A stretch of 64,000 bases of DNA from Rhodocyclaceae bacterium (GTDB taxonomy: Bacteria; Pseudomonadota; Gammaproteobacteria; Burkholderiales; Rhodocyclaceae): NCBI GenBank assembly GCA_028869135.1, contig JAGWTC010000002.1, positions 124,001-188,000 on the forward strand, written 5' to 3'. Positions 1 through 64,000 of this stretch are shown one piece after another (positions within the stretch are counted from its first letter, which is position 1; every line of letters starts with the position of its first letter). The position numbers and the translations under genes were made by a program. The notes beneath the pieces were generated by a model, which saw only the letters and a list, made by a program, of their open reading frames with translations, was not told where the DNA came from and searched no databases.

Positions 1-23
1 GGGAATGCGGGACGCATGCGCAT
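1..23 (-). CDS. Possible 5' end of a leftward gene (partial)
   Basis: A minus-strand ATG at 23-21 is preceded by TGGAGG at 7 nt spacing and opens a frame (MRMRPAF) that leaves the window. Only seven codons are visible, so no function can be given. The good ribosome-binding site and the promoter-like hexamer just upstream are the only support. Confidence 0.3.
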
Positions 24-51
24 GACGAGCCTCCAGTGATGTGGAGTCTGC

Positions 52-80
52 ATCATAGCCGCTTTTTTCCGCCAATAAAA
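52..80 (-). promoter_or_regulatory. Weak promoter candidate for the leftward gene
   Basis: Read on the minus strand, TATGAT (57-52) matches the -10 consensus at 5 of 6 positions. A poor -35 (TTTATT) lies 17 nt upstream, inside the terminator T-run. Inference only. Confidence 0.25.
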
Positions 81-101
81 AGGGCAGCCCGCAGGCTGCC
101 C
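73..101 (-). terminator. Rho-independent terminator after pntB
   Basis: An 8-bp GC-rich stem (82-89 paired with 94-101, loop CGCA) is followed on the minus strand by TTTTTATT. It lies 25 nt past the pntB stop, so it should end the pntAB transcript. Confidence 0.8.
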
Positions 102-125
102 CTTTCGTGAAGCGGAGATTCAGGC

Positions 126-1538
126 TCAGGCGGCTTCGAGGCCCACCAGCACTTCGTCCAGCATCTTCTTGGCATCGCCGAACAGCATGCGATTGTTTTC
201 CTTGTAGAAGAGCGGATTGTCGACGCCGGCGTAGCCGGAAGCCATGGAGCGCTTCATGACGATCGAAGTCTGAGCCTTCCACACCTGCAGCACCGGCATG
301 CCGGCGATCGGGCTGTTGGGGTCGTCTTCCGCCGCCGGGTTCACGATGTCGTTGGCGCCGATCACCATGACCACGTCGGTATCCGGGAAGTCCTCGTTGA
401 TCTCGTCCATTTCCAGCACGATGTCGTACGGCACCTTGGCTTCGGCCAGCAGCACGTTCATGTGGCCGGGCATGCGGCCGGCCACCGGGTGGATGGCGAA
501 GCGCACATTGGTACCCTTGGCGCGCAGGCGCTGGACGATGTCGTTCACGGTGTGCTGGGCCTGGGCCACGGCCATGCCGTAACCCGGGACGATCACGACG
601 CTCTTGGCTTCGCGCAGCAGCTCGGCGGTTTCGGCCGCGCTGACCGGGGTCACTTCGCCTTCCGGCTGGGCAGCATCGCCCGCTGCCGGCTTGGCGGCGG
701 TGGTGCCGAAGCCGCCGGCGATCACCGAGATGAACTGACGGTTCATGGCCTTGCACATGATGTAGGAAAGGATCGCGCCGGAGGAACCGACCAGGGCTCC
801 GGTCACGATCAGCAGGTCGTTGCTGAGCATGAAGCCGGTGGCCGAAGCGGCCCAGCCGGAGTAGCTGTTCAGCATCGAGACCACGACCGGCATGTCGGCG
901 CCGCCGATGGCCATCACCATGTGGATGCCGAACAGCAGCGCGATCACGGTCATGACGATCAACGGGCGCATGCCTGCTTCAACGCTGGGTGCGTTGATGA
1001 ACTCGCGACCAAAGTAGATCACGATGATCAGCAAGGCCAGATTCAGCCAGTGGCGTGCCGGCAGCAGCAGCGGCTTGCCGCCGATCTTGCCGTTCAGCTT
1101 GCCGAAGGCGATCAGCGAGCCCGAGAAGGTCACCGCGCCGATCAGGATGCCGACGTAGATTTCGACTTCGTGGATGACCTTTTCAGCGCCTTCGAAGTGC
1201 ATCGACGGATCGATGTAGCTGGCGTAGCCGACGAGGGCGGCAGCGAGGCCGACGAAGCTGTGCATCATCGCGACCAGCTCCGGCATTTCGGTCATCTTGA
1301 CGACCTTGGCGGCGTAGAGGCCGACGGCGCCGCCGACCACGAGGGCGAGGACGATCCAGGCATAGCCTTCGGCGCCGACGCGCGGGCCGAACACGGTGGC
1401 GATCACGGCCACGGCCATGCCCACCATGCCGTAGAAGTTACCGCGGCGGGAAGTCTCAGGGTGGGACAGACCGCCCAGGCTGAGGATGAAGAGGATGGTT
1501 GCTCCGATGTAGGAGACAGTAGCCAGATTTGCAGACAC
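126..1538 (-). CDS. pntB: NAD(P) transhydrogenase subunit beta
   Basis: Inner-membrane beta subunit of the proton-translocating transhydrogenase, which uses the proton gradient to drive hydride transfer from NADH to NADP+. The 470-residue product (family about 460-480) has multiple hydrophobic helices over roughly residues 1-270 and a soluble NADP(H)-binding dIII domain at the C-terminus, with the stretches [12 protein letters not shown] and [14 protein letters not shown] chose GTG at 1538 because AAGGAG sits 6 nt upstream, across the pntA stop, and because family members begin close to [12 protein letters not shown]; an in-frame start at 1571 would lie inside pntA. It is the second gene of the pntA-pntB operon. 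Confidence 0.95.
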
Positions 1539-1548
1539 TAGTATCTCC

Positions 1549-3156
1549 TTAGTTCTTGCGGAACATCTCAAGCATGCGACGCGTCACCGCGAAGCCGCCG
1601 AACATATTGATCGCAGTCAGGGCGATGGCAACGGCAGCCAGCACCTTGATCAGCATTTCGGGACGGGTGATGCCGTCGGCCAGGGGCGGGGCCACCTGCA
1701 CGAGGGCGCCGATCACGATGATCGAGGAGATTGCATTGGTCACGCTCATCAGCGGCGTGTGCAGCGCGGGGGTCACGTTCCAGACCACCATGTAGCCGAT
1801 GAAGCAGCCGAGCACGAACACGGTCAGGTGGCCGAGGAAGGCGGTCGGGGCACCGTAGCCGATCAGGCCGAACAGAATGGCGGCGATGATGAACATGGTG
1901 GCGACGCGGGCCGGCGAGGACACCGTGGTGCTCGGGCCGTGGCCGTGTGCCGCCGGTGCCGGGGCTGCCTTGGGCGCAGCCGCCGGTGCGGCCGAAAGCT
2001 TGGGCGCCGGGGGCGGCCAGGTGACGTTGCCCTGGTCGATGACGACGGTGCCGCGAACGACTTCGTCTTCCATGTTCATGTGGATGGCGGCAGCGCCGGT
2101 GTCGGCGGCCGGTTCCACGCTGTTCGTCTTGATCAGGTCTTCCGACAGACGGAACAGATTGGTCGAATACAGCGTCGATGCGGTCTTGGCCAGACGCGTC
2201 GGCAGATCCTTGTAGCCGATGATGGTCACGCCGTGCTGCACGGTGACTTCGCCCGGAACGGTCAGCTCGCAGTTGCCGCCTTGCTCTGCAGCCAGGTCGA
2301 CGATGACGCTGCCCGGCTTCATGGACTTGACCATGTCGGCGGTGATCAGCTTCGGAGCGGGCTTGCCCGGGATCAGGGCGGTGGTGATGATGATGTCCAC
2401 TTCCTTGGCCTGTTGCGCGTAGGTATCGCGCTGAGCCTTCTGGAAGCCTTCCGACATGACCTTGGCGTAGCCGCCGGTACCGGCACCGTCTTCTTCATAG
2501 TCGACGGTGACGAATTCGCCGCCCATCGAGATGATCTGGTCGGCGACTTCCTTGCGGGTGTCGTTGGCGCGAACGACTGCGCCCAGATTGGCGGCGGTGC
2601 CGATGGCGGCCAGACCGGCCACGCCGGCGCCGACCACGAAGACCTTGGCGGGCGGAACCTTGCCGGCGGCGGTGATCTGGCCGGTGAAGAAGCGGCCGAA
2701 GGCGTTGGCGGCTTCGATCACGGCGCGATAGCCGGCGATATTGGCTTGCGAGGACAGCGCGTCCATTTTCTGGGCGCGCGAGATGCGTGGCACCGAGTCC
2801 ATGGCCAGCACGGTCGCCTTCTTGGCGGCCAGTTGCTGCATGAGTTCGGGGTTCTGCGCCGGCCAGATGTAGCTGACCAGCGTGCCGCCGGTCTTCAGCA
2901 GGCCGACTTCGGTGGCGTCAGGGCCGCGCAGCTTGAAGACGATGTCGGCCTTGGACCAGACTTCTGCGGCCGAGCCGAGAACTTCTGCGCCAGCAGCACG
3001 GTATTCGTCATCGCTGATATTTGAAAGATTGCCGGCGCCGGATTCGACGACGATCTGGTAGCCCTGCTTGATGAGCTTCTGTACAACCTCGGGAACTGTC
3101 GCGACGCGGGTTTCGCCGGCGAAAGTCTCCCTTGGCACTCCGATGATCAGAGGCAT
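1549..3156 (-). CDS. pntA: NAD(P) transhydrogenase subunit alpha
   Basis: Alpha subunit of PntAB. The first ~380 of 535 residues form the NAD(H)-binding dI domain, related to alanine dehydrogenase ([17 protein letters not shown] start, [17 protein letters not shown] nucleotide-binding loop). An Ala/Pro-rich linker of ~40 residues follows, then about four membrane helices from ~residue 415. This is the undivided E. coli-type alpha chain, not the split PntAA/PntAB form. The ATG is preceded by GGAGG at 5 nt. It is first in the operon, with the pntB start 10 nt past its stop. The enzyme would supply NADPH for biosynthesis or redox balance. Confidence 0.95.
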
Positions 3157-3261
3157 GTTTCCTCCATGGGATGGTGGTTATTTTGAAAGCGTTGGAATTC
3201 GGGGCCAGGGCGCGCTCATGTCTCGCAAAGGAGCGGCAGCGTCTCTCGGGCCAAGCGCGCA

Positions 3262-3267
3262 ATTATA
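3262..3267 (-). promoter_or_regulatory. Candidate -10 box for pntAB
   Basis: On the minus strand this hexamer is TATAAT, a perfect -10, about 105 nt upstream of the pntA start. No good -35 is present at 16-18 nt, so it would be a weak or activator-dependent promoter. Nothing else stands out in the 253-bp gap 3157-3409. Confidence 0.4.
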
Positions 3268-3409
3268 ACTCAAAGGCCGGATCCGCTTCCAGCACGCCAA
3301 GGCCCGTTAACCCAATGGTTTAGCGATGAATTCCTGGATCAGCGCCGGCTTGGGGGCCGATACTTGCTGTGAATTGAATAATCCGATTGTCTTATGAGGA
3401 CTATCGGCC

Positions 3410-3826
3410 TTATCGATCAAGACGCCAGAGTCCTATGCTGCGCAGCAGCGGCTCCCAGGCGATGTCTTGAAGCCCCCCTGCCCGGAGGCGTTCCAGCAGA
3501 CGTTGCACATCGACCGACAGCGCTTCGGAATCGAGCTGCGCGCGCAGCCCGCCGAGCCCGCCGCATTGCAGCTTCAGCTCGTCGCTGTTGCTGGTCCGGC
3601 CGCTGAGGGGGTCGTTGCGCAGGCCGAGCGCAAAGCGCGCCTTGTCGCGCAGGGTGCCGTGCAGGCTGGCGCAGGCGGCGCGCGCCAGTGGTTGGGTGCA
3701 TAACAGCGCGCCGCTATCGCTGCGCGCCAGGGCGCAGACGGCGCAACGCTGCCTGAGCGCCGCCGCGAAAACGCAGGGCAACTGGTTGATCTCGCCACGG
3801 GCGTTGTGCGTGAATCTGGACTGCAT
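3410..3826 (-). CDS. Small cysteine-rich protein of unknown function
   Basis: A 138-residue protein that I do not recognise with confidence. It has cysteines at about 18, 28, 31, 43 and 52 (including a CxxC at 28-31) and another near 87 in an LQCGGLGGL stretch, which could bind iron-sulfur or zinc. There is no signal peptide or membrane segment. Its ATG lies 2 nt past the stop of the UbiA-family gene, so translation is probably coupled; a longer in-frame start would sit inside that gene and gives an implausible Arg-rich extension. Being last in the aroG-led group suggests co-expression, not a function. Confidence 0.7.
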   Translation of the reverse strand: MQSRFTHNARGEINQLPCVFAAALRQRCAVCALARSDSGALLCTQPLARAACASLHGTLRDKARFALGLRNDPLSGRTSNSDELKLQCGGLGGLRAQLDSEALSVDVQRLLERLRAGGLQDIAWEPLLRSIGLWRLDR

Positions 3827-3828
3827 GC

Positions 3829-4725
3829 CTAGAACCAGTGCGCGAGCAATCCCAGTGTGAGCAGCAACCAGCCTGTGACCGCGGCAAGCATGTGCGGATC
3901 GGTCAGCAGGGCTTCTGCGGCGTCGCCGCCGTTGCCACGCCGGTGCAGCAGATACAGGTGGCGGAACATGCCGTAGAGAACGAAGGGTATGGTCACCCAC
4001 AGGTGGTTGCCGTGCAGTGCGACGGTTTCGGGGCTGACTGTATACAGGCTGTAGGAAAGCACGGTGCAGGCAACGGCAACGGTGATCAACTGGTCAAGCA
4101 GAGGCGGCGAGTACTGTTCCAGCACGCGCCGATGAGCTCTGGCTGCGCCTGCATCGGTACGCATTGCGTTGAGCTCGGCGCGACGCTTGGCAAAGCCGAG
4201 AAACAACGTCAGCATCAGGCCGCACAGCAGCAGCCATCGCGAAGGCGGAATGCCGAGCGCCAGCGTGCCGGCCAGCAGGCGCAGCATGAAGCCGGCCGAG
4301 ATCATGAATACGTCGAGAATGACGATGTGTTTCAGGCGCAGGGTATAGGCGACATTCACGCAGAGGTAGGCGAGGAACACCCACTGCGCCCGGCCGATGA
4401 TGCCGAACACGATGTAGAGCGAAATTGCCAGACAGGCCGCGAGAAGAAGCAGCGCAAAAGGCAGGCCGATGACGCCGCTGGCCAGCGGACGGTGGCGTTT
4501 CTGTGGATGCAGGCGATCCTGTTCGCGGTCGATGATGTCGTTGAACACATATACCGAGGATGACAGAAGGCAGAAGGCGAGTGTTGCGGCGAGCGCCTTG
4601 GCGATCAGGGCGGGGTCGCCCCATGCGTGGGCAAAGAGCGGGCCGACGAGGACGAAGCCGTTCTTCAGCCATTGATGCGGCCGCAGCAGTCTCAGCCAGG
4701 GGGGGAATCGGTTTTTCAGCGACAT
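3829..4725 (-). CDS. UbiA-family prenyltransferase (decaprenyl-phosphate phosphoribosyltransferase-like)
   Basis: Integral membrane enzyme of the UbiA superfamily, about 298 residues with roughly eight hydrophobic helices. The first Asp-rich motif reads NDIIDREQDRLHPQ followed by RPLASG; the second conserved region reads DVFMISAGFMLRLLAG; LGFAKRRAEL follows. This pattern is typical of the subgroup that moves phosphoribose to polyprenyl phosphate, rather than UbiA or COX10 proper. The start at 4725 (MSLKNRFPPWLRLLRPHQW) places the ATG 4 nt after the stop of the broken upstream gene. An in-frame start at 4809 would add an Arg-rich tail with no family support. The exact acceptor is inferred from family resemblance. 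Confidence 0.85.
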   Translation of the reverse strand: MSLKNRFPPWLRLLRPHQWLKNGFVLVGPLFAHAWGDPALIAKALAATLAFCLLSSSVYVFNDIIDREQDRLHPQKRHRPLASGVIGLPFALLLLAACLAISLYIVFGIIGRAQWVFLAYLCVNVAYTLRLKHIVILDVFMISAGFMLRLLAGTLALGIPPSRWLLLCGLMLTLFLGFAKRRAELNAMRTDAGAARAHRRVLEQYSPPLLDQLITVAVACTVLSYSLYTVSPETVALHGNHLWVTIPFVLYGMFRHLYLLHRRGNGGDAAEALLTDPHMLAAVTGWLLLTLGLLAHWF

Positions 4726-4729
4726 GGTG

Positions 4730-5243
4730 TCAGCGTAGGCAAGGCTGTCCGGGGAAATAGCGGCCGCAGAAGTCGCACGCCGTCTGCGGCAGGGGCGGCG
4801 GTATTGCATAGTACAGGTGCTTGTTGTCGGCGAGTACGCCGTCGCGATGTTGCGCGCAGTTGAAGTCCCGGCCCCGGATCAGGTAGAAGGTGGCGCCGCT
4901 GCTCGCAAAGGTCTTCTGTCCGGCCTGTCCGAAGTCGGGGCGGCATTCGGCGTCGAGTGCGCGCAGATCGGTGAGGATGCCGTCCTGGCGTGTGTGGCCG
5001 GAGCTGCGCCGCCGTCACTCCGGCGAGGATCGCAGCTTGCAGAGTCGCAGGCAGGCTCAGCCGCCATTCGCTGCAGCCGAACTTGAGCGGCAGCGTCAGT
5101 CACCAGCCGATCATGGGCGCGTGATCGTAGATGCCCCAGTCGGGCCATTGGCCTCACCGGATGAAACAGGCTTCGTCGCCGGTGACGGGCAGAGCGACCG
5201 GAAATCTGCGGCGGAGACTCCAGTCGCTGCCGGCGAACGACAT
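4730..5243 (-). pseudogene. Decayed gene between aroG and the UbiA-family gene
   Basis: Reading from an ATG at 5243, 7 nt past the aroG stop, the minus strand looks coding, but the frame is interrupted by TGA at 5154-5156 and again, in the same frame, at 5100-5102. Near 5005 coding character moves to another frame, which then stays open to a stop at 4730-4732, four nt before the UbiA-family ATG. The spacing at both ends is operon-like. Readable pieces include GQWPDWGIYDHAPMIGW, LTLPLKFGCSEWRL, GATFYLIRGRDFNCA and CDFCGRYFPGQPC. Both TGA codons fit mutated TGG (Trp). The total span is 514 nt, one more than a multiple of three, as expected for a single-base insertion. I do not recognise the family. 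Confidence 0.6.
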
Positions 5244-5250
5244 GTGCAGA

Positions 5251-6321
5251 TCAGTTTTCGGCGGCGACCAGGCGACGTTTGCGTACGCTCTCGGCCAGCA
5301 GGTCGAGCACGGTGAGGCTGTCCTCCCAGCCGATGCAGGCATCGGTGATGCTCTGGCCGTATTCCAGTGCCACGCCGGGCTTGAGATCCTGACGGCCTTC
5401 CTTGAGATTCGATTCGACCATGACGCCCATGATGCGCCCGTCACCGCCGGCGATCTGCGTGCCGATGTCCCCGGCGACATCGACCTGGCGCTTGAACTGC
5501 TTGCTGCTGTTGGCGTGCGAGAAGTCCACCATCAGGCGTGCCGCCAGGCCGGCCTTGCCGAGATCGGTGCAGGCCGCTTCGATGCTGGCTGCATCGTAGT
5601 TGCTGCCGTGGTTGCCGCCGCGCAGGATGATGTGGCAATCCTCGTTGCCGGCCGTCGAGACGATGGCCGAACGGCCGGCCTTGGTGACCGACAGGAAATG
5701 ATGCGGGCTGGACGCCGAACGAATGGCGTCGATGGCGATCTTGACGTTGCCGTCGGTGCCGTTCTTGAATCCGATCGGGCAGGACAGGCCGGAGGCGAGC
5801 TCACGGTGCACCTGCGATTCCGTTGTTCTTGCCCCGATCGCGCCCCAGCTTACGAGGTCGGCGGTGTACTGCGGTGTGATCACGTCGAGGAACTCGGTGG
5901 CGCAGGGCATCTGCATTTCATTCAGGTCCCACAGCAGCTTGCGCGCGGTCTTCAGACCGGTGTTGATGTCGTAGCTGTCGTCGAGATGCGGATCGTTGAT
6001 CAGCCCCTTCCAGCCGACGGTGGTGCGCGGCTTTTCAAAATAGACACGCATGACGATGATGAGGTCTGCCTTCAGTCGCTCACGCTGCTCCTTGAGGCGC
6101 TCGGCATATTCGAGCGCGGCCTTGGGATCGTGTATCGAGCAGGGGCCGATGACTACCACTAGGCGGTCGTCGGCGCCGTGCAGCACGTGGTGGATATCCT
6201 GGCGCGCTGCGTAGGTGGTTTGCGCGGCGGTCTCGGTCGGCGGGTAGTCCCGCAGGATGGCCTCCGGCGTCAGCAGTTCCTTGATTTCCTTGATGCGTAC
6301 ATCATCGACAATGGGTTTCAT
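5251..6321 (-). CDS. aroG: 3-deoxy-7-phosphoheptulonate synthase (AroG type)
   Basis: First enzyme of the shikimate pathway: condenses phosphoenolpyruvate and erythrose 4-phosphate to DAHP in the cytoplasm. The 356-residue product matches class I-alpha enzymes over its whole length. The metal-binding Cys61 lies in VIGPCSIHDP, followed by RVYFEKPRTTVGWKGL, a GARTTESQ active-site stretch, DFSHANSSKQ and GVMVESNLKEG. The N-terminus (DDVRIKEIKELL) resembles the phenylalanine-sensitive isozyme, so Phe feedback is likely (inference). It heads a tightly packed minus-strand group with the decayed gene, the UbiA-family gene and the Cys-rich protein. Confidence 0.93.
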   Translation of the reverse strand: MKPIVDDVRIKEIKELLTPEAILRDYPPTETAAQTTYAARQDIHHVLHGADDRLVVVIGPCSIHDPKAALEYAERLKEQRERLKADLIIVMRVYFEKPRTTVGWKGLINDPHLDDSYDINTGLKTARKLLWDLNEMQMPCATEFLDVITPQYTADLVSWGAIGARTTESQVHRELASGLSCPIGFKNGTDGNVKIAIDAIRSASSPHHFLSVTKAGRSAIVSTAGNEDCHIILRGGNHGSNYDAASIEAACTDLGKAGLAARLMVDFSHANSSKQFKRQVDVAGDIGTQIAGGDGRIMGVMVESNLKEGRQDLKPGVALEYGQSITDACIGWEDSLTVLDLLAESVRKRRLVAAEN

Positions 6322-6409
6322 GTCCGGGTCCGGCGAATAGGCAGAAAGAGCCTTGCATTCTACAACGCCCCTTTGCCCCTACGCTGCCGCCTGGCCTTAT
6401 CATTCCCCC

Positions 6410-7213
6410 ATGACTGCCGCTCCCGCCCTGACTGCGCCCGATGCCGAATATGGACAGGGCCCTCGCCGCTTCCGGCTTGCCACCGGCAGCCCGGGCGAGC
6501 TGGGCCTGCTTGGTGCGCTGGGCGAGGTCTTCGCGTGCCGCGCCGACGCCACCCTGCTCTGGCACAAGCACGGCACCGGCGAGTCGCTGCAACTGCTCAA
6601 GGCCGGCCTGATCGACATGGCCATGGTGCATGCGCCGGCCGACGTCGATCGCGCCGTGGCCGCAGGCTGGGCCGCCGGCAAGCGCCTGATCGGCAGCAAC
6701 GAGTTCTACATTGTGGGACCGGCGCACGATCCGGCCGCCATTGCCGGCGCCGCGGGCGCCGTTGAAGCCTATCGCCGAATTGCGGACAGCGGATCATCTT
6801 TCATTTCGCGCGGCGACGGTTCAGGCACGCACCAGAAGGAGCTGCAGCTCTGGGCGGCGGCCGGTGTGAGCCCTTCGGGGCCCGGTTACATCGTCACGTG
6901 CGACTTCATGACGGCCAGCCTCCGGCGTGCGAATGCGGAGAGCGCCTATTTCATGACGGATTCGAGCACCTGGATCATGGAACAGGCTGTTGCGCCACAA
7001 CTGAAAGTGCTGTTTCGCGGCGACCGCCGCCTGGTGAATGTCTACCACGCCATCAGCGCGCTGCCTGGCGGGACTCCGGGCAGCGAAGTCGCGCAGGCAT
7101 TTGCGAGCTTCGTCGCCGGGCACGAAGGACAGAACATCATTCGCGAATACGGCGCCGGCCGATATGTGCAGGCGCTCTACAATGATGCCGAGTACGCCCG
7201 CCAATACGACTGA
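6410..7213 (+). CDS. Tungstate-binding-like (TupA/PBP-like) protein without signal peptide
   Basis: 267 residues aligning by eye with the mature part of TupA-type oxyanion-binding proteins: LATGSPGELGLLGALGEVF, the ligand-loop region GLIDMAMVHAPADVD, SNEFYIVGPAHDP and FISRGDGSGTHQKELQLW. Family members in ABC importers carry a secretion signal; here the N-terminus (MTAAPALTAPDAEYGQG) shows none, and the earlier in-frame start at 6353 does not supply one either. No permease or ATPase gene is adjacent. It may act as a cytoplasmic oxyanion sensor or store, or be an uptake relic; the role is inference. The truncated haemoglobin gene follows 17 nt downstream. Confidence 0.75.
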   Translation: MTAAPALTAPDAEYGQGPRRFRLATGSPGELGLLGALGEVFACRADATLLWHKHGTGESLQLLKAGLIDMAMVHAPADVDRAVAAGWAAGKRLIGSNEFYIVGPAHDPAAIAGAAGAVEAYRRIADSGSSFISRGDGSGTHQKELQLWAAAGVSPSGPGYIVTCDFMTASLRRANAESAYFMTDSSTWIMEQAVAPQLKVLFRGDRRLVNVYHAISALPGGTPGSEVAQAFASFVAGHEGQNIIREYGAGRYVQALYNDAEYARQYD

Positions 7214-7230
7214 AGCATTACAGAGCAATC

Positions 7231-7641
7231 ATGCAAGATATCTCCCATGAAATCGGCCGCGACAAGGTGGCCGAAGTCGTCACCGACTTCTACGCGCAGG
7301 TGCGCCGGCATCCCACGCTTTCCGTCCCGTTTGCCCGAGTGCACGACTGGCCGCACCACCTCGAAATCCTGACCCAGTTCTGGTGGGTGACGCTGGGCGG
7401 CGAACGCTATATCGACTACAGCTATCAGGTGCCTTCCAAGCACGCCGAAGCCGGCTTCACGCCCGAACTGCTGGTCGACTGGCTGGCCCTGTTCCGCAAG
7501 GCGCTCGATGCGCACCTGCCGGCGGCGCAAGCCGACGCGTGGTTTGCGCGTGCAGAGAAGATAGGTCGGTCGTTGAACCTTTTACATGAACTCGGCCATT
7601 TGCACGGTCCCGCCACGCCCAAGGCGCACCGCCTGCAATAG
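7231..7641 (+). CDS. Group III-like truncated haemoglobin
   Basis: A 136-residue globin of the 2/2 fold. It has the FY pair with the likely B10 tyrosine at Tyr21, an HDWPHHLEILTQFWWVTLGG segment, and a probable proximal haem ligand His71 in VPSKHAEAGF, followed by the WLALFRKAL helix. Members bind O2 or NO, or take part in redox chemistry; group III physiology is poorly known, so no precise job is assigned. Start is ATG at 7231. It lies between the tungstate-binding-like gene and a radical SAM gene, all on the plus strand, but the radical SAM gene begins 61 nt later and need not be co-transcribed. Confidence 0.8.
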   Translation: MQDISHEIGRDKVAEVVTDFYAQVRRHPTLSVPFARVHDWPHHLEILTQFWWVTLGGERYIDYSYQVPSKHAEAGFTPELLVDWLALFRKALDAHLPAAQADAWFARAEKIGRSLNLLHELGHLHGPATPKAHRLQ

Positions 7642-7702
7642 CGCGCTGCATGAATTTGTAAGCGGCTCACCCCATGAGCCGCGGCGGGTGTTTAATCGGG
7701 GC

Positions 7703-8818
7703 ATGGACGACGCGTTTGATGATCCTCCCCCGCCGCAAATCGTATTGCCGCCGCTGAGCCGCAAGGGGCGTGGCGCAACTCTCAATATGGTGGGTCGCTA
7801 CGATGCGCAGCAGCGCGAACGCATCGACGATGGCTGGTGGATGGAAGAGGAAACGCCGCCGCTCCGGACCGAACTGATCGTCGATACGAGCAGGAGTATC
7901 ATCGCCCGCAACGATTCGCCGGACCTGCCCTTCGACCGCAGCCTCAATCCCTATCGCGGCTGCGAGCATGGCTGCATCTATTGCTATGCGCGGCCTTCGC
8001 ACGCCTACCTGGGCTTTTCGCCCGGCCTCGATTTCGAAACGAAGATCGTCTACAAGCCCGATGCCGCCGCCCTGTTGAAGGCGGAGCTGGCCAAGCCTTC
8101 CTATGAATGCGCGCCGATCGCGCTGGGCATGAATACCGACGCCTGGCAGCCGGTGGAAAGAAAGCTCGGCATCACGCGCGGCATTCTCGAAGTGCTGGCC
8201 GAATGCCGCCATCCGGTCGGCACCGTCACCAAGTCGGCGCTGATTCTGCGCGATATCGAGCTGCTGGCCGACATGGCGCAGCAGCGGCTTTGCCATGTCG
8301 CCGTGACCATCACCACGCTGGATCCCGAACTCGCCCGCATGTCCGAGCCGCGTGCGGCGAGCCCGGCGCGGCGTCTGGAGATTGTGCGTGAGCTCAGTTC
8401 CGCAGGCATTCCCGTCGGTGTTTCAATCGCGCCGATGATTCCCGCGCTCAACGATCACGAGCTGGAAAGCATCATGGCCGCAGCGCTCGAGGCCGGTGCG
8501 AGCAATACCTGGTACACACTGCTGCGTTTGCCGCATGAGCTGAGCCCGCTGTTCCGCGACTGGCTGGAAACGCACGTTCCCGGCCGCGCCCGACATGTGA
8601 TGAGCGTGATTCAGCAGATGCGCGGCGGCAAGGACTACGACAGCGACTTCAGCACGCGCATGCGCGGTGAGGGCGAGTTCGCGAGGCTATTGCAGCAGCG
8701 TTTTCGCATCACCGCCAAGCGTCTGGGCTTGGAGCGCCATCGCACGGCGTGGCCGCAGCTCGATTGCTCGCGCTTCGTCAAGCCGCGCAAGCCGTCGCCG
8801 CAAGGCGAACTCTTTTAA
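7703..8818 (+). CDS. PA0069-family radical SAM protein
   Basis: 371 residues. The radical SAM CxxxCxxC motif is Cys87, Cys91 and Cys94 in GCEHGCIYCYARPSH, which should hold a 4Fe-4S cluster that cleaves S-adenosylmethionine. Other family marks are the N-terminal RYDAQQRERIDDGW, FETKIVYKPDAA, GMNTDAWQPVERKL and GVSIAPMIPALNDHE. This is the conserved PA0069/SPL-like group whose substrate is unknown. I start at ATG 7703; an in-frame start at 7586 would overlap the globin gene and give a low-quality extension. It ends 77 nt before lutC, which points toward it from the other strand. Confidence 0.88.
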   Translation: MDDAFDDPPPPQIVLPPLSRKGRGATLNMVGRYDAQQRERIDDGWWMEEETPPLRTELIVDTSRSIIARNDSPDLPFDRSLNPYRGCEHGCIYCYARPSHAYLGFSPGLDFETKIVYKPDAAALLKAELAKPSYECAPIALGMNTDAWQPVERKLGITRGILEVLAECRHPVGTVTKSALILRDIELLADMAQQRLCHVAVTITTLDPELARMSEPRAASPARRLEIVRELSSAGIPVGVSIAPMIPALNDHELESIMAAALEAGASNTWYTLLRLPHELSPLFRDWLETHVPGRARHVMSVIQQMRGGKDYDSDFSTRMRGEGEFARLLQQRFRITAKRLGLERHRTAWPQLDCSRFVKPRKPSPQGELF

Positions 8819-8895
8819 GCAGCATTCCTCCCATCCTCCCTGTCGGGCAGGGAGCGATGGCAGTTCGCCTTGTCTGCAACAAGGCTTCCCCTGCC

Positions 8896-9477
8896 TTAGA
8901 CCTTCGGCGCGGCAATCACCGTCAGGCTGCGCACGCCCTGCGCGCCGCGAATCAGCACGCCTTCGATATCGGCCGTCGCCGAAGGGCCGCTCATCAATAC
9001 GGCATAGCGCGCTTCGTGGAATTCACGGCGCTGGTAGGCGCGATGGAGGTTGGGCTCGATATCGGCCGTATCCAGCAACACCACCAGATGCTGCGGCAGG
9101 TAGCCCAGCGCATTGACGCGATACTCCGCTTCCGACAGGAACAGCGAGCCGGTCTCGGCTACGCCGAAAGCGGCTCGCACCACGCCGACGTCGACGTCTT
9201 CGAGCGTGCGGGGATCGCTTACGTCCTCGATGCGACGTGTCCCGGCAACTTCCGGCACCGCCGAGCAGACCACTCTGGCGTCGGGAAAGCGCGCGCGGAT
9301 TTCAGCCTCGATGTCGGCAACTGTGCCCGCCCATTTGCCGCCCATGCGTTCGAAGGTGGCGATGAACTGCGGCAGCGTTTCAGGCAGGCCGACGTCGAAC
9401 ATCGGCACGTCCGGCAGCGCCTTGGCGGCCGGCGCGTGTTCGCGCAGCGCGGCGAGAATAGAGTCTCGGCTGTTCAT
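8896..9477 (-). CDS. lutC: L-lactate utilisation protein LutC
   Basis: LUD-domain protein of 193 residues, third component of the LutABC lactate-oxidising complex. Family marks are GVVRAAFGVAETGSLFL, the LPQHLVVLLD stretch and a C-terminal DIEGVLIRGAQGVRSL. Its ATG overlaps the lutB stop as ATGA (9477-9474), showing translational coupling. The LUD domain is shared with the N-terminal part of LutB. Confidence 0.92.
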   Translation of the reverse strand: MNSRDSILAALREHAPAAKALPDVPMFDVGLPETLPQFIATFERMGGKWAGTVADIEAEIRARFPDARVVCSAVPEVAGTRRIEDVSDPRTLEDVDVGVVRAAFGVAETGSLFLSEAEYRVNALGYLPQHLVVLLDTADIEPNLHRAYQRREFHEARYAVLMSGPSATADIEGVLIRGAQGVRSLTVIAAPKV

Positions 9478-10859
9478 TTATTTTCCTTTTTGCGATTCTC
9501 GGCATACCACTCGTGGAAGCTCTGTTTGGGCGCTTCCGGCATTTCTCGCTGCTTGCCCCAGGCGTTCATCGGGTTGTAGAGGAAGGCGCGCGGCAGCTTG
9601 GCCAACAACTGCGGGGCGCCGCCCATCCATTTGCGATAGCGCTTGGGGTCGCCGAGCAGCTTGCCGGCGAAGCGCATCGACATCTTCTTGCTGAAGCTCA
9701 GATAGCCGGCTTCGGCAACGATCTGGCGCCACTTGTAGATCTGCTCGTGGATATTGATCTTCACCGGGCAGACATTGCTGCAGCTGCCGTTGAGCGTACT
9801 GGCGAAGGGCAAGGCGCTGTACTTCTTGAGGTCGAAGGTCGGATTGATGATGGCCCCGATCGGGCCCGCATACACGCCGCCGTAGCTCAGGCCGCCGCTG
9901 CGGCGATAGACCGGACAGGTGTTCATGCAGGCGCCGCAGCGTATGCACTTCAGCGAATACCAGAAGTCTTCCATCGCCAGGCGCTTGCTGCGGCCGTTGT
10001 CGACGAGGATGTAGTGCAGCTCGCTGCCTTCGCGCGGACGACTGAAGTGCGAGGTGTATTGCGTGATCGGCGAACCGAGCGCACTGCGCGAGAGCAGGCG
10101 GATGAAGACGCCGAGGTCGCTCATGCGCGGGATCAGTTTCTCGATGCCGATGCTGGCGATATGCAGCGGCGGCACATTGGCGCTAAGGTCGCAATTGCCT
10201 TCGTTGGTGCACACCGTCACCGTGCCGGTCTCGGCCACGGCGAAGTTGCAGCCCGTCATGCCGGCGCCGGCGCGGATGAACTTGGGTCGCGTGGCCTGGC
10301 GCATGCTCTCGGCCAGATAGTGCGGGTCGGCGTTGTTGCGGTCGGTGCCGATATGGTCGGCAAACACCTCAGCCACGTCGCGCGCGAGCTTGTGTATCGG
10401 CGGCACTACGATGTGGCTGGGCGGCTCGTTGTCGAATTGCTGGATGCGCTCGCCAAGGTCGGTCTCGACCACCTCAATGCCGCGCTCTTCCAGATATGGC
10501 CGCATATCGCATTCTTCGGTCAGCATGGACTTGCTCTTGACCAGCAGATCGACGCCGCGTGAGCTCAGGATTTCATGGACGATACGATTATGCTCGGCCG
10601 CGTCGGCGGCCCAGTGCACGATCACGCCGTTGGCTTTGGCCTTGCGCTCGAATTCCTCGAGGTAGCCGGCCAGGTTGGACAGCGTGTGTTCCTTGATTTG
10701 CGATGCCAGTGCGCGCAGATCTTCCCACTCGGGAATGCCGTGCGCTTGCTTGTCGCGCAGCTCGCGCATGCTCCACAGTCGCTTGTCGTGGAACTGGATA
10801 TGGTCTTCGTCGGCGATGAATTTGCGCGCGATATTGACGTGATCGACGGGCTTGCTCAT
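9474..10859 (-). CDS. lutB: L-lactate utilisation iron-sulfur protein LutB
   Basis: 461 residues. The LUD domain (about 60-300) includes GAGMTGCNFAVAETGTV, and the ferredoxin-like region carries the 4Fe-4S motif CIRCGACMNTCPVYRR and a second cluster motif ending CSNVCPVKINIHEQ. In Bacillus subtilis and other bacteria LutABC oxidises L-lactate to pyruvate. The start at 10859 forms an ATGA overlap with the end of lutA; in-frame codons upstream to 11072 lie wholly inside lutA and are Arg-rich. It is the middle gene of the operon. Confidence 0.93.
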   Translation of the reverse strand: MSKPVDHVNIARKFIADEDHIQFHDKRLWSMRELRDKQAHGIPEWEDLRALASQIKEHTLSNLAGYLEEFERKAKANGVIVHWAADAAEHNRIVHEILSSRGVDLLVKSKSMLTEECDMRPYLEERGIEVVETDLGERIQQFDNEPPSHIVVPPIHKLARDVAEVFADHIGTDRNNADPHYLAESMRQATRPKFIRAGAGMTGCNFAVAETGTVTVCTNEGNCDLSANVPPLHIASIGIEKLIPRMSDLGVFIRLLSRSALGSPITQYTSHFSRPREGSELHYILVDNGRSKRLAMEDFWYSLKCIRCGACMNTCPVYRRSGGLSYGGVYAGPIGAIINPTFDLKKYSALPFASTLNGSCSNVCPVKINIHEQIYKWRQIVAEAGYLSFSKKMSMRFAGKLLGDPKRYRKWMGGAPQLLAKLPRAFLYNPMNAWGKQREMPEAPKQSFHEWYAENRKKENK

Positions 10860-11599
10860 TCTTTCACCCCGTTCAGCACCTGCGCAATGTGCAGGAATTT
10901 CAAAGGCAGGCCGAGGCGGTCGGAGCAACCCTTCTGGTGCATCAGGCAGGACATGTCGGCCGAGACGATGTATTCGGCACCGGCATTGCAATGATCGCGT
11001 ACCTTGTCCTGGCCCATGCGCGCCGACACCGGCTCCTCGCCCACGCTGAAAGTTCCGCCGAAGCCGCAGCATTCGTCGGGCCGCGCCGGCGTGGCGAAAC
11101 TGATGCCGCGCACGCCCTGCAGCAGCTCCAGCGGCTTGGAGAAGAAGGGCAGGTTGAGTTCGCTCGGTTGTGCGTGGCCAAGACGGCGCAGTGTGCCGCA
11201 GCTATTGTGCAGGCCGACCTTGTGCGGGAATTCGGCCCACGGGAACTCGCGTACCTTGAGCACGTCATACAAAAACTCGACAAGTTCGTAGGTGTTGCTG
11301 CGTACCTTTTGCGTCCTTGCATCCTGCGGCACCGCGGTCAGGTGGTCGCGCACATGGTGCACGCAACTGCCGGACGGTGACACCACATAGTCGAAGTCGG
11401 CGAAGTTGTTGACGAACAGCGTCTCGCAGGCACGCGCGTCGTCCTCGCAACCGCTGTTGCCCAGCGGCTGGCCACAACAGGTCTGATTTTCCGGATAGAC
11501 CACGGTGCAACCGAGGCGCTCCAATAGTTCGAGCGTGGCGACGGCGACTTCGGGGTAGTAGGCGTCGATGAAGCAAGGAACGAAAAGTGCGACTTGCAT
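10856..11599 (-). CDS. lutA: L-lactate utilisation protein LutA (CCG-domain)
   Basis: 247-residue cysteine-rich protein with the two CCG modules, ENQTCCGQPLGNSG and PDECCGFGGTFSVG, expected to ligate a non-cubane iron-sulfur centre as in glycolate oxidase GlpC-type subunits. The start is the ATG at 11599 (MQVALFVPCFIDAYYPE), where homologues begin; the frame remains open 14 codons further. First gene of lutABC, so its promoter should lie in 11600-11757. No LldR/LutR-type regulator gene is adjacent. Confidence 0.92.
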   Translation of the reverse strand: MQVALFVPCFIDAYYPEVAVATLELLERLGCTVVYPENQTCCGQPLGNSGCEDDARACETLFVNNFADFDYVVSPSGSCVHHVRDHLTAVPQDARTQKVRSNTYELVEFLYDVLKVREFPWAEFPHKVGLHNSCGTLRRLGHAQPSELNLPFFSKPLELLQGVRGISFATPARPDECCGFGGTFSVGEEPVSARMGQDKVRDHCNAGAEYIVSADMSCLMHQKGCSDRLGLPLKFLHIAQVLNGVKE

Positions 11600-11757
11600 G
11601 AGGAGCGATGAATGACTATGAATGTAAAAAGCATACGCCATTCGCGCGCCCTGTGCCGCTGCTGCGGATTTGGAAGCGGACTTCGCCGCTGTTCCCCGTT
11701 TTGCCGATTTTCAGCGCAGAGTATGGTGCAAGCGTCTTTCGTCGCAGGAGGTGCGAG

Positions 11758-12024
11758 ATGAAAACCGAAGACCTGTTCGGCCTGTTGCTGCAGATCGAGT
11801 CGGAAGACCCCATCGACTACGCAGACCTGCCCTTCGACGAGGACAATCTGCGCGAGCTCGCCTGCTGCAATGTCAGTGAGCTCATGGACTCGGAAATCTT
11901 CCAGTCCCTGACCTACGCTGACCGTGAACTGATGGCGGCGGCGACGATTACCAAGCTGGTGCTCGAGAACATGGTGCTGAATGCGCGCTTGTTGCAGGCG
12001 GCGCATTACAAGATGGAGTTCTGA
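11758..12024 (+). CDS. Conserved small acidic protein of unknown function
   Basis: 88-residue soluble acidic protein (MKTEDLFGLLLQIESEDP start). The ATG at 11758 has AGGAGG 6 nt upstream, a strong ribosome-binding site, so the in-frame extension back to 11608 is rejected. The C-terminal half is probably helical. It has a Cys-Cys pair (ELACCNVSEL), no signal peptide and no recognised domain. It is divergent from lutA and followed by a large structured non-coding repeat. Confidence 0.65.
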   Translation: MKTEDLFGLLLQIESEDPIDYADLPFDEDNLRELACCNVSELMDSEIFQSLTYADRELMAAATITKLVLENMVLNARLLQAAHYKMEF

Positions 12025-12071
12025 GTCTGGTCGCTTGACCGCCAATGTCGGGAGTTCGTCCCGACAGCCGA

Positions 12072-12525
12072 CTTACTTTCTTTTGCTTCGCCAAAAGAAA
12101 GTAAGCAAAGAAAAGGTGCCCCCGTCTCGGCCCTGCGGGCTACCCTCACTCCGGGCGAACCCTGCGGCCGGCTTGGAACTCGCTTCGCTCAGACAGCCAA
12201 GCCGGAAAACTCCGCAGGATTCACCCTGCGTTCGGCGAGCCAGAAGGGGATGAAAAGCAAACCGAACGGAAATCTACCGCTTGGTTGTCCCCCTCTCCCC
12301 TGGAGGGAGAGGGGCGGACAGCAGCGCTGTCCCGTATCCCTTCTGGCTCGCTGAGCGGAGGGCAATCGGATCGGGGCAGTCCGGCCCGGCTTTTTCGATC
12401 CGGGCCGGCCGATGCGATTGCCTGGAGCGAAGGCACCGGCGCAGCAGGCGAGACGGCGGGGTACGCTTCTTTGGGTACTTTCTTGTCGTATAACAAGAAA
12501 GTACCTCGCCCGCCGGGGCGAGACC
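12072..12525. repeat. Structured non-coding repeat bounded by two hairpins
   Basis: This fills most of the 529-bp gap between the small protein and tldD. The left edge is a perfect 14-bp hairpin (12072-12085 with 12092-12105); the right edge is a perfect 12-bp hairpin (12475-12486 with 12493-12504). Both share the core ACTTTCTT/AAGAAAGT. Between them are nested palindromes: GCCGGCTTGG with CCAAGCCGG near 12170-12205, an AGAAGGG-containing arm near 12240 with its complement near 12338, and a long imperfect inverted repeat at 12362-12421. Small open frames inside show no coding character. From memory, sequences with these edges recur between genes of many proteobacteria. Confidence 0.65.
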
Positions 12526-12553
12526 CGGCATTGGCGGTTAGTAAACCAGAAGC

Positions 12554-14011
12554 CTAGGCAGTGCCGCCGACGGTAAGTCCATCAATCCGCAGCGTCGGCT
12601 GCCCCACGCCAACAGGCACGCTCTGACCTTCCTTGCCGCATGTACCGACGCCCGGGTCCAATGCCATGTCGTTGCCGATCATGGAGACGCGCGTCAGCAC
12701 GTCGGGGCCGTTGCCGATCAGGGTGGCGCCCTTGACCGGGTAGGTGATCTTGCCGTTCTCGATCATGTAGGCCTCGGCGGCGGAGAAGACGAACTTGCCG
12801 CTGGTGATGTCCACCTGGCCGCCGCCGAAGTTGGCGGCGTAGAGGCCGTGCTTGACCGACTTGATGATCTCTTCCGGATCCATGCCGCCGTTGGGGCCGT
12901 TTTCCATGCAGGTATTGGTCATGCGCGGCATCGGCAGATGCGCGTAGGATTCGCGGCGACCGTTGCCGGTCGGCGCGACACCCATCAGGCGGGCGTTCAG
13001 CGAGTCCTGAATATAGCCCTTGAGAATGCCGTCCTCGATCAGCACGGTGCGCTGGGTCGGATTGCCTTCGTCGTCTATGGTCAGCGAGCCGCGGCGGTTC
13101 GGCAGGGTGCCGTCGTCGACGACGGTCACGCCCTTGGCGGCGACGCGCTGGCCGATGCGGCCGGCGAAGGCCGAGCTGCCCTTGCGGTTGAAGTCGCCTT
13201 CGAGGCCGTGGCCGATGGCTTCGTGCAAGAGAATGCCGGGCCAGCCGCTGCCGAGCACCACGGTCATGCTGCCGGCGGGCGCCGGCTTGGCGCGCAGATT
13301 GACCTCGGCCTGATGCACGGCCTTGGCGGCGTAGTCCTTGAGCACCGCGTCGCTGAAGTGGCTGTAGTCGAAACGGCCACCGCCGCCGGAGGAGCCTTGC
13401 TCGCGACGACCGTCGGCTTCCATGATGACGGTGACGGAAACGCGCACCAACGGGCGTACGTCGGCGGCGAGATGACCGTCGGAGCGCGCCACCATGACCA
13501 CTTCCCAGGTGCCGGCGACGCTGGCCATTACTTCGACGACGCGCGGATCGATGGCGCGGGCAAATTTTTCCAGGCGCTCCAGCAGCGCCACCTTCTCGGT
13601 GTCCTGCAGCGAGGCGATCGGGTCCATGGCGGCATACAGCGGCGCGCGCGCGACGCTGTTGCGCAGCGCGGCGGGCACGCCCTTGTGGCCCTGCGCGCCG
13701 ATTGCACGCGTGGCTTCGGCAGCGCCCAGCAGCGCGGGCAGGCTGATGTCGTCGGAGTAGGCGAAGGCTGTTTTTTCGCCGCTGATGGCGCGCACACCGA
13801 CCCCTTGCTCGATATTGAAGCTGCCCGACTTGACGATGCCTTCTTCCAGGCTCCAGCCTTCGGAGCGGCTGTACTGGAAGTAGAGGTCGGCGTAGTCGAG
13901 GCTGTGGCCGAACAGCGAACCGAAGACGCGATCCAGCTTGCCGGGCGTCAGGTCATAGGGCGCCAGCAGGCATTGTTCGGCGGTCTGGAGTAGGGCGGAG
14001 TTGGTGGTCAT
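12554..14011 (-). CDS. tldD: Metalloprotease TldD
   Basis: Cytoplasmic zinc metalloprotease subunit of 485 residues (E. coli TldD 481). It carries the HExxxH metal motif in [18 protein letters not shown] and the conserved C-terminal [15 protein letters not shown] and [12 protein letters not shown]. TldD acts with TldE/PmbA in peptide maturation (microcin B17) and degradation of unstructured peptides. No pmbA is present here. It lies downstream of yhdP and the nitrilase gene on the same strand with a 60-bp gap, an order seen in many proteobacteria, so co-transcription is plausible. Confidence 0.95.
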
Positions 14012-14071
14012 GTATGGGGGCGCGGTTATCTGTAGCGTTCGGTTTCTTATATGGGGGCGGGCGTCGGCTTA

Positions 14072-14914
14072 TCAACGTTTAAGCAGAACCGCATGGCCGA
14101 GCGCCGGCAGATTGCTGCGCACCTTGGCGATGCGATCGAGATCCATGTCGGCAACGATAACACCGGCTTCCTTGTCGAGGCGCGAAAGGATTTCGCCCCA
14201 GGGGTCGATGATCATGGTGTTGCCGTGCGTCATGCGCCCGGTCGGGTGGCGGCCGCCCTGGGCCGGGGCCATGACGTAGCAGAGGTTTTCGATGGCGCGG
14301 GCGCGCAGCAGCACTTCCCAGTGCGCCTTGCCGGTGGTTTCGGTAAACGCCGCCGGCAGGATGAAAAGATCGATCGGCTTTGGGTTGTCGCCACTGAGGC
14401 CCGCCTGGCGGAAAAGTTCGGGAAAGCGCAGGTCGTAGCAGATGCCGAGTCCGATGCGACCGAAGGGCGAATCGAAGGCAACCACGCCGTTGCCGGCCTG
14501 GATGGTGCGCGCCTCGTTGTATTCCTCGGCGCCCTTCTTGAAGGCGAAGAGATGGATCTTGTCGTAGCGCGCGACGCGCTGGCCCTGATCGTCGAAGACC
14601 AGGCAGCTGTTGAGCAGCTTGGCCGGATCACCGCAGTCGAGCGGCAGCGAGCCGCCGACGATCCACACGCCGTGCTCCTTTGCCGCCGCCGACAGGAAGT
14701 GCTGGATCGGGCCGCTGGCGGCGTCGCAATCGAAAATCTCGCGCGCGGCGAAACGCGCCTCGTCGCTGGCGCCGATAAAGGGAAAATACTCGGGCAGCGC
14801 AACGAGCTTGGCGCCTTGTGCGGCGGCCTCTGCGATGAGGCGGCCGGCGGTTTCGAGATTGGGGCCGACTTCCGGCCCCGAGGTCATCTGGATGGCGGCG
14901 ATGCGCGTGCTCAT
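14072..14914 (-). CDS. Carbon-nitrogen hydrolase (Nit1-like deaminated glutathione amidase)
   Basis: 280-residue nitrilase-superfamily enzyme with the catalytic triad visible: Glu42 in ALPEYFPF, Lys119 in RYDKIHLF and Cys159 in GICYDLRFPE. The closest group is the Nit/YbeM-type omega-amidase that repairs deaminated glutathione; substrate is inferred. The ATG at 14914 overlaps the yhdP stop as ATGA, so the two are translationally coupled. In-frame codons upstream to 15658 lie inside yhdP and are rejected. The C-terminus ends GHAVLLKR. Confidence 0.88.
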   Translation of the reverse strand: MSTRIAAIQMTSGPEVGPNLETAGRLIAEAAAQGAKLVALPEYFPFIGASDEARFAAREIFDCDAASGPIQHFLSAAAKEHGVWIVGGSLPLDCGDPAKLLNSCLVFDDQGQRVARYDKIHLFAFKKGAEEYNEARTIQAGNGVVAFDSPFGRIGLGICYDLRFPELFRQAGLSGDNPKPIDLFILPAAFTETTGKAHWEVLLRARAIENLCYVMAPAQGGRHPTGRMTHGNTMIIDPWGEILSRLDKEAGVIVADMDLDRIAKVRSNLPALGHAVLLKR

Positions 14915-17900
14915 TTGCGTTCCGTTTCCTTCGGTACGTCCTTTGTCGCGTCTTTGCTGGTCGCGGGATTCTGCTTGGCGACTTCCTCGGTAATTTCCTT
15001 GTTGATATCGCGGCCGGTATTGATCTTGACGACCTTGGGGTCCTCCCATTTGCCGGTCACGCGGTACTCGAAGGCGAAAGCCTGATCGATCGGATTGCGC
15101 AAGACCTTGTGCGCCAGCCAGGCGACGGCCCCGATGGGCGGACTGACGATCATGGCGCCGACGGCCAGCGTGTCGCCAAGCACCGGCTGGACGCGCACGT
15201 GCAGGTTCTGCGTTTCTTCCGGCAGGCTGACTGTACCCGACATGCGCACCGTCGCGGCCGGGCCGAGGATGGTCAGTTCGGGCGTCTCCATGACGCCCTT
15301 GCTCACGCTCATGTCGCCGCGAATGCTGTCGAAGGCAAAGCCTTCCGAGAAAATGTCGCGGAAGTCGAGCGTGATGCGGCGCGGCAGCGACTGCAGGCTC
15401 AGCACGCCCAACAGGCGGCCGATGCCGGGCTCCAGCTTCTTGAACTGCCCGCTCTGCATGTCCACCTTGAGCTTGCCGCTCAGCGTCGGATAGTCGATGC
15501 TGAAGGGCGGCCCGTTCCAGAGCAGATTGCCCTGGAGATCTGCGGTACCGCGCCGAATGGCGTCGGGATAGCCGGCGCGCGCCAGCAGTTTTTCCACGCT
15601 CCTGGCCTTGAGCGCGAAATTGATCTGCGTATCGTGCTGGTTGGGGTCGGGCCGCCATCTGCCGTCGCCGTTGAGGCTGGCGTCTTCGTTGTTGACTGCA
15701 AACTTCGCATTCCAGTAGCCGCCGCGATTCTCGGCGTCCAGCGTAACCGCGCCCCAGTTCTGGCCGCGCAGATTGACGTTGTCGATGACCAGGGCGACGG
15801 CGGGCAACTGGCCGGTCGTGTCGTCTTGAATGCTGGCGATTTCCGTGACCTGCTGACTGGGGTCGGGAATGACCAGTTGCGGAATGCGGCCGCTGATGCG
15901 GCCGGGCTTGCTGTCCGTGCCCGGCTGCCAGTCGAGCTGCGCGTTGACGCCCTTGCTGCGGAAGTCGGCCTTCCAGACGTTGCCGTTCAATTGCGCAGCG
16001 AGCCTCACATCCTGCAGCGTGCGATTGAGCGCGACGACTTCGCCGGCGCGCAGGTCGACCTGGGTAAAGGGAAGGCTGCCGTCCTTCCGGTCGCTCTTGG
16101 CGCCATTGCCGCCGCTCGACCTGAGCATTCGCCGCCAGAAGTCGATGTCGAAGCGGGCCAGATTGGCGCTGAAAAGTACGCCGCGCTCGGGCAGACGTGC
16201 CGTCTCCGCACCGTTGCCCAGCGCCATGTAGCCGCGCTGCACTTCGCTGCTGCCGACATTGCGCTGGAACTGCCCACGCAGCAGCTTGCCGACCACAAAC
16301 TCCTGCATTTCTCGCGTCGGGCCGACCGGCGCCCGGGCCTGTTTCCTGTTTGCTGGCGGGGCTGGCATGGTCCTGCGTTCGACGCGCAACTCCAGCGGCG
16401 TGGCGGCGCTCTTGTTGAACGGCTCGGGCAGGCTGCTGGAAAGGCCGAGCAGGTCCGAGGTGATGCGCACATCCACATCGTTCTTGCGAATCGAGAACAG
16501 GCCTTTCCAGCGCCCGCTTCCGGCAAGGTGATCGAACAGGGGCATGGGGTAGAGCTTCTTCAGCGCGGTGATGCTGAACTGGCCGTCGGCATTCACTTCG
16601 ATGCGGCCGTCCTTTTCCGTCGCCACCTTGATCAGCACCGGCGCCCCGAGCATGTTGGCACGGGCTTCCTTTACCGTGATGCCGTTGTCGGTGAAGTCCA
16701 GTCTGCCCTTGACCTCGGTCAGTTGCGGCAGGTTCGGGTCCGGCGCGAGCTTGTTGTTGTCGAAGAGATAGCTGCCCTCGACGGTTGTGTGGTCGATATT
16801 GTGCAGCGCGAGCCTGAGCTTCAGGTCGAGTTCGCCATTGCCTGCCGCCGTCATCGGCGCGGTGAAGTGGTTGATGCGGTCGCCGACCGGGCTGCTTTCG
16901 ATGAACTTGAGAAACTCCTGCGTCGCCCCCCTGGCCTTGCCGGTGACAGTAAGCGTCTGGTCGGTAATCGAGTCGAGGTCGGCGATCTCGGCTTTGACGT
17001 TGGACAGGCTGGCCCCCATGATCTGGCCCTTGTGCGCATTGATCGACATGCCCACGCCGATGAAGGCGATATCGCCGTCGATACCGGTGATATCGGGCCA
17101 GCCGGGTGCCGGGTGCACGGTGGCGTTCTGGGCCTTGACCAGTACCTTGAAGGTGCCGGAGTTATCGGCAAAGGGGAATTTCTCCAGCGGCCCCTTGAGG
17201 GTCAGCCTGACATCGTTGGAGTGCCCGCTGGTAACGCCTTGCCTGACCCAGTTGCGGGCGTCGATATTGACGCTCGCAGGCAGGTAGCGCCACACCGCCG
17301 TGCCGTCGGCGCGCGTGAGCTGGGCCGTCAGGTCGATGTCGCCGGCTTTGCCGACTTCGCCGTGATAGTGCCCTTGCGCCGCGCCTTCGGCATCGGCATT
17401 GGCAAAGCGCAATGCATCGATATTGACGTCGTACTTGTCGCCGTTGCGCTTCCAGTTCAGCTTGGCTTCGAGCTTGTGCAGGGGAATATTGGGCTCGGGA
17501 AAAACCGACGGCAGAGAAAGCCCCGCATTTCTGCTATCGAGGGTGATGCTGCCGCCCTGATCGGTCCCGTCTATGCTGCCGCTGAGTTTGCGCACCCCGG
17601 GCAGATTGTCGTAGGAGGCGATGCCAAGATCGTGGAAGCGCCCCTTGATTGCGTAGCGCTGACGCTTGCCTTCCCAGTGCATGTCAAGATTGTCGATGCG
17701 GCCTTCGAGTTCGAGCCTGGCGAGCAGGCGCTCATATTCGGCCGGCAAGGGCAGGTAAGACGCAAGCGCGTCGAGCTTGCCCAAGTCGAGGCTGTTGCAG
17801 CGCGCATCCATGCGTTCGGGCTGTCCGTCTTCGCCCATGCGCAGCGCGACGTGAAAATCGGCCGGGCCAAGGTCGAGCGCGCCTGGGCCGCCGGCTGTCG

Positions 17901-18915
17901 CTTTGGTGGACAAGGCCAGCTTCTTGCCGTCCACCACGTAGTCGTCGCCGTCCCGACGCGCGCTGAAGCGGCCATGCAGGCGCTGCAGATCGAGTACGGG
18001 CAGCTTGCGGCCGAGCTGTACCTGCACATCGGCGAGCGCCACGTCGGCAGTGATGCCCGTGATCTGTCCTCCGGCAAAGTCGGTCCACAGGCGCAGGCCG
18101 CCGCTGCCGCGCGGCAGGGCAATCGGGTAGTCGATCCAGGTGCGCCAGACGGCCAGATCGGCGTAGTCAAGCTCGGCATAGAGCTGGCCCTTCCAGCGAT
18201 CGAGCCGGCCGAGATCGCTGCCCTTGACGTCGCCGCGCATATCCAGCCGCGTTGCCAGCGCGGTGGGCGGCTCGGCGGTGAGGCCGAAGCGGTGGCGACG
18301 GCCGCTGTTGTTCAGATTGAAGTTGACCTTGTTCAGGGTCAGCGTCGGCGCCTGACGCAAGGCATCGTCCCACTGCAGCGTGGCATCGCGAATCACGATC
18401 TGGCCCTGGGCCAGGACCCAGTCAGACAGGCGCGTATCGCTGCTGTCTGCCTGGTTGAGCGGCAAGCCCGCCACGAAGATCTGCCCGTTCGCGTCGCGGC
18501 GCATGCTCAGCACGGGCGCATCGATGGCCAGCCGCCGCAGGCGTACATCGAAATGCCACAGCGACGACCAGCCGAGCACCGCCTCGATCCGGTTGAAGCC
18601 CAGCGCCGGGCGTCCCTCCCTGTCGGAGACCTGTACGCCGCTCAGCAGCAGCTTGGGACGCAGACCTTGCCATTCGGCCTCGATCCCGGCAATGGTGACC
18701 GGCAGTTTGACGGCCTGGCTGATTGCCTGTTCGATATCGGGCCGGTACTCGGCGATGTGCGGCAGGATCGCGTAACGCAGCGTCAGGAACACCGCCGCAA
18801 AGGCGAAGTACGCGCTCAGCGCCAGCCACAGCAGCGGGCGCTTGAGCTTCTGCCACAGGCCGGGCAGGGGCGTGCGGGCGAACAGGTTCAGGCTACGTTG
18901 GAAAATCGAGTTCAA
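14911..18915 (-). CDS. yhdP: YhdP-family AsmA-like envelope lipid-transport protein
   Basis: Very large protein (1334 residues; E. coli YhdP 1266) with one N-terminal membrane anchor (PLLWLALSAYFAFAAVFLTL, residues ~28-47) and a long repetitive beta-rich periplasmic body ending in an AsmA-like C-terminal domain (SVSKGVMETPELTILGP; VRVQPVLGDTLAVG). YhdP, TamB and YdbH are thought to form hydrophobic grooves that carry phospholipids from inner to outer membrane. The charged tail (KDATKDVPKETERK) is non-conserved. First gene of yhdP-nitrilase-tldD; the divergent glnE starts 210 bp away. Confidence 0.93.
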   Translation of the reverse strand: MNSIFQRSLNLFARTPLPGLWQKLKRPLLWLALSAYFAFAAVFLTLRYAILPHIAEYRPDIEQAISQAVKLPVTIAGIEAEWQGLRPKLLLSGVQVSDREGRPALGFNRIEAVLGWSSLWHFDVRLRRLAIDAPVLSMRRDANGQIFVAGLPLNQADSSDTRLSDWVLAQGQIVIRDATLQWDDALRQAPTLTLNKVNFNLNNSGRRHRFGLTAEPPTALATRLDMRGDVKGSDLGRLDRWKGQLYAELDYADLAVWRTWIDYPIALPRGSGGLRLWTDFAGGQITGITADVALADVQVQLGRKLPVLDLQRLHGRFSARRDGDDYVVDGKKLALSTKATAGGPGALDLGPADFHVALRMGEDGQPERMDARCNSLDLGKLDALASYLPLPAEYERLLARLELEGRIDNLDMHWEGKRQRYAIKGRFHDLGIASYDNLPGVRKLSGSIDGTDQGGSITLDSRNAGLSLPSVFPEPNIPLHKLEAKLNWKRNGDKYDVNIDALRFANADAEGAAQGHYHGEVGKAGDIDLTAQLTRADGTAVWRYLPASVNIDARNWVRQGVTSGHSNDVRLTLKGPLEKFPFADNSGTFKVLVKAQNATVHPAPGWPDITGIDGDIAFIGVGMSINAHKGQIMGASLSNVKAEIADLDSITDQTLTVTGKARGATQEFLKFIESSPVGDRINHFTAPMTAAGNGELDLKLRLALHNIDHTTVEGSYLFDNNKLAPDPNLPQLTEVKGRLDFTDNGITVKEARANMLGAPVLIKVATEKDGRIEVNADGQFSITALKKLYPMPLFDHLAGSGRWKGLFSIRKNDVDVRITSDLLGLSSSLPEPFNKSAATPLELRVERRTMPAPPANRKQARAPVGPTREMQEFVVGKLLRGQFQRNVGSSEVQRGYMALGNGAETARLPERGVLFSANLARFDIDFWRRMLRSSGGNGAKSDRKDGSLPFTQVDLRAGEVVALNRTLQDVRLAAQLNGNVWKADFRSKGVNAQLDWQPGTDSKPGRISGRIPQLVIPDPSQQVTEIASIQDDTTGQLPAVALVIDNVNLRGQNWGAVTLDAENRGGYWNAKFAVNNEDASLNGDGRWRPDPNQHDTQINFALKARSVEKLLARAGYPDAIRRGTADLQGNLLWNGPPFSIDYPTLSGKLKVDMQSGQFKKLEPGIGRLLGVLSLQSLPRRITLDFRDIFSEGFAFDSIRGDMSVSKGVMETPELTILGPAATVRMSGTVSLPEETQNLHVRVQPVLGDTLAVGAMIVSPPIGAVAWLAHKVLRNPIDQAFAFEYRVTGKWEDPKVVKINTGRDINKEITEEVAKQNPATSKDATKDVPKETERK

Positions 18916-19125
18916 AAAAGAATCCAGTAGGGAATCAGGTGTCTTCGACGGGAGTTTCTATGCGAGTCGGACAGGGTCGGAGGCGATTGGTTTGCAGCCT
19001 GGCAAAAACTGTTTGCAATCTCCGCTTAACGCGCGACCCCGGCGCGCCGCTGACGCTAGAATGCATGCTTCGCATTTTACCCCACGCCATCGGCCGATTT
19101 CGCCGGTCTGGAAGCCTGGAGCGCC

Positions 19126-21804
19126 ATGCCCTCACTCGCCGAAGCCCTGTCTCTGTCCCGCTATCTCAGCCGTCTTGCGGAAGCCCGCCCCGAACTGGCG
19201 GCTGAGGTCGATGCGGCCTGGTCGAAACCGCTGAGCGCCGACCAGCTCCGGGCCTGGCTGGCGGCGCAGGAACTGACCGAGGACACGCTGAAGCCGGTAC
19301 TGCGGCGCATGAAACAGCGCGCCTACCTGCAGATTGCCGCCCGCGACCTGGCCGGCCTGGCCGCGCTCGACGAAGTGACCGAAGGCATGACCCTGATCGC
19401 CGAGCTCGCGGTCGCGACGGCGTTGCGCGTCCTGACCGCAGCGCTGACCGATCGCCACGGCCATCCGCGCAACGCCGCCGGCGAAGTGCAGCCGCTGATT
19501 GTCATCGGTATGGGCAAGCTCGGCGGGCGCGAGCTGAATGTCTCTTCCGATATCGATCTGATTTTCGTCTACCCCGACGACGGCGAGACGGACGGCGAGC
19601 GCAGCATTTCCAATTTTGAATTTTTTACGCGACTGGGGCGGCAGTTGATCAATGCGATCGCCGACGTCACCGAGCATGGCCAGGTTTTTCGTGTGGACAT
19701 GCGCCTGCGGCCGAACGGCGATTCGGGGCCGCTGGTGTGCAGCTTCGAGATGCTGGAAAACTACTTCATCACGCAGGGCCGCGAGTGGGAGCGCTACGCC
19801 TGGATCAAGGCGCGGCCGCTGAGCGGCGCCGATTCCGGCCGCCTCGACGAGCTCGAGGCCATCCGCCGGCCCTTCGTGTTCCGCAAGTATCTCGACTACG
19901 GCACGATCAACGCGATGCGCGAACTGCACGCGCAGATCCGTCGTGAGGTCGAACGCAAGGACATGGCCGACAACGTCAAGCTCGGGCCCGGCGGAATCCG
20001 CGAGATCGAGTTCATCGCCCAGGTTTTTCAGCTCATTCGCGGTGGTCGCGACCAGAGCCTGCAGGTCAAGCCGACCTGCAGAGTGCTGGCGCGGCTGGCT
20101 GAGCGGGGCCTGCTGCCGCGCGAAGAGTGCGCGGCCCTGACCGAAGCGTATGTTTTCCTGCGTCGCGTCGAGCATCGCCTGCAGTATCTCGACGATGCGC
20201 AAACCCACAGCCTGCCCGTACGCGCCGACGATCGGGAGAGCGTCGCCGTCAGCATGGGCTTCGCGGACTATGCCGCCCTGCTCACCAGGCTGGACGAATA
20301 CCGCAGCTTGGTGTCCAGGCATTTTCATGCGGTGTTCGACGACCCCAACCGAGAAGAGCACTCGCTAGTCGAGGTATGGCAGGCAGCAGAGGACGACAAG
20401 GCCTGCGGCAGCCGGCTGGCCGAGCTCGGCTACAGGGATGCTGAGGCGGTGGCGCAGCGTCTGGCGCAAATGAAAAAGGGCAGCCGCTATCAACAGCTAC
20501 CAGCAGATGGGCGGGCGCGCATCGATGTGCTGGTGCCGCGCCTGGTCGAGGTGGCGACAACGACATCCGACCCGGACGCAACGCTTGCGCGCGGGCTCGA
20601 TCTGCTCGAAGTGATTGCCCGCCGCAGCGCCTATCTGGCCCTGCTTGAGCAATACCCGCAGGCACTCGAAAAAGTGGCGCAAGTCATCGGCTCGGCCTCC
20701 TGGGCGGCGCAGTACCTGCGCGACCATCCCATTCTCCTCGACGAGCTGCTCGATCCGCGCTTGATGGAGCTGACGCCCGATTGGCAAGCTTTCCATGACG
20801 ATCTGGTGCGTATGCTCGACGACGTGGAACCCGACACCGAGCGCCAGATGGACCTGATGCGCGAGGCCCATCATGCGCAAATCTTCCGCGTGCTGACGCA
20901 GGATTTGTCCGGGCTGTACACGGTTGAAAAACTTTCCGATCATCTGTCGGCGCTGGCCGACATCATGCTTGAGGAGGCGGTGCGCCTCGCCTGGAAGAAA
21001 CTGCTGACCCGGCACCGCGACGATCCGCAGTTCGCCGTGATCGCCTACGGCAAGCTCGGCGGCAAGGAGCTGGGTTACTCCTCCGATCTCGATCTGGTCT
21101 TTCTTTTCGACGACGAGGAGCCGAACGCCGGCGAGGTATATGCGCGCCTCGGCACGCGTGTGAACAACTGGTTGTCCGCGCAGACGCCGGCCGGCCAGTT
21201 GTTCGAAACGGATTTGCGCCTGCGCCCCAATGGCGAAAGCGGACTGGTGGTCAGCTCGATGGAGTCCTTCCGCAAATACCAGCTGGAGTCGGCCTGGATC
21301 TGGGAGCACCAGGCCTTGACGCGGGCGCGCTTCGCTGCCGGCGACAAGCGCATCGGCGAGGCTTTCGAGAAGACGCGGATCGACATCCTGCGCACGCCGC
21401 GCGACCGCGCCGTGTTGCGTGCCGAGGTGTTGGGCATGCGTCAGAAAATGCTCGACACGCACGCCAGCAAGGGGCTGGGCAAGGAGGTCTTCGACATCAA
21501 GCACGATCCGGGCGGCCTGATCGACGTCGAGTTCATCGTCCAGTACCTGATCCTGGCGCATGCGCACGAGTTTGCCGAATTGACCGGCAATCTCGGTAAC
21601 ATTGCGCTCCTGAAGATTGCCGCCGACCTGGGCTTGATCCCCGCCGAACTCGCCGAGCAGGTGCGCAATGCCTATCGCGAATATCGTCGCCGCCAGCACG
21701 CGCTGCGCCTGAATGGCGCGCGACCGCGGGTGCCGCCGGCCGAAATGGCCGAGCATATCGCCGCCGTGCGCGGCTTGTGGAAACTGGTTTTTTCCGAGGA
21801 ATAG
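19126..21804 (+). CDS. glnE: Bifunctional glutamine synthetase adenylyltransferase/deadenylase
   Basis: 892 residues (E. coli 946). It has the expected two nucleotidyltransferase domains. The N-terminal one has GMGKLGGRELNVSSDIDLIF near residues 128-147 (adenylyl-removing half); the C-terminal one has AYGKLGGKELGYSSDLDLVF near 638 (adenylylating half). PII signalling sets which half acts on glutamine synthetase, matching activity to nitrogen supply. The ATG at 19126 matches the usual start of short betaproteobacterial forms. It is divergent from yhdP and followed by a terminator before argJ. Confidence 0.95.
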   Translation: MPSLAEALSLSRYLSRLAEARPELAAEVDAAWSKPLSADQLRAWLAAQELTEDTLKPVLRRMKQRAYLQIAARDLAGLAALDEVTEGMTLIAELAVATALRVLTAALTDRHGHPRNAAGEVQPLIVIGMGKLGGRELNVSSDIDLIFVYPDDGETDGERSISNFEFFTRLGRQLINAIADVTEHGQVFRVDMRLRPNGDSGPLVCSFEMLENYFITQGREWERYAWIKARPLSGADSGRLDELEAIRRPFVFRKYLDYGTINAMRELHAQIRREVERKDMADNVKLGPGGIREIEFIAQVFQLIRGGRDQSLQVKPTCRVLARLAERGLLPREECAALTEAYVFLRRVEHRLQYLDDAQTHSLPVRADDRESVAVSMGFADYAALLTRLDEYRSLVSRHFHAVFDDPNREEHSLVEVWQAAEDDKACGSRLAELGYRDAEAVAQRLAQMKKGSRYQQLPADGRARIDVLVPRLVEVATTTSDPDATLARGLDLLEVIARRSAYLALLEQYPQALEKVAQVIGSASWAAQYLRDHPILLDELLDPRLMELTPDWQAFHDDLVRMLDDVEPDTERQMDLMREAHHAQIFRVLTQDLSGLYTVEKLSDHLSALADIMLEEAVRLAWKKLLTRHRDDPQFAVIAYGKLGGKELGYSSDLDLVFLFDDEEPNAGEVYARLGTRVNNWLSAQTPAGQLFETDLRLRPNGESGLVVSSMESFRKYQLESAWIWEHQALTRARFAAGDKRIGEAFEKTRIDILRTPRDRAVLRAEVLGMRQKMLDTHASKGLGKEVFDIKHDPGGLIDVEFIVQYLILAHAHEFAELTGNLGNIALLKIAADLGLIPAELAEQVRNAYREYRRRQHALRLNGARPRVPPAEMAEHIAAVRGLWKLVFSEE

Positions 21805-21835
21805 GCGGGACGGGAAGCACCCCGCCCGGTTTTTT
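21804..21835 (+). terminator. Rho-independent terminator after glnE
   Basis: The 6-bp stem GGCGGG/CCCGCC (21804-21809 with 21821-21826) is followed within 3 nt by six T residues. It overlaps the last bases of the glnE stop codon. Confidence 0.6.
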
Positions 21836-21852
21836 GAATTTAAGGATTAGAG

Positions 21853-23088
21853 ATGCCCGTCAATTACACCCCCAGCACTCCCGATCAACTCCATGCCGTC
21901 GGCGGTGTGCGACTGGGCGTGGCCGAAGCCGAAGTGCGCAAGAAGAACCGCAAGGACCTGACCCTGATCGAACTGGCGCCGGGCAGCGTTGCCGCCGGGG
22001 TGTTCACGCAGAACCGCTTCTGCGCCGCGCCGGTCACGCTGTGCCGCAGCCATCTGGCGACGGGCAAGGACATCCGCGCGCTGGTCATCAACACCGGCAT
22101 CGCCAATGCCGGCACCGGCGAGCCGGGCATGCAGGCAGCCCAGGCGACCTGCGATGCCGTGGCCAAGCTGCTCGGCATCGAAGCGCGTCAGGTGCTGCCG
22201 TTCTCGACCGGCGTGATCCTCGAGCTGTTGCCGACCGACCGGGTCATCGCCGGACTGCCCAAGGCCCAGGCCAATCTCAAGGCCGCTGGCTGGCATGATG
22301 CGGCGCAAGGCATCATGACCACCGACACGGTGCACAAGGCCGCCTCGCGCCAGCTCGAGATTGCCGGCAAGACCGTGACCATCACCGGCATCTCCAAGGG
22401 CGCCGGCATGATCCGCCCGAACATGGCCACCATGCTCGGTTTCCTCGCTACCGACGCCGGCATCCCGGCCGCGCTCCTGGAAAAACTCGTCAAGGAAGCC
22501 GCCGACCAGAGTTTCAACTGCATCACCGTCGACGGCGACACCTCGACCAACGACTCCTTCATCATGATCGCCACCGGCGCGGCCGGCGTGAGCGTCGACG
22601 AGAAGCACGCGCAATGGAATGAACTCAAGAGCACGCTGATCGGCGTGGCGCGCGAGCTGGCGCAGGCGATCGTGCGCGACGGCGAGGGCGCGACCAAATT
22701 CATCAGCATCCAGGTCGGCGGCGGCAAGAACACCGAGGAGTGCCGCATGGTCGGCTATGCCATCGGCCACTCGCCGCTGGTCAAGACCGCCTTCTTCGCG
22801 TCCGACCCCAATCTCGGCCGCATTCAGGCCGCGATCGGCTACGCCGGCATTTCCGATCTCGACGTGAGCAAGACCAGGATCTGGCTGTCCTCCAACGGCG
22901 AAGAGGCGTTGGTGTCCGAACACGGCGGCCGCGCCGCCGGCTACGAGGAAGCCACGGGCTCGCGCATCATGAAGGCGGCGGAAATCACCATCCGCATCGA
23001 TCTGGGTCGCGGCAACGCCGAAACCACGATCTGGTCCTGCGACTTCTCCTACGACTACGTGAAGATCAACGCCGACTACCGCAGCTGA
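21853..23088 (+). CDS. argJ: Bifunctional ornithine acetyltransferase/N-acetylglutamate synthase
   Basis: 411-residue Ntn-type enzyme of the cyclic arginine pathway, moving the acetyl group from N-acetylornithine to glutamate. Self-cleavage is expected before Thr193 in [16 protein letters not shown], which becomes the nucleophile of the beta chain. Other family marks are [32 protein letters not shown] and [11 protein letters not shown]. The start ([20 protein letters not shown]) has AAGGA about 10 nt upstream. It stands alone between two terminators. Whether it also uses acetyl-CoA (bifunctional) cannot be read from sequence alone. Confidence 0.95.
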
Positions 23089-23110
23089 TTTGCCCTGAAC
23101 CGATAAATAA

Positions 23111-23136
23111 AAAGCCCCGCGATGCGGGGCTTTTTT
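23111..23136. terminator. Bidirectional terminator between argJ and apaG
   Basis: Ten-base arms AAAGCCCCGC/GCGGGGCTTT around a GAT loop, with an A-run on the left and six T residues on the right. It can serve both convergent genes. Confidence 0.85.
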
Positions 23137-23153
23137 CCGGGGCGCGGCCTTGC

Positions 23154-23537
23154 TCAGTGCAGCACGCGCGGCATCGACAATACGAACTCCGGAATTTCTG
23201 CCTCGAACTGGGTGCCGTCCTCCGCCGTCATCTGATAACTGCCGCGCATGGTGCCGACCGCCGTGGTCAGGGCGCAGCCGCTGGTGTATTCGAATTCCTG
23301 GTCCGGCGCCAGCAGCGGCTGGTGGCCGACGACGCCGAGCCCCTTGACCTCCTGCACGTCGCCATCGGCGTCGGTAATGATCCAGTGGCGCGAGATCAGC
23401 TGGGCCGGAACGGTGCCGACGTTGCGGATGGTGATGTGGTACGCGAAGACGAAACGGTCGCCGGCCACGTCGGACTGCTCGGGCAGGTATTCGGTTTCGA
23501 CCAGGACCTGAATGTCGTATTTCTTGCTTTCAGCCAT
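23154..23537 (-). CDS. apaG: ApaG (Co2+/Mg2+ efflux-associated protein)
   Basis: 127-residue beta-sandwich protein of the ApaG/DUF525 family, with RFVFAYHITIRNVGTVPAQL, SRHWIITDADGDVQEVKG and the glycine-rich GVVGHQPLLAPDQEFEYTSG. Biochemical role is unsettled; the name comes from its link to apaH and cobalt/magnesium phenotypes. I start at ATG 23537 (MAESKKYDIQVLVE); upstream in-frame codons are not family-like. It converges with argJ and diverges from rpe. Confidence 0.92.
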   Translation of the reverse strand: MAESKKYDIQVLVETEYLPEQSDVAGDRFVFAYHITIRNVGTVPAQLISRHWIITDADGDVQEVKGLGVVGHQPLLAPDQEFEYTSGCALTTAVGTMRGSYQMTAEDGTQFEAEIPEFVLSMPRVLH

Positions 23538-23717
23538 CCCGGCATTCCACACGAATTTGCGCCGGCCTGCAACCGTGACGCAGTAATGAAATAGCCAGAG
23601 GTACCCGCTTCGGCCCTTTTCTCCGTGGCCAAAGAGAATCCCGCAAGGCAAGGGGAGGGTTGGGAAAGGGAGGCTATCGCGCTAAAATTGCGCTTTGCTC
23701 CGAAGCGGAACGCCATC

Positions 23718-24410
23718 ATGTCCCATCGCATTGCTCCCAGCCTGCTTTCCGCCGATTTTTCCAAGCTCGGCGAAGAAGTGCGCAATGTCGTCGCTGCCGG
23801 CGCCGACTGGATTCATTTCGACGTGATGGACAACCACTATGTCCCCAATCTGACCATCGGCCCCATGGTCTGCGAGGCGATCCGCCCGCACACCACCGCG
23901 CCCATCGACGTGCATCTGATGGTCAAGCCCGTGGACCGCATCATTCCCGATTTCGCCAAGGCCGGCGCCAATGTCATTACCTTCCATCCGGAAGCGTCCG
24001 ACCATATTGACCGTTCGCTGTCGCTGATCCGCGAGCACGGCTGCATGGCGGGTCTGGTCTTCAATCCGGCCACGCCCTTGCACTATCTCGATTACGTCAT
24101 GGACAAGATCGACATCGTTCTGCTGATGAGCGTGAACCCCGGTTTCGGCGGACAGAAGTTCATTCCCGAAACCCTGGTCAAGCTGCGCGAGACGCGCCAG
24201 CGCCTCGATGCCTACAAGGAAAAGACCGGCCGCGCCATCATGCTGGAGATCGACGGCGGCGTGAAGATCGACAATATCGCCGAGATCGCCAGGGCCGGCG
24301 CCTGCACCTTCGTCGCCGGCTCGGCCGTCTTCGGCGCCGGCAAGGACAGCGACCCGCACCGCTACGACAGCGTCATCGGGGCGCTGCGCGCTGAGCTGGC
24401 GAAGCAGTAA
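23718..24410 (+). CDS. rpe: Ribulose-phosphate 3-epimerase
   Basis: TIM-barrel enzyme of the pentose phosphate pathway interconverting ribulose 5-phosphate and xylulose 5-phosphate. At 230 residues it has the full family pattern: [34 protein letters not shown] (catalytic Asp and metal His), [24 protein letters not shown] and [16 protein letters not shown] 23718 is chosen because homologues begin at this point. First gene of the rpe-gph-trp cluster usual in betaproteobacteria. Confidence 0.96.
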
Positions 24411-24420
24411 AAGCAAGGCA

Positions 24421-24541
24421 AGGTCAAACGCAAGCCACCAAGTGACCAAGAACACAAAGTCTCGCCAAGAAGGGCAAAAGCAACCTCATCGTGTAGGGTG
24501 TTCTCGGTGCAAGCTTGGTGTCCTTCGTGGTGAAAGATTTT
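24421..24541. repeat. Inverted-arm repeat, copy A (between rpe and gph)
   Basis: The left arm carries CCACCAAG (24435-24442) followed by further CCAAG/ACAAAG units; the right arm carries the reverse pattern CTTGGTG (24514-24520) and CTTCGTGGTG (24523-24532). The two arms are imperfectly complementary and sit ~50 nt apart. The left arm resembles the reverse complement of the right arm of copy B over about 50 nt. The right end runs into the TTG start of gph. The family recurs at 27418-27525, 28595-29058 and 33959-34010. Confidence 0.65.
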
Positions 24542-25226
24542 GATTTTCCCTGCCCCGATCAAATCCGTATCCCTCGACCTTGACGGCACCCTGCTCGACA
24601 CGGTGCCTGATCTTGCCGTCGCGGCGAACGCCATGTTGCGCGAGCTGCAATTGCCCGAGCGCAGCGACGAAGAATTGCGTACCTTCGTCGGCGGCGGCAT
24701 TCCGCGTTTCGTGCTGTGGTGTCTGCCCGAGGGCCGGCGCGAATCGACGTTCCATGCCGGCGCCATCGAAATCTTCAAGCGCCACTACGCTCTGAGCAAC
24801 GGCCGGCATTCGATCCTGTATCCCGGTGTTCGGGAAGGCATGGAGGGGTTCAGGCGTCTCGGCGTCCGCATGGCCTGCATCACCAACAAGGCCGCCGCCT
24901 TCAGCGAACCGTTGCTGCAGATGACCGGCCTCTCGCCGTATTTCGAGTTCACCCTGTCCGGCGACAGCCTGCCCGAGAAGAAACCGCATCCCATGCCGCT
25001 GCTGGAGGCCTGCAAACGCCTGGGCTCCGAGTCGGCTTGTCATATGCATATCGGCGATTCCAGGCACGATGCTGCGGCCGCGCAAGCCGCCGGCTGCATC
25101 AGCGTGACGCTGCCCTACGGCTATAACGAAGGTGAGGATGTGCGCGCCTTGTTACACGAAGGAGCCACAGATGTTATAGTTCCCAGCGTGGAAGCCGCGC
25201 TGGAACTGATCCTGCGGCCGGATTAA
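24540..25226 (+). CDS. gph: Phosphoglycolate phosphatase
   Basis: HAD-superfamily phosphatase, 228 residues, that removes phosphate from 2-phosphoglycolate. Motif I is SLDLDGTLLDTVPDLA with the nucleophile and acid Asp pair; motif II lies near ACITNKAAAF; motif III is the Lys of LPEKKPHPMPLLEA; motif IV is HIGDSRHDAAAAQAAG. The only workable start upstream of motif I is TTG at 24540, since the first ATG comes after the catalytic motif. That TTG lies at the right edge of repeat copy A, so the insertion seems to have supplied the present start region. Between rpe and trpE as in other betaproteobacteria. Confidence 0.9.
   Translation: MIFPAPIKSVSLDLDGTLLDTVPDLAVAANAMLRELQLPERSDEELRTFVGGGIPRFVLWCLPEGRRESTFHAGAIEIFKRHYALSNGRHSILYPGVREGMEGFRRLGVRMACITNKAAAFSEPLLQMTGLSPYFEFTLSGDSLPEKKPHPMPLLEACKRLGSESACHMHIGDSRHDAAAAQAAGCISVTLPYGYNEGEDVRALLHEGATDVIVPSVEAALELILRPD
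25149..25177 (+). promoter_or_regulatory. Candidate promoter for the trp leader
   Basis: TTGTTA (25149-25154) and TGTTAT (25172-25177) are spaced by 17 nt, each matching 4 of 6 consensus bases. They lie inside the end of gph, with the start point expected near 25184, about 60 nt before the leader peptide. Inference from pattern only. Confidence 0.35.
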
Positions 25227-25245
25227 ACAAACCCATCTCCATCCC

Positions 25246-25317
25246 ATGAGCAAAACCACCAACAAGCGCCTCATCGAGGCGGAGGCATGGCCCTGGCGCC
25301 TTCAGCGCCCGGTATGA
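25246..25317 (+). CDS. Candidate Trp leader peptide (TrpL-like)
   Basis: A 23-codon reading frame 20 nt after gph encodes MSKTTNKRLIEAEAWPWRLQ and three more residues. Two Trp codons, normally rare, lie close together (WPW) before a hairpin and a terminator-like stem ahead of trpE. That is the arrangement of an attenuation leader: scarce charged tRNA-Trp would stall the ribosome at these codons. No good Shine-Dalgarno is seen, the main weakness. Confidence 0.45.
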   Translation: MSKTTNKRLIEAEAWPWRLQRPV

Positions 25318-25326
25318 CCCTGTCCG

Positions 25327-25354
25327 GCGCATTCGCACAATGCGCTGTTGTTTT
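25327..25354 (+). terminator. Candidate trp attenuator hairpin
   Basis: A perfect 7-bp stem GCGCATT/AATGCGC (25327-25333 with 25339-25345, loop CGCAC) is followed by TGTTGTTTT. A competing pairing is available between GCGCCCGG (25305-25312) and CCGGCGC (25324-25330), which uses the same 5' stem bases, so antiterminator and terminator would exclude each other. It ends 19 nt before the trpE ATG. Confidence 0.5.
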
Positions 25355-25372
25355 GCTGTGTTTGGAGCTCCC

Positions 25373-26848
25373 ATGAACGAAACCGAATTTTCCCGGCTGG
25401 CCGCCGCAGGCTATAACCGCATCCCGGTTACGCTGCGCATTCCTGCCGATCTCGACACGCCGCTGTCGCTCTACCTCAAGCTGGCCGACGCACCCTACAC
25501 CTATCTGCTCGAATCCGTGGAGGGGGGCGAGCGTTTCGGCCGCTATTCCTTCATCGGCCTGGCCGCCAGGACGCGCATCGAGGTCCGCGGCGATCTCATT
25601 CGCGTCTTCGAGGGAGGCAGCATTGCGCTGGAGGACGACCAGACCCCGCCGCTGGACTTCATCAGCAACTACATGGCGCAGTTCAAGGTGCCCGACCTGC
25701 CCGAGCTGCCACGCTCCTGCGGCGGCCTGGTCGGCAGCTTCGGGTACGACACCGTGCGCTATGTCGAGAAAAAGCTTGCCGCAAGCGCCAAGAAGGACAC
25801 CCTGGGTACGCCCGACATCTCGCTGATGCTGTCGGACGAGATTGCCATCGTCGACAATCTCGCCGGCATGTTGACTCTGGTCATCTATGCCGATGCAAGC
25901 CAGGCCGATGCCTGGGCCGCTGCGCAGGCGCGTTTGCGCAATCTGGTCGGCGAATTGCGCAAGCCCTTGTGCATCCCGCAGGATGTCGGTGGCGGCGTTA
26001 CCGCGCCGGTATCCGAGTTCGGCGAGGCCGAATTCAAGGCGGCGGTGCGTCGCGCCAAGCAATACATTATCGACGGCGACATCATGCAGGTGGTGCTGTC
26101 GCAGCGCATGAGCAAACCCTTCACGGCGACGCCGCTCTCGCTGTACCGCTCGCTGCGCACGCTGAATCCGTCGCCTTACATGTTCTTCTTCAACTTCGGC
26201 GATTACCATGTCGTCGGCGCTTCGCCTGAAATCCTGGTGCGGCTCGAAGACGGCACGGTGACGGTGCGGCCCATCGCCGGCACGCGCCCGCGCGGCAGGG
26301 ATCAGGCGGCGGATGCGGCTTATGCCGCCGAGCTGCTGGCCGACCCCAAGGAGCGCGCCGAACACCTGATGCTGCTCGACCTCGGCCGCAACGACGTCGG
26401 CCGCGTCGCGGCCACCGGCAGCGTCAAGGTGACCGAGCAGTTCATCATCGAACGCTACTCGCATGTAATGCACATTGTCTCCAATGTCGAAGGCAAGCTG
26501 AAGCCCGGCGCAGACGCCATGGCCGTGCTCAAGGCCAGCTTTCCGGCCGGCACCGTTTCCGGCGCGCCCAAGGTGCGGGCGATGGAAATCATCGACGAGC
26601 TGGAACCGTCCAAGCGCGGCATCTACGCCGGCGCGGTCGGCTATCTCGGTTTCAACGGCGATATGGATATTGCCATTGCGATCCGCACGGCCGTGGTCAA
26701 GGATGGCTATATCCATGTGCAGGCGGGCGCCGGCATCGTGGCCGATTCCGACCCGGACGCGGAGTGGACAGAAACCCAGAACAAGGCGAAGGCCGCATTG
26801 CGCGCTGCCGAGCTGGCCGAGGAAAGAAGGGATCTGCAATGCTTCTGA
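25373..26848 (+). CDS. trpE: Anthranilate synthase component I
   Basis: 491-residue chorismate-using subunit that makes anthranilate with ammonia passed from TrpG. The N-terminal region includes [20 protein letters not shown] (LLES is part of the Trp feedback site in known enzymes). The C-terminal catalytic part has [40 protein letters not shown] and [22 protein letters not shown] precedes ATG 25373 at 5 nt. Its end overlaps trpG by 10 nt, so the subunits are made in balance. Probably controlled by the leader just upstream plus feedback. Confidence 0.96.
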
Positions 26849-27402
26849 TGCTCGACAACTACGATTCCTTTACCTACAACCTCGTGCAGTACTTCGGCGA
26901 GCTGGGTGAGGATGTGCGCGTGTATCGCAACGACGAAATCACGCTCGAAGAAATCGCAAAGCTCAATCCGGCACGCATCGTGGTGTCGCCTGGCCCCTGT
27001 TCGCCCGCCGAAGCCGGCATCTCGGTGCCGCTGATTCGCGAGTTCGCCGGCAAGATTCCGCTGCTCGGCGTTTGCCTCGGCCACCAGAGCATAGGCGCGG
27101 CCTTCGGCGGCGACATCGTGCATGCCAAGCAACTGATGCACGGCAAGACTTCGCCCGTGCACCACAATGACGTCGGCGTATTCAAGGGCCTGCCGAATCC
27201 GCTGACAGTGACGCGCTATCACTCGCTGGCGATCAAGCGCGAGACGCTGCCGGATTGCCTGGAAGTGACCGCCTGGACCGACGATGGCGAGATCATGGGC
27301 GTGCGCCACAAGACGCTGGATGTGGAGGGCGTGCAGTTCCACCCCGAGTCCATACTGACCGAGCGGGGGCACGATTTGTTGAAGAACTTTCTGAAAAGCT
27401 GA
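26839..27402 (+). CDS. trpG: Anthranilate synthase component II (glutamine amidotransferase)
   Basis: 187-residue class I amidotransferase giving ammonia to TrpE. Catalytic Cys79 lies in [12 protein letters not shown], and His168 and Glu170 in [11 protein letters not shown]. The [18 protein letters not shown] start is typical. A single TrpG often also serves folate PabA function in bacteria lacking a separate pabA; that cannot be judged here. ATG 26839 lies inside the end of trpE. Confidence 0.96.
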
Positions 27403-27417
27403 AACCGCTAAAGCGGG

Positions 27418-27525
27418 CTACCAAGACACCAGGAACACCCGGAACCACCAGGAAAGCCGGATACGATTCGGGGGCTTTGCTCTTCTTGGTGCAACCTTGT
27501 GTTCTTGTTGCCTTGGTGGTTCGCA
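27418..27525. repeat. Inverted-arm repeat, copy B (between trpG and trpD)
   Basis: The left arm starts ACCAAGACACCAGGAACAC (27419-27437); the right arm contains CTTCTTGGTG (27482-27491) and CTTGGTGGTT (27512-27521). It fills nearly the whole 147-bp trpG-trpD gap. No T-run follows, so it should not stop transcription. The right flank leads into GAAAGGTTTAA and then the trpD ATG. Confidence 0.65.
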
Positions 27526-27549
27526 ATTGATTTTGCTTGAAAGGTTTAA

Positions 27550-28584
27550 ATGATTACTCCCCAACAAGCGCTGCAACGCGTCATTGAGAGTCGGGAGATC
27601 TTCCACGACGAGATGCTGCACTTGATGCGTCAGATCATGGCCGGCGAAGTTTCGCCCGCCATGGTCGCCGCGATTCTCGCCGGCCTGCGCGTCAAGAAGG
27701 AAACCATAGGCGAGATCGCCGCCGCCGCGACCGTCATGCGCGAGCTGGCGACCAAGGTCGAGATCGCCGACAAGACCGGCTTCGTTGATATCGTCGGCAC
27801 CGGCGGCGACGGCGCGCACACCTTCAATATCTCCACCGCCTCGACCTTCGTGATTGCCGCCGCCGGCGGCAAGGTTGCCAAGCACGGCGGCCGCAGCGTG
27901 TCGTCCAGCTCCGGCAGCGCCGACGCTTTCGAGGCCCTGGGCACCAATATCATGCTCAAGCCCGAACAGGTGGCCGAATGCCTGCAGGCGACCGGTATTG
28001 GCTTCATGTTCGCGCCGAATCACCATAACGCCATGAAGAACGTCGCGCCCATCCGCAAGGAAATGGGTGTGCGCACCATCTTCAATATCCTGGGGCCGCT
28101 GACCAATCCGGCCGGCGCGCCGAATACCCTGATGGGCGTATTCCACCCGGATCTCGTCGGCATCCAGGTGCGCGTCATGCAGCGCCTCGGCGCTGAGCAC
28201 GTGCTGATCGTGCACGGCAAGGACGGCATGGACGAGATTTCGCTGGGCGCATCGACGATGGTCGGCGAACTCAAGAACGGCGAAGTCAGCGAATACGAAA
28301 TCCATCCGGAGGACCTGGGTTTCGCCATGTCCTCCAGTCGCAATCTGCGTGTCGCCAACCCGGCTGAGTCCAAGGCCATGCTGCTGGCCGCAATCGACGG
28401 CGGCGCGCCCTGCATTCAGGCTGCGCGCGACATCGTCACCCTGAATGCCGGCGCCGCCCTGTACACCGCCGGCCGCGCGGACTCCATAGCCGAGGGCGTC
28501 AAACAGGCCCGCGAAGCCATCACCAGCGGCGCAGCCCGCGCCAAGGTCGATGAATTTGTCCAATACACCCGGAAGTACAACTAA
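27550..28584 (+). CDS. trpD: Anthranilate phosphoribosyltransferase
   Basis: 344-residue enzyme that transfers phosphoribose from PRPP to anthranilate. It shows the glycine-rich PRPP loop [17 protein letters not shown], the [15 protein letters not shown] stretch, and [18 protein letters not shown] with the anthranilate-contact region. The AAAGG box before ATG 27550 lies just outside repeat copy B. Third structural gene of the trp cluster. Confidence 0.96.
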
Positions 28585-28594
28585 AGATCAAAAA

Positions 28595-29058
28595 CATTTC
28601 ACCACGAAGGGCACAAAGGACACGAAGAAATGCCGTTAGACAAAGATGCCCGAGCCGAGGAGCTTGCTGCGGCAGTCGTCGATGCGGCGATTAAAGTGCA
28701 CAAAGCGCTTGGCCCTGGTTTGCTGGAGTCTGTGTATGAAGCGTGCCTGGCGCATGAGTTGGGTTTGCGTGGAATACCCGTCAAACGACAGTTGGTGTTG
28801 CCCGTGACTTACGAGGGAATGACCCTGGAAACAGGGCTGCGCATCGATATGCTGGCAGGCGATTGTGTGATCGTCGAATTGAAGTCCGTGGATACTCTGT
28901 TACCTGTGCATCAGTCACAGCTTATTACCTACCTGAAACTGTCGGGCCTTAACTTGGGGCTGCTGATTAACTTCAACGTTCGCATGTTGCGTGATGGGCT
29001 GAAGCGAATTGTCTTGTAGGGTTCTCTTCGTGTCCTTTGTGTTCTTCGTGGTGAAAAG
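28595..29058 (+). mobile_element. Repeat-bounded element carrying a GxxExxY gene (copy C) inside the trp operon
   Basis: The left arm 28597-28629 and the reverse complement of the right arm 29026-29056 share TTTCACCACGAAG, then two differing bases, then CACAAAGGACACGAAGA, about 30 nt with two mismatches. Between them lies only the GxxExxY reading frame, whose ATG abuts the left arm. The arms are of the same family as copies A, B and D, which lack the gene. No transposase and no clear target-site duplication were found. Calling it mobile is inference from terminal repeats plus insertion between trpD and trpC. Confidence 0.5.
28630..29019 (+). CDS. GxxExxY family protein
   Basis: 129 residues with the name-giving motif at 30-36 (GLLESVY in GPGLLESVYEACLAHEL). 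The body resembles a small PD-(D/E)XK nuclease core: Asp73 in RIDMLAGD, then Glu84 and Lys86 in VELKSVD, and a Q-containing helix HQSQLITYLKLSGL. The family function is unknown, and members often occur in several copies per genome. No normal ribosome-binding site is present apart from the purine-rich GAAGAA at the end of the left repeat arm. It splits trpD from trpC without an obvious terminator. Confidence 0.85.
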   Translation: MPLDKDARAEELAAAVVDAAIKVHKALGPGLLESVYEACLAHELGLRGIPVKRQLVLPVTYEGMTLETGLRIDMLAGDCVIVELKSVDTLLPVHQSQLITYLKLSGLNLGLLINFNVRMLRDGLKRIVL

Positions 29059-29075
29059 ATTTAAGGTTTAAAACT

Positions 29076-29864
29076 ATGTCCGACATACTCGACAAGATCA
29101 TCGCCACCAAGCGTGAAGAGGTTCTCGCCGCCCGTGACGCCAGGCCTTTGACGGCGGTGCGTGCCGAGGCCGAGGCGCAGGTTGCTGCTCGCGACTTCGT
29201 TGGCGCCATTCGCAGCAAGATTGCCGCGGGCCGGCCCGCCGTCATCGCTGAAATCAAGAAGGCTAGCCCGTCCAAGGGCGTGTTGCGCGAAGACTTTCGC
29301 CCCGCCGAGATAGCGGCTGACTATGCCGCCAACGGCGCCGCCTGCCTGTCGGTGCTGACGGACAAACAGTATTTCCAGGGGGCCCCCGAATATCTGCAGG
29401 CCGCGCGCGCCGCCTGCCAACTGCCGGTGTTGCGCAAGGACTTCATGATCGACCCCTATCAGGTCTATGAGGCCCGCGCCATGGGCGCCGACGCCATTCT
29501 GCTGATCGTCGCGGCTTTGCCACTGTCGGCCATGCAGGACATGGAGAAAATTGCCCACGCGCTGGGCATGGCGGTGCTGGTCGAGTGCCATGATGCCGAT
29601 GAGCTGGAGCTTGCATTGCAGCTCAAAACCCCGCTTCTAGGTATCAATAATCGCAATTTGCGCACTTTCGAAGTAAGTCTGAGCACCACCTTGGACCAGT
29701 TGGCAAGGATTCCGGCCGATCGCACGGTGGTGACCGAATCCGGCATTTTGGGGCCGGCGGATGTGGCAAAAATGCAAGCCCATCAGGTGCATGCCTTCCT
29801 GGTTGGCGAGGCTTTTATGCGCGCACCCAGTCCCGGCGCGGAGCTTGCCCGACTGTTCGCCTGA
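29076..29864 (+). CDS. trpC: Indole-3-glycerol-phosphate synthase
   Basis: 262-residue single-domain TIM barrel that closes the pyrrole ring of indole glycerol phosphate. Family marks are [69 protein letters not shown] and [14 protein letters not shown]. It is not fused to TrpF, which together with trpBA must be elsewhere. The start codon lies 18 nt beyond the right arm of repeat copy C, behind AAGG. Confidence 0.96.
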
Positions 29865-30080
29865 ATGTCGCGCCCGACCTTGTGCGACAAGCCTGACCGG
29901 CCTGTTGTTTAAATCCTACAGGCGCCGCTTCCATTCCTCCCGAATAGCCAAGAACTGCTTGGCACCACCCCGGTGCAGCCGGCAAAATAGGCCCATCTTT
30001 CCATCAGGGAAGTATCGGTACGGTAGTGATCAACCACGTGGAGTCATTACCGAACTTTCTAAATCCAAGGAGAAATCTCA

Positions 30081-31262
30081 ATGCAAAAGAAGCTGATCGC
30101 TCTGGCAGTTGCTGGCCTCGCTAGCTCCGCCGCTTTCGCACAAAGCAATGTCACCGTTTACGGTGTCGTCGATGTGACCTTTGAAAACGTCAAGGCTGAT
30201 GACGCTGCCAAGACCCCGGCAAATAACGCCGCCGCCATCAATATCCCGTCGCGCAACCGTGTGACCTCCAACTCCTCCTACATCGGCTTCAAGGGTGAAG
30301 AGGCTCTGGGCAATGGTCTGAAGGCCAAGTTCCTGTTCGAGTCCGGCTTCACTGCCGACAACGGCGGCGCTCTGAGCGGCGGCCGTGACAGCTACGTTGC
30401 TCTGGGCAGCAACTTCGGTGAAGTTCGTCTGGGTCAGTACAATACCGCTGTCCGTACTCTCGGTTCCACGATCGACTTCGCTCCTGGCTACACCGGCATC
30501 GGCGCCATCAGCAACGTCATCGGCACCCTCGGCGGCGTGAAGACCGGTTCCGACGACCGTATCTCCAATGCTGTCGGCTACTTCTCGCCGAACTGGTCCG
30601 GCTTCCAAGTTAGCGCCATCTACGGCGCCAACGAAAACAAGACCGACGGCAGCGCCGACGGTACTGTGACCTCGAAGAACAACAACCGTTACGACCTGGG
30701 CGCCAGCTACACCAACGGCGGCCTGTATGTCGGCGCAGCCTACGGTGAGTCGAAGGACAACATCACCGCAGCGAATGCTAACACCGTGACTGGCAACACC
30801 TACGGCACCAACGGTCTGAACAGCAAGCTGAAGAACACCCGTATCGGCGCCAAGTACACCTTCGCCGCTACCGGTACCTCCATCAGCGCCCTGTGGGACC
30901 AGCAAAAGGCTGAACTGAACCAGTTCAACAACGCTGCCATCTCCGGCGATGTCAAGCGTGATGCCTGGGAAATCGGCGTGAAGCAAGACTTCGGCGCTCA
31001 CTCGATCTATGGCACCTTTGCCAAGGCTAACGACCTCAAGTTCAACGGTAACAAGGCTGACAACACCGGCGTGAAGTCCTACACCCTGGGCTACCTGTAC
31101 AACTTCAGCAAGCGCACCTCGCTGAAGGCCTACTACACCGCCCTCAAGAACGACGCTAACATCGGTACTGACTTCTACAACAACCCGGTTAGCGGCGGTA
31201 CCCCGGGTGCTGTGGGTGCAGATCCGAAGGGCTACGGCGTTGGTCTGCGTCACTCCTTCTAA
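30081..31262 (+). CDS. General porin, Gram-negative type (betaproteobacterial)
   Basis: 393-residue outer-membrane beta-barrel. The signal peptide is MQKKLIALAVAGLASSAAFA, cleaved before QSNVTVYGVVDVTFE, the typical first strand of betaproteobacterial porins. Alternating strands follow, with GSNFGEVRLGQYNTAVRT (constriction-loop region) and the terminal aromatic GVGLRHSF needed for BAM assembly. The ATG is preceded by AAGGAG. Codon choice is strongly biased and a strong terminator follows, both suggesting high expression. Substrate range cannot be read from sequence. Confidence 0.95.
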   Translation: MQKKLIALAVAGLASSAAFAQSNVTVYGVVDVTFENVKADDAAKTPANNAAAINIPSRNRVTSNSSYIGFKGEEALGNGLKAKFLFESGFTADNGGALSGGRDSYVALGSNFGEVRLGQYNTAVRTLGSTIDFAPGYTGIGAISNVIGTLGGVKTGSDDRISNAVGYFSPNWSGFQVSAIYGANENKTDGSADGTVTSKNNNRYDLGASYTNGGLYVGAAYGESKDNITAANANTVTGNTYGTNGLNSKLKNTRIGAKYTFAATGTSISALWDQQKAELNQFNNAAISGDVKRDAWEIGVKQDFGAHSIYGTFAKANDLKFNGNKADNTGVKSYTLGYLYNFSKRTSLKAYYTALKNDANIGTDFYNNPVSGGTPGAVGADPKGYGVGLRHSF

Positions 31263-31300
31263 TCGGTTCTCCGCTTAGAAAGACCAAGGCAGTATGAAAA

Positions 31301-31328
31301 CGGCCACCTTCGGGTGGCCGTTTTTTTT
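31301..31328 (+). terminator. Porin terminator
   Basis: Perfect 8-bp stem CGGCCACC/GGTGGCCG with a TTCG tetraloop, followed by eight T residues. A textbook strong terminator. Confidence 0.9.
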
Positions 31329-31352
31329 GCTTGCTGCTTGTCGCGCAAGCAT

Positions 31353-31366
31353 TTGACCTGCATCAA
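31353..31366. promoter_or_regulatory. FNR-like box, distal (ompW)
   Basis: TTGAC-CTGC-ATCAA matches the FNR/Anr palindrome TTGAT-N4-ATCAA at 9 of 10 positions. Centred 32 bp, about three helical turns, upstream of the proximal box. Confidence 0.5.
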
Positions 31367-31384
31367 AGGTGTAAAGACCATGTT

Positions 31385-31398
31385 TTGATCATGGTCAA
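31385..31398. promoter_or_regulatory. FNR-like box, proximal (ompW)
   Basis: TTGAT-CATG-GTCAA matches the FNR/Anr palindrome at 9 of 10 positions. With the -10 at 31421-31426 its centre falls at -41.5, the classic class II activator position. Confidence 0.6.
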
Positions 31399-31420
31399 AT
31401 GCAGCCATAGGGAGGCGCTC

Positions 31421-31426
31421 TATTCT
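31421..31426 (+). promoter_or_regulatory. ompW -10 element
   Basis: TATTCT matches 4 of 6 consensus -10 bases. The expected start point is near 31433, giving a ~28-nt leader with GAGG before the ompW ATG. Confidence 0.5.
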
Positions 31427-31460
31427 GGCTTCACATTATTTCCACATGTGTGAGGTCATT

Positions 31461-32096
31461 ATGAAAAAGCTTTCCCTGCTGGCAACCGTGCTGGTGCCGG
31501 CATTCGCTTCCCTGAGCGGCGGTAGCGCCTTGGCGCAGCAAACCGATCAAGGCAACTGGCTGGTGCGCGCCCGTGCGGTGAAGATCGATCCGGTCAATCA
31601 TTTCGAGGCCCGACAGGTGCTTGCCGATGATTCGGTCAAGGTGCAGGAAAAGTGGATTCCCGAGATCGACGTCAGTTACTTCTTCACCAGAAATATTGCT
31701 GCCGAACTGGTGCTGACCGTTCCGCAAAAGCGCTACGTCACGGTGAACGGCGCCGACATCGGGAGCTTCAAGCATTTGCCGCCGTCGTTGCTGCTGCAGT
31801 ACCACTTCAACCCCGAAGGCACCTTCCGCCCTTACGTCGGCGCAGGCATCAACTACACCATTCTGGGCAAGGAGAACATGTCGGCACTGGGTGGCAATGT
31901 GACGCTCGACAACCATAGTGTCGGTGCCGCAGTGCAGCTCGGCTTCGACTACAAGATCGGCAAGGACCTGTTCTTCAATCTCGACGTGAAGAAGGTCCAG
32001 ATCCGCACCGATGTCTATCATTCGGTCGCCGGCAACCTCGGCACGCTGAAGCTCGATCCGATTCTCTGGGGCGTCGGTATCGGCTACCGCTTCTAA
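31461..32096 (+). CDS. ompW: OmpW-family outer-membrane protein
   Basis: 211-residue small eight-stranded barrel. The signal peptide MKKLSLLATVLVPAFASLSG...ALA is cleaved before QQTDQG. Family features are NWLVRARAVKID, IPEIDVSYFFTRNIAAELVL, PPSLLLQYHFNPEG, FRPYVGAGINYT and the terminal GVGIGYRF. OmpW proteins make a lateral hydrophobic channel for small hydrophobic compounds. ATG 31461 is chosen over an in-frame 31446 start because it directly precedes the signal peptide and follows GAGG. Two FNR-like boxes upstream suggest induction at low oxygen, as known for E. coli ompW. Confidence 0.93.
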   Translation: MKKLSLLATVLVPAFASLSGGSALAQQTDQGNWLVRARAVKIDPVNHFEARQVLADDSVKVQEKWIPEIDVSYFFTRNIAAELVLTVPQKRYVTVNGADIGSFKHLPPSLLLQYHFNPEGTFRPYVGAGINYTILGKENMSALGGNVTLDNHSVGAAVQLGFDYKIGKDLFFNLDVKKVQIRTDVYHSVAGNLGTLKLDPILWGVGIGYRF

Positions 32097-32112
32097 GCGC
32101 GTTCAGACAAAT

Positions 32113-32142
32113 AAAAAAGGCTACCCGAGGGTAGCCTTTTTT
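32113..32142. terminator. Bidirectional terminator between ompW and rhlE
   Basis: A six-A run, GGCTACC, loop CGAG, GGTAGCC and a six-T run form a symmetric hairpin that can serve both convergent genes. Confidence 0.88.
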
Positions 32143-32159
32143 ATTTCGGCGCGAGATAA

Positions 32160-33635
<1,476 letters not shown>

Positions 33636-33842
33636 TGATTTCTCCTGAATCGGCCTGTAGAGCCGGTTCAGGCAGCGAAACTGTGGGGTTTGCTGATGCG
33701 GCGATGTGCCGCAAGGAATGTTGCCAACCGGCGGGGCAACAACCGGAATTATACGGCAAGTAGCTGATTTTTCGGGGGGCTTGCTTGCCTCTGCATGGAG
33801 ATGTCGCCCGGCCTGAATGCGTCGAGCCGCAGATGCTGTTCC

Positions 33843-33918
33843 CCCTGAGCTTGTCGAAGAGCCGAAGCCGGGCGCGAAGAAACGCGTCCCGCTATCTCCA
33901 CCCTTCGACAAGCTCGGG
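33843..33918. repeat. GAGCTTGTCGAAG-type inverted repeat
   Basis: CTGAGCTTGTCGAAG (33845-33859) and its near complement CCTTCGACAAGCTCGG (33901-33916) face each other around ~40 nt. It lies in the 469-bp gap between rhlE and the lipoprotein gene, which shows no convincing gene. From memory, similar intergenic palindromes occur in many proteobacterial genomes. Confidence 0.5.
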
Positions 33919-33958
33919 GTTCAGCCCTAACAGGGTTGGGGCCCCAAGCCCGGAAAGG

Positions 33959-34010
33959 CAAGATCAAAAGCGGGCCACCAAGTGAGCAAGAACCCCAAGT
34001 CAGACAAAGG
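33959..34010. repeat. Single arm of the trp-operon repeat family (copy D)
   Basis: AAGATCAAAAGCGGGCCACC followed by AAGTGAGCAAGAACCCCAAG closely resembles the left arm of copy A at 24421-24465. No matching opposite arm was found nearby, so this is a solo or decayed copy. Confidence 0.5.
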
Positions 34011-34104
34011 AAAGCCGATTCAAATGGGCCGCCCTTCCCGGTTGGCTCGTACTTGAATTTTGTTTCAAGGCAGCCGGGAAGCCGCACCTGCCCGAAACGA
34101 CAGC

Positions 34105-34491
34105 TCAGGACTGCTTGTTCTTGGGGGGCTGCTTGTCCTCGGTTTCGGGGGCCGCTTCGGCCGGCGCTTCGGGTTCGGTGCCGCGCCGCTTTTCCTCGTC
34201 CCGTTCGGTGGCTTCGCGCGTCTGCACGACGTCGATCTTGTTTTCGCGCATGTAGACGTCCATATCGCGCCAGCCGGCATAGATCGCCGCCTTCGACATC
34301 TTGGGGCTCGATTTGTAGCAGTCCTCCAGCGCGCGGCCCGCGTGCCGGCAGGCGCCGCCAACGGCCTTGCCTTCGGACTCCTGGCGCGCGGCCGTCTGCG
34401 CCGGGGTGTCTATGCCGAGCTGCTCGCACGCGGAAAGCGTCAGTGCCATTGCAAGCGGGACGAGCAGGCGAAGCGCAAACGGTCTGGACAT
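34105..34491 (-). CDS. Small lipoprotein, unknown function
   Basis: 128 residues. The lipoprotein signal peptide (MSRPFALRLLVPLAMALTLS) ends in the lipobox LSAC, with Cys22 as the lipidated residue. The mature part has a short conserved-looking region with Cys at CRHAGRALEDCYK and AAIYAGWRDMDVYMRENKI, then a charged Glu/Pro/Lys-rich tail from ~residue 95. Probably outer-membrane-anchored facing the periplasm. I do not recognise the family. It is divergent from nothing obvious and separated from the next gene by ~100 nt. Confidence 0.7.
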   Translation of the reverse strand: MSRPFALRLLVPLAMALTLSACEQLGIDTPAQTAARQESEGKAVGGACRHAGRALEDCYKSSPKMSKAAIYAGWRDMDVYMRENKIDVVQTREATERDEEKRRGTEPEAPAEAAPETEDKQPPKNKQS

Positions 34492-34594
34492 GGCGAACCG
34501 GGATCAAGGATAGTTGAGTGATTGTACGGCACCGCCCTTGCTTCACAAAGACTGCAAAAGCGCGGCAAAACGGCCGCAAAGATCGGTAAATACC

Positions 34595-35146
34595 TCAGCG
34601 AACAGCGGGGCGGCGACGCTCCAGCATTTCATCCTGCATGTCGCTTTCGCGAATGATCAGCCAGACCAGGGCTGCATTGGCGAGCAGCATGGCGATTTCG
34701 ATGTACAGCACCTCGTCCACGAGGCGGCGCTGTGAATTGTCGCCAAACACGAAGTAGAAGCCTTCAAAGCTGGGAATGACGCTGCGGGAAAGAGAACGAT
34801 AGTCGGAGAAGGGCGGGAACAGCATCACCAGCATCAGGTTGAGGATCAGGAAGCCGATCAGGCCGCGCGTCATCCGGCCGCGGGTATCGATGCCGCGGGC
34901 GTGGTTGATGAGCAGCCAGCCGAGACTGCCATTGATCAGGATGACCAGTACTTCCAGTGTGAGAAAGTCCTGATTGATGCGTCGGTTGAGCGGCAGGTCG
35001 AGGGCGAAGTAGAAGCCGTCGAAGGCCGGCAGCCATTGATGCGCGAGCGACAGATAGTCGCAGGGCGGGAACAGCAGCACCAGCGCAAGATTGCCGAGCA
35101 TGAATGCGAGCAGAATTACATGGGCTTTGCTGGGTCCTGTTTTCAT
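34595..35146 (-). CDS. Four-helix membrane protein with an internal duplication
   Basis: 183 residues, about four hydrophobic helices, no recognised family. The two halves are homologous: residues ~11-80 and ~96-165 both run helix, then LLFPP.DY.SL or MLFPP.DYRSL, then FDGFYF or FEGFYF, then a basic Arg-Arg-Ile/Leu segment and a second helix ending W-L-(L/I)-I. That is a clear tandem duplication of a ~75-residue two-helix unit. ATG 35146 opens on MKTGPSKAHVILLAFMLGN. It diverges from ugpB. Confidence 0.7.
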   Translation of the reverse strand: MKTGPSKAHVILLAFMLGNLALVLLFPPCDYLSLAHQWLPAFDGFYFALDLPLNRRINQDFLTLEVLVILINGSLGWLLINHARGIDTRGRMTRGLIGFLILNLMLVMLFPPFSDYRSLSRSVIPSFEGFYFVFGDNSQRRLVDEVLYIEIAMLLANAALVWLIIRESDMQDEMLERRRPAVR

Positions 35147-35271
35147 GGATGGCAGGAGCGTCGCGCGTGTATATTCTCGAAACGCCTAGACTACCAAGTC
35201 CCGGCTGTGCTGAAAACTGCATTATCCGAAATGGCGTCATTCATTTTGGATAAAAACAACGAGGAGATTGC

Positions 35272-36507
35272 GTGAAACGCTGGATCGTGGGTATTAGCCT
35301 TGCCGTGGCGCTGCCGCTGGCCGGGGCACAGGAAGTCACGTTGCGTCACAGCCTGCAGGGCAAGGCCCTGGATGAGCTGGCGACGATGACGCTCAAGTTC
35401 AACGACGCCCAGAAGGGCAAGGCCAAGGTCGTGCTGCAGAATACCGCCGCGCTGACGCCGAAAGACCGCGCGCAGGCGCCGACCGCCGCGCTGTTCGATC
35501 TGGATGAGTCGACCCACTATTTTTCGGGCAAGCCGCGTTTTGTCCCGCTCTATCAACTGAGCAAGGAAACCGGTGAGCGGATTTCCGCTGACGATTTCTA
35601 TCCGCAGATTGCCGACGCCGTGGCCGATTCCGCCGGCCGTCTGCAGGCCTTGCCGATGGGGCTGGCGATTCCGGTCCTGTTCCGCAACAAGGACGCCTTC
35701 GTCAAGGCCGGGCTTGATCCGGAAAAGCCGCCGCGCACCTGGGCCGAGGTGCAGGACGTGGCCGGCAAGCTCCAGGACGCCGGCTTTCAATGCCCGCTGA
35801 CCAGCACCTACTTTGCGCGCATGCATGCCGAAAACGTGTCCACCCAGCACGGGCAGGGCGTTTCGCTCAAGGGCGACAAGGCGGCGCTGAATACGCTGAT
35901 CAACGTCAAGCATCTGGCGCTGCTGATCAGTTGGCAGAAGAGCCACTACTTCAATTACTACGGCCCGCATCGCGAGGCCGAGGACAAGTTCCTGTCCGGC
36001 GAATGCGCAATGATCACTGCCGACAGCACGCTGTTCTCGCGTCTGTCACCGACCCAGGGCGTGCATGCCGGCGCTTCGCCGCTGCCTTATCACGACGACA
36101 CCTACACGATGACGCCGGACAAGGTGCTGCCTGAAGGGGCGAGCTTGTGGGTTCTGGCGGGCAAGAAGAAGGACGAGTACAAGGTGCTGGCCCGCTACAT
36201 CAAGTTCCTGCTCGAACCGCAGAATCAGCGCGACTGGGTCAAGGCGACCGCCTATCTGCCGATGAGCAAGTCGGCCATGGCTGCTCTGCGGGAGGCCGGC
36301 GCCTTCTCGCCGGCAATCCTGGATGCGGCCGAGAAGCGTCTGTCCAATGTGCACAAGGACAGCGGGCTGATCCGCAACGAAGTCTCGCGCAGCCGCATGC
36401 GCCGCATTCTCGACGAAGAGGTCGAGACGGTCTGGACCAACAAGAAGCCGGCCATGCAGGCGCTCGACGACGCCATGCGGCGCTACAACAGCGGCGAAGA
36501 AAAATAG
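35272..36507 (+). CDS. ugpB: UgpB-like ABC transporter substrate-binding protein
   Basis: 411-residue periplasmic family 1 solute-binding protein. The signal peptide MKRWIVGISLAVALPLAGA is cleaved before QEVTLRHSL. Regions typical of glycerol-3-phosphate/glycerophosphodiester binders are LQALPMGLAIPVLFRNKDAF, PPRTWAEVQDVAGKLQ, CPLTSTYFARMHAENVS and GASLWVLAGKKKDEYK. The start is GTG at 35272, with GAGGAG 6 nt upstream. The glycerophosphodiesterase gene follows by 1 nt, supporting the ligand. The permease and ATPase genes ugpAEC are not in the window. Confidence 0.82.
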   Translation: MKRWIVGISLAVALPLAGAQEVTLRHSLQGKALDELATMTLKFNDAQKGKAKVVLQNTAALTPKDRAQAPTAALFDLDESTHYFSGKPRFVPLYQLSKETGERISADDFYPQIADAVADSAGRLQALPMGLAIPVLFRNKDAFVKAGLDPEKPPRTWAEVQDVAGKLQDAGFQCPLTSTYFARMHAENVSTQHGQGVSLKGDKAALNTLINVKHLALLISWQKSHYFNYYGPHREAEDKFLSGECAMITADSTLFSRLSPTQGVHAGASPLPYHDDTYTMTPDKVLPEGASLWVLAGKKKDEYKVLARYIKFLLEPQNQRDWVKATAYLPMSKSAMAALREAGAFSPAILDAAEKRLSNVHKDSGLIRNEVSRSRMRRILDEEVETVWTNKKPAMQALDDAMRRYNSGEEK

Positions 36508-36508
36508 C

Positions 36509-37234
36509 ATGAGCACTTGGCGCTATCCCCGCTTGATCGCACACCGCTGCGGCGGGGCGCTGGCGCCGGAGAACACGCTGGCCGGGCTGCGCATCGCGGC
36601 CCGGCTCGGCGTAAAGGCAGTCGAGTTCGACGTCATGTTGAGCGGCGACGGCGTGCCGTTTGTCATCCACGACGAAACCCTGGAGCGCACGAGCAATGGC
36701 AGCGGGCGTGTCGCCGACACCCCGGCGGCCGATCTTGGCGCCCTGGATGTCGGCGCCTGGCATCACGCGGCCTTTGCCGGGGAGCGCTTGCCGACGCTGG
36801 CCGCCGCGCTGGCGCTTTGCGATTCGCTGGGGCTTGCGGTTAATCTCGAAATCAAGCCGTCCGCCGGGCATGAGGCCGTCACCGGCAGCACGGTGGCGGC
36901 GCTGGCGGCCGCCTGCACGCCGCATGCCGGCCTGATCCTGTCCTCGTTCTCGCCGGCGGCGCTTGCCGCCGCGGCTGAGCTCGCGCCCGAACTGCCACGC
37001 GCCTTGCTGGTCGAGGAAATCCCGACCGACTGGCCGCGACGCCTGGCATCGCTCGGCTGCTCGGCCTTGCATGCCTGGGCGCAGAAGCTCAATCGCGATC
37101 TGGCGAGCGCGGTTATCGCGGCGGGTGTTCCGCTGGCTTGTTATACCGTCAATCAGCCGGCCGAGGCCGAGGCCCTGTTCGCGCTCGGCGTGTCGGCAGT
37201 GTTCAGCGACCGGCCGGACCTGTTGCTCACGTAA
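36509..37234 (+). CDS. ugpQ: Glycerophosphodiester phosphodiesterase
   Basis: 241-residue GDPD-family TIM barrel hydrolysing glycerophosphodiesters to glycerol 3-phosphate plus alcohol. The active-site pattern is present: LIAHRCGGALAPENTLAG, VEFDVMLSGDGVPFVIHDE, and LGLAVNLEIKP, with the C-terminal CYTVNQPAEAEALFALGVSA. No signal peptide, so cytoplasmic like E. coli UgpQ. One nucleotide separates it from ugpB, which implies one transcript. Confidence 0.92.
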   Translation: MSTWRYPRLIAHRCGGALAPENTLAGLRIAARLGVKAVEFDVMLSGDGVPFVIHDETLERTSNGSGRVADTPAADLGALDVGAWHHAAFAGERLPTLAAALALCDSLGLAVNLEIKPSAGHEAVTGSTVAALAAACTPHAGLILSSFSPAALAAAAELAPELPRALLVEEIPTDWPRRLASLGCSALHAWAQKLNRDLASAVIAAGVPLACYTVNQPAEAEALFALGVSAVFSDRPDLLLT

Positions 37235-37321
37235 CGCCGGCTTACATCTTGGCGGTCGGCAGCCGCCGTCCGGCTGCGTTGACTGAGGTGGGGGATGACC
37301 ACTTCTGTATCCGACACCGCC

Positions 37322-37540
37322 ATGAAACCGTTTGCCCTTTCCGCCAGCCTGCTGCTGCTAGCCCTGACAGGCTGCGCTGTCTATCCGACCTACGACGATC
37401 TTGGCCCGTACCCGGCCCCGGCCTACGGATATGCGCCCGCCTATGTGCCGCCGCCGGTCTATGTGCGGCCCGCGCCGATGTTCTACGGCGGCGTCTATTA
37501 CCATCGGGACTACCGCGGCGGCTACCGCCATTGGCATTGA
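37322..37540 (+). CDS. Short Tyr/Pro-rich lipoprotein
   Basis: 72 residues. The signal peptide MKPFALSASLLLLALTG ends in the lipobox LTGC (Cys18). The mature part is low-complexity, dominated by Tyr, Pro and Gly (GPYPAPAYGYAPAYVPPPVY) and ends in HRDYRGGYRHWH. Such His/Tyr/Pro tails are common in small envelope lipoproteins of unknown role. I prefer ATG 37322 to the in-frame 37295 because it starts the signal peptide. Confidence 0.6.
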   Translation: MKPFALSASLLLLALTGCAVYPTYDDLGPYPAPAYGYAPAYVPPPVYVRPAPMFYGGVYYHRDYRGGYRHWH

Positions 37541-37674
37541 GCCGTCATTGAGCCGGCCAGACTTGTAAGGACCGTGACGAAGGCTTACAAATGCCGGGTC
37601 AGCACGCGATGTGCGCGCCGCGTTAGTGGCAGCATGGGCTTTGCCCATAATCCGAACGCCTACAGGAGAAGGTC

Positions 37675-38025
37675 ATGAAGATGAAGCTCGCATTCGCAGC
37701 AATGATTGCCACCGCAGCAACCCTGCCCGTGCTTGCCCAGACGGCGACCCCGCATATCGACCAGCGCGAGCAGCGCCAGGAGCAGCGCATACAACAGGGC
37801 GAGCAATCCGGCAGCCTCACCAACAAGGAAGCCGCGCGGCTTGAACAGGGCCAGGCGCATATCGACAGGATGGAAAGCAAGGCGGCCGCCGACGGAACCG
37901 TCACGCACAAGGAACGGGCGCGCATGCGCCAGGCCGAACGCGTGCAAAGCCGCCATATCGAAAAGCAGAAGCATGACCGGCAACACGACTACAACCACAA
38001 CGGTGTGACCGACCATCGCCGTTGA
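37675..38025 (+). CDS. Small secreted charged protein with a doubled motif
   Basis: 116 residues. The signal peptide [21 protein letters not shown] is cleaved before QTATPHID. The mature part is Gln/Glu/Arg/Lys-rich and helical, with a repeated unit: [19 protein letters not shown] and [20 protein letters not shown]. The tail [13 protein letters not shown] is His/Asn-rich and resembles an EF-hand-like calcium loop (DYNHNGVTD). ATG 37675 follows AGGAGAAGG. Function unknown; periplasmic. Confidence 0.7.
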
Positions 38026-38041
38026 ATACACTCCCGGCTTC

Positions 38042-38065
38042 AAAGCCCGCTTTGGCGGGCTTTTT
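38042..38065 (+). terminator. Terminator before alaS
   Basis: Perfect 9-bp arms AAAGCCCGC/GCGGGCTTT with loop TTTG, running into five T residues. It ends the transcript of the preceding small secreted protein. Confidence 0.85.
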
Positions 38066-38140
38066 GCCTTTCCGGGGCCTGCCTTTCCGGGGCTGGATCG
38101 CGTAAAATCAGCCCTTTACTCCCTTACTCCCTACGCTGTC

Positions 38141-40762
<2,622 letters not shown>

Positions 40763-40786
40763 GCATCTACCGCACGATCCGACGCG

Positions 40787-40819
40787 AAAAAGGCGGCCGC
40801 AGTTGAGGCCGCCTTTTTT
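40787..40819. terminator. Bidirectional terminator between alaS and the EAL-HDOD gene
   Basis: Stem AGGCGGCC (40791-40798) with GGCCGCCT (40807-40814), with A-run on the left and T-run on the right, suiting both convergent genes. Confidence 0.85.
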
Positions 40820-40951
40820 GATTCAAGCGGAGGCAGCAGCAAAAGAGAATGGCTTCTTGTCGGAGCGCGCCTTGCACAGGCAACAAGCATGCCGCCGCGC
40901 CGCAACGTATCGGCATCCCGGATGCGTGATGACCGGGCCGCCGCGCTCTGC

Positions 40952-42193
40952 CTACTGTACTTCCACGCCGATGTTTCCCGCCCAGGCCAGTGCCTGCGCC
41001 AGGCTGCTGTTGACTGCCGCGGCGCCCAGCCCCAGACGTTGTGCCAGTTCTCCCGAGCCTTCTACGTCGTGGCTCTCCAGGCTTTCGATCAGACTGAGCA
41101 GGGCGCCCAGATCGCCGCTCTTGCTCAGCAGGGCATCGATGACCCCCTGATCGAGCGGCAGACCTTGCAACACGCTGGCCATGGGCATGCCGAGCAGGGC
41201 CGGCATCAGCGACATGATCCCCGTCAGAAAGGCATGTCCTTCGAAGTCGCGGTCGTTGGGCCGCAGACGGCTGGCCAGGAGCTCCATCAAGCGGCCGCGG
41301 GTTGCCGCCAGGTGCATCAGCGGGCTCGGAAAATCCTTGCTGTCCGGATTCGTGTAGATGACAAGCTGCAGCCAGCGCTGCAATTGCCGACGACCGAGCA
41401 CGGTAATGGCGTGGCGCAGGGAGGTGATCTTCATGCGTACGCCGGTGGCGACCGAGTTGGTCAGGCGCAGCAGATTGAAGGCCAGCCCCGGCTGTTGCTT
41501 GAGCGCGTTCTCCAGGGTGTCGGTTTCTGCATCCTGCAGTACCAGCGCCAGCAGCCGCATCAGCGCGGCTTGTGATTGGCCGAGCTTTTGTCCGGCAAGA
41601 ACGACAGGCCGTGCGAAGTAGTAGCCCTGGAAGTAGTCGTAGCCGATGTTTCTGCATACGTCGGCCATTTCGCGACTGTCGACTTTTTCGGCGAGCAGGC
41701 GCAGGGGGAAGCCCTGGAGCCGCTTGGTCGTCGCCAGCAGTTGGTGGCGATCGATCTGCAGCAGGTCGACCTTGACGATATCCGTGAGCAGAAGCAGGGG
41801 GCGCCAGCGCTCGGTGTCGTGTGTGAAATCGTCGAGCGCGATCATGAAGCCGGCACGCTTGAGTTCGGCGCAGCGCTCGACAATCTCGGGGGTCACCTCG
41901 ACGGTTTCGAGCACCTCCAGCACGATCTTTTCCGGCGGCAGGAGGCTGGGAAGATCGGACAGCAACAGCTTTGCGTCACAGTTGATGAAGCCCTTGTAGG
42001 GCCCCAGCGCCTGCTCTATCCCGATTTCTCCGAAGGCGTGCGAAATGACGCTGGCGGTTGCGCACAAATCGCTGTCGACGGCAGCGGCATTCTCTTGGCT
42101 GGAACGAAACAGCAGTTCGTACGCAAACAGTTCCTGTCTGCGGTCGAGTATGGGTTGTCGTCCCAGGAATATGGAGTCATTGCTCTCGCTCAT
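40952..42193 (-). CDS. EAL-HDOD signalling protein (YuxH/CdgJ type)
   Basis: 413 residues. The N-terminal degenerate EAL domain (~8-215) has IFLGRQPILDRRQELFAYEL and MIALDDFTHD but keeps ELL in place of EAL and lacks several metal ligands, so c-di-GMP hydrolysis is unlikely. A C-terminal HDOD domain (~220-400) has FNLLRLTNSVATGVRMKITS and LGRRQLQRWLQLVIY. Such proteins act as c-di-GMP-linked scaffolds affecting motility or virulence in other bacteria. The ATG at 42193 overlaps the phosphomannomutase stop as ATGA, so the two are coupled. Confidence 0.88.
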   Translation of the reverse strand: MSESNDSIFLGRQPILDRRQELFAYELLFRSSQENAAAVDSDLCATASVISHAFGEIGIEQALGPYKGFINCDAKLLLSDLPSLLPPEKIVLEVLETVEVTPEIVERCAELKRAGFMIALDDFTHDTERWRPLLLLTDIVKVDLLQIDRHQLLATTKRLQGFPLRLLAEKVDSREMADVCRNIGYDYFQGYYFARPVVLAGQKLGQSQAALMRLLALVLQDAETDTLENALKQQPGLAFNLLRLTNSVATGVRMKITSLRHAITVLGRRQLQRWLQLVIYTNPDSKDFPSPLMHLAATRGRLMELLASRLRPNDRDFEGHAFLTGIMSLMPALLGMPMASVLQGLPLDQGVIDALLSKSGDLGALLSLIESLESHDVEGSGELAQRLGLGAAAVNSSLAQALAWAGNIGVEVQ

Positions 42194-43578
42194 CCCTCGT
42201 AGTCTATCAGCAGGCCGGGCCAGCACTTCTCCAATGCCTGCTTGAACTCGGCCTGAATGCGCGTCAATGCAACAGATGTGTCGGCTTCGAAACGCAGCAC
42301 GATGACGGGCGTGGTGTTGGAGGCGCGCGCAAGGCCGAAGCCGTCGGCGAATTCGGCGCGCACGCCATCGATGGTGATCAGTTGCCGGGCGTCCGGGAAC
42401 AGAGACTTGGCGTCCTTCTGCAGGATTTCGACCAGCTTGTGCGGCTCGCCTTCCTGCATCTTGACGTTAAGCTCTGGCGTCGATGTCGACTTCGGCAGGT
42501 GCTTCAGCGGCCAGTTGGCGTCCTTCCAGCGCGAAATGATTTCGAGCAGACGTGCGCCGGCGTAGAGGCCGTCGTCGAAGCCGTACCAGCGCTCCTTGAA
42601 GAAGATATGGCCGCTCATCTCGCCGGCCAGTGCGGCGCCGGTTTCGCGCATCTTGGCCTTGATCAGCGCGTGGCCGGTCTTCCACATGATGGGCTTGCCC
42701 TTCTGATGGCGGATGGATTCGGCGACCAGGCGCGAGCACTTCACGTCGAAGATGATGTCCGCACCCGGCTCCCGCATCAGGATGTCGGCGGCGAACAGCA
42801 TCAACTGGCGATCGGCGTAGATGATCTCGCCGTCCTTGGTGACGACGCCGAGACGATCGGCATCGCCGTCAAAGGCGAGGCCGAGCTCGGCGTCGGTTTC
42901 TTTCAGCGTGCGGATCAGATCCTGGAGGTTCTCCGGCTTGGACGGATCCGGGTGATGGTTGGGAAAGCTGCCATCGACATCGCAGAACAGCTCGACGAGT
43001 TCGCAACCGAGACGTTTGAACAGTTCGGGCGCAACGGCGCCGCCGACGCCATTGCCGCAGTCGATGGCGATCTTCATCTTGCGGTCCAGCCTGACGTCGC
43101 CGACGACGCGGTCGATATAGGCCTTCTTCACATCGGTGTGGGTGATTCTGCCCTGGCCGTGCGTCAGGTCGCCTGTTTCAATGCGGCGGCGCAGCGCCTG
43201 AATCATGTCGCCGTAGAGCGTCTCGCCGCCGAGCACCATCTTCAGGCCGTTGTAGTCCGGCGGGTTGTGGCTGCCGGTGACCGAAACGCAGGAGTCCGTG
43301 CCCAGCTCGTAAGCGGCGAAATAGGACAGCGGCGTCGGCACGCAGCCGATGTCGATGACATCCACGCCGGCGGCGGTAATGCCTTCCGCCAGCGCAGCGG
43401 CCAGGGCCGGGCCGGACAGACGGCCGTCGCGGCCGACGGCGATGGCCTTCTGCTTGCGCGCCACGGCTTCGCTGCCGATGGCGTGACCGATGGCGCGCAC
43501 GGCTTCGGGCGTCAGGGTCTTGTCCACAATTCCGCGAATATCGTATGCCTTGAAGATTTCTGCAGCGGGGAGCGTCAT
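42190..43578 (-). CDS. algC: Phosphomannomutase/phosphoglucomutase (AlgC type)
   Basis: 462-residue alpha-D-phosphohexomutase supplying mannose 1-phosphate and glucose 1-phosphate for LPS and exopolysaccharide. Catalytic Ser103 sits in SVTGSHNPPDYNG, the Mg site in AFDGDADRLG, the sugar loop in GEMSGHIFFKERW, and the phosphate-binding region near RASNTTPVIVLRFE. AlgC-like length and sequence favour dual specificity; the symbol is by family resemblance. It is followed with overlap by the EAL-HDOD gene, an odd pairing for regulation of polysaccharide output. Confidence 0.9.
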   Translation of the reverse strand: MTLPAAEIFKAYDIRGIVDKTLTPEAVRAIGHAIGSEAVARKQKAIAVGRDGRLSGPALAAALAEGITAAGVDVIDIGCVPTPLSYFAAYELGTDSCVSVTGSHNPPDYNGLKMVLGGETLYGDMIQALRRRIETGDLTHGQGRITHTDVKKAYIDRVVGDVRLDRKMKIAIDCGNGVGGAVAPELFKRLGCELVELFCDVDGSFPNHHPDPSKPENLQDLIRTLKETDAELGLAFDGDADRLGVVTKDGEIIYADRQLMLFAADILMREPGADIIFDVKCSRLVAESIRHQKGKPIMWKTGHALIKAKMRETGAALAGEMSGHIFFKERWYGFDDGLYAGARLLEIISRWKDANWPLKHLPKSTSTPELNVKMQEGEPHKLVEILQKDAKSLFPDARQLITIDGVRAEFADGFGLARASNTTPVIVLRFEADTSVALTRIQAEFKQALEKCWPGLLIDYEG

Positions 43579-43611
43579 GTCGGCCTCGGTGGGTAAATGG
43601 GACAGGCTAAA

Positions 43612-44694
43612 TTATGCCACCCGATTGTTGCGTGCATATTGGCCCAGATGATCTAACAGCCGTTGCGGCAGCCAGTCCAGATGGCCGGGCAGGGGGCCGC
43701 CGACGAAGCCGACGTGGCCCCCCTGGGTGGAGACTTCGAGTTGCACGCAGCCGGGCAGCATGTCGGGCCGGGGAATTGCCGCGACCGGAAGGAAAGGGTC
43801 GTTGGCGGCGTGCAGCAACAAGGTGGGCACGTCAATTCCCTGCAAATGGCGGGCGCTGCTGCTGCGGGCGTAGTAGTCGCCCGCATCGCTGAAGCCATGC
43901 AGCGGCGCGGTTACGGCGGCGTCGAAATCGTGCAGGGTGCGGGCCGAGCGGATGGCGTCGAGGCGCGTATAGCCGGGGTGGCCGGGAAAGCGCCGCGCCT
44001 TGGCCAGACTGGCCGGAATCAGGCTGCGCAGGAAATGCCGCGAGTAGAGCAAGCCAATGCCGCGCGACAGCATGCGGCTGGCGGCGGCCAGATCGTAAGG
44101 CACGCTGACTGCCGCGGCCGAGCGCAGCGTGGCCTGGTTGCCGCGCTCGCCGAGATATTTGAGCAGTACATTGCCGCCCAGCGAAAACCCTACCGCATGG
44201 AGTTGCGCGTAACGCTGACTCAGCTTTTCCAATACCCAGGCGATCTCGGCCGAATCTCCCGAGTGATAGGCGCGCGGCAGGCGATTGGGTTCGCCGGAGC
44301 AGCCCCGGAAATGCACGACCACGCCGTGCCAGCCGCGTTCGGCAACGGCGTGCATCAGGGCGCGGGCATAGTGGCTGGCGGAGCTGCCTTCGAGTCCGTG
44401 GAATAAAACCACCAATGGCTTTGCCATTGGTGATGCTGTTGGCAAACTCGCCGCGCTGGCTGTGCCTGCACCTCGTGCCTGCGGCACATTGCCGTTGGCA
44501 GGCGGCGTGCCAAGGGTTTTGGCATCTCCGTCGATCCAGTCCAGATCAAGGAAGTCGCCGTCGGGGGTCGGCAGTCGTTCGCGCCGGTAGTCGGGCAGGG
44601 CAATGCCGCCGCGCAGCAGCAGCGGCCAGACCGTCTGGAGGTGGGCGCCCGGCAGCCAGGCCGGCGCAGCGTAGGCGAGGGGCTTCAGAGTCAG
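43612..44694 (-). CDS. yheT: YheT-family alpha/beta hydrolase, probable CTG start
   Basis: 360 residues if started at CTG 44694. Hydrolase core: VVLFHGLEGSSASHYARAL, VVVHFRGCSGEPNRLPRAYH, the nucleophile elbow VGFSLGGNVL, and the catalytic Asp/His regions LLHAANDPFLPVAAIP and GGHVGFVGG. Family members need the N-terminal APAWLPGAHLQTVWPLLLR and RLPTPDGDFLDLDW, which here lie upstream of the first GTG (44487). Between the previous stop and 44487 there is no ATG, GTG or TTG. CTG 44694 overlaps the NTF2-like stop as CTGA and is the best start. Activity is esterase-like; natural substrate unknown. Confidence 0.8.
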   Translation of the reverse strand: MTLKPLAYAAPAWLPGAHLQTVWPLLLRGGIALPDYRRERLPTPDGDFLDLDWIDGDAKTLGTPPANGNVPQARGAGTASAASLPTASPMAKPLVVLFHGLEGSSASHYARALMHAVAERGWHGVVVHFRGCSGEPNRLPRAYHSGDSAEIAWVLEKLSQRYAQLHAVGFSLGGNVLLKYLGERGNQATLRSAAAVSVPYDLAAASRMLSRGIGLLYSRHFLRSLIPASLAKARRFPGHPGYTRLDAIRSARTLHDFDAAVTAPLHGFSDAGDYYARSSSARHLQGIDVPTLLLHAANDPFLPVAAIPRPDMLPGCVQLEVSTQGGHVGFVGGPLPGHLDWLPQRLLDHLGQYARNNRVA

Positions 44695-45128
44695 TGCAGA
44701 ACTTGCGGCGCGTCTTCGCTGAAGGCGTCAGGCGGGGCCGGCGAAGCGTGGTGCACGATCATGCGCCAACCCATGGCGCCGCGCACATAGACGTTGGTGG
44801 CGATGACGGGCGCGCGTTGACTGGGCTCGTTATGCAGCGCGATTTCCTCGATCACGCTGTGCACGGCCGTGAGCGGATCCTGATGATGGCTCTGCAGGGT
44901 GTAGCGCACATTCAGGCGCTGCCCGTTGCTGAAGACCTGGCCCCAGGCTTCGCGAATGGCGGCGTAGCCGCTGACGCGGCCGCTGCCGGGATGGATGCAG
45001 ACGATCTCCTCGTCCTCGGCCCAGACCGACATGATGGCCTCCAGGTCGCCGCGCGCGAGCGCTTCGTAGAAGGCAGCCTCAACGTCCTGCGGGCTGGCGA
45101 AGATGGTTTTCTTCAGAGTCGTCGGCAC
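44691..45128 (-). CDS. NTF2-like (SnoaL/DUF4440-type) protein
   Basis: 145 residues with the cone-shaped NTF2 fold pattern: AAFYEALARGDLEAIMSVWAE, IVCIHPGSGRVSGYAAIREA, then strands ending WRMIVHHASPAPP. Family members are enzymes or binding proteins for small molecules; nothing indicates which. The last four bases of its stop region serve as the likely CTG start of the downstream hydrolase, implying translational coupling. Confidence 0.85.
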   Translation of the reverse strand: MPTTLKKTIFASPQDVEAAFYEALARGDLEAIMSVWAEDEEIVCIHPGSGRVSGYAAIREAWGQVFSNGQRLNVRYTLQSHHQDPLTAVHSVIEEIALHNEPSQRAPVIATNVYVRGAMGWRMIVHHASPAPPDAFSEDAPQVLH

Positions 45129-45222
45129 GGGTGATCACCTTCTCCCTAACCCCGCCCCGAAGGCGGGGGTAACTCAGGTCCGCCTTGCCCGAGGCGAGGC
45201 TCCGTCTGGTGCAACTTGCGCG

Positions 45223-46272
45223 CTATGTTACTTGCTCTGCCGCCGCGGCGACAAGTTCCGGTTTCATGTCGCGCATGCACTTGAAGTGGCCGAGCGGGCA
45301 GACGCGCTCGAAGCAGGGGCTGCATTCAACACCGAGGCTGACGATCTTCGCGCGGTCGTTCATCGGCGGCGTGTATTCCGGGCTGGAAGAGCCGTAGAGC
45401 GCCACCTGAGGACGCTGCAGTGCGGCGGCAACGTGCATGAGGCCGGAGTCGTTGCTGACGACCAGCCGCGCGGCGGCAAGCAGGTCGATGGCCTCGAACA
45501 GCGTCGTCTTGCCGGCCAGATTGCGCGCCGCGCCCTGGCTCTGGGCGACGATCTCGTCACCCGCGGGGGCGTCCTTGGGCGAACCGAGCAGCAGCACCGG
45601 GGCGTCGGGCGTGCCATAGCGCTGGGCGAGCCTGGCGTAGTGTTCGGCCGGCCAGCGCTTGGCCGGGCCGTATTCCGCGCCGGGGCAGAAGATGACGGGC
45701 TGCGCATCGGCGGGGAGGCCGTGTGCGCTCAGCGCTGCGACCTGCTGTTCGCGCGAGGACTGCAAGCGCGCCTCCAGGCGGCTGCCATCGAGCGGACCCG
45801 CCAGCGCCGCATAACGCTGTACCAGCTCGGGATGTTTGGCCTTGTCGAGCTTGTGGATGTCGTTGAGCAGGAAGTAGCGCCCTTCGCCGCGATAGCCGGT
45901 GCGTTTCTTGATCCTGGCGTGGAAGGGCACCAGGGCCGACTTCCACGAATTGGGCAGGACAATGGCCTGGGCATAATGCCCGCTGCGCAGTTGTTCGCCT
46001 ATGCGTCGCCGCGTCGGCCAGTCGAGCCCGCCGTGGCGGAAGGGGCTGTCGATGACGCGCGTGACCTCGGCCATGCGCGAGAGCAGCGGCGCCACCCAGG
46101 GCGGCGCGAGAACGTCGATTTCGAGATTGGCGTACTGCCGTGCCAGCCGCTGGAACAAGGGCTGCGCCATGATCGTGTCGCCGATCCAGGACGGGGCGAC
46201 GACCAAAATGCGAGTCGAGAGTCGAGAGTCGAGAGTCGAGCGCGAACCTTCGGAGGCGACAGGGGTTTTCAC
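45223..46272 (-). CDS. waaF: ADP-heptose--LPS heptosyltransferase II
   Basis: 349-residue GT9 enzyme adding the second heptose to the LPS inner core at the cytoplasmic membrane face. Core: ILVVAPSWIGDTIMAQPLFQ, FCPGAEYGPAKRWPAEHYA, LVVSNDSGLMHVAAALQRP, ALYGSSSPEYTPP and CSPCFERVCPLGHFKC. The enzyme normally starts right before ILVVAPSWIGD. Here that codon is ACT, not ATG, and the only upstream start is GTG 46272, so the first ~21 residues (with STLDSRLSTR) are encoded by a GAGTCGA repeat. Confidence 0.92.
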   Translation of the reverse strand: MKTPVASEGSRSTLDSRLSTRILVVAPSWIGDTIMAQPLFQRLARQYANLEIDVLAPPWVAPLLSRMAEVTRVIDSPFRHGGLDWPTRRRIGEQLRSGHYAQAIVLPNSWKSALVPFHARIKKRTGYRGEGRYFLLNDIHKLDKAKHPELVQRYAALAGPLDGSRLEARLQSSREQQVAALSAHGLPADAQPVIFCPGAEYGPAKRWPAEHYARLAQRYGTPDAPVLLLGSPKDAPAGDEIVAQSQGAARNLAGKTTLFEAIDLLAAARLVVSNDSGLMHVAAALQRPQVALYGSSSPEYTPPMNDRAKIVSLGVECSPCFERVCPLGHFKCMRDMKPELVAAAAEQVT

Positions 46273-46303
46273 GCTCGACTGGAAACGCTCGATTCTCGGC
46301 TGA
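46211..46303. repeat. GAGAGTC inverted-arm repeat at the waaF start
   Basis: The left arm is a tandem of GAGAGTC units (46211-46240); the right arm (46273-46303) has CTCGACT, CTCGATT and CTCGGCTGA. The same design occurs at 56276-56360 before secD. The left arm is translated as part of waaF. Confidence 0.6.
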
Positions 46304-46318
46304 TTGAGGCGTTCGGCC

Positions 46319-46534
46319 TCAATGGTGCCCCTTGGGCGCTTCGCCCGTGAAGTGATACAGCGTGCCGCAGTACGGGCATCTCATTTCGCCGGTCTTCAGC
46401 ACATCAAGGAAGACACGCGGATGGCGCGCCCACAGCGGTGCTCCCGGTTGCGGGCAGTGCAGCGGCAGATCGTGGGCGGTGACGTTGACTTCGCGGGCGG
46501 TGTCCTGGGCGTTTTCTTTGGCAGCTTCGCTCAT
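46319..46534 (-). CDS. Zinc-finger (zf-CHCC) protein
   Basis: 71 residues with the zf-CHCC pattern: His and Cys in HDLPLHCPQPG, then CPYCGTLYHF. Related to the small NDUFS6-like zinc protein family. The ATG (MSEAAKENAQDTAREVN) has GGAA upstream. It sits between ilvE and waaF on the same strand, a frequent order in betaproteobacteria. Role not established. Confidence 0.88.
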   Translation of the reverse strand: MSEAAKENAQDTAREVNVTAHDLPLHCPQPGAPLWARHPRVFLDVLKTGEMRCPYCGTLYHFTGEAPKGHH

Positions 46535-46587
46535 CTTGTTTTCCTTCGGGATAGTTCTCGGATGATGCTTGTTATCAGACCAGGGGC

Positions 46588-47508
46588 TTAAACCAGCGTG
46601 AGCCAGTGGTCGTACTCGGGCACGCGGCCGTTGACCACGTCGAAGAAACGCGCCTGGATCTTGGCGGTGATCGGGCCGCGGCGGCCTTCGCCGATCTGGC
46701 GGCGGTCGAGTTCACGGATCGGCGTGACTTCGGCGGCGGTGCCGGTAAAGAAGGCTTCGTCGGCGGTGTAAACGTCGTCGCGGGTCAGGCGCTTGCTGAC
46801 GATCGAGTAGCCCAGATCCTTGGCCAGCGAGTGAATCGTCGAACGAGTGATGCCGATCAGGGCCGAGGCGATTTCCGGTTCGTAGATCTGGCCGTCCTTG
46901 ATGATGAACAGGTTCTCGCCGGCGCCTTCGGCGACAAAGCCGTCGACGTCGAGCAGCAGCGCTTCGTCGTAACCGTCATCCACGGCTTCCATGTGCGCGA
47001 GGATGGAGTTGGCGTAAGAGGCAGCGTACTTGGCGCGGCACATGGTCACATTGACGTGATGGCGGGCGAAGCTCGAAGTTTTAATCCGAATGCCGCGCTC
47101 CATGCCTTCCTCGCCGAGGTAAGCACCCCAGGGCCAGGCAGCGATGGCGACGTGGGTCTGCGCACCGTGCGGGCTGATGCCCATTTTCTCCGAGCCGTAG
47201 AAAGCGAGCGGACGCAGATAGCCGGATTCCAGCTTGTTTACACGCACGACTTCCTTTTGCGCTTCCATCAGCGTTTCCTTGTCCCAGGGCATGGGCATGC
47301 GGAAGATGTGCGCCGAGTTGAACAGGCGGTCGGTGTGTTCCTTGAGGCGGAAGATCGCCGTGCCTTTTTCGGTCTTGTAAGCGCGAACGCCTTCGAACAG
47401 GGACAAACCGTAGTGCAGCGAATGGGTCAGCACGTGGGTATTGGCCTCCCGCCAGGGCACGAGCTTGCCGTCGTACCAGATGAAGCCGTCGCGGTCGGAC
47501 ATGGACAT
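46588..47508 (-). CDS. ilvE: Branched-chain amino acid aminotransferase
   Basis: 306-residue fold-type IV PLP enzyme for the last step of Ile, Leu and Val synthesis. Family marks are IWYDGKLVPWREANTHVLTH, LHYGLSLFEGVRAY, KAKYAASYANS-like region at CRAKYAASYANSILAHM (lysine binding PLP), GFVAEGAGENLFIIKDG and FFTGTAAEVTPIRELD. ATG 47508 is taken; a second Met two codons later is also possible. First in the ilvE-zf-CHCC-waaF group. Confidence 0.95.
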   Translation of the reverse strand: MSMSDRDGFIWYDGKLVPWREANTHVLTHSLHYGLSLFEGVRAYKTEKGTAIFRLKEHTDRLFNSAHIFRMPMPWDKETLMEAQKEVVRVNKLESGYLRPLAFYGSEKMGISPHGAQTHVAIAAWPWGAYLGEEGMERGIRIKTSSFARHHVNVTMCRAKYAASYANSILAHMEAVDDGYDEALLLDVDGFVAEGAGENLFIIKDGQIYEPEIASALIGITRSTIHSLAKDLGYSIVSKRLTRDDVYTADEAFFTGTAAEVTPIRELDRRQIGEGRRGPITAKIQARFFDVVNGRVPEYDHWLTLV

Positions 47509-47604
47509 GGATCAATCTCCAGCAAATATGCGTAAAGACGCAGATTTTAGCCGATTTGGGCCGCCTCTCGGGAGGGTTTGCGGCAAGCCAAGTAAAATAC
47601 GGGC

Positions 47605-48066
47605 ATGGAAAGAATCTGGAAACCCCATGCGACCGTCGCCGCCATCATTGAGTGCGATGGCAAGTTCCTGCTGGTCGAGGAAGAGACCGACGACGGCATC
47701 CGCTACAACCAGCCCGCCGGCCATCTCGACGATGGCGAATCTCTGCTTGAGGCCTGTGCTCGCGAGGCATTGGAGGAAACCGCCTGGCGTTTCAATCCGA
47801 CCGAGCTGGTCGGCATCTATCAATGGGGCCCTGCCAGCAAGCCGGAATTGACCTATCTGCGCTTTGCCTTCAGCGGCACGCTGGGCGAGTTCGAGGCTGG
47901 TCGCAAGCTTGATACGGGCATCATTCGCGCCGTCTGGAAAACGCCGGCGGAGATAGAGGCCGAGCAGACGCTGCACCGCAGCCCGCTGGTGTGGCAGTGC
48001 GTGCAGGACTATCTGGCCGGCCGTCGCTATCCGCTCGATCTGCTGCGGTACTACCCCAAGGCGTGA
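47605..48066 (+). CDS. nudJ: NUDIX hydrolase NudJ-like phosphatase
   Basis: 153 residues. The Nudix box is intact: GHLDDGESLLEACAREALEE. The N-terminus MERIWKPHATVAAIIECDGK and C-terminal VWQCVQDYLAGRRYPLDLL match NudJ, a thiamine pyrophosphate/HMP-PP and nucleoside di/triphosphate phosphatase. Often next to mnmA, as here with one gene between. The stop overlaps the next start as GTGA. Confidence 0.92.
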   Translation: MERIWKPHATVAAIIECDGKFLLVEEETDDGIRYNQPAGHLDDGESLLEACAREALEETAWRFNPTELVGIYQWGPASKPELTYLRFAFSGTLGEFEAGRKLDTGIIRAVWKTPAEIEAEQTLHRSPLVWQCVQDYLAGRRYPLDLLRYYPKA

Positions 48067-48677
48067 AGCGCGGGCTGCTGTTCTGTCTGACGCTCGGCAT
48101 GCTCGGCGCTGCCGTGGCCGAAGAGCGCATCGAGGTCTGCTACAACTACGGTTGCGCGGCCACGGCGACAGTGCGCTATACCGAGTCCCAGCTGACCTGG
48201 GCGCGCAAGGCCATGGCGGCGGCGAAGACGCCCGAGCAGGAGCGCCAGGCGCTGGCGCCGGTGATCGGGCGCCTCTACCATTGGGCGGGGCGGCAAAGCC
48301 CCATCTATGCGGACAAGGGCGGCAACTATGCCGACGACGCGGCGCCCGGCTCCATGGATTGCATCGATCACTCGACCACGACCACGCGCCTGCTGAAGAT
48401 GATGGAGCGGCGCGGCATGCTGCATTTCCATCACGTGCTGGAACCGGCGAGGCGCACGCGCTTCTTCATTTTCGACCACTATTCGGCGGTGATCGAAGAG
48501 TCCCCACCGCGCTGGCTGCCGCGTGCGAAAATCACGCTGTACGAAGACATGCCCGAGGAAATCCAGCCTGACCGCTTTGCCGTCGACAGCTGGTTCGTCG
48601 ACAACGGCAAGCCGGCGGCAATACTGCCGCTGGAAGACTGGAAGGATGGAGCCGGGCCCGACGTGGAGCCGGACTGA
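48063..48677 (+). CDS. Secreted protein of unknown function
   Basis: 204 residues starting at GTG 48063, which overlaps the nudJ stop. The signal peptide ([19 protein letters not shown]) is cleaved before [11 protein letters not shown]. The mature protein has Cys pairs in [13 protein letters not shown] and an [20 protein letters not shown] region, with HFHHVLEP and [12 protein letters not shown] later; the Cys/His/Asp content would suit a periplasmic enzyme, but I do not recognise it. An in-frame start at 47991 lies inside nudJ and is rejected. mnmA follows by 1 nt. Confidence 0.75.
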
Positions 48678-48678
48678 T

Positions 48679-49788
48679 ATGCAAAACGAAATCGAGAAAA
48701 TCGAGGCTGGCCAAGGCCGCACCGTGGTTGTCGGCATGTCCGGCGGCGTGGATTCGTCCGTCACCGCCTTGTTGCTCAAGCAGCGCGGCTGGAAGGTGGT
48801 CGGCCTGTTCATGAAGAACTGGGAAGACGATGACGACAGCGAGTTCTGCTCGACCCGCCAGGATCTGATCGACGTCGCCTCCGTGTGCGACGTGATCGGC
48901 GTCGATCTCGAAGTGGTGAACTTCAGCGCCGAGTACAAGGACCGCGTCTTCGCCGAGTTCCTGCGCGAGTATCAGGCCGGCCGCACGCCCAATCCCGACG
49001 TGCTGTGCAATGCCGAGATCAAGTTCAAGGCCTTCCTCGACCATGCCATGGGGCTGGGCGCCGAACGCATCGCCACCGGCCACTACGCGCAGGTGCGCGA
49101 GTTCCAGGGCAAGATGCAATTGCTCAAGGCCGAGGACGGCACCAAGGACCAGAGCTACTTCCTGCATCGCCTCAACCAGGCGCAGTTGCAGAACACGATG
49201 TTTCCGGTCGGCCATCTCTACAAGCGCGATCTGCGCAGGATCGCCGAAGACGCTAAGTTGCCCAACTTCGCCAAGAAGGATTCGACCGGCATCTGCTTTA
49301 TCGGCGAGCGGCCGTTCCGCGAATTCCTGCAACGCTATCTGCCGACCCAGCCGGGCGAGATCCGCAATCTCGATACCGACAAGGTGATGGGCCAGCACCA
49401 GGGCCTGATGTACCACACCATCGGCCAGCGCGATGGCCTCGGCATCGGCGGCGTCAAGGGCGCGCCGGAGCTGCCGTGGTACGTGGCGCAGAAGGACATG
49501 GACAAGAACGTCCTCTATGTCGTGCAGGGGCACGACCATCCTGCCCTGTTGAAGCCCAGCCTCAAGGCGCAGGATCTCGCCTGGGTCGCCGGCGATGCTC
49601 CGCACACGCAGTGGGTGTACAACGCCAAGACGCGCTACCGTCAGCCGGATGCGCCGTGCGAAGTCGAGCGCGTGGATGACAAGGAGTGCGAGGTTGTTTT
49701 CGCCCAGCCGCAATGGGCGGTAACGCCGGGGCAGAGCGTGGTGATCTATGAGAGCACGGTGTGTCTCGGCGGCGGGATTATTGTTTAA
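48679..49788 (+). CDS. mnmA: tRNA-specific 2-thiouridylase MnmA
   Basis: 369 residues. An ATP-pyrophosphatase that installs sulfur at position 2 of the wobble uridine of tRNA Lys, Glu and Gln. P-loop: [19 protein letters not shown]. Catalytic Cys residues lie in [14 protein letters not shown] and [15 protein letters not shown]. Also present are [22 protein letters not shown] and a C-terminal beta-barrel with [14 protein letters not shown] 48679 follows the upstream TGA directly; in-frame codons back to 48523 overlap the secreted-protein gene. Confidence 0.96.
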
Positions 49789-49956
49789 CCCATCCCCTAG
49801 CCCCCTGCCCCAAGGGCAAGGGGTAACTGTTGTTCGCGGCTATGCCGCTCCCAAATTTTGTGGCTCTTCGTCGTGTGCGTAAGTGAGGATGTTCGCTCTG
49901 CGAACGATCCGCTTTTGCTTGGGGCGGCCCGGCGCAAAAGCTGCCTCGATTACAAC

Positions 49957-49985
49957 AAAAAGGCCCGCAGTTGCGGGCCTTTTTG
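49957..49985. terminator. Bidirectional terminator between mnmA and the GST gene
   Basis: A-run, GGCCCGCA, loop GT, TGCGGGCC and T-run. The rest of the 198-bp gap holds a GC-rich CCCTAGCCCCC...GGGGTAACT fragment resembling one at 45138-45175, but no gene. Confidence 0.85.
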
Positions 49986-49986
49986 T

Positions 49987-50595
49987 TTAGTCGTGCGGCA
50001 CAGTATCGATGAATGACTGTCGCTGCATCAGCTTGTCGTGGAGGCGCACCAGGTTCGGATTATCGCTACGCCAGTCGAGATTGGGGTGGCGGAAAGTGAC
50101 ATGGTCGAGCGCGGTGCCGATGGCGATATCCGCCAGCGAGAAGGCATTGCCAGTGCACCACGGTTGCTCACCGAGGTCGGCATTGACGGCGGCGAGCGTG
50201 GTGACGATGCGCTTGCGCTGGCGCGCGATCCAGCCTTCGCTCTTTTCACCCGGCTTGCGCTTGCCTTCGAGGAAGGCAATCACCGAGGCTTCGCACAGCG
50301 CGTCGCCGAGCGCTTCCCAGCGCTTGACCAGAATCCGCTCGCGGCCGGAGGCCGGCATCAGCTTGTTGTTCGGGGTGCCGGTGTCGAGGTGTTCGACGAT
50401 CACGCGCGAATCGTAGAGCGGGGTTTCATCATCGAGGATGAGCACCGGAATCTGCCCGAGCGGATTGCTTTGCGCGATGGTGTTGTCGGCGGACCAAGGA
50501 GATTCGATCTGGAATTCGTAGTCGATCTTCTTTTCAGCGAGGACAATCCGGACCTTGCGGACGAAGGGGCTGGTGTAGGTGCCGATCAGCTTCAT
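49987..50595 (-). CDS. Glutathione S-transferase family protein (YibF-like)
   Basis: 202 residues. The N-terminal thioredoxin-like domain has MKLIGTYTSPFVRKVRIVLA with the likely catalytic Ser in TSPF, IPVLILDD and DSRVIVEHLD; the helical C-terminal domain includes FSLADIAIGTALDHVTFR. This matches YibF/theta-like bacterial GSTs of uncertain substrate. Cytoplasmic. It converges with mnmA and diverges from purB. Confidence 0.9.
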   Translation of the reverse strand: MKLIGTYTSPFVRKVRIVLAEKKIDYEFQIESPWSADNTIAQSNPLGQIPVLILDDETPLYDSRVIVEHLDTGTPNNKLMPASGRERILVKRWEALGDALCEASVIAFLEGKRKPGEKSEGWIARQRKRIVTTLAAVNADLGEQPWCTGNAFSLADIAIGTALDHVTFRHPNLDWRSDNPNLVRLHDKLMQRQSFIDTVPHD

Positions 50596-50666
50596 GTTCT
50601 GGGAGGGGCGAGTGCTGCAGATATGTCTGGATTATAACATCCGGCTCCAATCTGCCCCCGGCCTGA

Positions 50667-52115
<1,449 letters not shown>

Positions 52116-52132
52116 GTACGGAGAAGAACAAG

Positions 52133-52480
52133 ATGTCTGCTTTCGCAAGCAACCTCAAGAGCCTGCCCAAGGTCTCCCACATCGAATCGATCACGCTCAG
52201 CGACGCCGAAGGCAATCAGGTCGCGCTGATCGAGAACAAGCCCGGCCAGGCCGGCTCGCTCGCCGTATATAACCATCTGTCCCAGACCTGGGGCGCGATC
52301 ACCGCCGAAGCGGCCGCCAAGGGCCTGGAAATCTACGCCGAGCACACCGAGGACGCGCGCGCCCATCCGGGCAAACATCCGAACATCGATCGCCTTTTCG
52401 AGGTGCTGAAGACCGGACAGTCCCTGCGCGTCAAGCATACCTATGCCACCGATCCCGGCATCGAGGGCCTGAAGCCCTGA
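52133..52480 (+). CDS. DUF2322-type protein
   Basis: 115 residues, soluble, no signal peptide. The pattern LSDAEGNQVALIENKPGQAG, SLAVYNHLSQTWGAI, and AGLEIYAEH-like AKGLEIYAEHTEDARAHPG fits DUF2322, a family of unknown function common in betaproteobacteria (from memory). ATG 52133 follows GGAGAAG; the in-frame start at 52070 lies inside purB. It is 17 nt after purB and 7 nt before the DUF202 gene. Confidence 0.8.
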   Translation: MSAFASNLKSLPKVSHIESITLSDAEGNQVALIENKPGQAGSLAVYNHLSQTWGAITAEAAAKGLEIYAEHTEDARAHPGKHPNIDRLFEVLKTGQSLRVKHTYATDPGIEGLKP

Positions 52481-52487
52481 GCTGACG

Positions 52488-52853
52488 ATGTCCGACCTCA
52501 AGGATCCGCGCGTACTTTTTGCCGCCGAGCGCACCCTGCTCGCCTGGAACCGCACTGCGCTTGCCTTGATGGCCTTCGGTTTCGGCGTCGAACGTTTCGG
52601 ACTCTTCATGCATACCTTGAGCCCGGCCATGCCGGCGTCCCAGCGCGGCGCATCGCTGTGGCTGGGGCTGGCCCTGGTTGTCCTCGGCGTTGCCCTCGCC
52701 GTACTGTCGGTGGTGCAGTATCGACATGTGCTGAAGACCCTGCAGCCCGCCGAAATTCCCGATCGCTACGTCATCAATCTGCCGGTCCATGCCACGCTGG
52801 CCGTGGCCGGCATCGGCGCCGTGCTGGCCGTTTATCTGCTGCTGTCCGCCTGA
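52488..52853 (+). CDS. DUF202 (YidH-type) inner-membrane protein
   Basis: 121 residues with three hydrophobic helices. The DUF202 start is clear: DPRVLFAAERTLLAWNRTAL, followed by MAFGFGVERFGLF. These are small inner-membrane proteins of unknown function. It is 7 nt past the DUF2322-type gene, so likely co-transcribed. Confidence 0.9.
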   Translation: MSDLKDPRVLFAAERTLLAWNRTALALMAFGFGVERFGLFMHTLSPAMPASQRGASLWLGLALVVLGVALAVLSVVQYRHVLKTLQPAEIPDRYVINLPVHATLAVAGIGAVLAVYLLLSA

Positions 52854-52916
52854 GCCGGCGCCTCGAATGGCGCTGGTCTATGCTGGAGATTCTTGTCCGC
52901 ATGGAGGTAGACCGCG

Positions 52917-53363
52917 ATGTCCAGCAATCAACTGTTTCTGATTCCGGATGTCCCGGAATATGCACCGAACCAGAGCGCCGCAAGGCAGGCACGTGACTTT
53001 CTGAAATCCGTTCTTCCGGATGCCGATGAGGTGAAGAGCGAGCTCAACGATGCGCTGATCTTCGTCGATCCCGGCGCCAATCTGGAGCTCGTCGCCTGTC
53101 CGCAATGCGGCCGGAACGCGGGAAAATGGTGGGGCGAGGCGCTGCAGAACTACCGCAGAAACGGCGCCGCCGCCTTCGTCGTGGTGACGCCCTGCTGCGG
53201 CAAGCGCACTTCGCTGGACGGCCTCCACTACCGGCCCACCGCCGGCTTTGCCCGTTTTGTCCTGTCTGCGCACAATCCGGTGCGCGCCATCACGCGCAAG
53301 GAGCGCCAGCAGTTGTCGAGGCTGGTGGGCTGCAATCTGCGCGAGGTCTCCGCTGTCGTGTAA
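52917..53363 (+). CDS. Conserved protein with a zinc-ribbon-like core, unknown function
   Basis: 148 residues. Cysteines in VACPQCGRNAGKWWGEALQN and VVVTPCCGKRTSLDGLHY could form a zinc ribbon (CxxC, then CC). No signal peptide or membrane segment. ATG 52917 follows GGAGGT. Not recognised. A strong terminator just after it ends the purB-side group. Confidence 0.75.
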   Translation: MSSNQLFLIPDVPEYAPNQSAARQARDFLKSVLPDADEVKSELNDALIFVDPGANLELVACPQCGRNAGKWWGEALQNYRRNGAAAFVVVTPCCGKRTSLDGLHYRPTAGFARFVLSAHNPVRAITRKERQQLSRLVGCNLREVSAVV

Positions 53364-53382
53364 ACCGCTGTTCAATGCCAAC

Positions 53383-53412
53383 AAAAAAGCCCGCATGCTT
53401 GCGGGCTTTTTT
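53383..53412. terminator. Bidirectional terminator before secF
   Basis: Six A, GCCCGCA, loop, TGCGGGC, six T: a symmetric strong hairpin serving the plus-strand group and secF on the minus strand. Confidence 0.9.
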
Positions 53413-53429
53413 GTTGGAGCGGGGAGAGC

Positions 53430-54368
53430 TTAAACCACCGCTTCCTGCTTTTCGACCTTGGGTTTGGGCAGGAACTGTTCGCGCGACACGCCCAGCCACA
53501 TGACCAGCGGCGAAGCGACCAGCACCGAGGAGTAGATGCCGAAGCAGATGCCGATGGTCAGCGCCAGTGCGAAGTAGTGCAGGGCAACACCGCCGAAGAT
53601 CAGCATCGAGGTCACCATCATCTGCGTACAGCCGTGAGTGATGATGGTGCGGGAGATGGTGCTGGTGATAGCGTGGTCCAGCACTTCCGGCGTGCTCATC
53701 TTCTTCTGCTTCTTGAACGTCTCGCGCACGCGGTCGAACACCACCACGGATTCGTTCACCGAGTAGCCGAGCACGGCCAGGATGGCGGCCAGTACCGGCA
53801 GCGAGAACTCCCACTGGAACAGGGCGAAGCAGCCAAGAATGATGATCACGTCGTGCAGGTTGGCGATCACGGCCGAGACGGCGAAGCGCCATTCGAAACG
53901 GATGGCCAGGTAGACGACGATGCCGATCACGACCAGCAACAGCGCCATGGCGCCATCGGAGGCAAGCTCCTTGCCGACCTGCGGGCCGACGAACTCGACC
54001 CGCTTGAGCTCGGGCGGGTTGGCGCTGTCCACGGCCTGCAGCGAGGTCAGCACATGCGCGCTGACCTTGTTCGAATCGCCATCCTTGGCCAGCGGCACGC
54101 GGATCAGAACATCCGTCGAGCTGCCGAAGTTCTGTACCTGCGGATCGCTGAAACCGTCGCTCTCCAGCTTCTTGCGCAGGCTGTCCAGATTGGGCGCCTG
54201 CGGGTAGCGCACTTCCATCAGCGTACCGCCGGTGAATTCGACGCTAAAGTGCAGGCCCTTGTGGGCCAGGAAGAACACGGCCAGCAGGAAGGTGATCAAC
54301 GAGATGACGTTGAACACCAGCGCATGGCGCATGAAGGGGATGTCTTTACGGATGCGGAAGAATTCCAT
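53430..54368 (-). CDS. secF: Protein translocase subunit SecF
   Basis: 312 residues, six membrane helices with a large periplasmic P1 loop. With SecD it uses the proton gradient to help pull proteins through SecYEG. Marks: HFSVEFTGGTLMEVRYP near residue 40, VIGIVVYLAIRFEWRFAVSA, VLGYSVNESVVVFDRVRE and TISRTIITHG. Last gene of the queA-tgt-yajC-secD-secF series; 20 nt after secD. Confidence 0.97.
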   Translation of the reverse strand: MEFFRIRKDIPFMRHALVFNVISLITFLLAVFFLAHKGLHFSVEFTGGTLMEVRYPQAPNLDSLRKKLESDGFSDPQVQNFGSSTDVLIRVPLAKDGDSNKVSAHVLTSLQAVDSANPPELKRVEFVGPQVGKELASDGAMALLLVVIGIVVYLAIRFEWRFAVSAVIANLHDVIIILGCFALFQWEFSLPVLAAILAVLGYSVNESVVVFDRVRETFKKQKKMSTPEVLDHAITSTISRTIITHGCTQMMVTSMLIFGGVALHYFALALTIGICFGIYSSVLVASPLVMWLGVSREQFLPKPKVEKQEAVV

Positions 54369-54388
54369 GTTTTTCTACCTTCCCTTAC

Positions 54389-56269
54389 TTACTTCGCAAC
54401 AGCCGAATCGGGTTTCCAGACCTGACCGATGGACAGGGCGGTGAGCTTCTTGCGGCGTCCGTAGATCAGGTTGATGACGGCACGCGAGACGACGACCGAG
54501 CTGAACAGCGACGTCAGGATGCCGAGGCAGTGCACCACGGCAAAGCCGCGTACCGGGCCGGAGCCGAAGATCAGCAGCGCGATGCCGGCGATCAGGGTGG
54601 TGACGTTGGAGTCCAGAATCGTCGCCCAGGCACGCTCGTAGCCGGCGGTGATGGCCGCTTGCGGCGTGTTGCCGACGCGCAGTTCCTCACGCACGCGCTC
54701 ATTGATCAGCACATTGGCGTCGATGGCCATGCCCAGCGTCAGCGCGATGGCGGCGATGCCCGGCAGCGTCAGCGTGGCCTGCATCAGCGAAAGCAGCGCG
54801 ACCAGGAACAGCAGATTGGCCGACAGGGCGACCACCGACACCACGCCGAACAGCAGGTAGTAGGCAATCATGAACACCGCGATGGCGGTGAAGCCCCACA
54901 GCGTCGAATGGAAGCCCTTGCTGATATTGTCGGCGCCGAGGCTCGGGCCGATGGTGCGTTCCTCGACGATATCCATCGGCGCCGCGAGGCTGCCGGCGCG
55001 CAGCAGCAGGGCCACGTCGCTGGCTTCCTGCGTGCTCATACGGCCGGAAATCTGCACGCGGCCGCCACCGATTTCGGTGTTGATGCGCGGTGCGGTAACG
55101 ACTTCGCCCTTGCCCTTTTCGATCAGCAGGATGGCCATGCGCTTGCCGACGTTCTCGCGCGTGATGTCCTTGAAGATGCGGGCGCCGGCCGAGTCCAAGG
55201 TGAGGTGCACGGCCGGTTCGTGGGTCTGGCCGTCGAAGCCCGGCTGGGCGTCGGTGAGGCGATCGCCGGTCAGTACGACCTGCTTCCTGACCAGCAGGCC
55301 GTGGCCGCCGCGTTCGGTGTAGTACTCGGTGCCGGCGGGCGGCTGGCCGTTGGCGGCCTGCTCCATGACAGCCGGGTTCTGGCTGTTTTCGTCGTCCACC
55401 ATGCGGATTTCCAGCGTGGCGGTACGGCCCAGAATGTCCTTGGCCTTGGCGGTGTCCTGCACGCCGGGCAATTGCACGACGATACGGTCGGCGCCCTGCT
55501 GCTGGATGACGGGCTCGGCCACGCCGAGCTCGTTGATACGATTGTGCAGGGTGCTGATGTTCTGCTTGATCGAGTCGCCCTGCAGCTTCTGCTGAGCTTC
55601 CGGCTTCAAGGTGGCGACCAGCTTGAAGTCTGCGCCGTCCGCCTGCTCCGCCAAGGTGAGCTCGGGCATGCTCGTGCCCAGCACGTTCTTCACGCGGTCG
55701 CGCGTTTCCGTGTCGCGGAAGCGGATGGACAGCGTGTTGCCGTCGCGGGCGATGCCGGCATGGCGCAGGTTCTTGTCGCGCAACAGGGTGCGGATGTCGG
55801 CGGCCATCGAATCGAGACGCTTGGTCAGCGCGCCCTTCATGTCCACCTGCAGCAGGAAGTGCACGCCGCCGCGCAAGTCCAGGCCCAGGTACATGGGCAG
55901 GGCGTGGATGGAAGTCAGCCATTGCGGCGAGCTCGGCAGCAGATTGAGCGCCACGCTGTAGCTGGCATCGTCGGCGACCGGGTTCAGATTCTTCTCGATG
56001 GCGTCCTTGGCCTTGAGCTGCGTATCGGTGCTATCGAAGCGCACGCGTATGCTGTTCTGGTCGGCATACAGACCCTGATGCGCGATGCCGGCGGCCTGGA
56101 GGGTGTCTTCGACACGGCCGAGCAGGGAAGGATCGACCTTGACGGTGGCCTTGACGCTGGAGACCTGAACCGCCGGCGATTCGCCGAAGAAGTTGGGCAG
56201 GGTGTACAACAGTCCCAGCACCAGGGCGACGACGACGAGGATGTTTTTCCAGAGCGGATAACGATTCAT
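54389..56269 (-). CDS. secD: Protein translocase subunit SecD
   Basis: 626 residues. Helix 1 (YPLWKNILVVVALVLGLLYTL), large periplasmic P1 head, then five helices with the conserved GLDLRGGVHFLLQVD and TLTLPGIAAIALTLGMAIDANVLINERVREE, the site of the essential Asp. The ATG at 56269 is not preceded by a recognisable ribosome-binding site; the adjacent upstream DNA is a GAGAGTC repeat. Confidence 0.97.
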   Translation of the reverse strand: MNRYPLWKNILVVVALVLGLLYTLPNFFGESPAVQVSSVKATVKVDPSLLGRVEDTLQAAGIAHQGLYADQNSIRVRFDSTDTQLKAKDAIEKNLNPVADDASYSVALNLLPSSPQWLTSIHALPMYLGLDLRGGVHFLLQVDMKGALTKRLDSMAADIRTLLRDKNLRHAGIARDGNTLSIRFRDTETRDRVKNVLGTSMPELTLAEQADGADFKLVATLKPEAQQKLQGDSIKQNISTLHNRINELGVAEPVIQQQGADRIVVQLPGVQDTAKAKDILGRTATLEIRMVDDENSQNPAVMEQAANGQPPAGTEYYTERGGHGLLVRKQVVLTGDRLTDAQPGFDGQTHEPAVHLTLDSAGARIFKDITRENVGKRMAILLIEKGKGEVVTAPRINTEIGGGRVQISGRMSTQEASDVALLLRAGSLAAPMDIVEERTIGPSLGADNISKGFHSTLWGFTAIAVFMIAYYLLFGVVSVVALSANLLFLVALLSLMQATLTLPGIAAIALTLGMAIDANVLINERVREELRVGNTPQAAITAGYERAWATILDSNVTTLIAGIALLIFGSGPVRGFAVVHCLGILTSLFSSVVVSRAVINLIYGRRKKLTALSIGQVWKPDSAVAK

Positions 56270-56275
56270 TTTTTA

Positions 56276-56360
56276 GCCGAGAGTGAAGAGTGGAGAGTCG
56301 AGGGCAGGGGAAGTGCGAGGGCTTATTCTCGACTCAAAACTCTCGACTCTCGACTGAAGC
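56276..56360. repeat. GAGAGTC inverted-arm repeat between yajC and secD
   Basis: Left arm GAGAGTGAAGAGTGGAGAGT (56279-56298) and following bases; right arm CTCGACT...CTCGACTCTCGACTGA (56328-56357). It fills nearly all of the 96-bp yajC-secD gap and resembles 46211-46303. Confidence 0.6.
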
Positions 56361-56365
56361 GATCC

Positions 56366-56692
56366 TTACAGGTTCTTCAAAGTGCCCTTGGGCAGCACGG
56401 TCGATACTGCGTGCTTCTGGACCTGGATTTCCACGTCCTTGGCGATTTCGACGGAAGTGTAGTTGTCACCGATCTTGGCGATGCGCCCGATGATGCCGCC
56501 GGCAACGACGACTTCATCGCCCTTCTGCAGTTCGGAGACCAGCTTCTGATGTTCCTTGTGCTTCTTCATCTGCGGGCGGAACATCAGGAAATAGACAGCG
56601 ACCACCATGATGACGGGCAGCGCGAAATCCATCATACCGAGAGTATGTTGGGCGCCGGCCGCAGCCTGCGCATAAGCATTCGAAATCAGCAC
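56366..56692 (-). CDS. yajC: Preprotein translocase subunit YajC
   Basis: 108 residues with one membrane helix (FALPVIMVVAVYFLMFRPQM) and a basic cytoplasmic tail KKHKEHQKLVSELQKGDEVV, then AGGIIGRIAKIGD. Accessory subunit of SecDF, also linked to AcrB. Conserved order tgt-yajC-secD-secF. Confidence 0.95.
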   Translation of the reverse strand: MLISNAYAQAAAGAQHTLGMMDFALPVIMVVAVYFLMFRPQMKKHKEHQKLVSELQKGDEVVVAGGIIGRIAKIGDNYTSVEIAKDVEIQVQKHAVSTVLPKGTLKNL

Positions 56693-56805
56693 GTGAAGCT
56701 CCTGAAATTATTGGTAAAAGAACAGCCCCCGAGTATATCAGCTACGGCCTTGCCGTCTGCTGTCGCGGGTGGCGGGGAAATAAGACGGCTCGCCGCCGCC
56801 GAGGT

Positions 56806-58957
<2,152 letters not shown>

Positions 58958-59275
58958 GGGGTATTTGAGGCGCCGCAAGCGGCGGCCGCGTATTTTACGC
59001 GAGCGGGATGCCCGGCCGCAGTCCAGCGGACGGCGCGGTGCTGTTTGCCGCCAGTCGAATGGTTTGCGCACGGTTCAGGCTTGCACAGTGGCGGCAGGAG
59101 TGGCGGATAGACAACTTTCGCATCTCGGATGAGATAGCGGCAATATTTGTAGGGGTTTGATTCTGGGTGAATGGGCTCTCTTTGTTTGAATTTGTGCAGC
59201 AATGGTTTGTATTGATGGAAAATATTACAAATAATATGCATAATTGATTTTTCGTACATCATGTTGGAATTAATT
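58958..59275. other. Divergent, AT-rich promoter region between queA and the CsgG-like gene
   Basis: This 318-bp gap has no gene. Its right half (59155-59275) is strikingly AT-rich for this GC-rich genome, with TAATAT and CATAAT -10-like hexamers near 59232-59244 but no well-spaced -35. It probably carries promoters for both directions. Confidence 0.5.
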
Positions 59276-60088
59276 ATGTATTCATCAGCTCGCTTGATCC
59301 TTGTGGCCTTCGCTGCTTCGTTGTCTGCTTGCAACGCCACCATGCCAACCATTGGCGACGAAAACGCCAAGACCGCCGCTACCGGGTCGGCCGGCGGCGC
59401 CAACGCAAACAATGCCAATACGAAGCTGGAAAAGTGCACCAGCACGATGGGTACGCTGGCGGTCGTTGAGGATCAGTATTCCGACTGGTTCAGAACCATG
59501 CAGACTTACCAGTTGCGCTCGACCGTTCCGGTCCTGCGTCTGTTGATCCAGCAATCCAACTGCTTTGTGATCGTCGAGCGCGGTGCCGCGATGCGAAACA
59601 TGCAGCAGGAACGCATGCTTGAGCAAAGCGGTGAACTCCGCCACGGCTCCAAGTACGGCAAGGGCCAGATGGTCGCCGCCGACTATACGATGAATCCGTC
59701 CGTCACCTTCAGCCAGAAAGGCACCGGCGGCATGGGCGGCTCGCTCTTCGGCTACGGCGGAGGTTGGCTCGGCATGCTGGCGGGCGGGCTCAAGTTCAAC
59801 GATGCCTCCACCATGTTGACGCTGATCGATAACCGCTCCGGCGTGCAACTGGCCGCCGCCGAAGGCAGTGCGCGCAATACCGACTTCAATTTGTTCGGCG
59901 GCATGTTCACGGGCGGTTTGGGCGGTACGGCCGGCGGTTTTACCAACACCCCCGAAGGAAAAGTCCTGGCGGCGGCATTCATCGACTCCTACAACCAGAT
60001 GGTGCAATCGCTACGCAGCTACAAGGCGCAGGAAGTCAAGGGCGGCCTGGGCAAAGGCGGCTCAGGAGCGCTGAAGGTGGGCAGGTAG
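59276..60088 (+). CDS. CsgG-like outer-membrane lipoprotein
   Basis: 270 residues. The lipoprotein signal (MYSSARLILVAFAASLSAC) has lipobox LSAC with Cys19. The mature part resembles the CsgG/YraM family: LGTLAVV-type strand (MGTLAVVEDQ), VLRLLIQQSNCFVIVERGAA, LIDNRSGVQLAAAEGSARN and a long Gly-rich insertion GGMGGSLFGYGGGWLGMLAG. No csg or other secretion genes are adjacent, so this is probably a stand-alone envelope lipoprotein, not a curli exporter. I prefer ATG 59276 to the in-frame 59261. Confidence 0.75.
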   Translation: MYSSARLILVAFAASLSACNATMPTIGDENAKTAATGSAGGANANNANTKLEKCTSTMGTLAVVEDQYSDWFRTMQTYQLRSTVPVLRLLIQQSNCFVIVERGAAMRNMQQERMLEQSGELRHGSKYGKGQMVAADYTMNPSVTFSQKGTGGMGGSLFGYGGGWLGMLAGGLKFNDASTMLTLIDNRSGVQLAAAEGSARNTDFNLFGGMFTGGLGGTAGGFTNTPEGKVLAAAFIDSYNQMVQSLRSYKAQEVKGGLGKGGSGALKVGR

Positions 60089-60158
60089 CATCGCCCGACA
60101 AGCAGGCCTGAAGCGGTTCGGACTTTTGCTGCGCAAGCACATCGAAAAAGGGCGAGGC

Positions 60159-60815
60159 ATGCGTCGGTTGATTTTCATCCTGGCGTTTTGCCTCGGCCCG
60201 TTAAGCGTTGCCGCCGACGAGCAAAGACCGAGATACCGAAATGCGATGGAGGCGGCCGCCGCCGCCAGCGCCTTCAATGCCGCGAATGTCGGCGCCTGGG
60301 GTGCGAACCCGCCAGTGCCGTACCGGGCCATTTCCACGAATCGCATCGTGTTGTACCGTGCCGGTTGCGCCTATGAGTGCCAGTCGCTGGTCGGATATCT
60401 GCAGATGCATAACATCCCCTTCGTTGTGCGAGATGCCGAACGCAATGCCTATTACCGCAACGAGTACACCCGAATTGGCGGAACCGGCATGCCGCTTGTC
60501 CTTATCGGCGGGAGCCCGGTCAACAGCCTCGATGGCGCGTTGATTGCGCAGCGCTATGTTGAGATTCAGCATCGTTCGGGTTGGCCGCCCGCGCCGTCAA
60601 AGTCCGGGAAGCGCCCCATTGAAGAAGGTGACCTGCTGAAGCCCAGGATTGATGGCGTTGCGCTCTACGCAGAGCCCGACAGCGCCAGTTCGCAGATCCG
60701 CACGCTGACCACCAAGGAAAACTGCGTTTATCTGGGCGAGGAGGAGGGCGACTATTGCCGCATCACCTGCAAGGCCGACACCGGCTGGATCGATCGTCGC
60801 CTCGTCAGGCGCTGA
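60159..60815 (+). CDS. Secreted glutaredoxin-like protein with C-terminal SH3 domain
   Basis: 218 residues. The signal peptide MRRLIFILAFCLGPLSVAAD ends near residue 19. A glutaredoxin-like domain (~62-130) follows: RIVLYRAGCAYECQSLVGYL with the Cys pair at 70 and 74 (CxxxC, not the usual CxxC), and the cis-Pro element GTGMPLVLIGGSPVNSLDG. A bacterial SH3 domain (~165-218) ends it: GVALYAEPDSASSQIRTL and GWIDRRLVRR. Such a fusion suggests a periplasmic thiol protein tethered to the cell wall; function is inference. Confidence 0.75.
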   Translation: MRRLIFILAFCLGPLSVAADEQRPRYRNAMEAAAAASAFNAANVGAWGANPPVPYRAISTNRIVLYRAGCAYECQSLVGYLQMHNIPFVVRDAERNAYYRNEYTRIGGTGMPLVLIGGSPVNSLDGALIAQRYVEIQHRSGWPPAPSKSGKRPIEEGDLLKPRIDGVALYAEPDSASSQIRTLTTKENCVYLGEEEGDYCRITCKADTGWIDRRLVRR

Positions 60816-60966
60816 CCGTCGTGAGACGGAACGCAGGCCTGGGCGTTCGAACCCGGTCGCCTGCAGTGCGGGCGGCCTCCGCGTGGCTTGTGTCTCGGCC
60901 CTGATTCGCGGATAATGCGCGCTCCTTCCGCAAGGCGCCGACACTCTCTTGGTCCTTGTATCTCAT

Positions 60967-61051
60967 GCCGGGATGGCGGAATCGGTAGACGCAGCGGATT
61001 CAAAATCCGCCGCCGCAAGGTGTCCGGGTTCGAGTCCCGGTCCCGGCACCA
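60967..61051 (+). tRNA. tRNA-Leu (anticodon CAA)
   Basis: 85 nt with encoded CCA. Acceptor stem GCCGGGA/TCCCGGC, D arm GGCGGAATCGGTAGACGC, anticodon stem GCGGA/TCCGC around loop TTCAAAA (anticodon CAA), a long variable arm typical of type II tRNAs, and T arm CCGGGTTCGAGTCCCGG. It reads UUG. Confidence 0.97.
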
Positions 61052-61612
61052 TGTAATTCCTTCAGTAAATCAGCCGCTTGGGTGACTTGGTCATCTGGGC
61101 TGTTTTGCGCCGCGATTTTTTGCTGCAATTTTGCTGCATGTTGAATTGCGTCGAATCCTCCCTGCCCTGCAAAACCCTGATCGCACCCCCAATCTCGAAG
61201 CGCGCTTAGCGCCTGCCCTGATGTCGTTTTCACCATGGATCGCCACCATGTTGCGGCGTTACGAAAAATCGGAATACCAGTGATCTATCTTGCGTGGTGG
61301 CAACCTTGCCGCAGCTCTGCTGCAATGCGACTCCGACCCGCTGCTGTTCAGCACACGCGTTAAAAACCCGGTTCAGCCTGCCGCCGCGCATCGTCCGGCG
61401 GCCGTCGCGGCATGTAGGACAGGCCTGACAGATTTTGCGGATTGTGCGTGGCTCAATGGGAAAAACATTGATGGCGATGGCGGGCGAAGTTGTCGGAAAT
61501 GCCTCACATGGCTTTAGGAGCAGGCCGATGGGGCCGGGCGAGCGAGGTCGATACAGTGTGATGCAGGCGGTGCGGAAGCCGCCTCCATATCGTTCATATC
61601 GAGGAGACAGCC
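61052..61612. other. 561-bp stretch without a convincing gene after tRNA-Leu
   Basis: Short open frames on both strands lack coding character. A minus-strand frame over 61000-61236 runs into the tRNA. The TTTTGCTGCAATTTTGCTGC stretch at 61119-61138 is a short direct repeat. An integration scar is possible next to a tRNA 3' end, but no integrase or duplicated tRNA end was found. The part next to csbD probably carries its promoter. Confidence 0.4.
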
Positions 61613-61810
61613 ATGAATCGCGACATTATCGAAGGCAACTGGAAGCAACTGGTGGGCAAGGTCAAGCAGCAATGGGGCAAGTTGACCGACGACGATCTGG
61701 ACGTGATCCAGGGCAAACGCGACGTTCTGGCCGGAAAGATACAGGAGCGTTACGGCGTCACTCGCGACGAGGCCGAAAAGCGTATCGAGGAATGGGAGCG
61801 TCGGCATTAA
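61613..61810 (+). CDS. CsbD-family stress protein
   Basis: 65-residue charged helical protein: MNRDIIEGNWKQLVGKVKQQ, WGKLTDDDLDVIQGKRDVLA, GKIQERYGVTRDEAEKRI. CsbD proteins are induced by envelope or general stress in several bacteria; molecular role unknown. ATG is preceded by GAGGAG. Followed by a DUF1328 gene, a partner often seen beside csbD. Confidence 0.92.
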   Translation: MNRDIIEGNWKQLVGKVKQQWGKLTDDDLDVIQGKRDVLAGKIQERYGVTRDEAEKRIEEWERRH

Positions 61811-61969
61811 GGCGCGGCGCGGTGCATTTTCGCGAGCGCCCCGACCGCAAGGAGGGGGGATTGCCCCAAAGTGCAACCCCTGGAGCCGCCCCTTCCGAAG
61901 CCCCCAACATAGCCTGCCGACCTGCTAGTGTTTTAGTGCGGTCGGACTATTTCAGCGAGGAGTAAAGTC

Positions 61970-62140
61970 ATGTTGAACTATGCCATCGCATTCTTTGTCA
62001 TTGCCCTGATCGCTGCGGTTTTCGGGTTCACCGGCATCGCCGCCGCGGCCTCAAGCATTGCCCAGTTTCTGTTCATGATTTTCGTGGTGCTGGCAGTCAT
62101 CACCTTGTTGCTGCACCTGGGTAGGGGAGCTAGCAAATAG
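61970..62140 (+). CDS. DUF1328 (YtjA-type) small membrane protein
   Basis: 56 residues, starting [20 protein letters not shown] and continuing [18 protein letters not shown], then a second helix and a short basic tail GRGASK. Two membrane helices, typical of DUF1328. The ATG follows GAGGAG at 9 nt. Frequently beside csbD in stress-response loci. Confidence 0.92.
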
Positions 62141-62174
62141 CAGCCGTCAGAGCTGATTATCAAGGGTGTCCGAT

Positions 62175-62819
62175 ATGTTGAGACTTGCAATTGTGGATGA
62201 TCACCAGATCGTGCGTCGCGGCTTTCGCGAGATGCTGGACGGTGAGCTCGATATCAAGGTCGAGTTCGAAGCGGCCTCCGGCGAGGAGGCCTTGCAGCAA
62301 CTGCGCGAGAACGAATGCGATATCTTGCTGCTGGATCTTTCGCTGCCGGGCCAGGGCGGCGTCGATGTGCTGCGCACCGTGCGGCAGCGGCATCCCGACC
62401 TGCATGTGCTGATTCTCAGCGGCTATCCCGAGGACCGTTATGCGCTGTCGATGATCAAGAGCGGCGCCGAAGGTTACCTTTGCAAGGATTGCGATCGCCT
62501 TGACCTTCTGCGTGCCGTGCGCACGGTGGCCCAGGGGCGGCGCTATGTGTCGCGCAAGACGGCCGAGCTGCTTGCCGATGAGGTGTCGGGGCGTGCCAGC
62601 GGCGCTCCGCACGAGACGCTTTCGGAACGCGAGATGCAGGTATTCCTGCGGCTGGCGCGCGGCGAAACCGTGACCGAGATCGGCCACGCTCTGCATCTGA
62701 GCGTCAAGACCATCAGCACCTATCGCACCCGCTTGCTGGAGAAGATCGGCGTCAACAGCAATGCCGAGCTGGCGGCCTATGCCATCCGTAACGGACTGAT
62801 CGCCGAGTACATCAGTTGA
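62175..62819 (+). CDS. NarL/FixJ-family response regulator
   Basis: 214 residues. Receiver domain with the acidic pair in LAIVDDHQIVRRGF, phosphoacceptor Asp54 in ILLLDLSLPGQGG and Lys in LCKDCDR. LuxR-type HTH: LSEREMQVFLRLARGETVTE, IGHALHLSVKTISTYRTRLL. Resembles UvrY/GacA-like regulators. I prefer ATG 62175 because AAGGG is ideally spaced for it; the in-frame GTG at 62166 would have no ribosome-binding site. Followed by a second regulator and a sensor gene. Confidence 0.9.
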   Translation: MLRLAIVDDHQIVRRGFREMLDGELDIKVEFEAASGEEALQQLRENECDILLLDLSLPGQGGVDVLRTVRQRHPDLHVLILSGYPEDRYALSMIKSGAEGYLCKDCDRLDLLRAVRTVAQGRRYVSRKTAELLADEVSGRASGAPHETLSEREMQVFLRLARGETVTEIGHALHLSVKTISTYRTRLLEKIGVNSNAELAAYAIRNGLIAEYIS

Positions 62820-62839
62820 GATTCGCCTGAGGAAAGATC

Positions 62840-63259
62840 GTGAAGGAAGCAGAGGCGGCAATTCGAGTGGTTCTTATCGAGGACTCCCCGGCGCTTCAGC
62901 AGTTGCTGGTCGGCATGATCGCCGATATCGCAGGGCTGGAGATCATCGGTGCGGTGGATGCCGAGGATCAGGCGCTGGCCGCCATTGAACGCTATCATCC
63001 GGACGTTGCAATCATCGATCTTGAGCTCAATCAGGGCAGCGGCCTCAACGTGTTGCGCGAGATCCGCGCGCGCCCCGACCGCTATCGCGGCCTGCATGCA
63101 GTGGTATTTTCCAACCATGCTCACGCCAGTGTGCGCGAGCGATGCCGTATGCTCGGTGCCGCCGCGTTTTTCGACAAGACCTTCCAGATGGATGATCTTC
63201 TGGACTATCTCCACGGAGTAGCCGGAAGCGGCAGTTACACGCAGCTCTCCCCGCATTGA
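62840..63259 (+). CDS. Single-domain response regulator (receiver only)
   Basis: 139 residues. Only a receiver domain: VVLIEDSPALQQLLVGMIAD, phosphoacceptor Asp60 in VAIIDLELNQGSG, and Lys in AFFDKTFQMDDLLDYL. No output domain, so it probably works by protein contacts, as a phosphate sink or partner of the neighbouring regulator and sensor. GTG start at 62840 behind GAGGAAAG. 20 nt after the previous gene. Confidence 0.9.
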   Translation: MKEAEAAIRVVLIEDSPALQQLLVGMIADIAGLEIIGAVDAEDQALAAIERYHPDVAIIDLELNQGSGLNVLREIRARPDRYRGLHAVVFSNHAHASVRERCRMLGAAAFFDKTFQMDDLLDYLHGVAGSGSYTQLSPH

Positions 63260-63293
63260 TTTGCATGCTGGCTGAACGCCGGAAAGCCCTGCC

Positions 63294-64000
63294 ATGAATT
63301 CACCGATGATGGCGCCGGGTCCATCAGGCCCGGATACCCGCTATGACCGCGTGACGCGCGTCGCCGCGATGTCGCTGATCGCCCCCATCGCGCTGCTTGC
63401 CATGATCGATACGGAGGCGGATTCCATTCGCCTCGTCAGCGTCTTCGGCACGGACATGGATAGCGCGCACGGCATGATCGGCGAGCTCGGTACCGGCTTG
63501 CTGCGGCATGCGCTGGCAATCGACGATGCGCGTCTCGACACGCGCTTTCACGATGCCGTGGCGGGCTGCTCGATGGGCGCCGTCGCCTACTGCAACGCGC
63601 CGCTGGTGGACATCGGCGGCCGGACAATCGGCAGCCTTTGCGTCGTGGACACGCGTCCGCGGCAATGGTCCGGCGGCGAGATCGAGACGCTGCAGGACAT
63701 CGCCAGCATGGCCATGGAGCTTCTGCTCGGCGCGCCGCAGCCGGTGCGCAACAAGGACGCGGGGGCGGAACCGCCGGCCTTTTCCAGCCATATGCCGGCG
63801 TGGTTTGCGCGGCACACCACGCTCGGACTGCTCGCCGTCGATCTGCAGGGACGTTGCCTGTGGGGCAATGCCACCTGCGAACAGATGCTGGGCGCGCCCC
63901 TGGCGGCGATGCAGGGGCGGGGCATGCGGGAATTGCTGCAATCGCTGCAGCAGGACGACGCCATCGATATCGCGGTGGCCGAAGTGCTGGGCAGTGGGGT
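63294..64000 (+). CDS. GAF/PAS sensor protein, 3' end outside the window
   Basis: The frame is open from ATG 63294 to the window edge (235 codons). It begins MNSPMMAPGPSGPDTRYDRV. A GAF domain (~20-150) ends with the usual YCNAPLVDIGGRTIGSLCVV and GGEIETLQDIASMAMELLLG; a PAS-like domain starts near residue 185 (TTLGLLAVDLQGRCLWGNAT). Probably the N-terminal half of a histidine kinase or cyclase paired with the two response regulators just upstream; the output domain is not visible. Confidence 0.75.
   Translation, partial: MNSPMMAPGPSGPDTRYDRVTRVAAMSLIAPIALLAMIDTEADSIRLVSVFGTDMDSAHGMIGELGTGLLRHALAIDDARLDTRFHDAVAGCSMGAVAYCNAPLVDIGGRTIGSLCVVDTRPRQWSGGEIETLQDIASMAMELLLGAPQPVRNKDAGAEPPAFSSHMPAWFARHTTLGLLAVDLQGRCLWGNATCEQMLGAPLAAMQGRGMRELLQSLQQDDAIDIAVAEVLGSG

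Follow-up and report, generated by a model that had tools for sequence, protein, structure and literature searches.

We propose that the small predicted nuclease encoded by GxxExxY genes recognises the inverted arms flanking its own gene and causes new copies of them to arise elsewhere in intergenic DNA, in the manner of RAYTs and REPINs and with an unrelated enzyme. We give this reading a probability of roughly 60%. Enzymes known to spread their own repeats belong, so far, mainly to an unrelated family. The argument starts from one gene in the trp operon of a Rhodocyclaceae bacterium, within a 64-kb stretch of DNA that is called the window here.

The gene, its arms and its protein

The features of the window that matter are these.

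28630..29019, plus strand: GxxExxY gene, 129 aa; TIGR04256 / PF13366 (PDDEXK_3); predicted PD-(D/E)XK nuclease
28591..28628, plus strand: left arm, AAAACATTTCACCA, then 9-nt units running into the gene: CACGAAGGG, CACAAAGGA, CACGAAGAA
29025..29062, minus strand: right arm, an inverted copy with 34/38 matches to the left arm
24428..24541, no strand: gene-less decayed inward arm pair in the rpe–gph gap, without counterpart in the congener G001 (L089)
~27420..27531, no strand: gene-less decayed inward arm pair in the trpG–trpD gap, without counterpart in the congener G002 (L024)
33955..34001, plus strand: solo arm-like stretch, 85% identical to 24415–24461 (the rpe–gph copy)
27550..28584, plus strand: trpD, the upstream neighbour, with its stop 6 nt upstream of the left arm
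29076..29864, plus strand: trpC, the downstream neighbour, whose start lies 13 nt after the right arm

How closely do the arms agree? They match at 30 of 32 positions in a 32-nt core, which gives the two mismatches reported in a first-pass annotation of this DNA, and at 34 of 38 over their full length. That annotation also described the GxxExxY reading frame as the sole gene between trpD and trpC, which it is, and placed its ATG against the left arm; the ATG (28630) lies one base after the arm end. The purine-rich stretches AAAGGA and GAAGAA upstream of the ATG do fall inside the left arm and are a candidate ribosome-binding sequence. Related gene-less copies in two other gaps (rpe–gph and trpG–trpD) and the solo arm at 33955–34001 were likewise recovered. 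A 22-nt arm core pattern, allowing three mismatches or fewer, has three matches in the window versus a mean of 0 in 100 shuffles; the third (24514–24535, minus strand) is one arm of the decayed rpe–gph pair. Across the whole genome there is a single GxxExxY match and, outside the window cluster, one more arm (C16:210592) with a decayed inverted partner. A looser arm pattern gave matches in this genome no more numerous than those of its reversed-pattern control. Arm copies in this genome cluster around the GxxExxY gene. Adjoining the solo arm, at 33902–33960, is a stretch with CCTTCGACAAGCTCGGG, which we take to resemble a repeat common in environmental bacterial genomes.

What kind of protein lies between the arms? 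It scores 145.2 bits against the TIGR04256 profile (cut-off 35) and 139.7 bits against PF13366 (cut-off 22), and a protein search returned at least 7998 scored relatives. The G-x-x-E-x-x-Y motif is present: across 79 sequences G30 and E33 are invariant and Y36 nearly so, and a candidate catalytic set (E33, D73, E83-x-K85 and Q97) is invariant across the same number. An AlphaFold2 model of the 129-residue protein has a pLDDT of 94.7. The closest folds by Foldseek are SSO0001 and the lambda-type exonucleases (best E-value 0.0095), and the model has the core fold and the D and E/D-x-K active site by which the PD-(D/E)XK superfamily is recognised. By sequence, no relative of solved structure appeared at E-values up to 1; a Pfam scan at E 0.001 returned no transposase domain, only PF13366. 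The confident model and the invariant catalytic residues back the nuclease-like fold, previously put forward from knowledge of the family, and on the strength of that model we predict with confidence a minimal lambda-exonuclease/Cas4-like PD-(D/E)XK nuclease.

Arms at GxxExxY genes in many phyla and in the trp operon

Do similar arms accompany GxxExxY genes elsewhere? Loci were drawn from 101 relatives (20 genomes with a match, 18 over the cut-off), and further loci from a genome collection spanning Chloroflexi, Planctomycetota, Acidobacteria, Verrucomicrobia, Armatimonadetes, Bacteroidota, Desulfobacterales and others. In a blind test, the left flank of each locus was aligned to the reverse complement of the right flank, with 50 shuffles per locus; trpC, trpD, trpG and trpE genes lacking a GxxExxY neighbour served as controls. 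The resulting count of 45 loci excludes duplicates (L003, L004, L035, L036 and L039), loci whose flank ends at a contig edge (L014, L041 and L060) and two that gave no tblastn match (L027 and L028); L040 was kept though nearly identical to L013.

With gene edges included, inverted arms were found at the gene borders of 39–42 of the 45 GxxExxY loci, depending on threshold, versus 2–11 of 225 controls. At the middle threshold the figures are 41/45 and 4/225; arms are far commoner at these genes than at control genes, contrary to one of the two outcomes by which the first-pass annotation would have been refuted. The first form of the test gave 36/45 versus 3/190, and another version 41/45 versus 5/225. 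In three of the four failures of the 41/45 version (L012, L050 and L054) arms are visible on reading; the fourth, L032, has a left arm and a right flank that ends at a contig edge. At L023 the gene and its left arm are 159 nt apart; this locus failed the 39–42/45 version and passed the 36/45 version.

In most arms a unit of 8, 9 or 10 nt, reading CRCnnAG or CRCnnAT, occurs two to four times in a row; examples are CACnnAGnn and its variants, and CACGAAGGA. Arms of other appearance occur at L045, L057 and L058. The arms of genome G008 have, outside and before CACC, an A-run, about four bases and a T-run, a layout less clear in G022 and G057. At L013 (G008) and L274 (Gemmatirosa) the gene lies between two complete gene-less pairs, instead of two single arms.

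Eight further loci, from six named plasmid records and two viral contigs, include five with clear arms: Gemmatirosa, Bacteroides, Bernardetia and both viral contigs. One arm is readable at the Sphingomonas locus (score 11.5 versus 10.5 for shuffles), and the arm scores of the Treponema and Prevotella loci were not above shuffles. For L272, L273 and L274 the ends of the gene were placed by hand, without annotation. In L273 (viral contig IMGVR_UViG_3300012344_000020) the GxxExxY match lies between arms with a 10-nt AAATGAATCG-like unit, which suggests that arm sequence may diverge widely. The searches behind these loci, which reach closer relatives only, gave six matches among 72,556 plasmid records and two among viral contigs; the same kind of search over 50,697 phage records found nothing, and carriage by phages was rejected on that basis. 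The annotation of the large algal virus Chrysochromulina parva virus CpV-BQ1 (PMC12085832) includes a GxxExxY gene, by which the family reaches viruses of eukaryotes. We conclude that the unit of gene plus inverted arms occurs across many phyla.

Where do these units reside? The trp operon holds the gene in 15 of the 18 relatives with a GxxExxY match over the cut-off: 11 lie between trpD and trpC, or adjoin one of these genes at a contig edge, and four lie between trpE and trpG or after trpE. The operon is a strong home for GxxExxY, with two gaps in use and more than one gene lineage. Gaps between trpD and trpC that hold the gene measure 466–676 nt (nine relatives), whereas 52 of the 67 measured gaps lacking it are 60 nt or shorter and the other 15 span 64–4358 nt; the empty sites anticipated in relatives do exist. 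In G012 a 127-nt trpD–trpC gap contains a gene-less pair. The first-pass annotation had named a gene conserved at this position in relatives devoid of arms as an outcome that would count against it. The gene recurs there, and its arms are present. An apparent absence of arms at the trp loci of G014, G051 and G087 was rejected, as arms of 8-nt period overlap the gene edges (by test in G051 and G087, by reading in G014).

In the trp loci, and likewise in five annotated plasmid loci, the gene points the same way as its neighbours. A scan of 28500–29120 found no promoter-like site, and expression would come by read-through from the host operon. Might the arms themselves be regulatory, acting as mRNA folds, terminators or attenuators that set the expression of an operon-lodged nuclease, their dispersal being incidental? 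The likely ribosome-binding sequence within the left arm would suit such a role, as would the co-directional layout and the length of the inverted repeats, which have A and T runs on their outer sides. On the other hand, the only terminator-like site in the scan is inside the gene (28742–28756) and none is at the arms; nor was a promoter found there. No Rfam match covers the arms (six sub-threshold matches fall elsewhere). Gene-less pairs are, moreover, many, intergenic and different between species. We regard a regulatory role of this kind as improbable.

The history of the trp copies bears on another alternative. A single origin of all trp-linked genes was rejected (AU p = 1e-4; trpD–trpC subset p = 9e-4). 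This test leaves out database hits of unspecified place; when they were counted as 'not trp' p was 9e-9, a count that is unfair because at least one of them, P0024, is the protein of the trp locus L056. The trees were built without Rhodocyc52 (L060) and G056, and the trp-linked genes show clustering on the protein tree, with seven changes versus 14 in shuffles. The congeners G000 and G002 share the right arm and flank at the trpD–trpC site; over the available stretches their TrpD proteins are 90% and their TrpG proteins 100% identical, and their GxxExxY proteins 55%. The two GxxExxY genes as sisters were not rejected (AU p = 0.07–0.09). The divergence could mean that the gene changes fast while staying in place, or that it was replaced between its arms.

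Could the gene be a homing-type selfish element, whose nuclease cuts gene-less arm sites so that repair copies the gene in, different lineages coming to share the trp site? The G000/G002 pair, with a common right arm and flank beside closely similar TrpD and TrpG and such different GxxExxY proteins, speaks for homing, and the scatter of trp-linked genes over more than one clade agrees with it. The sister relationship that was not rejected and the clustering on the tree argue the other way, in that the pattern may be largely vertical with fast change. Homing alone also leaves the arrival of gene-less pairs at new sites unexplained. We consider it improbable.

Other operons may be occupied as well. 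In L276, a Sphingomonas parapaucimobilis plasmid, fabD and fabG of the fab cluster enclose the GxxExxY gene, at which one arm can be read; this is apparently another insertion into a biosynthetic operon. The reading frame downstream of the gene in L050 starts, as we take it, like the leuB product, and this copy may sit in a leucine operon.

Gene-less pairs and the link between arm and protein

How are arms arranged away from the gene? We searched genomes with a general pattern of three 9-nt units, which overlooks arms of 8- and 10-nt period; its reversed form, the control, matched 0–8 times per genome. Counts in gene-bearing genomes reach maxima of 48 in Anaerolineaceae, 52 in Chloroflexi, 35 in Planctomycetota and 30 in Acidobacteria. 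Among the 16 gene-bearing genomes of other phyla, three have no pattern match and several only 1–8. Where neighbouring arms lie 25–300 nt apart, 75 of 76 pairs in eight genomes point inward, 43–166 nt start to start. These eight include G098, which has no gene match and several of whose GC-rich singletons were left out, and G022, counted only among the matches listed; overlapping matches of one arm were merged. The count was made without G004, G006, G012, G053, G056, G082 and G083, and outside it G012 has one same-direction pair (1650011/1650037). An open frame spans four of 36 gene-less pairs, compared with 82% of random intervals.

The loops of gene-less copies differ in length and sequence. 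Three elements of G022 (L228, L233 and L235) have arms and loop in common and unrelated flanks, as do some elements of G008. The loose threshold of this comparison also let through eight flank pairs from each of G008 and G022, and only loop pairs with a large margin were used. Since arms and loop are common where flanks are unrelated, the copied unit is arm–loop–arm.

Do such pairs come and go between related genomes? G022 has a sister species in its genus, G117 (100% complete, on a single contig), in which no GxxExxY match was found. Along a 14-kb syntenic stretch G117 lacks all three of the G022 elements. Its DNA matches to that stretch number eight, and the seven listed are syntenic flanks, none an arm; the same query has 71 matches in G118 and 93 in G022 itself. 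Sampling 800 kb of G117 gave 0 arms versus 12 expected at the density of G022, which fits absence. G118 has two adjoining gene matches and, at syntenic sites, elements in common with G022. A 400-kb sample of G118 nevertheless held no arms while two syntenic G118 loci hold six, so that either the sample is uninformative or arms are sparse in G118. The GxxExxY gene seems damaged in both G022 and G118 (partial or split profile match), with arms present. No target-site duplication is visible at the three G022/G117 empty sites, where flanks are just ~76–86% identical. In the window's own genus, too, G002 is without the trpG–trpD pair and G001 without the rpe–gph pair. The mobility of gene-less pairs, at first only surmised, is backed by the empty syntenic sites and by the elements with common loops in unrelated flanks.

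Does arm number follow the gene? The median number of arm matches per genome, the arms of the gene itself included, is 5 in the 20 genomes with a gene match versus 1 in the 81 without (p = 5e-5); six or more matches occur in 10/20 versus 6/81. There are exceptions both ways. G014, G020 and G087 have a gene over the cut-off and no match to the 9-nt pattern. G004, G033, G053, G074, G081 and G098 have 11–63 arm-pattern matches and no gene match. Some of the matches in G033 look like coding repeats; G098 is 100% complete, and its arms form mostly inward pairs. Such arm-rich genomes may have lost the gene or may owe their arms to another mobiliser.

Does arm type follow the protein? Among loci passing the arm test (38 of 42; L025, with a shifted reading frame, was excluded), arm similarity correlates with protein identity (rho = 0.46, reached by 0 of 5000 shuffles); an earlier run on 39 loci gave rho = 0.44 (p = 2e-4). 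Proteins at least 60% identical in different genomes (44 pairs) have a mean arm similarity of 0.62, and those less than 45% identical (252 pairs) 0.35. Paralogue pairs within one genome (n = 8) average 0.33. G034 illustrates this, with one gene between CACCAAG arms as in G002 and another between arms starting ACCGCYTT as in G012; in G082 the arms of paralogues are of the CGCAAAG and CACGGAG types. Arm type tracks protein type, not host genome. Linked descent would give the same correlation, which therefore shows gene and arms to be one heritable unit and stops short of proving binding.

The mean Hamming distance of dispersed arms is 1.8 to the arms of the resident gene and 5.1 to those of other genomes (permutation p = 2e-4). 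This test covers 17 arms; 9 of 26 gene sides have no three-unit arm, and G012 was not included. The own genome was nearest or tied for only 11 of the 17 arms, and in a cruder profile test covering genomes other than G012 and G082 it came first at 7 of 24 sides.

These results must be weighed against the possibility that some other enzyme, or recombination in the host, spreads the arms as a mobile repeat and that the GxxExxY gene is a passenger in one loop. Arms occur where no gene match does (G098, G053, G004 and others), any contact between protein and arm is something we infer, and no target-site duplication was seen at the three sites with flanks ~76–86% identical. A passenger would, however, carry the arms of its host genome; yet paralogues within a genome differ in their arms, while similar proteins elsewhere have matching ones. 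It would not be expected to be packaged between arms at 39–42 of 45 loci, nor arm number to track gene presence, as syntenic elements also do within one genus. We judge a passenger gene unlikely.

We return, then, to a nuclease that spreads its own repeats. The protein would bind the iterated 8–10-nt units, perhaps as a single-strand hairpin or a cruciform, and would cut at or beside the arms. Host repair or replication might then copy the loop, with or without the gene. Against this reading we count the arm-rich genomes lacking the gene, the gene-bearing genomes with few or no pattern matches, the empty G118 sample, the seemingly damaged genes of G022 and G118, the target-site duplication that was not seen, the best Foldseek E-value of 0.0095 and the mixed result of the own-genome arm test; PD-(D/E)XK nucleases are, besides, not known to transpose DNA by themselves. 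The earlier suggestion of a minimal mobile unit with MITE-like derivatives is supported by packaging across phyla, by dispersed gene-less pairs and by empty sites. A wider view, to which we give about even odds, is that GxxExxY proteins are the founders of a second, independent REPIN economy. In it a lambda-exonuclease-like nuclease of ~130 residues, with no transposase, would both maintain and disperse its own hairpins of iterated repeats, which co-evolve with it, in many phyla, and would survive as a single gene or a few copies within biosynthetic operons, trp among them.

Meaning and comparison with known systems

A literature search, with most subscription journals outside it, found no description of GxxExxY genes with cognate repeats and none of a PD-(D/E)XK repeat-spreading system; six common arm strings turned up only in an unrelated context. 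The passages of publications that name GxxExxY give no function and are not about repeats. The family now gains a concrete, testable candidate substrate in the inverted arms that frame its gene. If our reading is true, short repeats in bacteria have a second way of populating intergenic DNA, one that does not depend on HUH transposases, and the dispersed CRCnnAG-type hairpins seen in genomes of Betaproteobacteria, Chloroflexi, Planctomycetota and Acidobacteria would be explained. The system is also a clean one in which to ask how a bare nuclease copies DNA.

Insertion sequences with MITE derivatives have terminal inverted repeats and short gene-less derivatives, and in both respects the GxxExxY units are like them. 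They differ in having no transposase domain, no target-site duplication that could be seen, and loops that vary in length and sequence. Cas4 and the lambda exonucleases are like the GxxExxY protein in predicted fold and in the residues E, D, ExK and QxxxY, a motif set which we take to be of Cas4/lambda-exonuclease type. Cas4 has a four-cysteine iron–sulphur cluster. The GxxExxY protein of the window, in contrast, is only 129 aa long and has two cysteines, so that there is no four-cysteine iron–sulphur site, and no CRISPR neighbours lie between trpD and trpC.

TIRtrons are RAYT-like (TIRYT) genes between long inverted repeats, with dispersed TIR families (PMC3733652). The likeness is of a gene between long inverted repeats that can also occur dispersed; the difference is that the protein there is a tyrosine transposase, whereas only PF13366 matches here.

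The closest parallel in layout is with REP-associated tyrosine transposases and REP doublets, as outlined in passages of Nunvar et al. 2010 (PMC2817692) and Bertels and Rainey 2011 (PMC3116915). In both systems the gene lies between two inverted repeats (here at 39–42 of 45 loci versus 2–11 of 225 controls), protein and cognate repeat co-vary (rho = 0.46 over 38 loci), and repeat number tracks the gene (p = 5e-5, with exceptions both ways). Gene-less inverted doublets populate intergenic DNA in both; here 75 of 76 are inward and an open frame spans 4 of 36. In either system copies may lie clustered around the gene. A gene that varies more than its neighbours at a fixed site, seen here in one congener pair, has its counterpart in the fast change at a fixed site that a passage of PMC2817692 reports for RAYTs. 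Three differences stand beside these likenesses. The RAYT enzyme is an HUH/Y1 transposase, with an HUH motif and a catalytic tyrosine, whereas a PD-(D/E)XK nuclease is predicted here, with invariant residues of that kind, and no Y1 domain was matched. REPs are short GTAG-tagged palindromes, whereas the arms are arrays of 8–10-nt direct-repeat units with no GTAG head and do not form single palindromes. The GxxExxY gene, finally, lies inside operons, in these relatives mostly trp. Because no Y1 domain was matched and the repeats are not of the REP kind, we do not class the system as RAYT, though we hold that it probably works like one.
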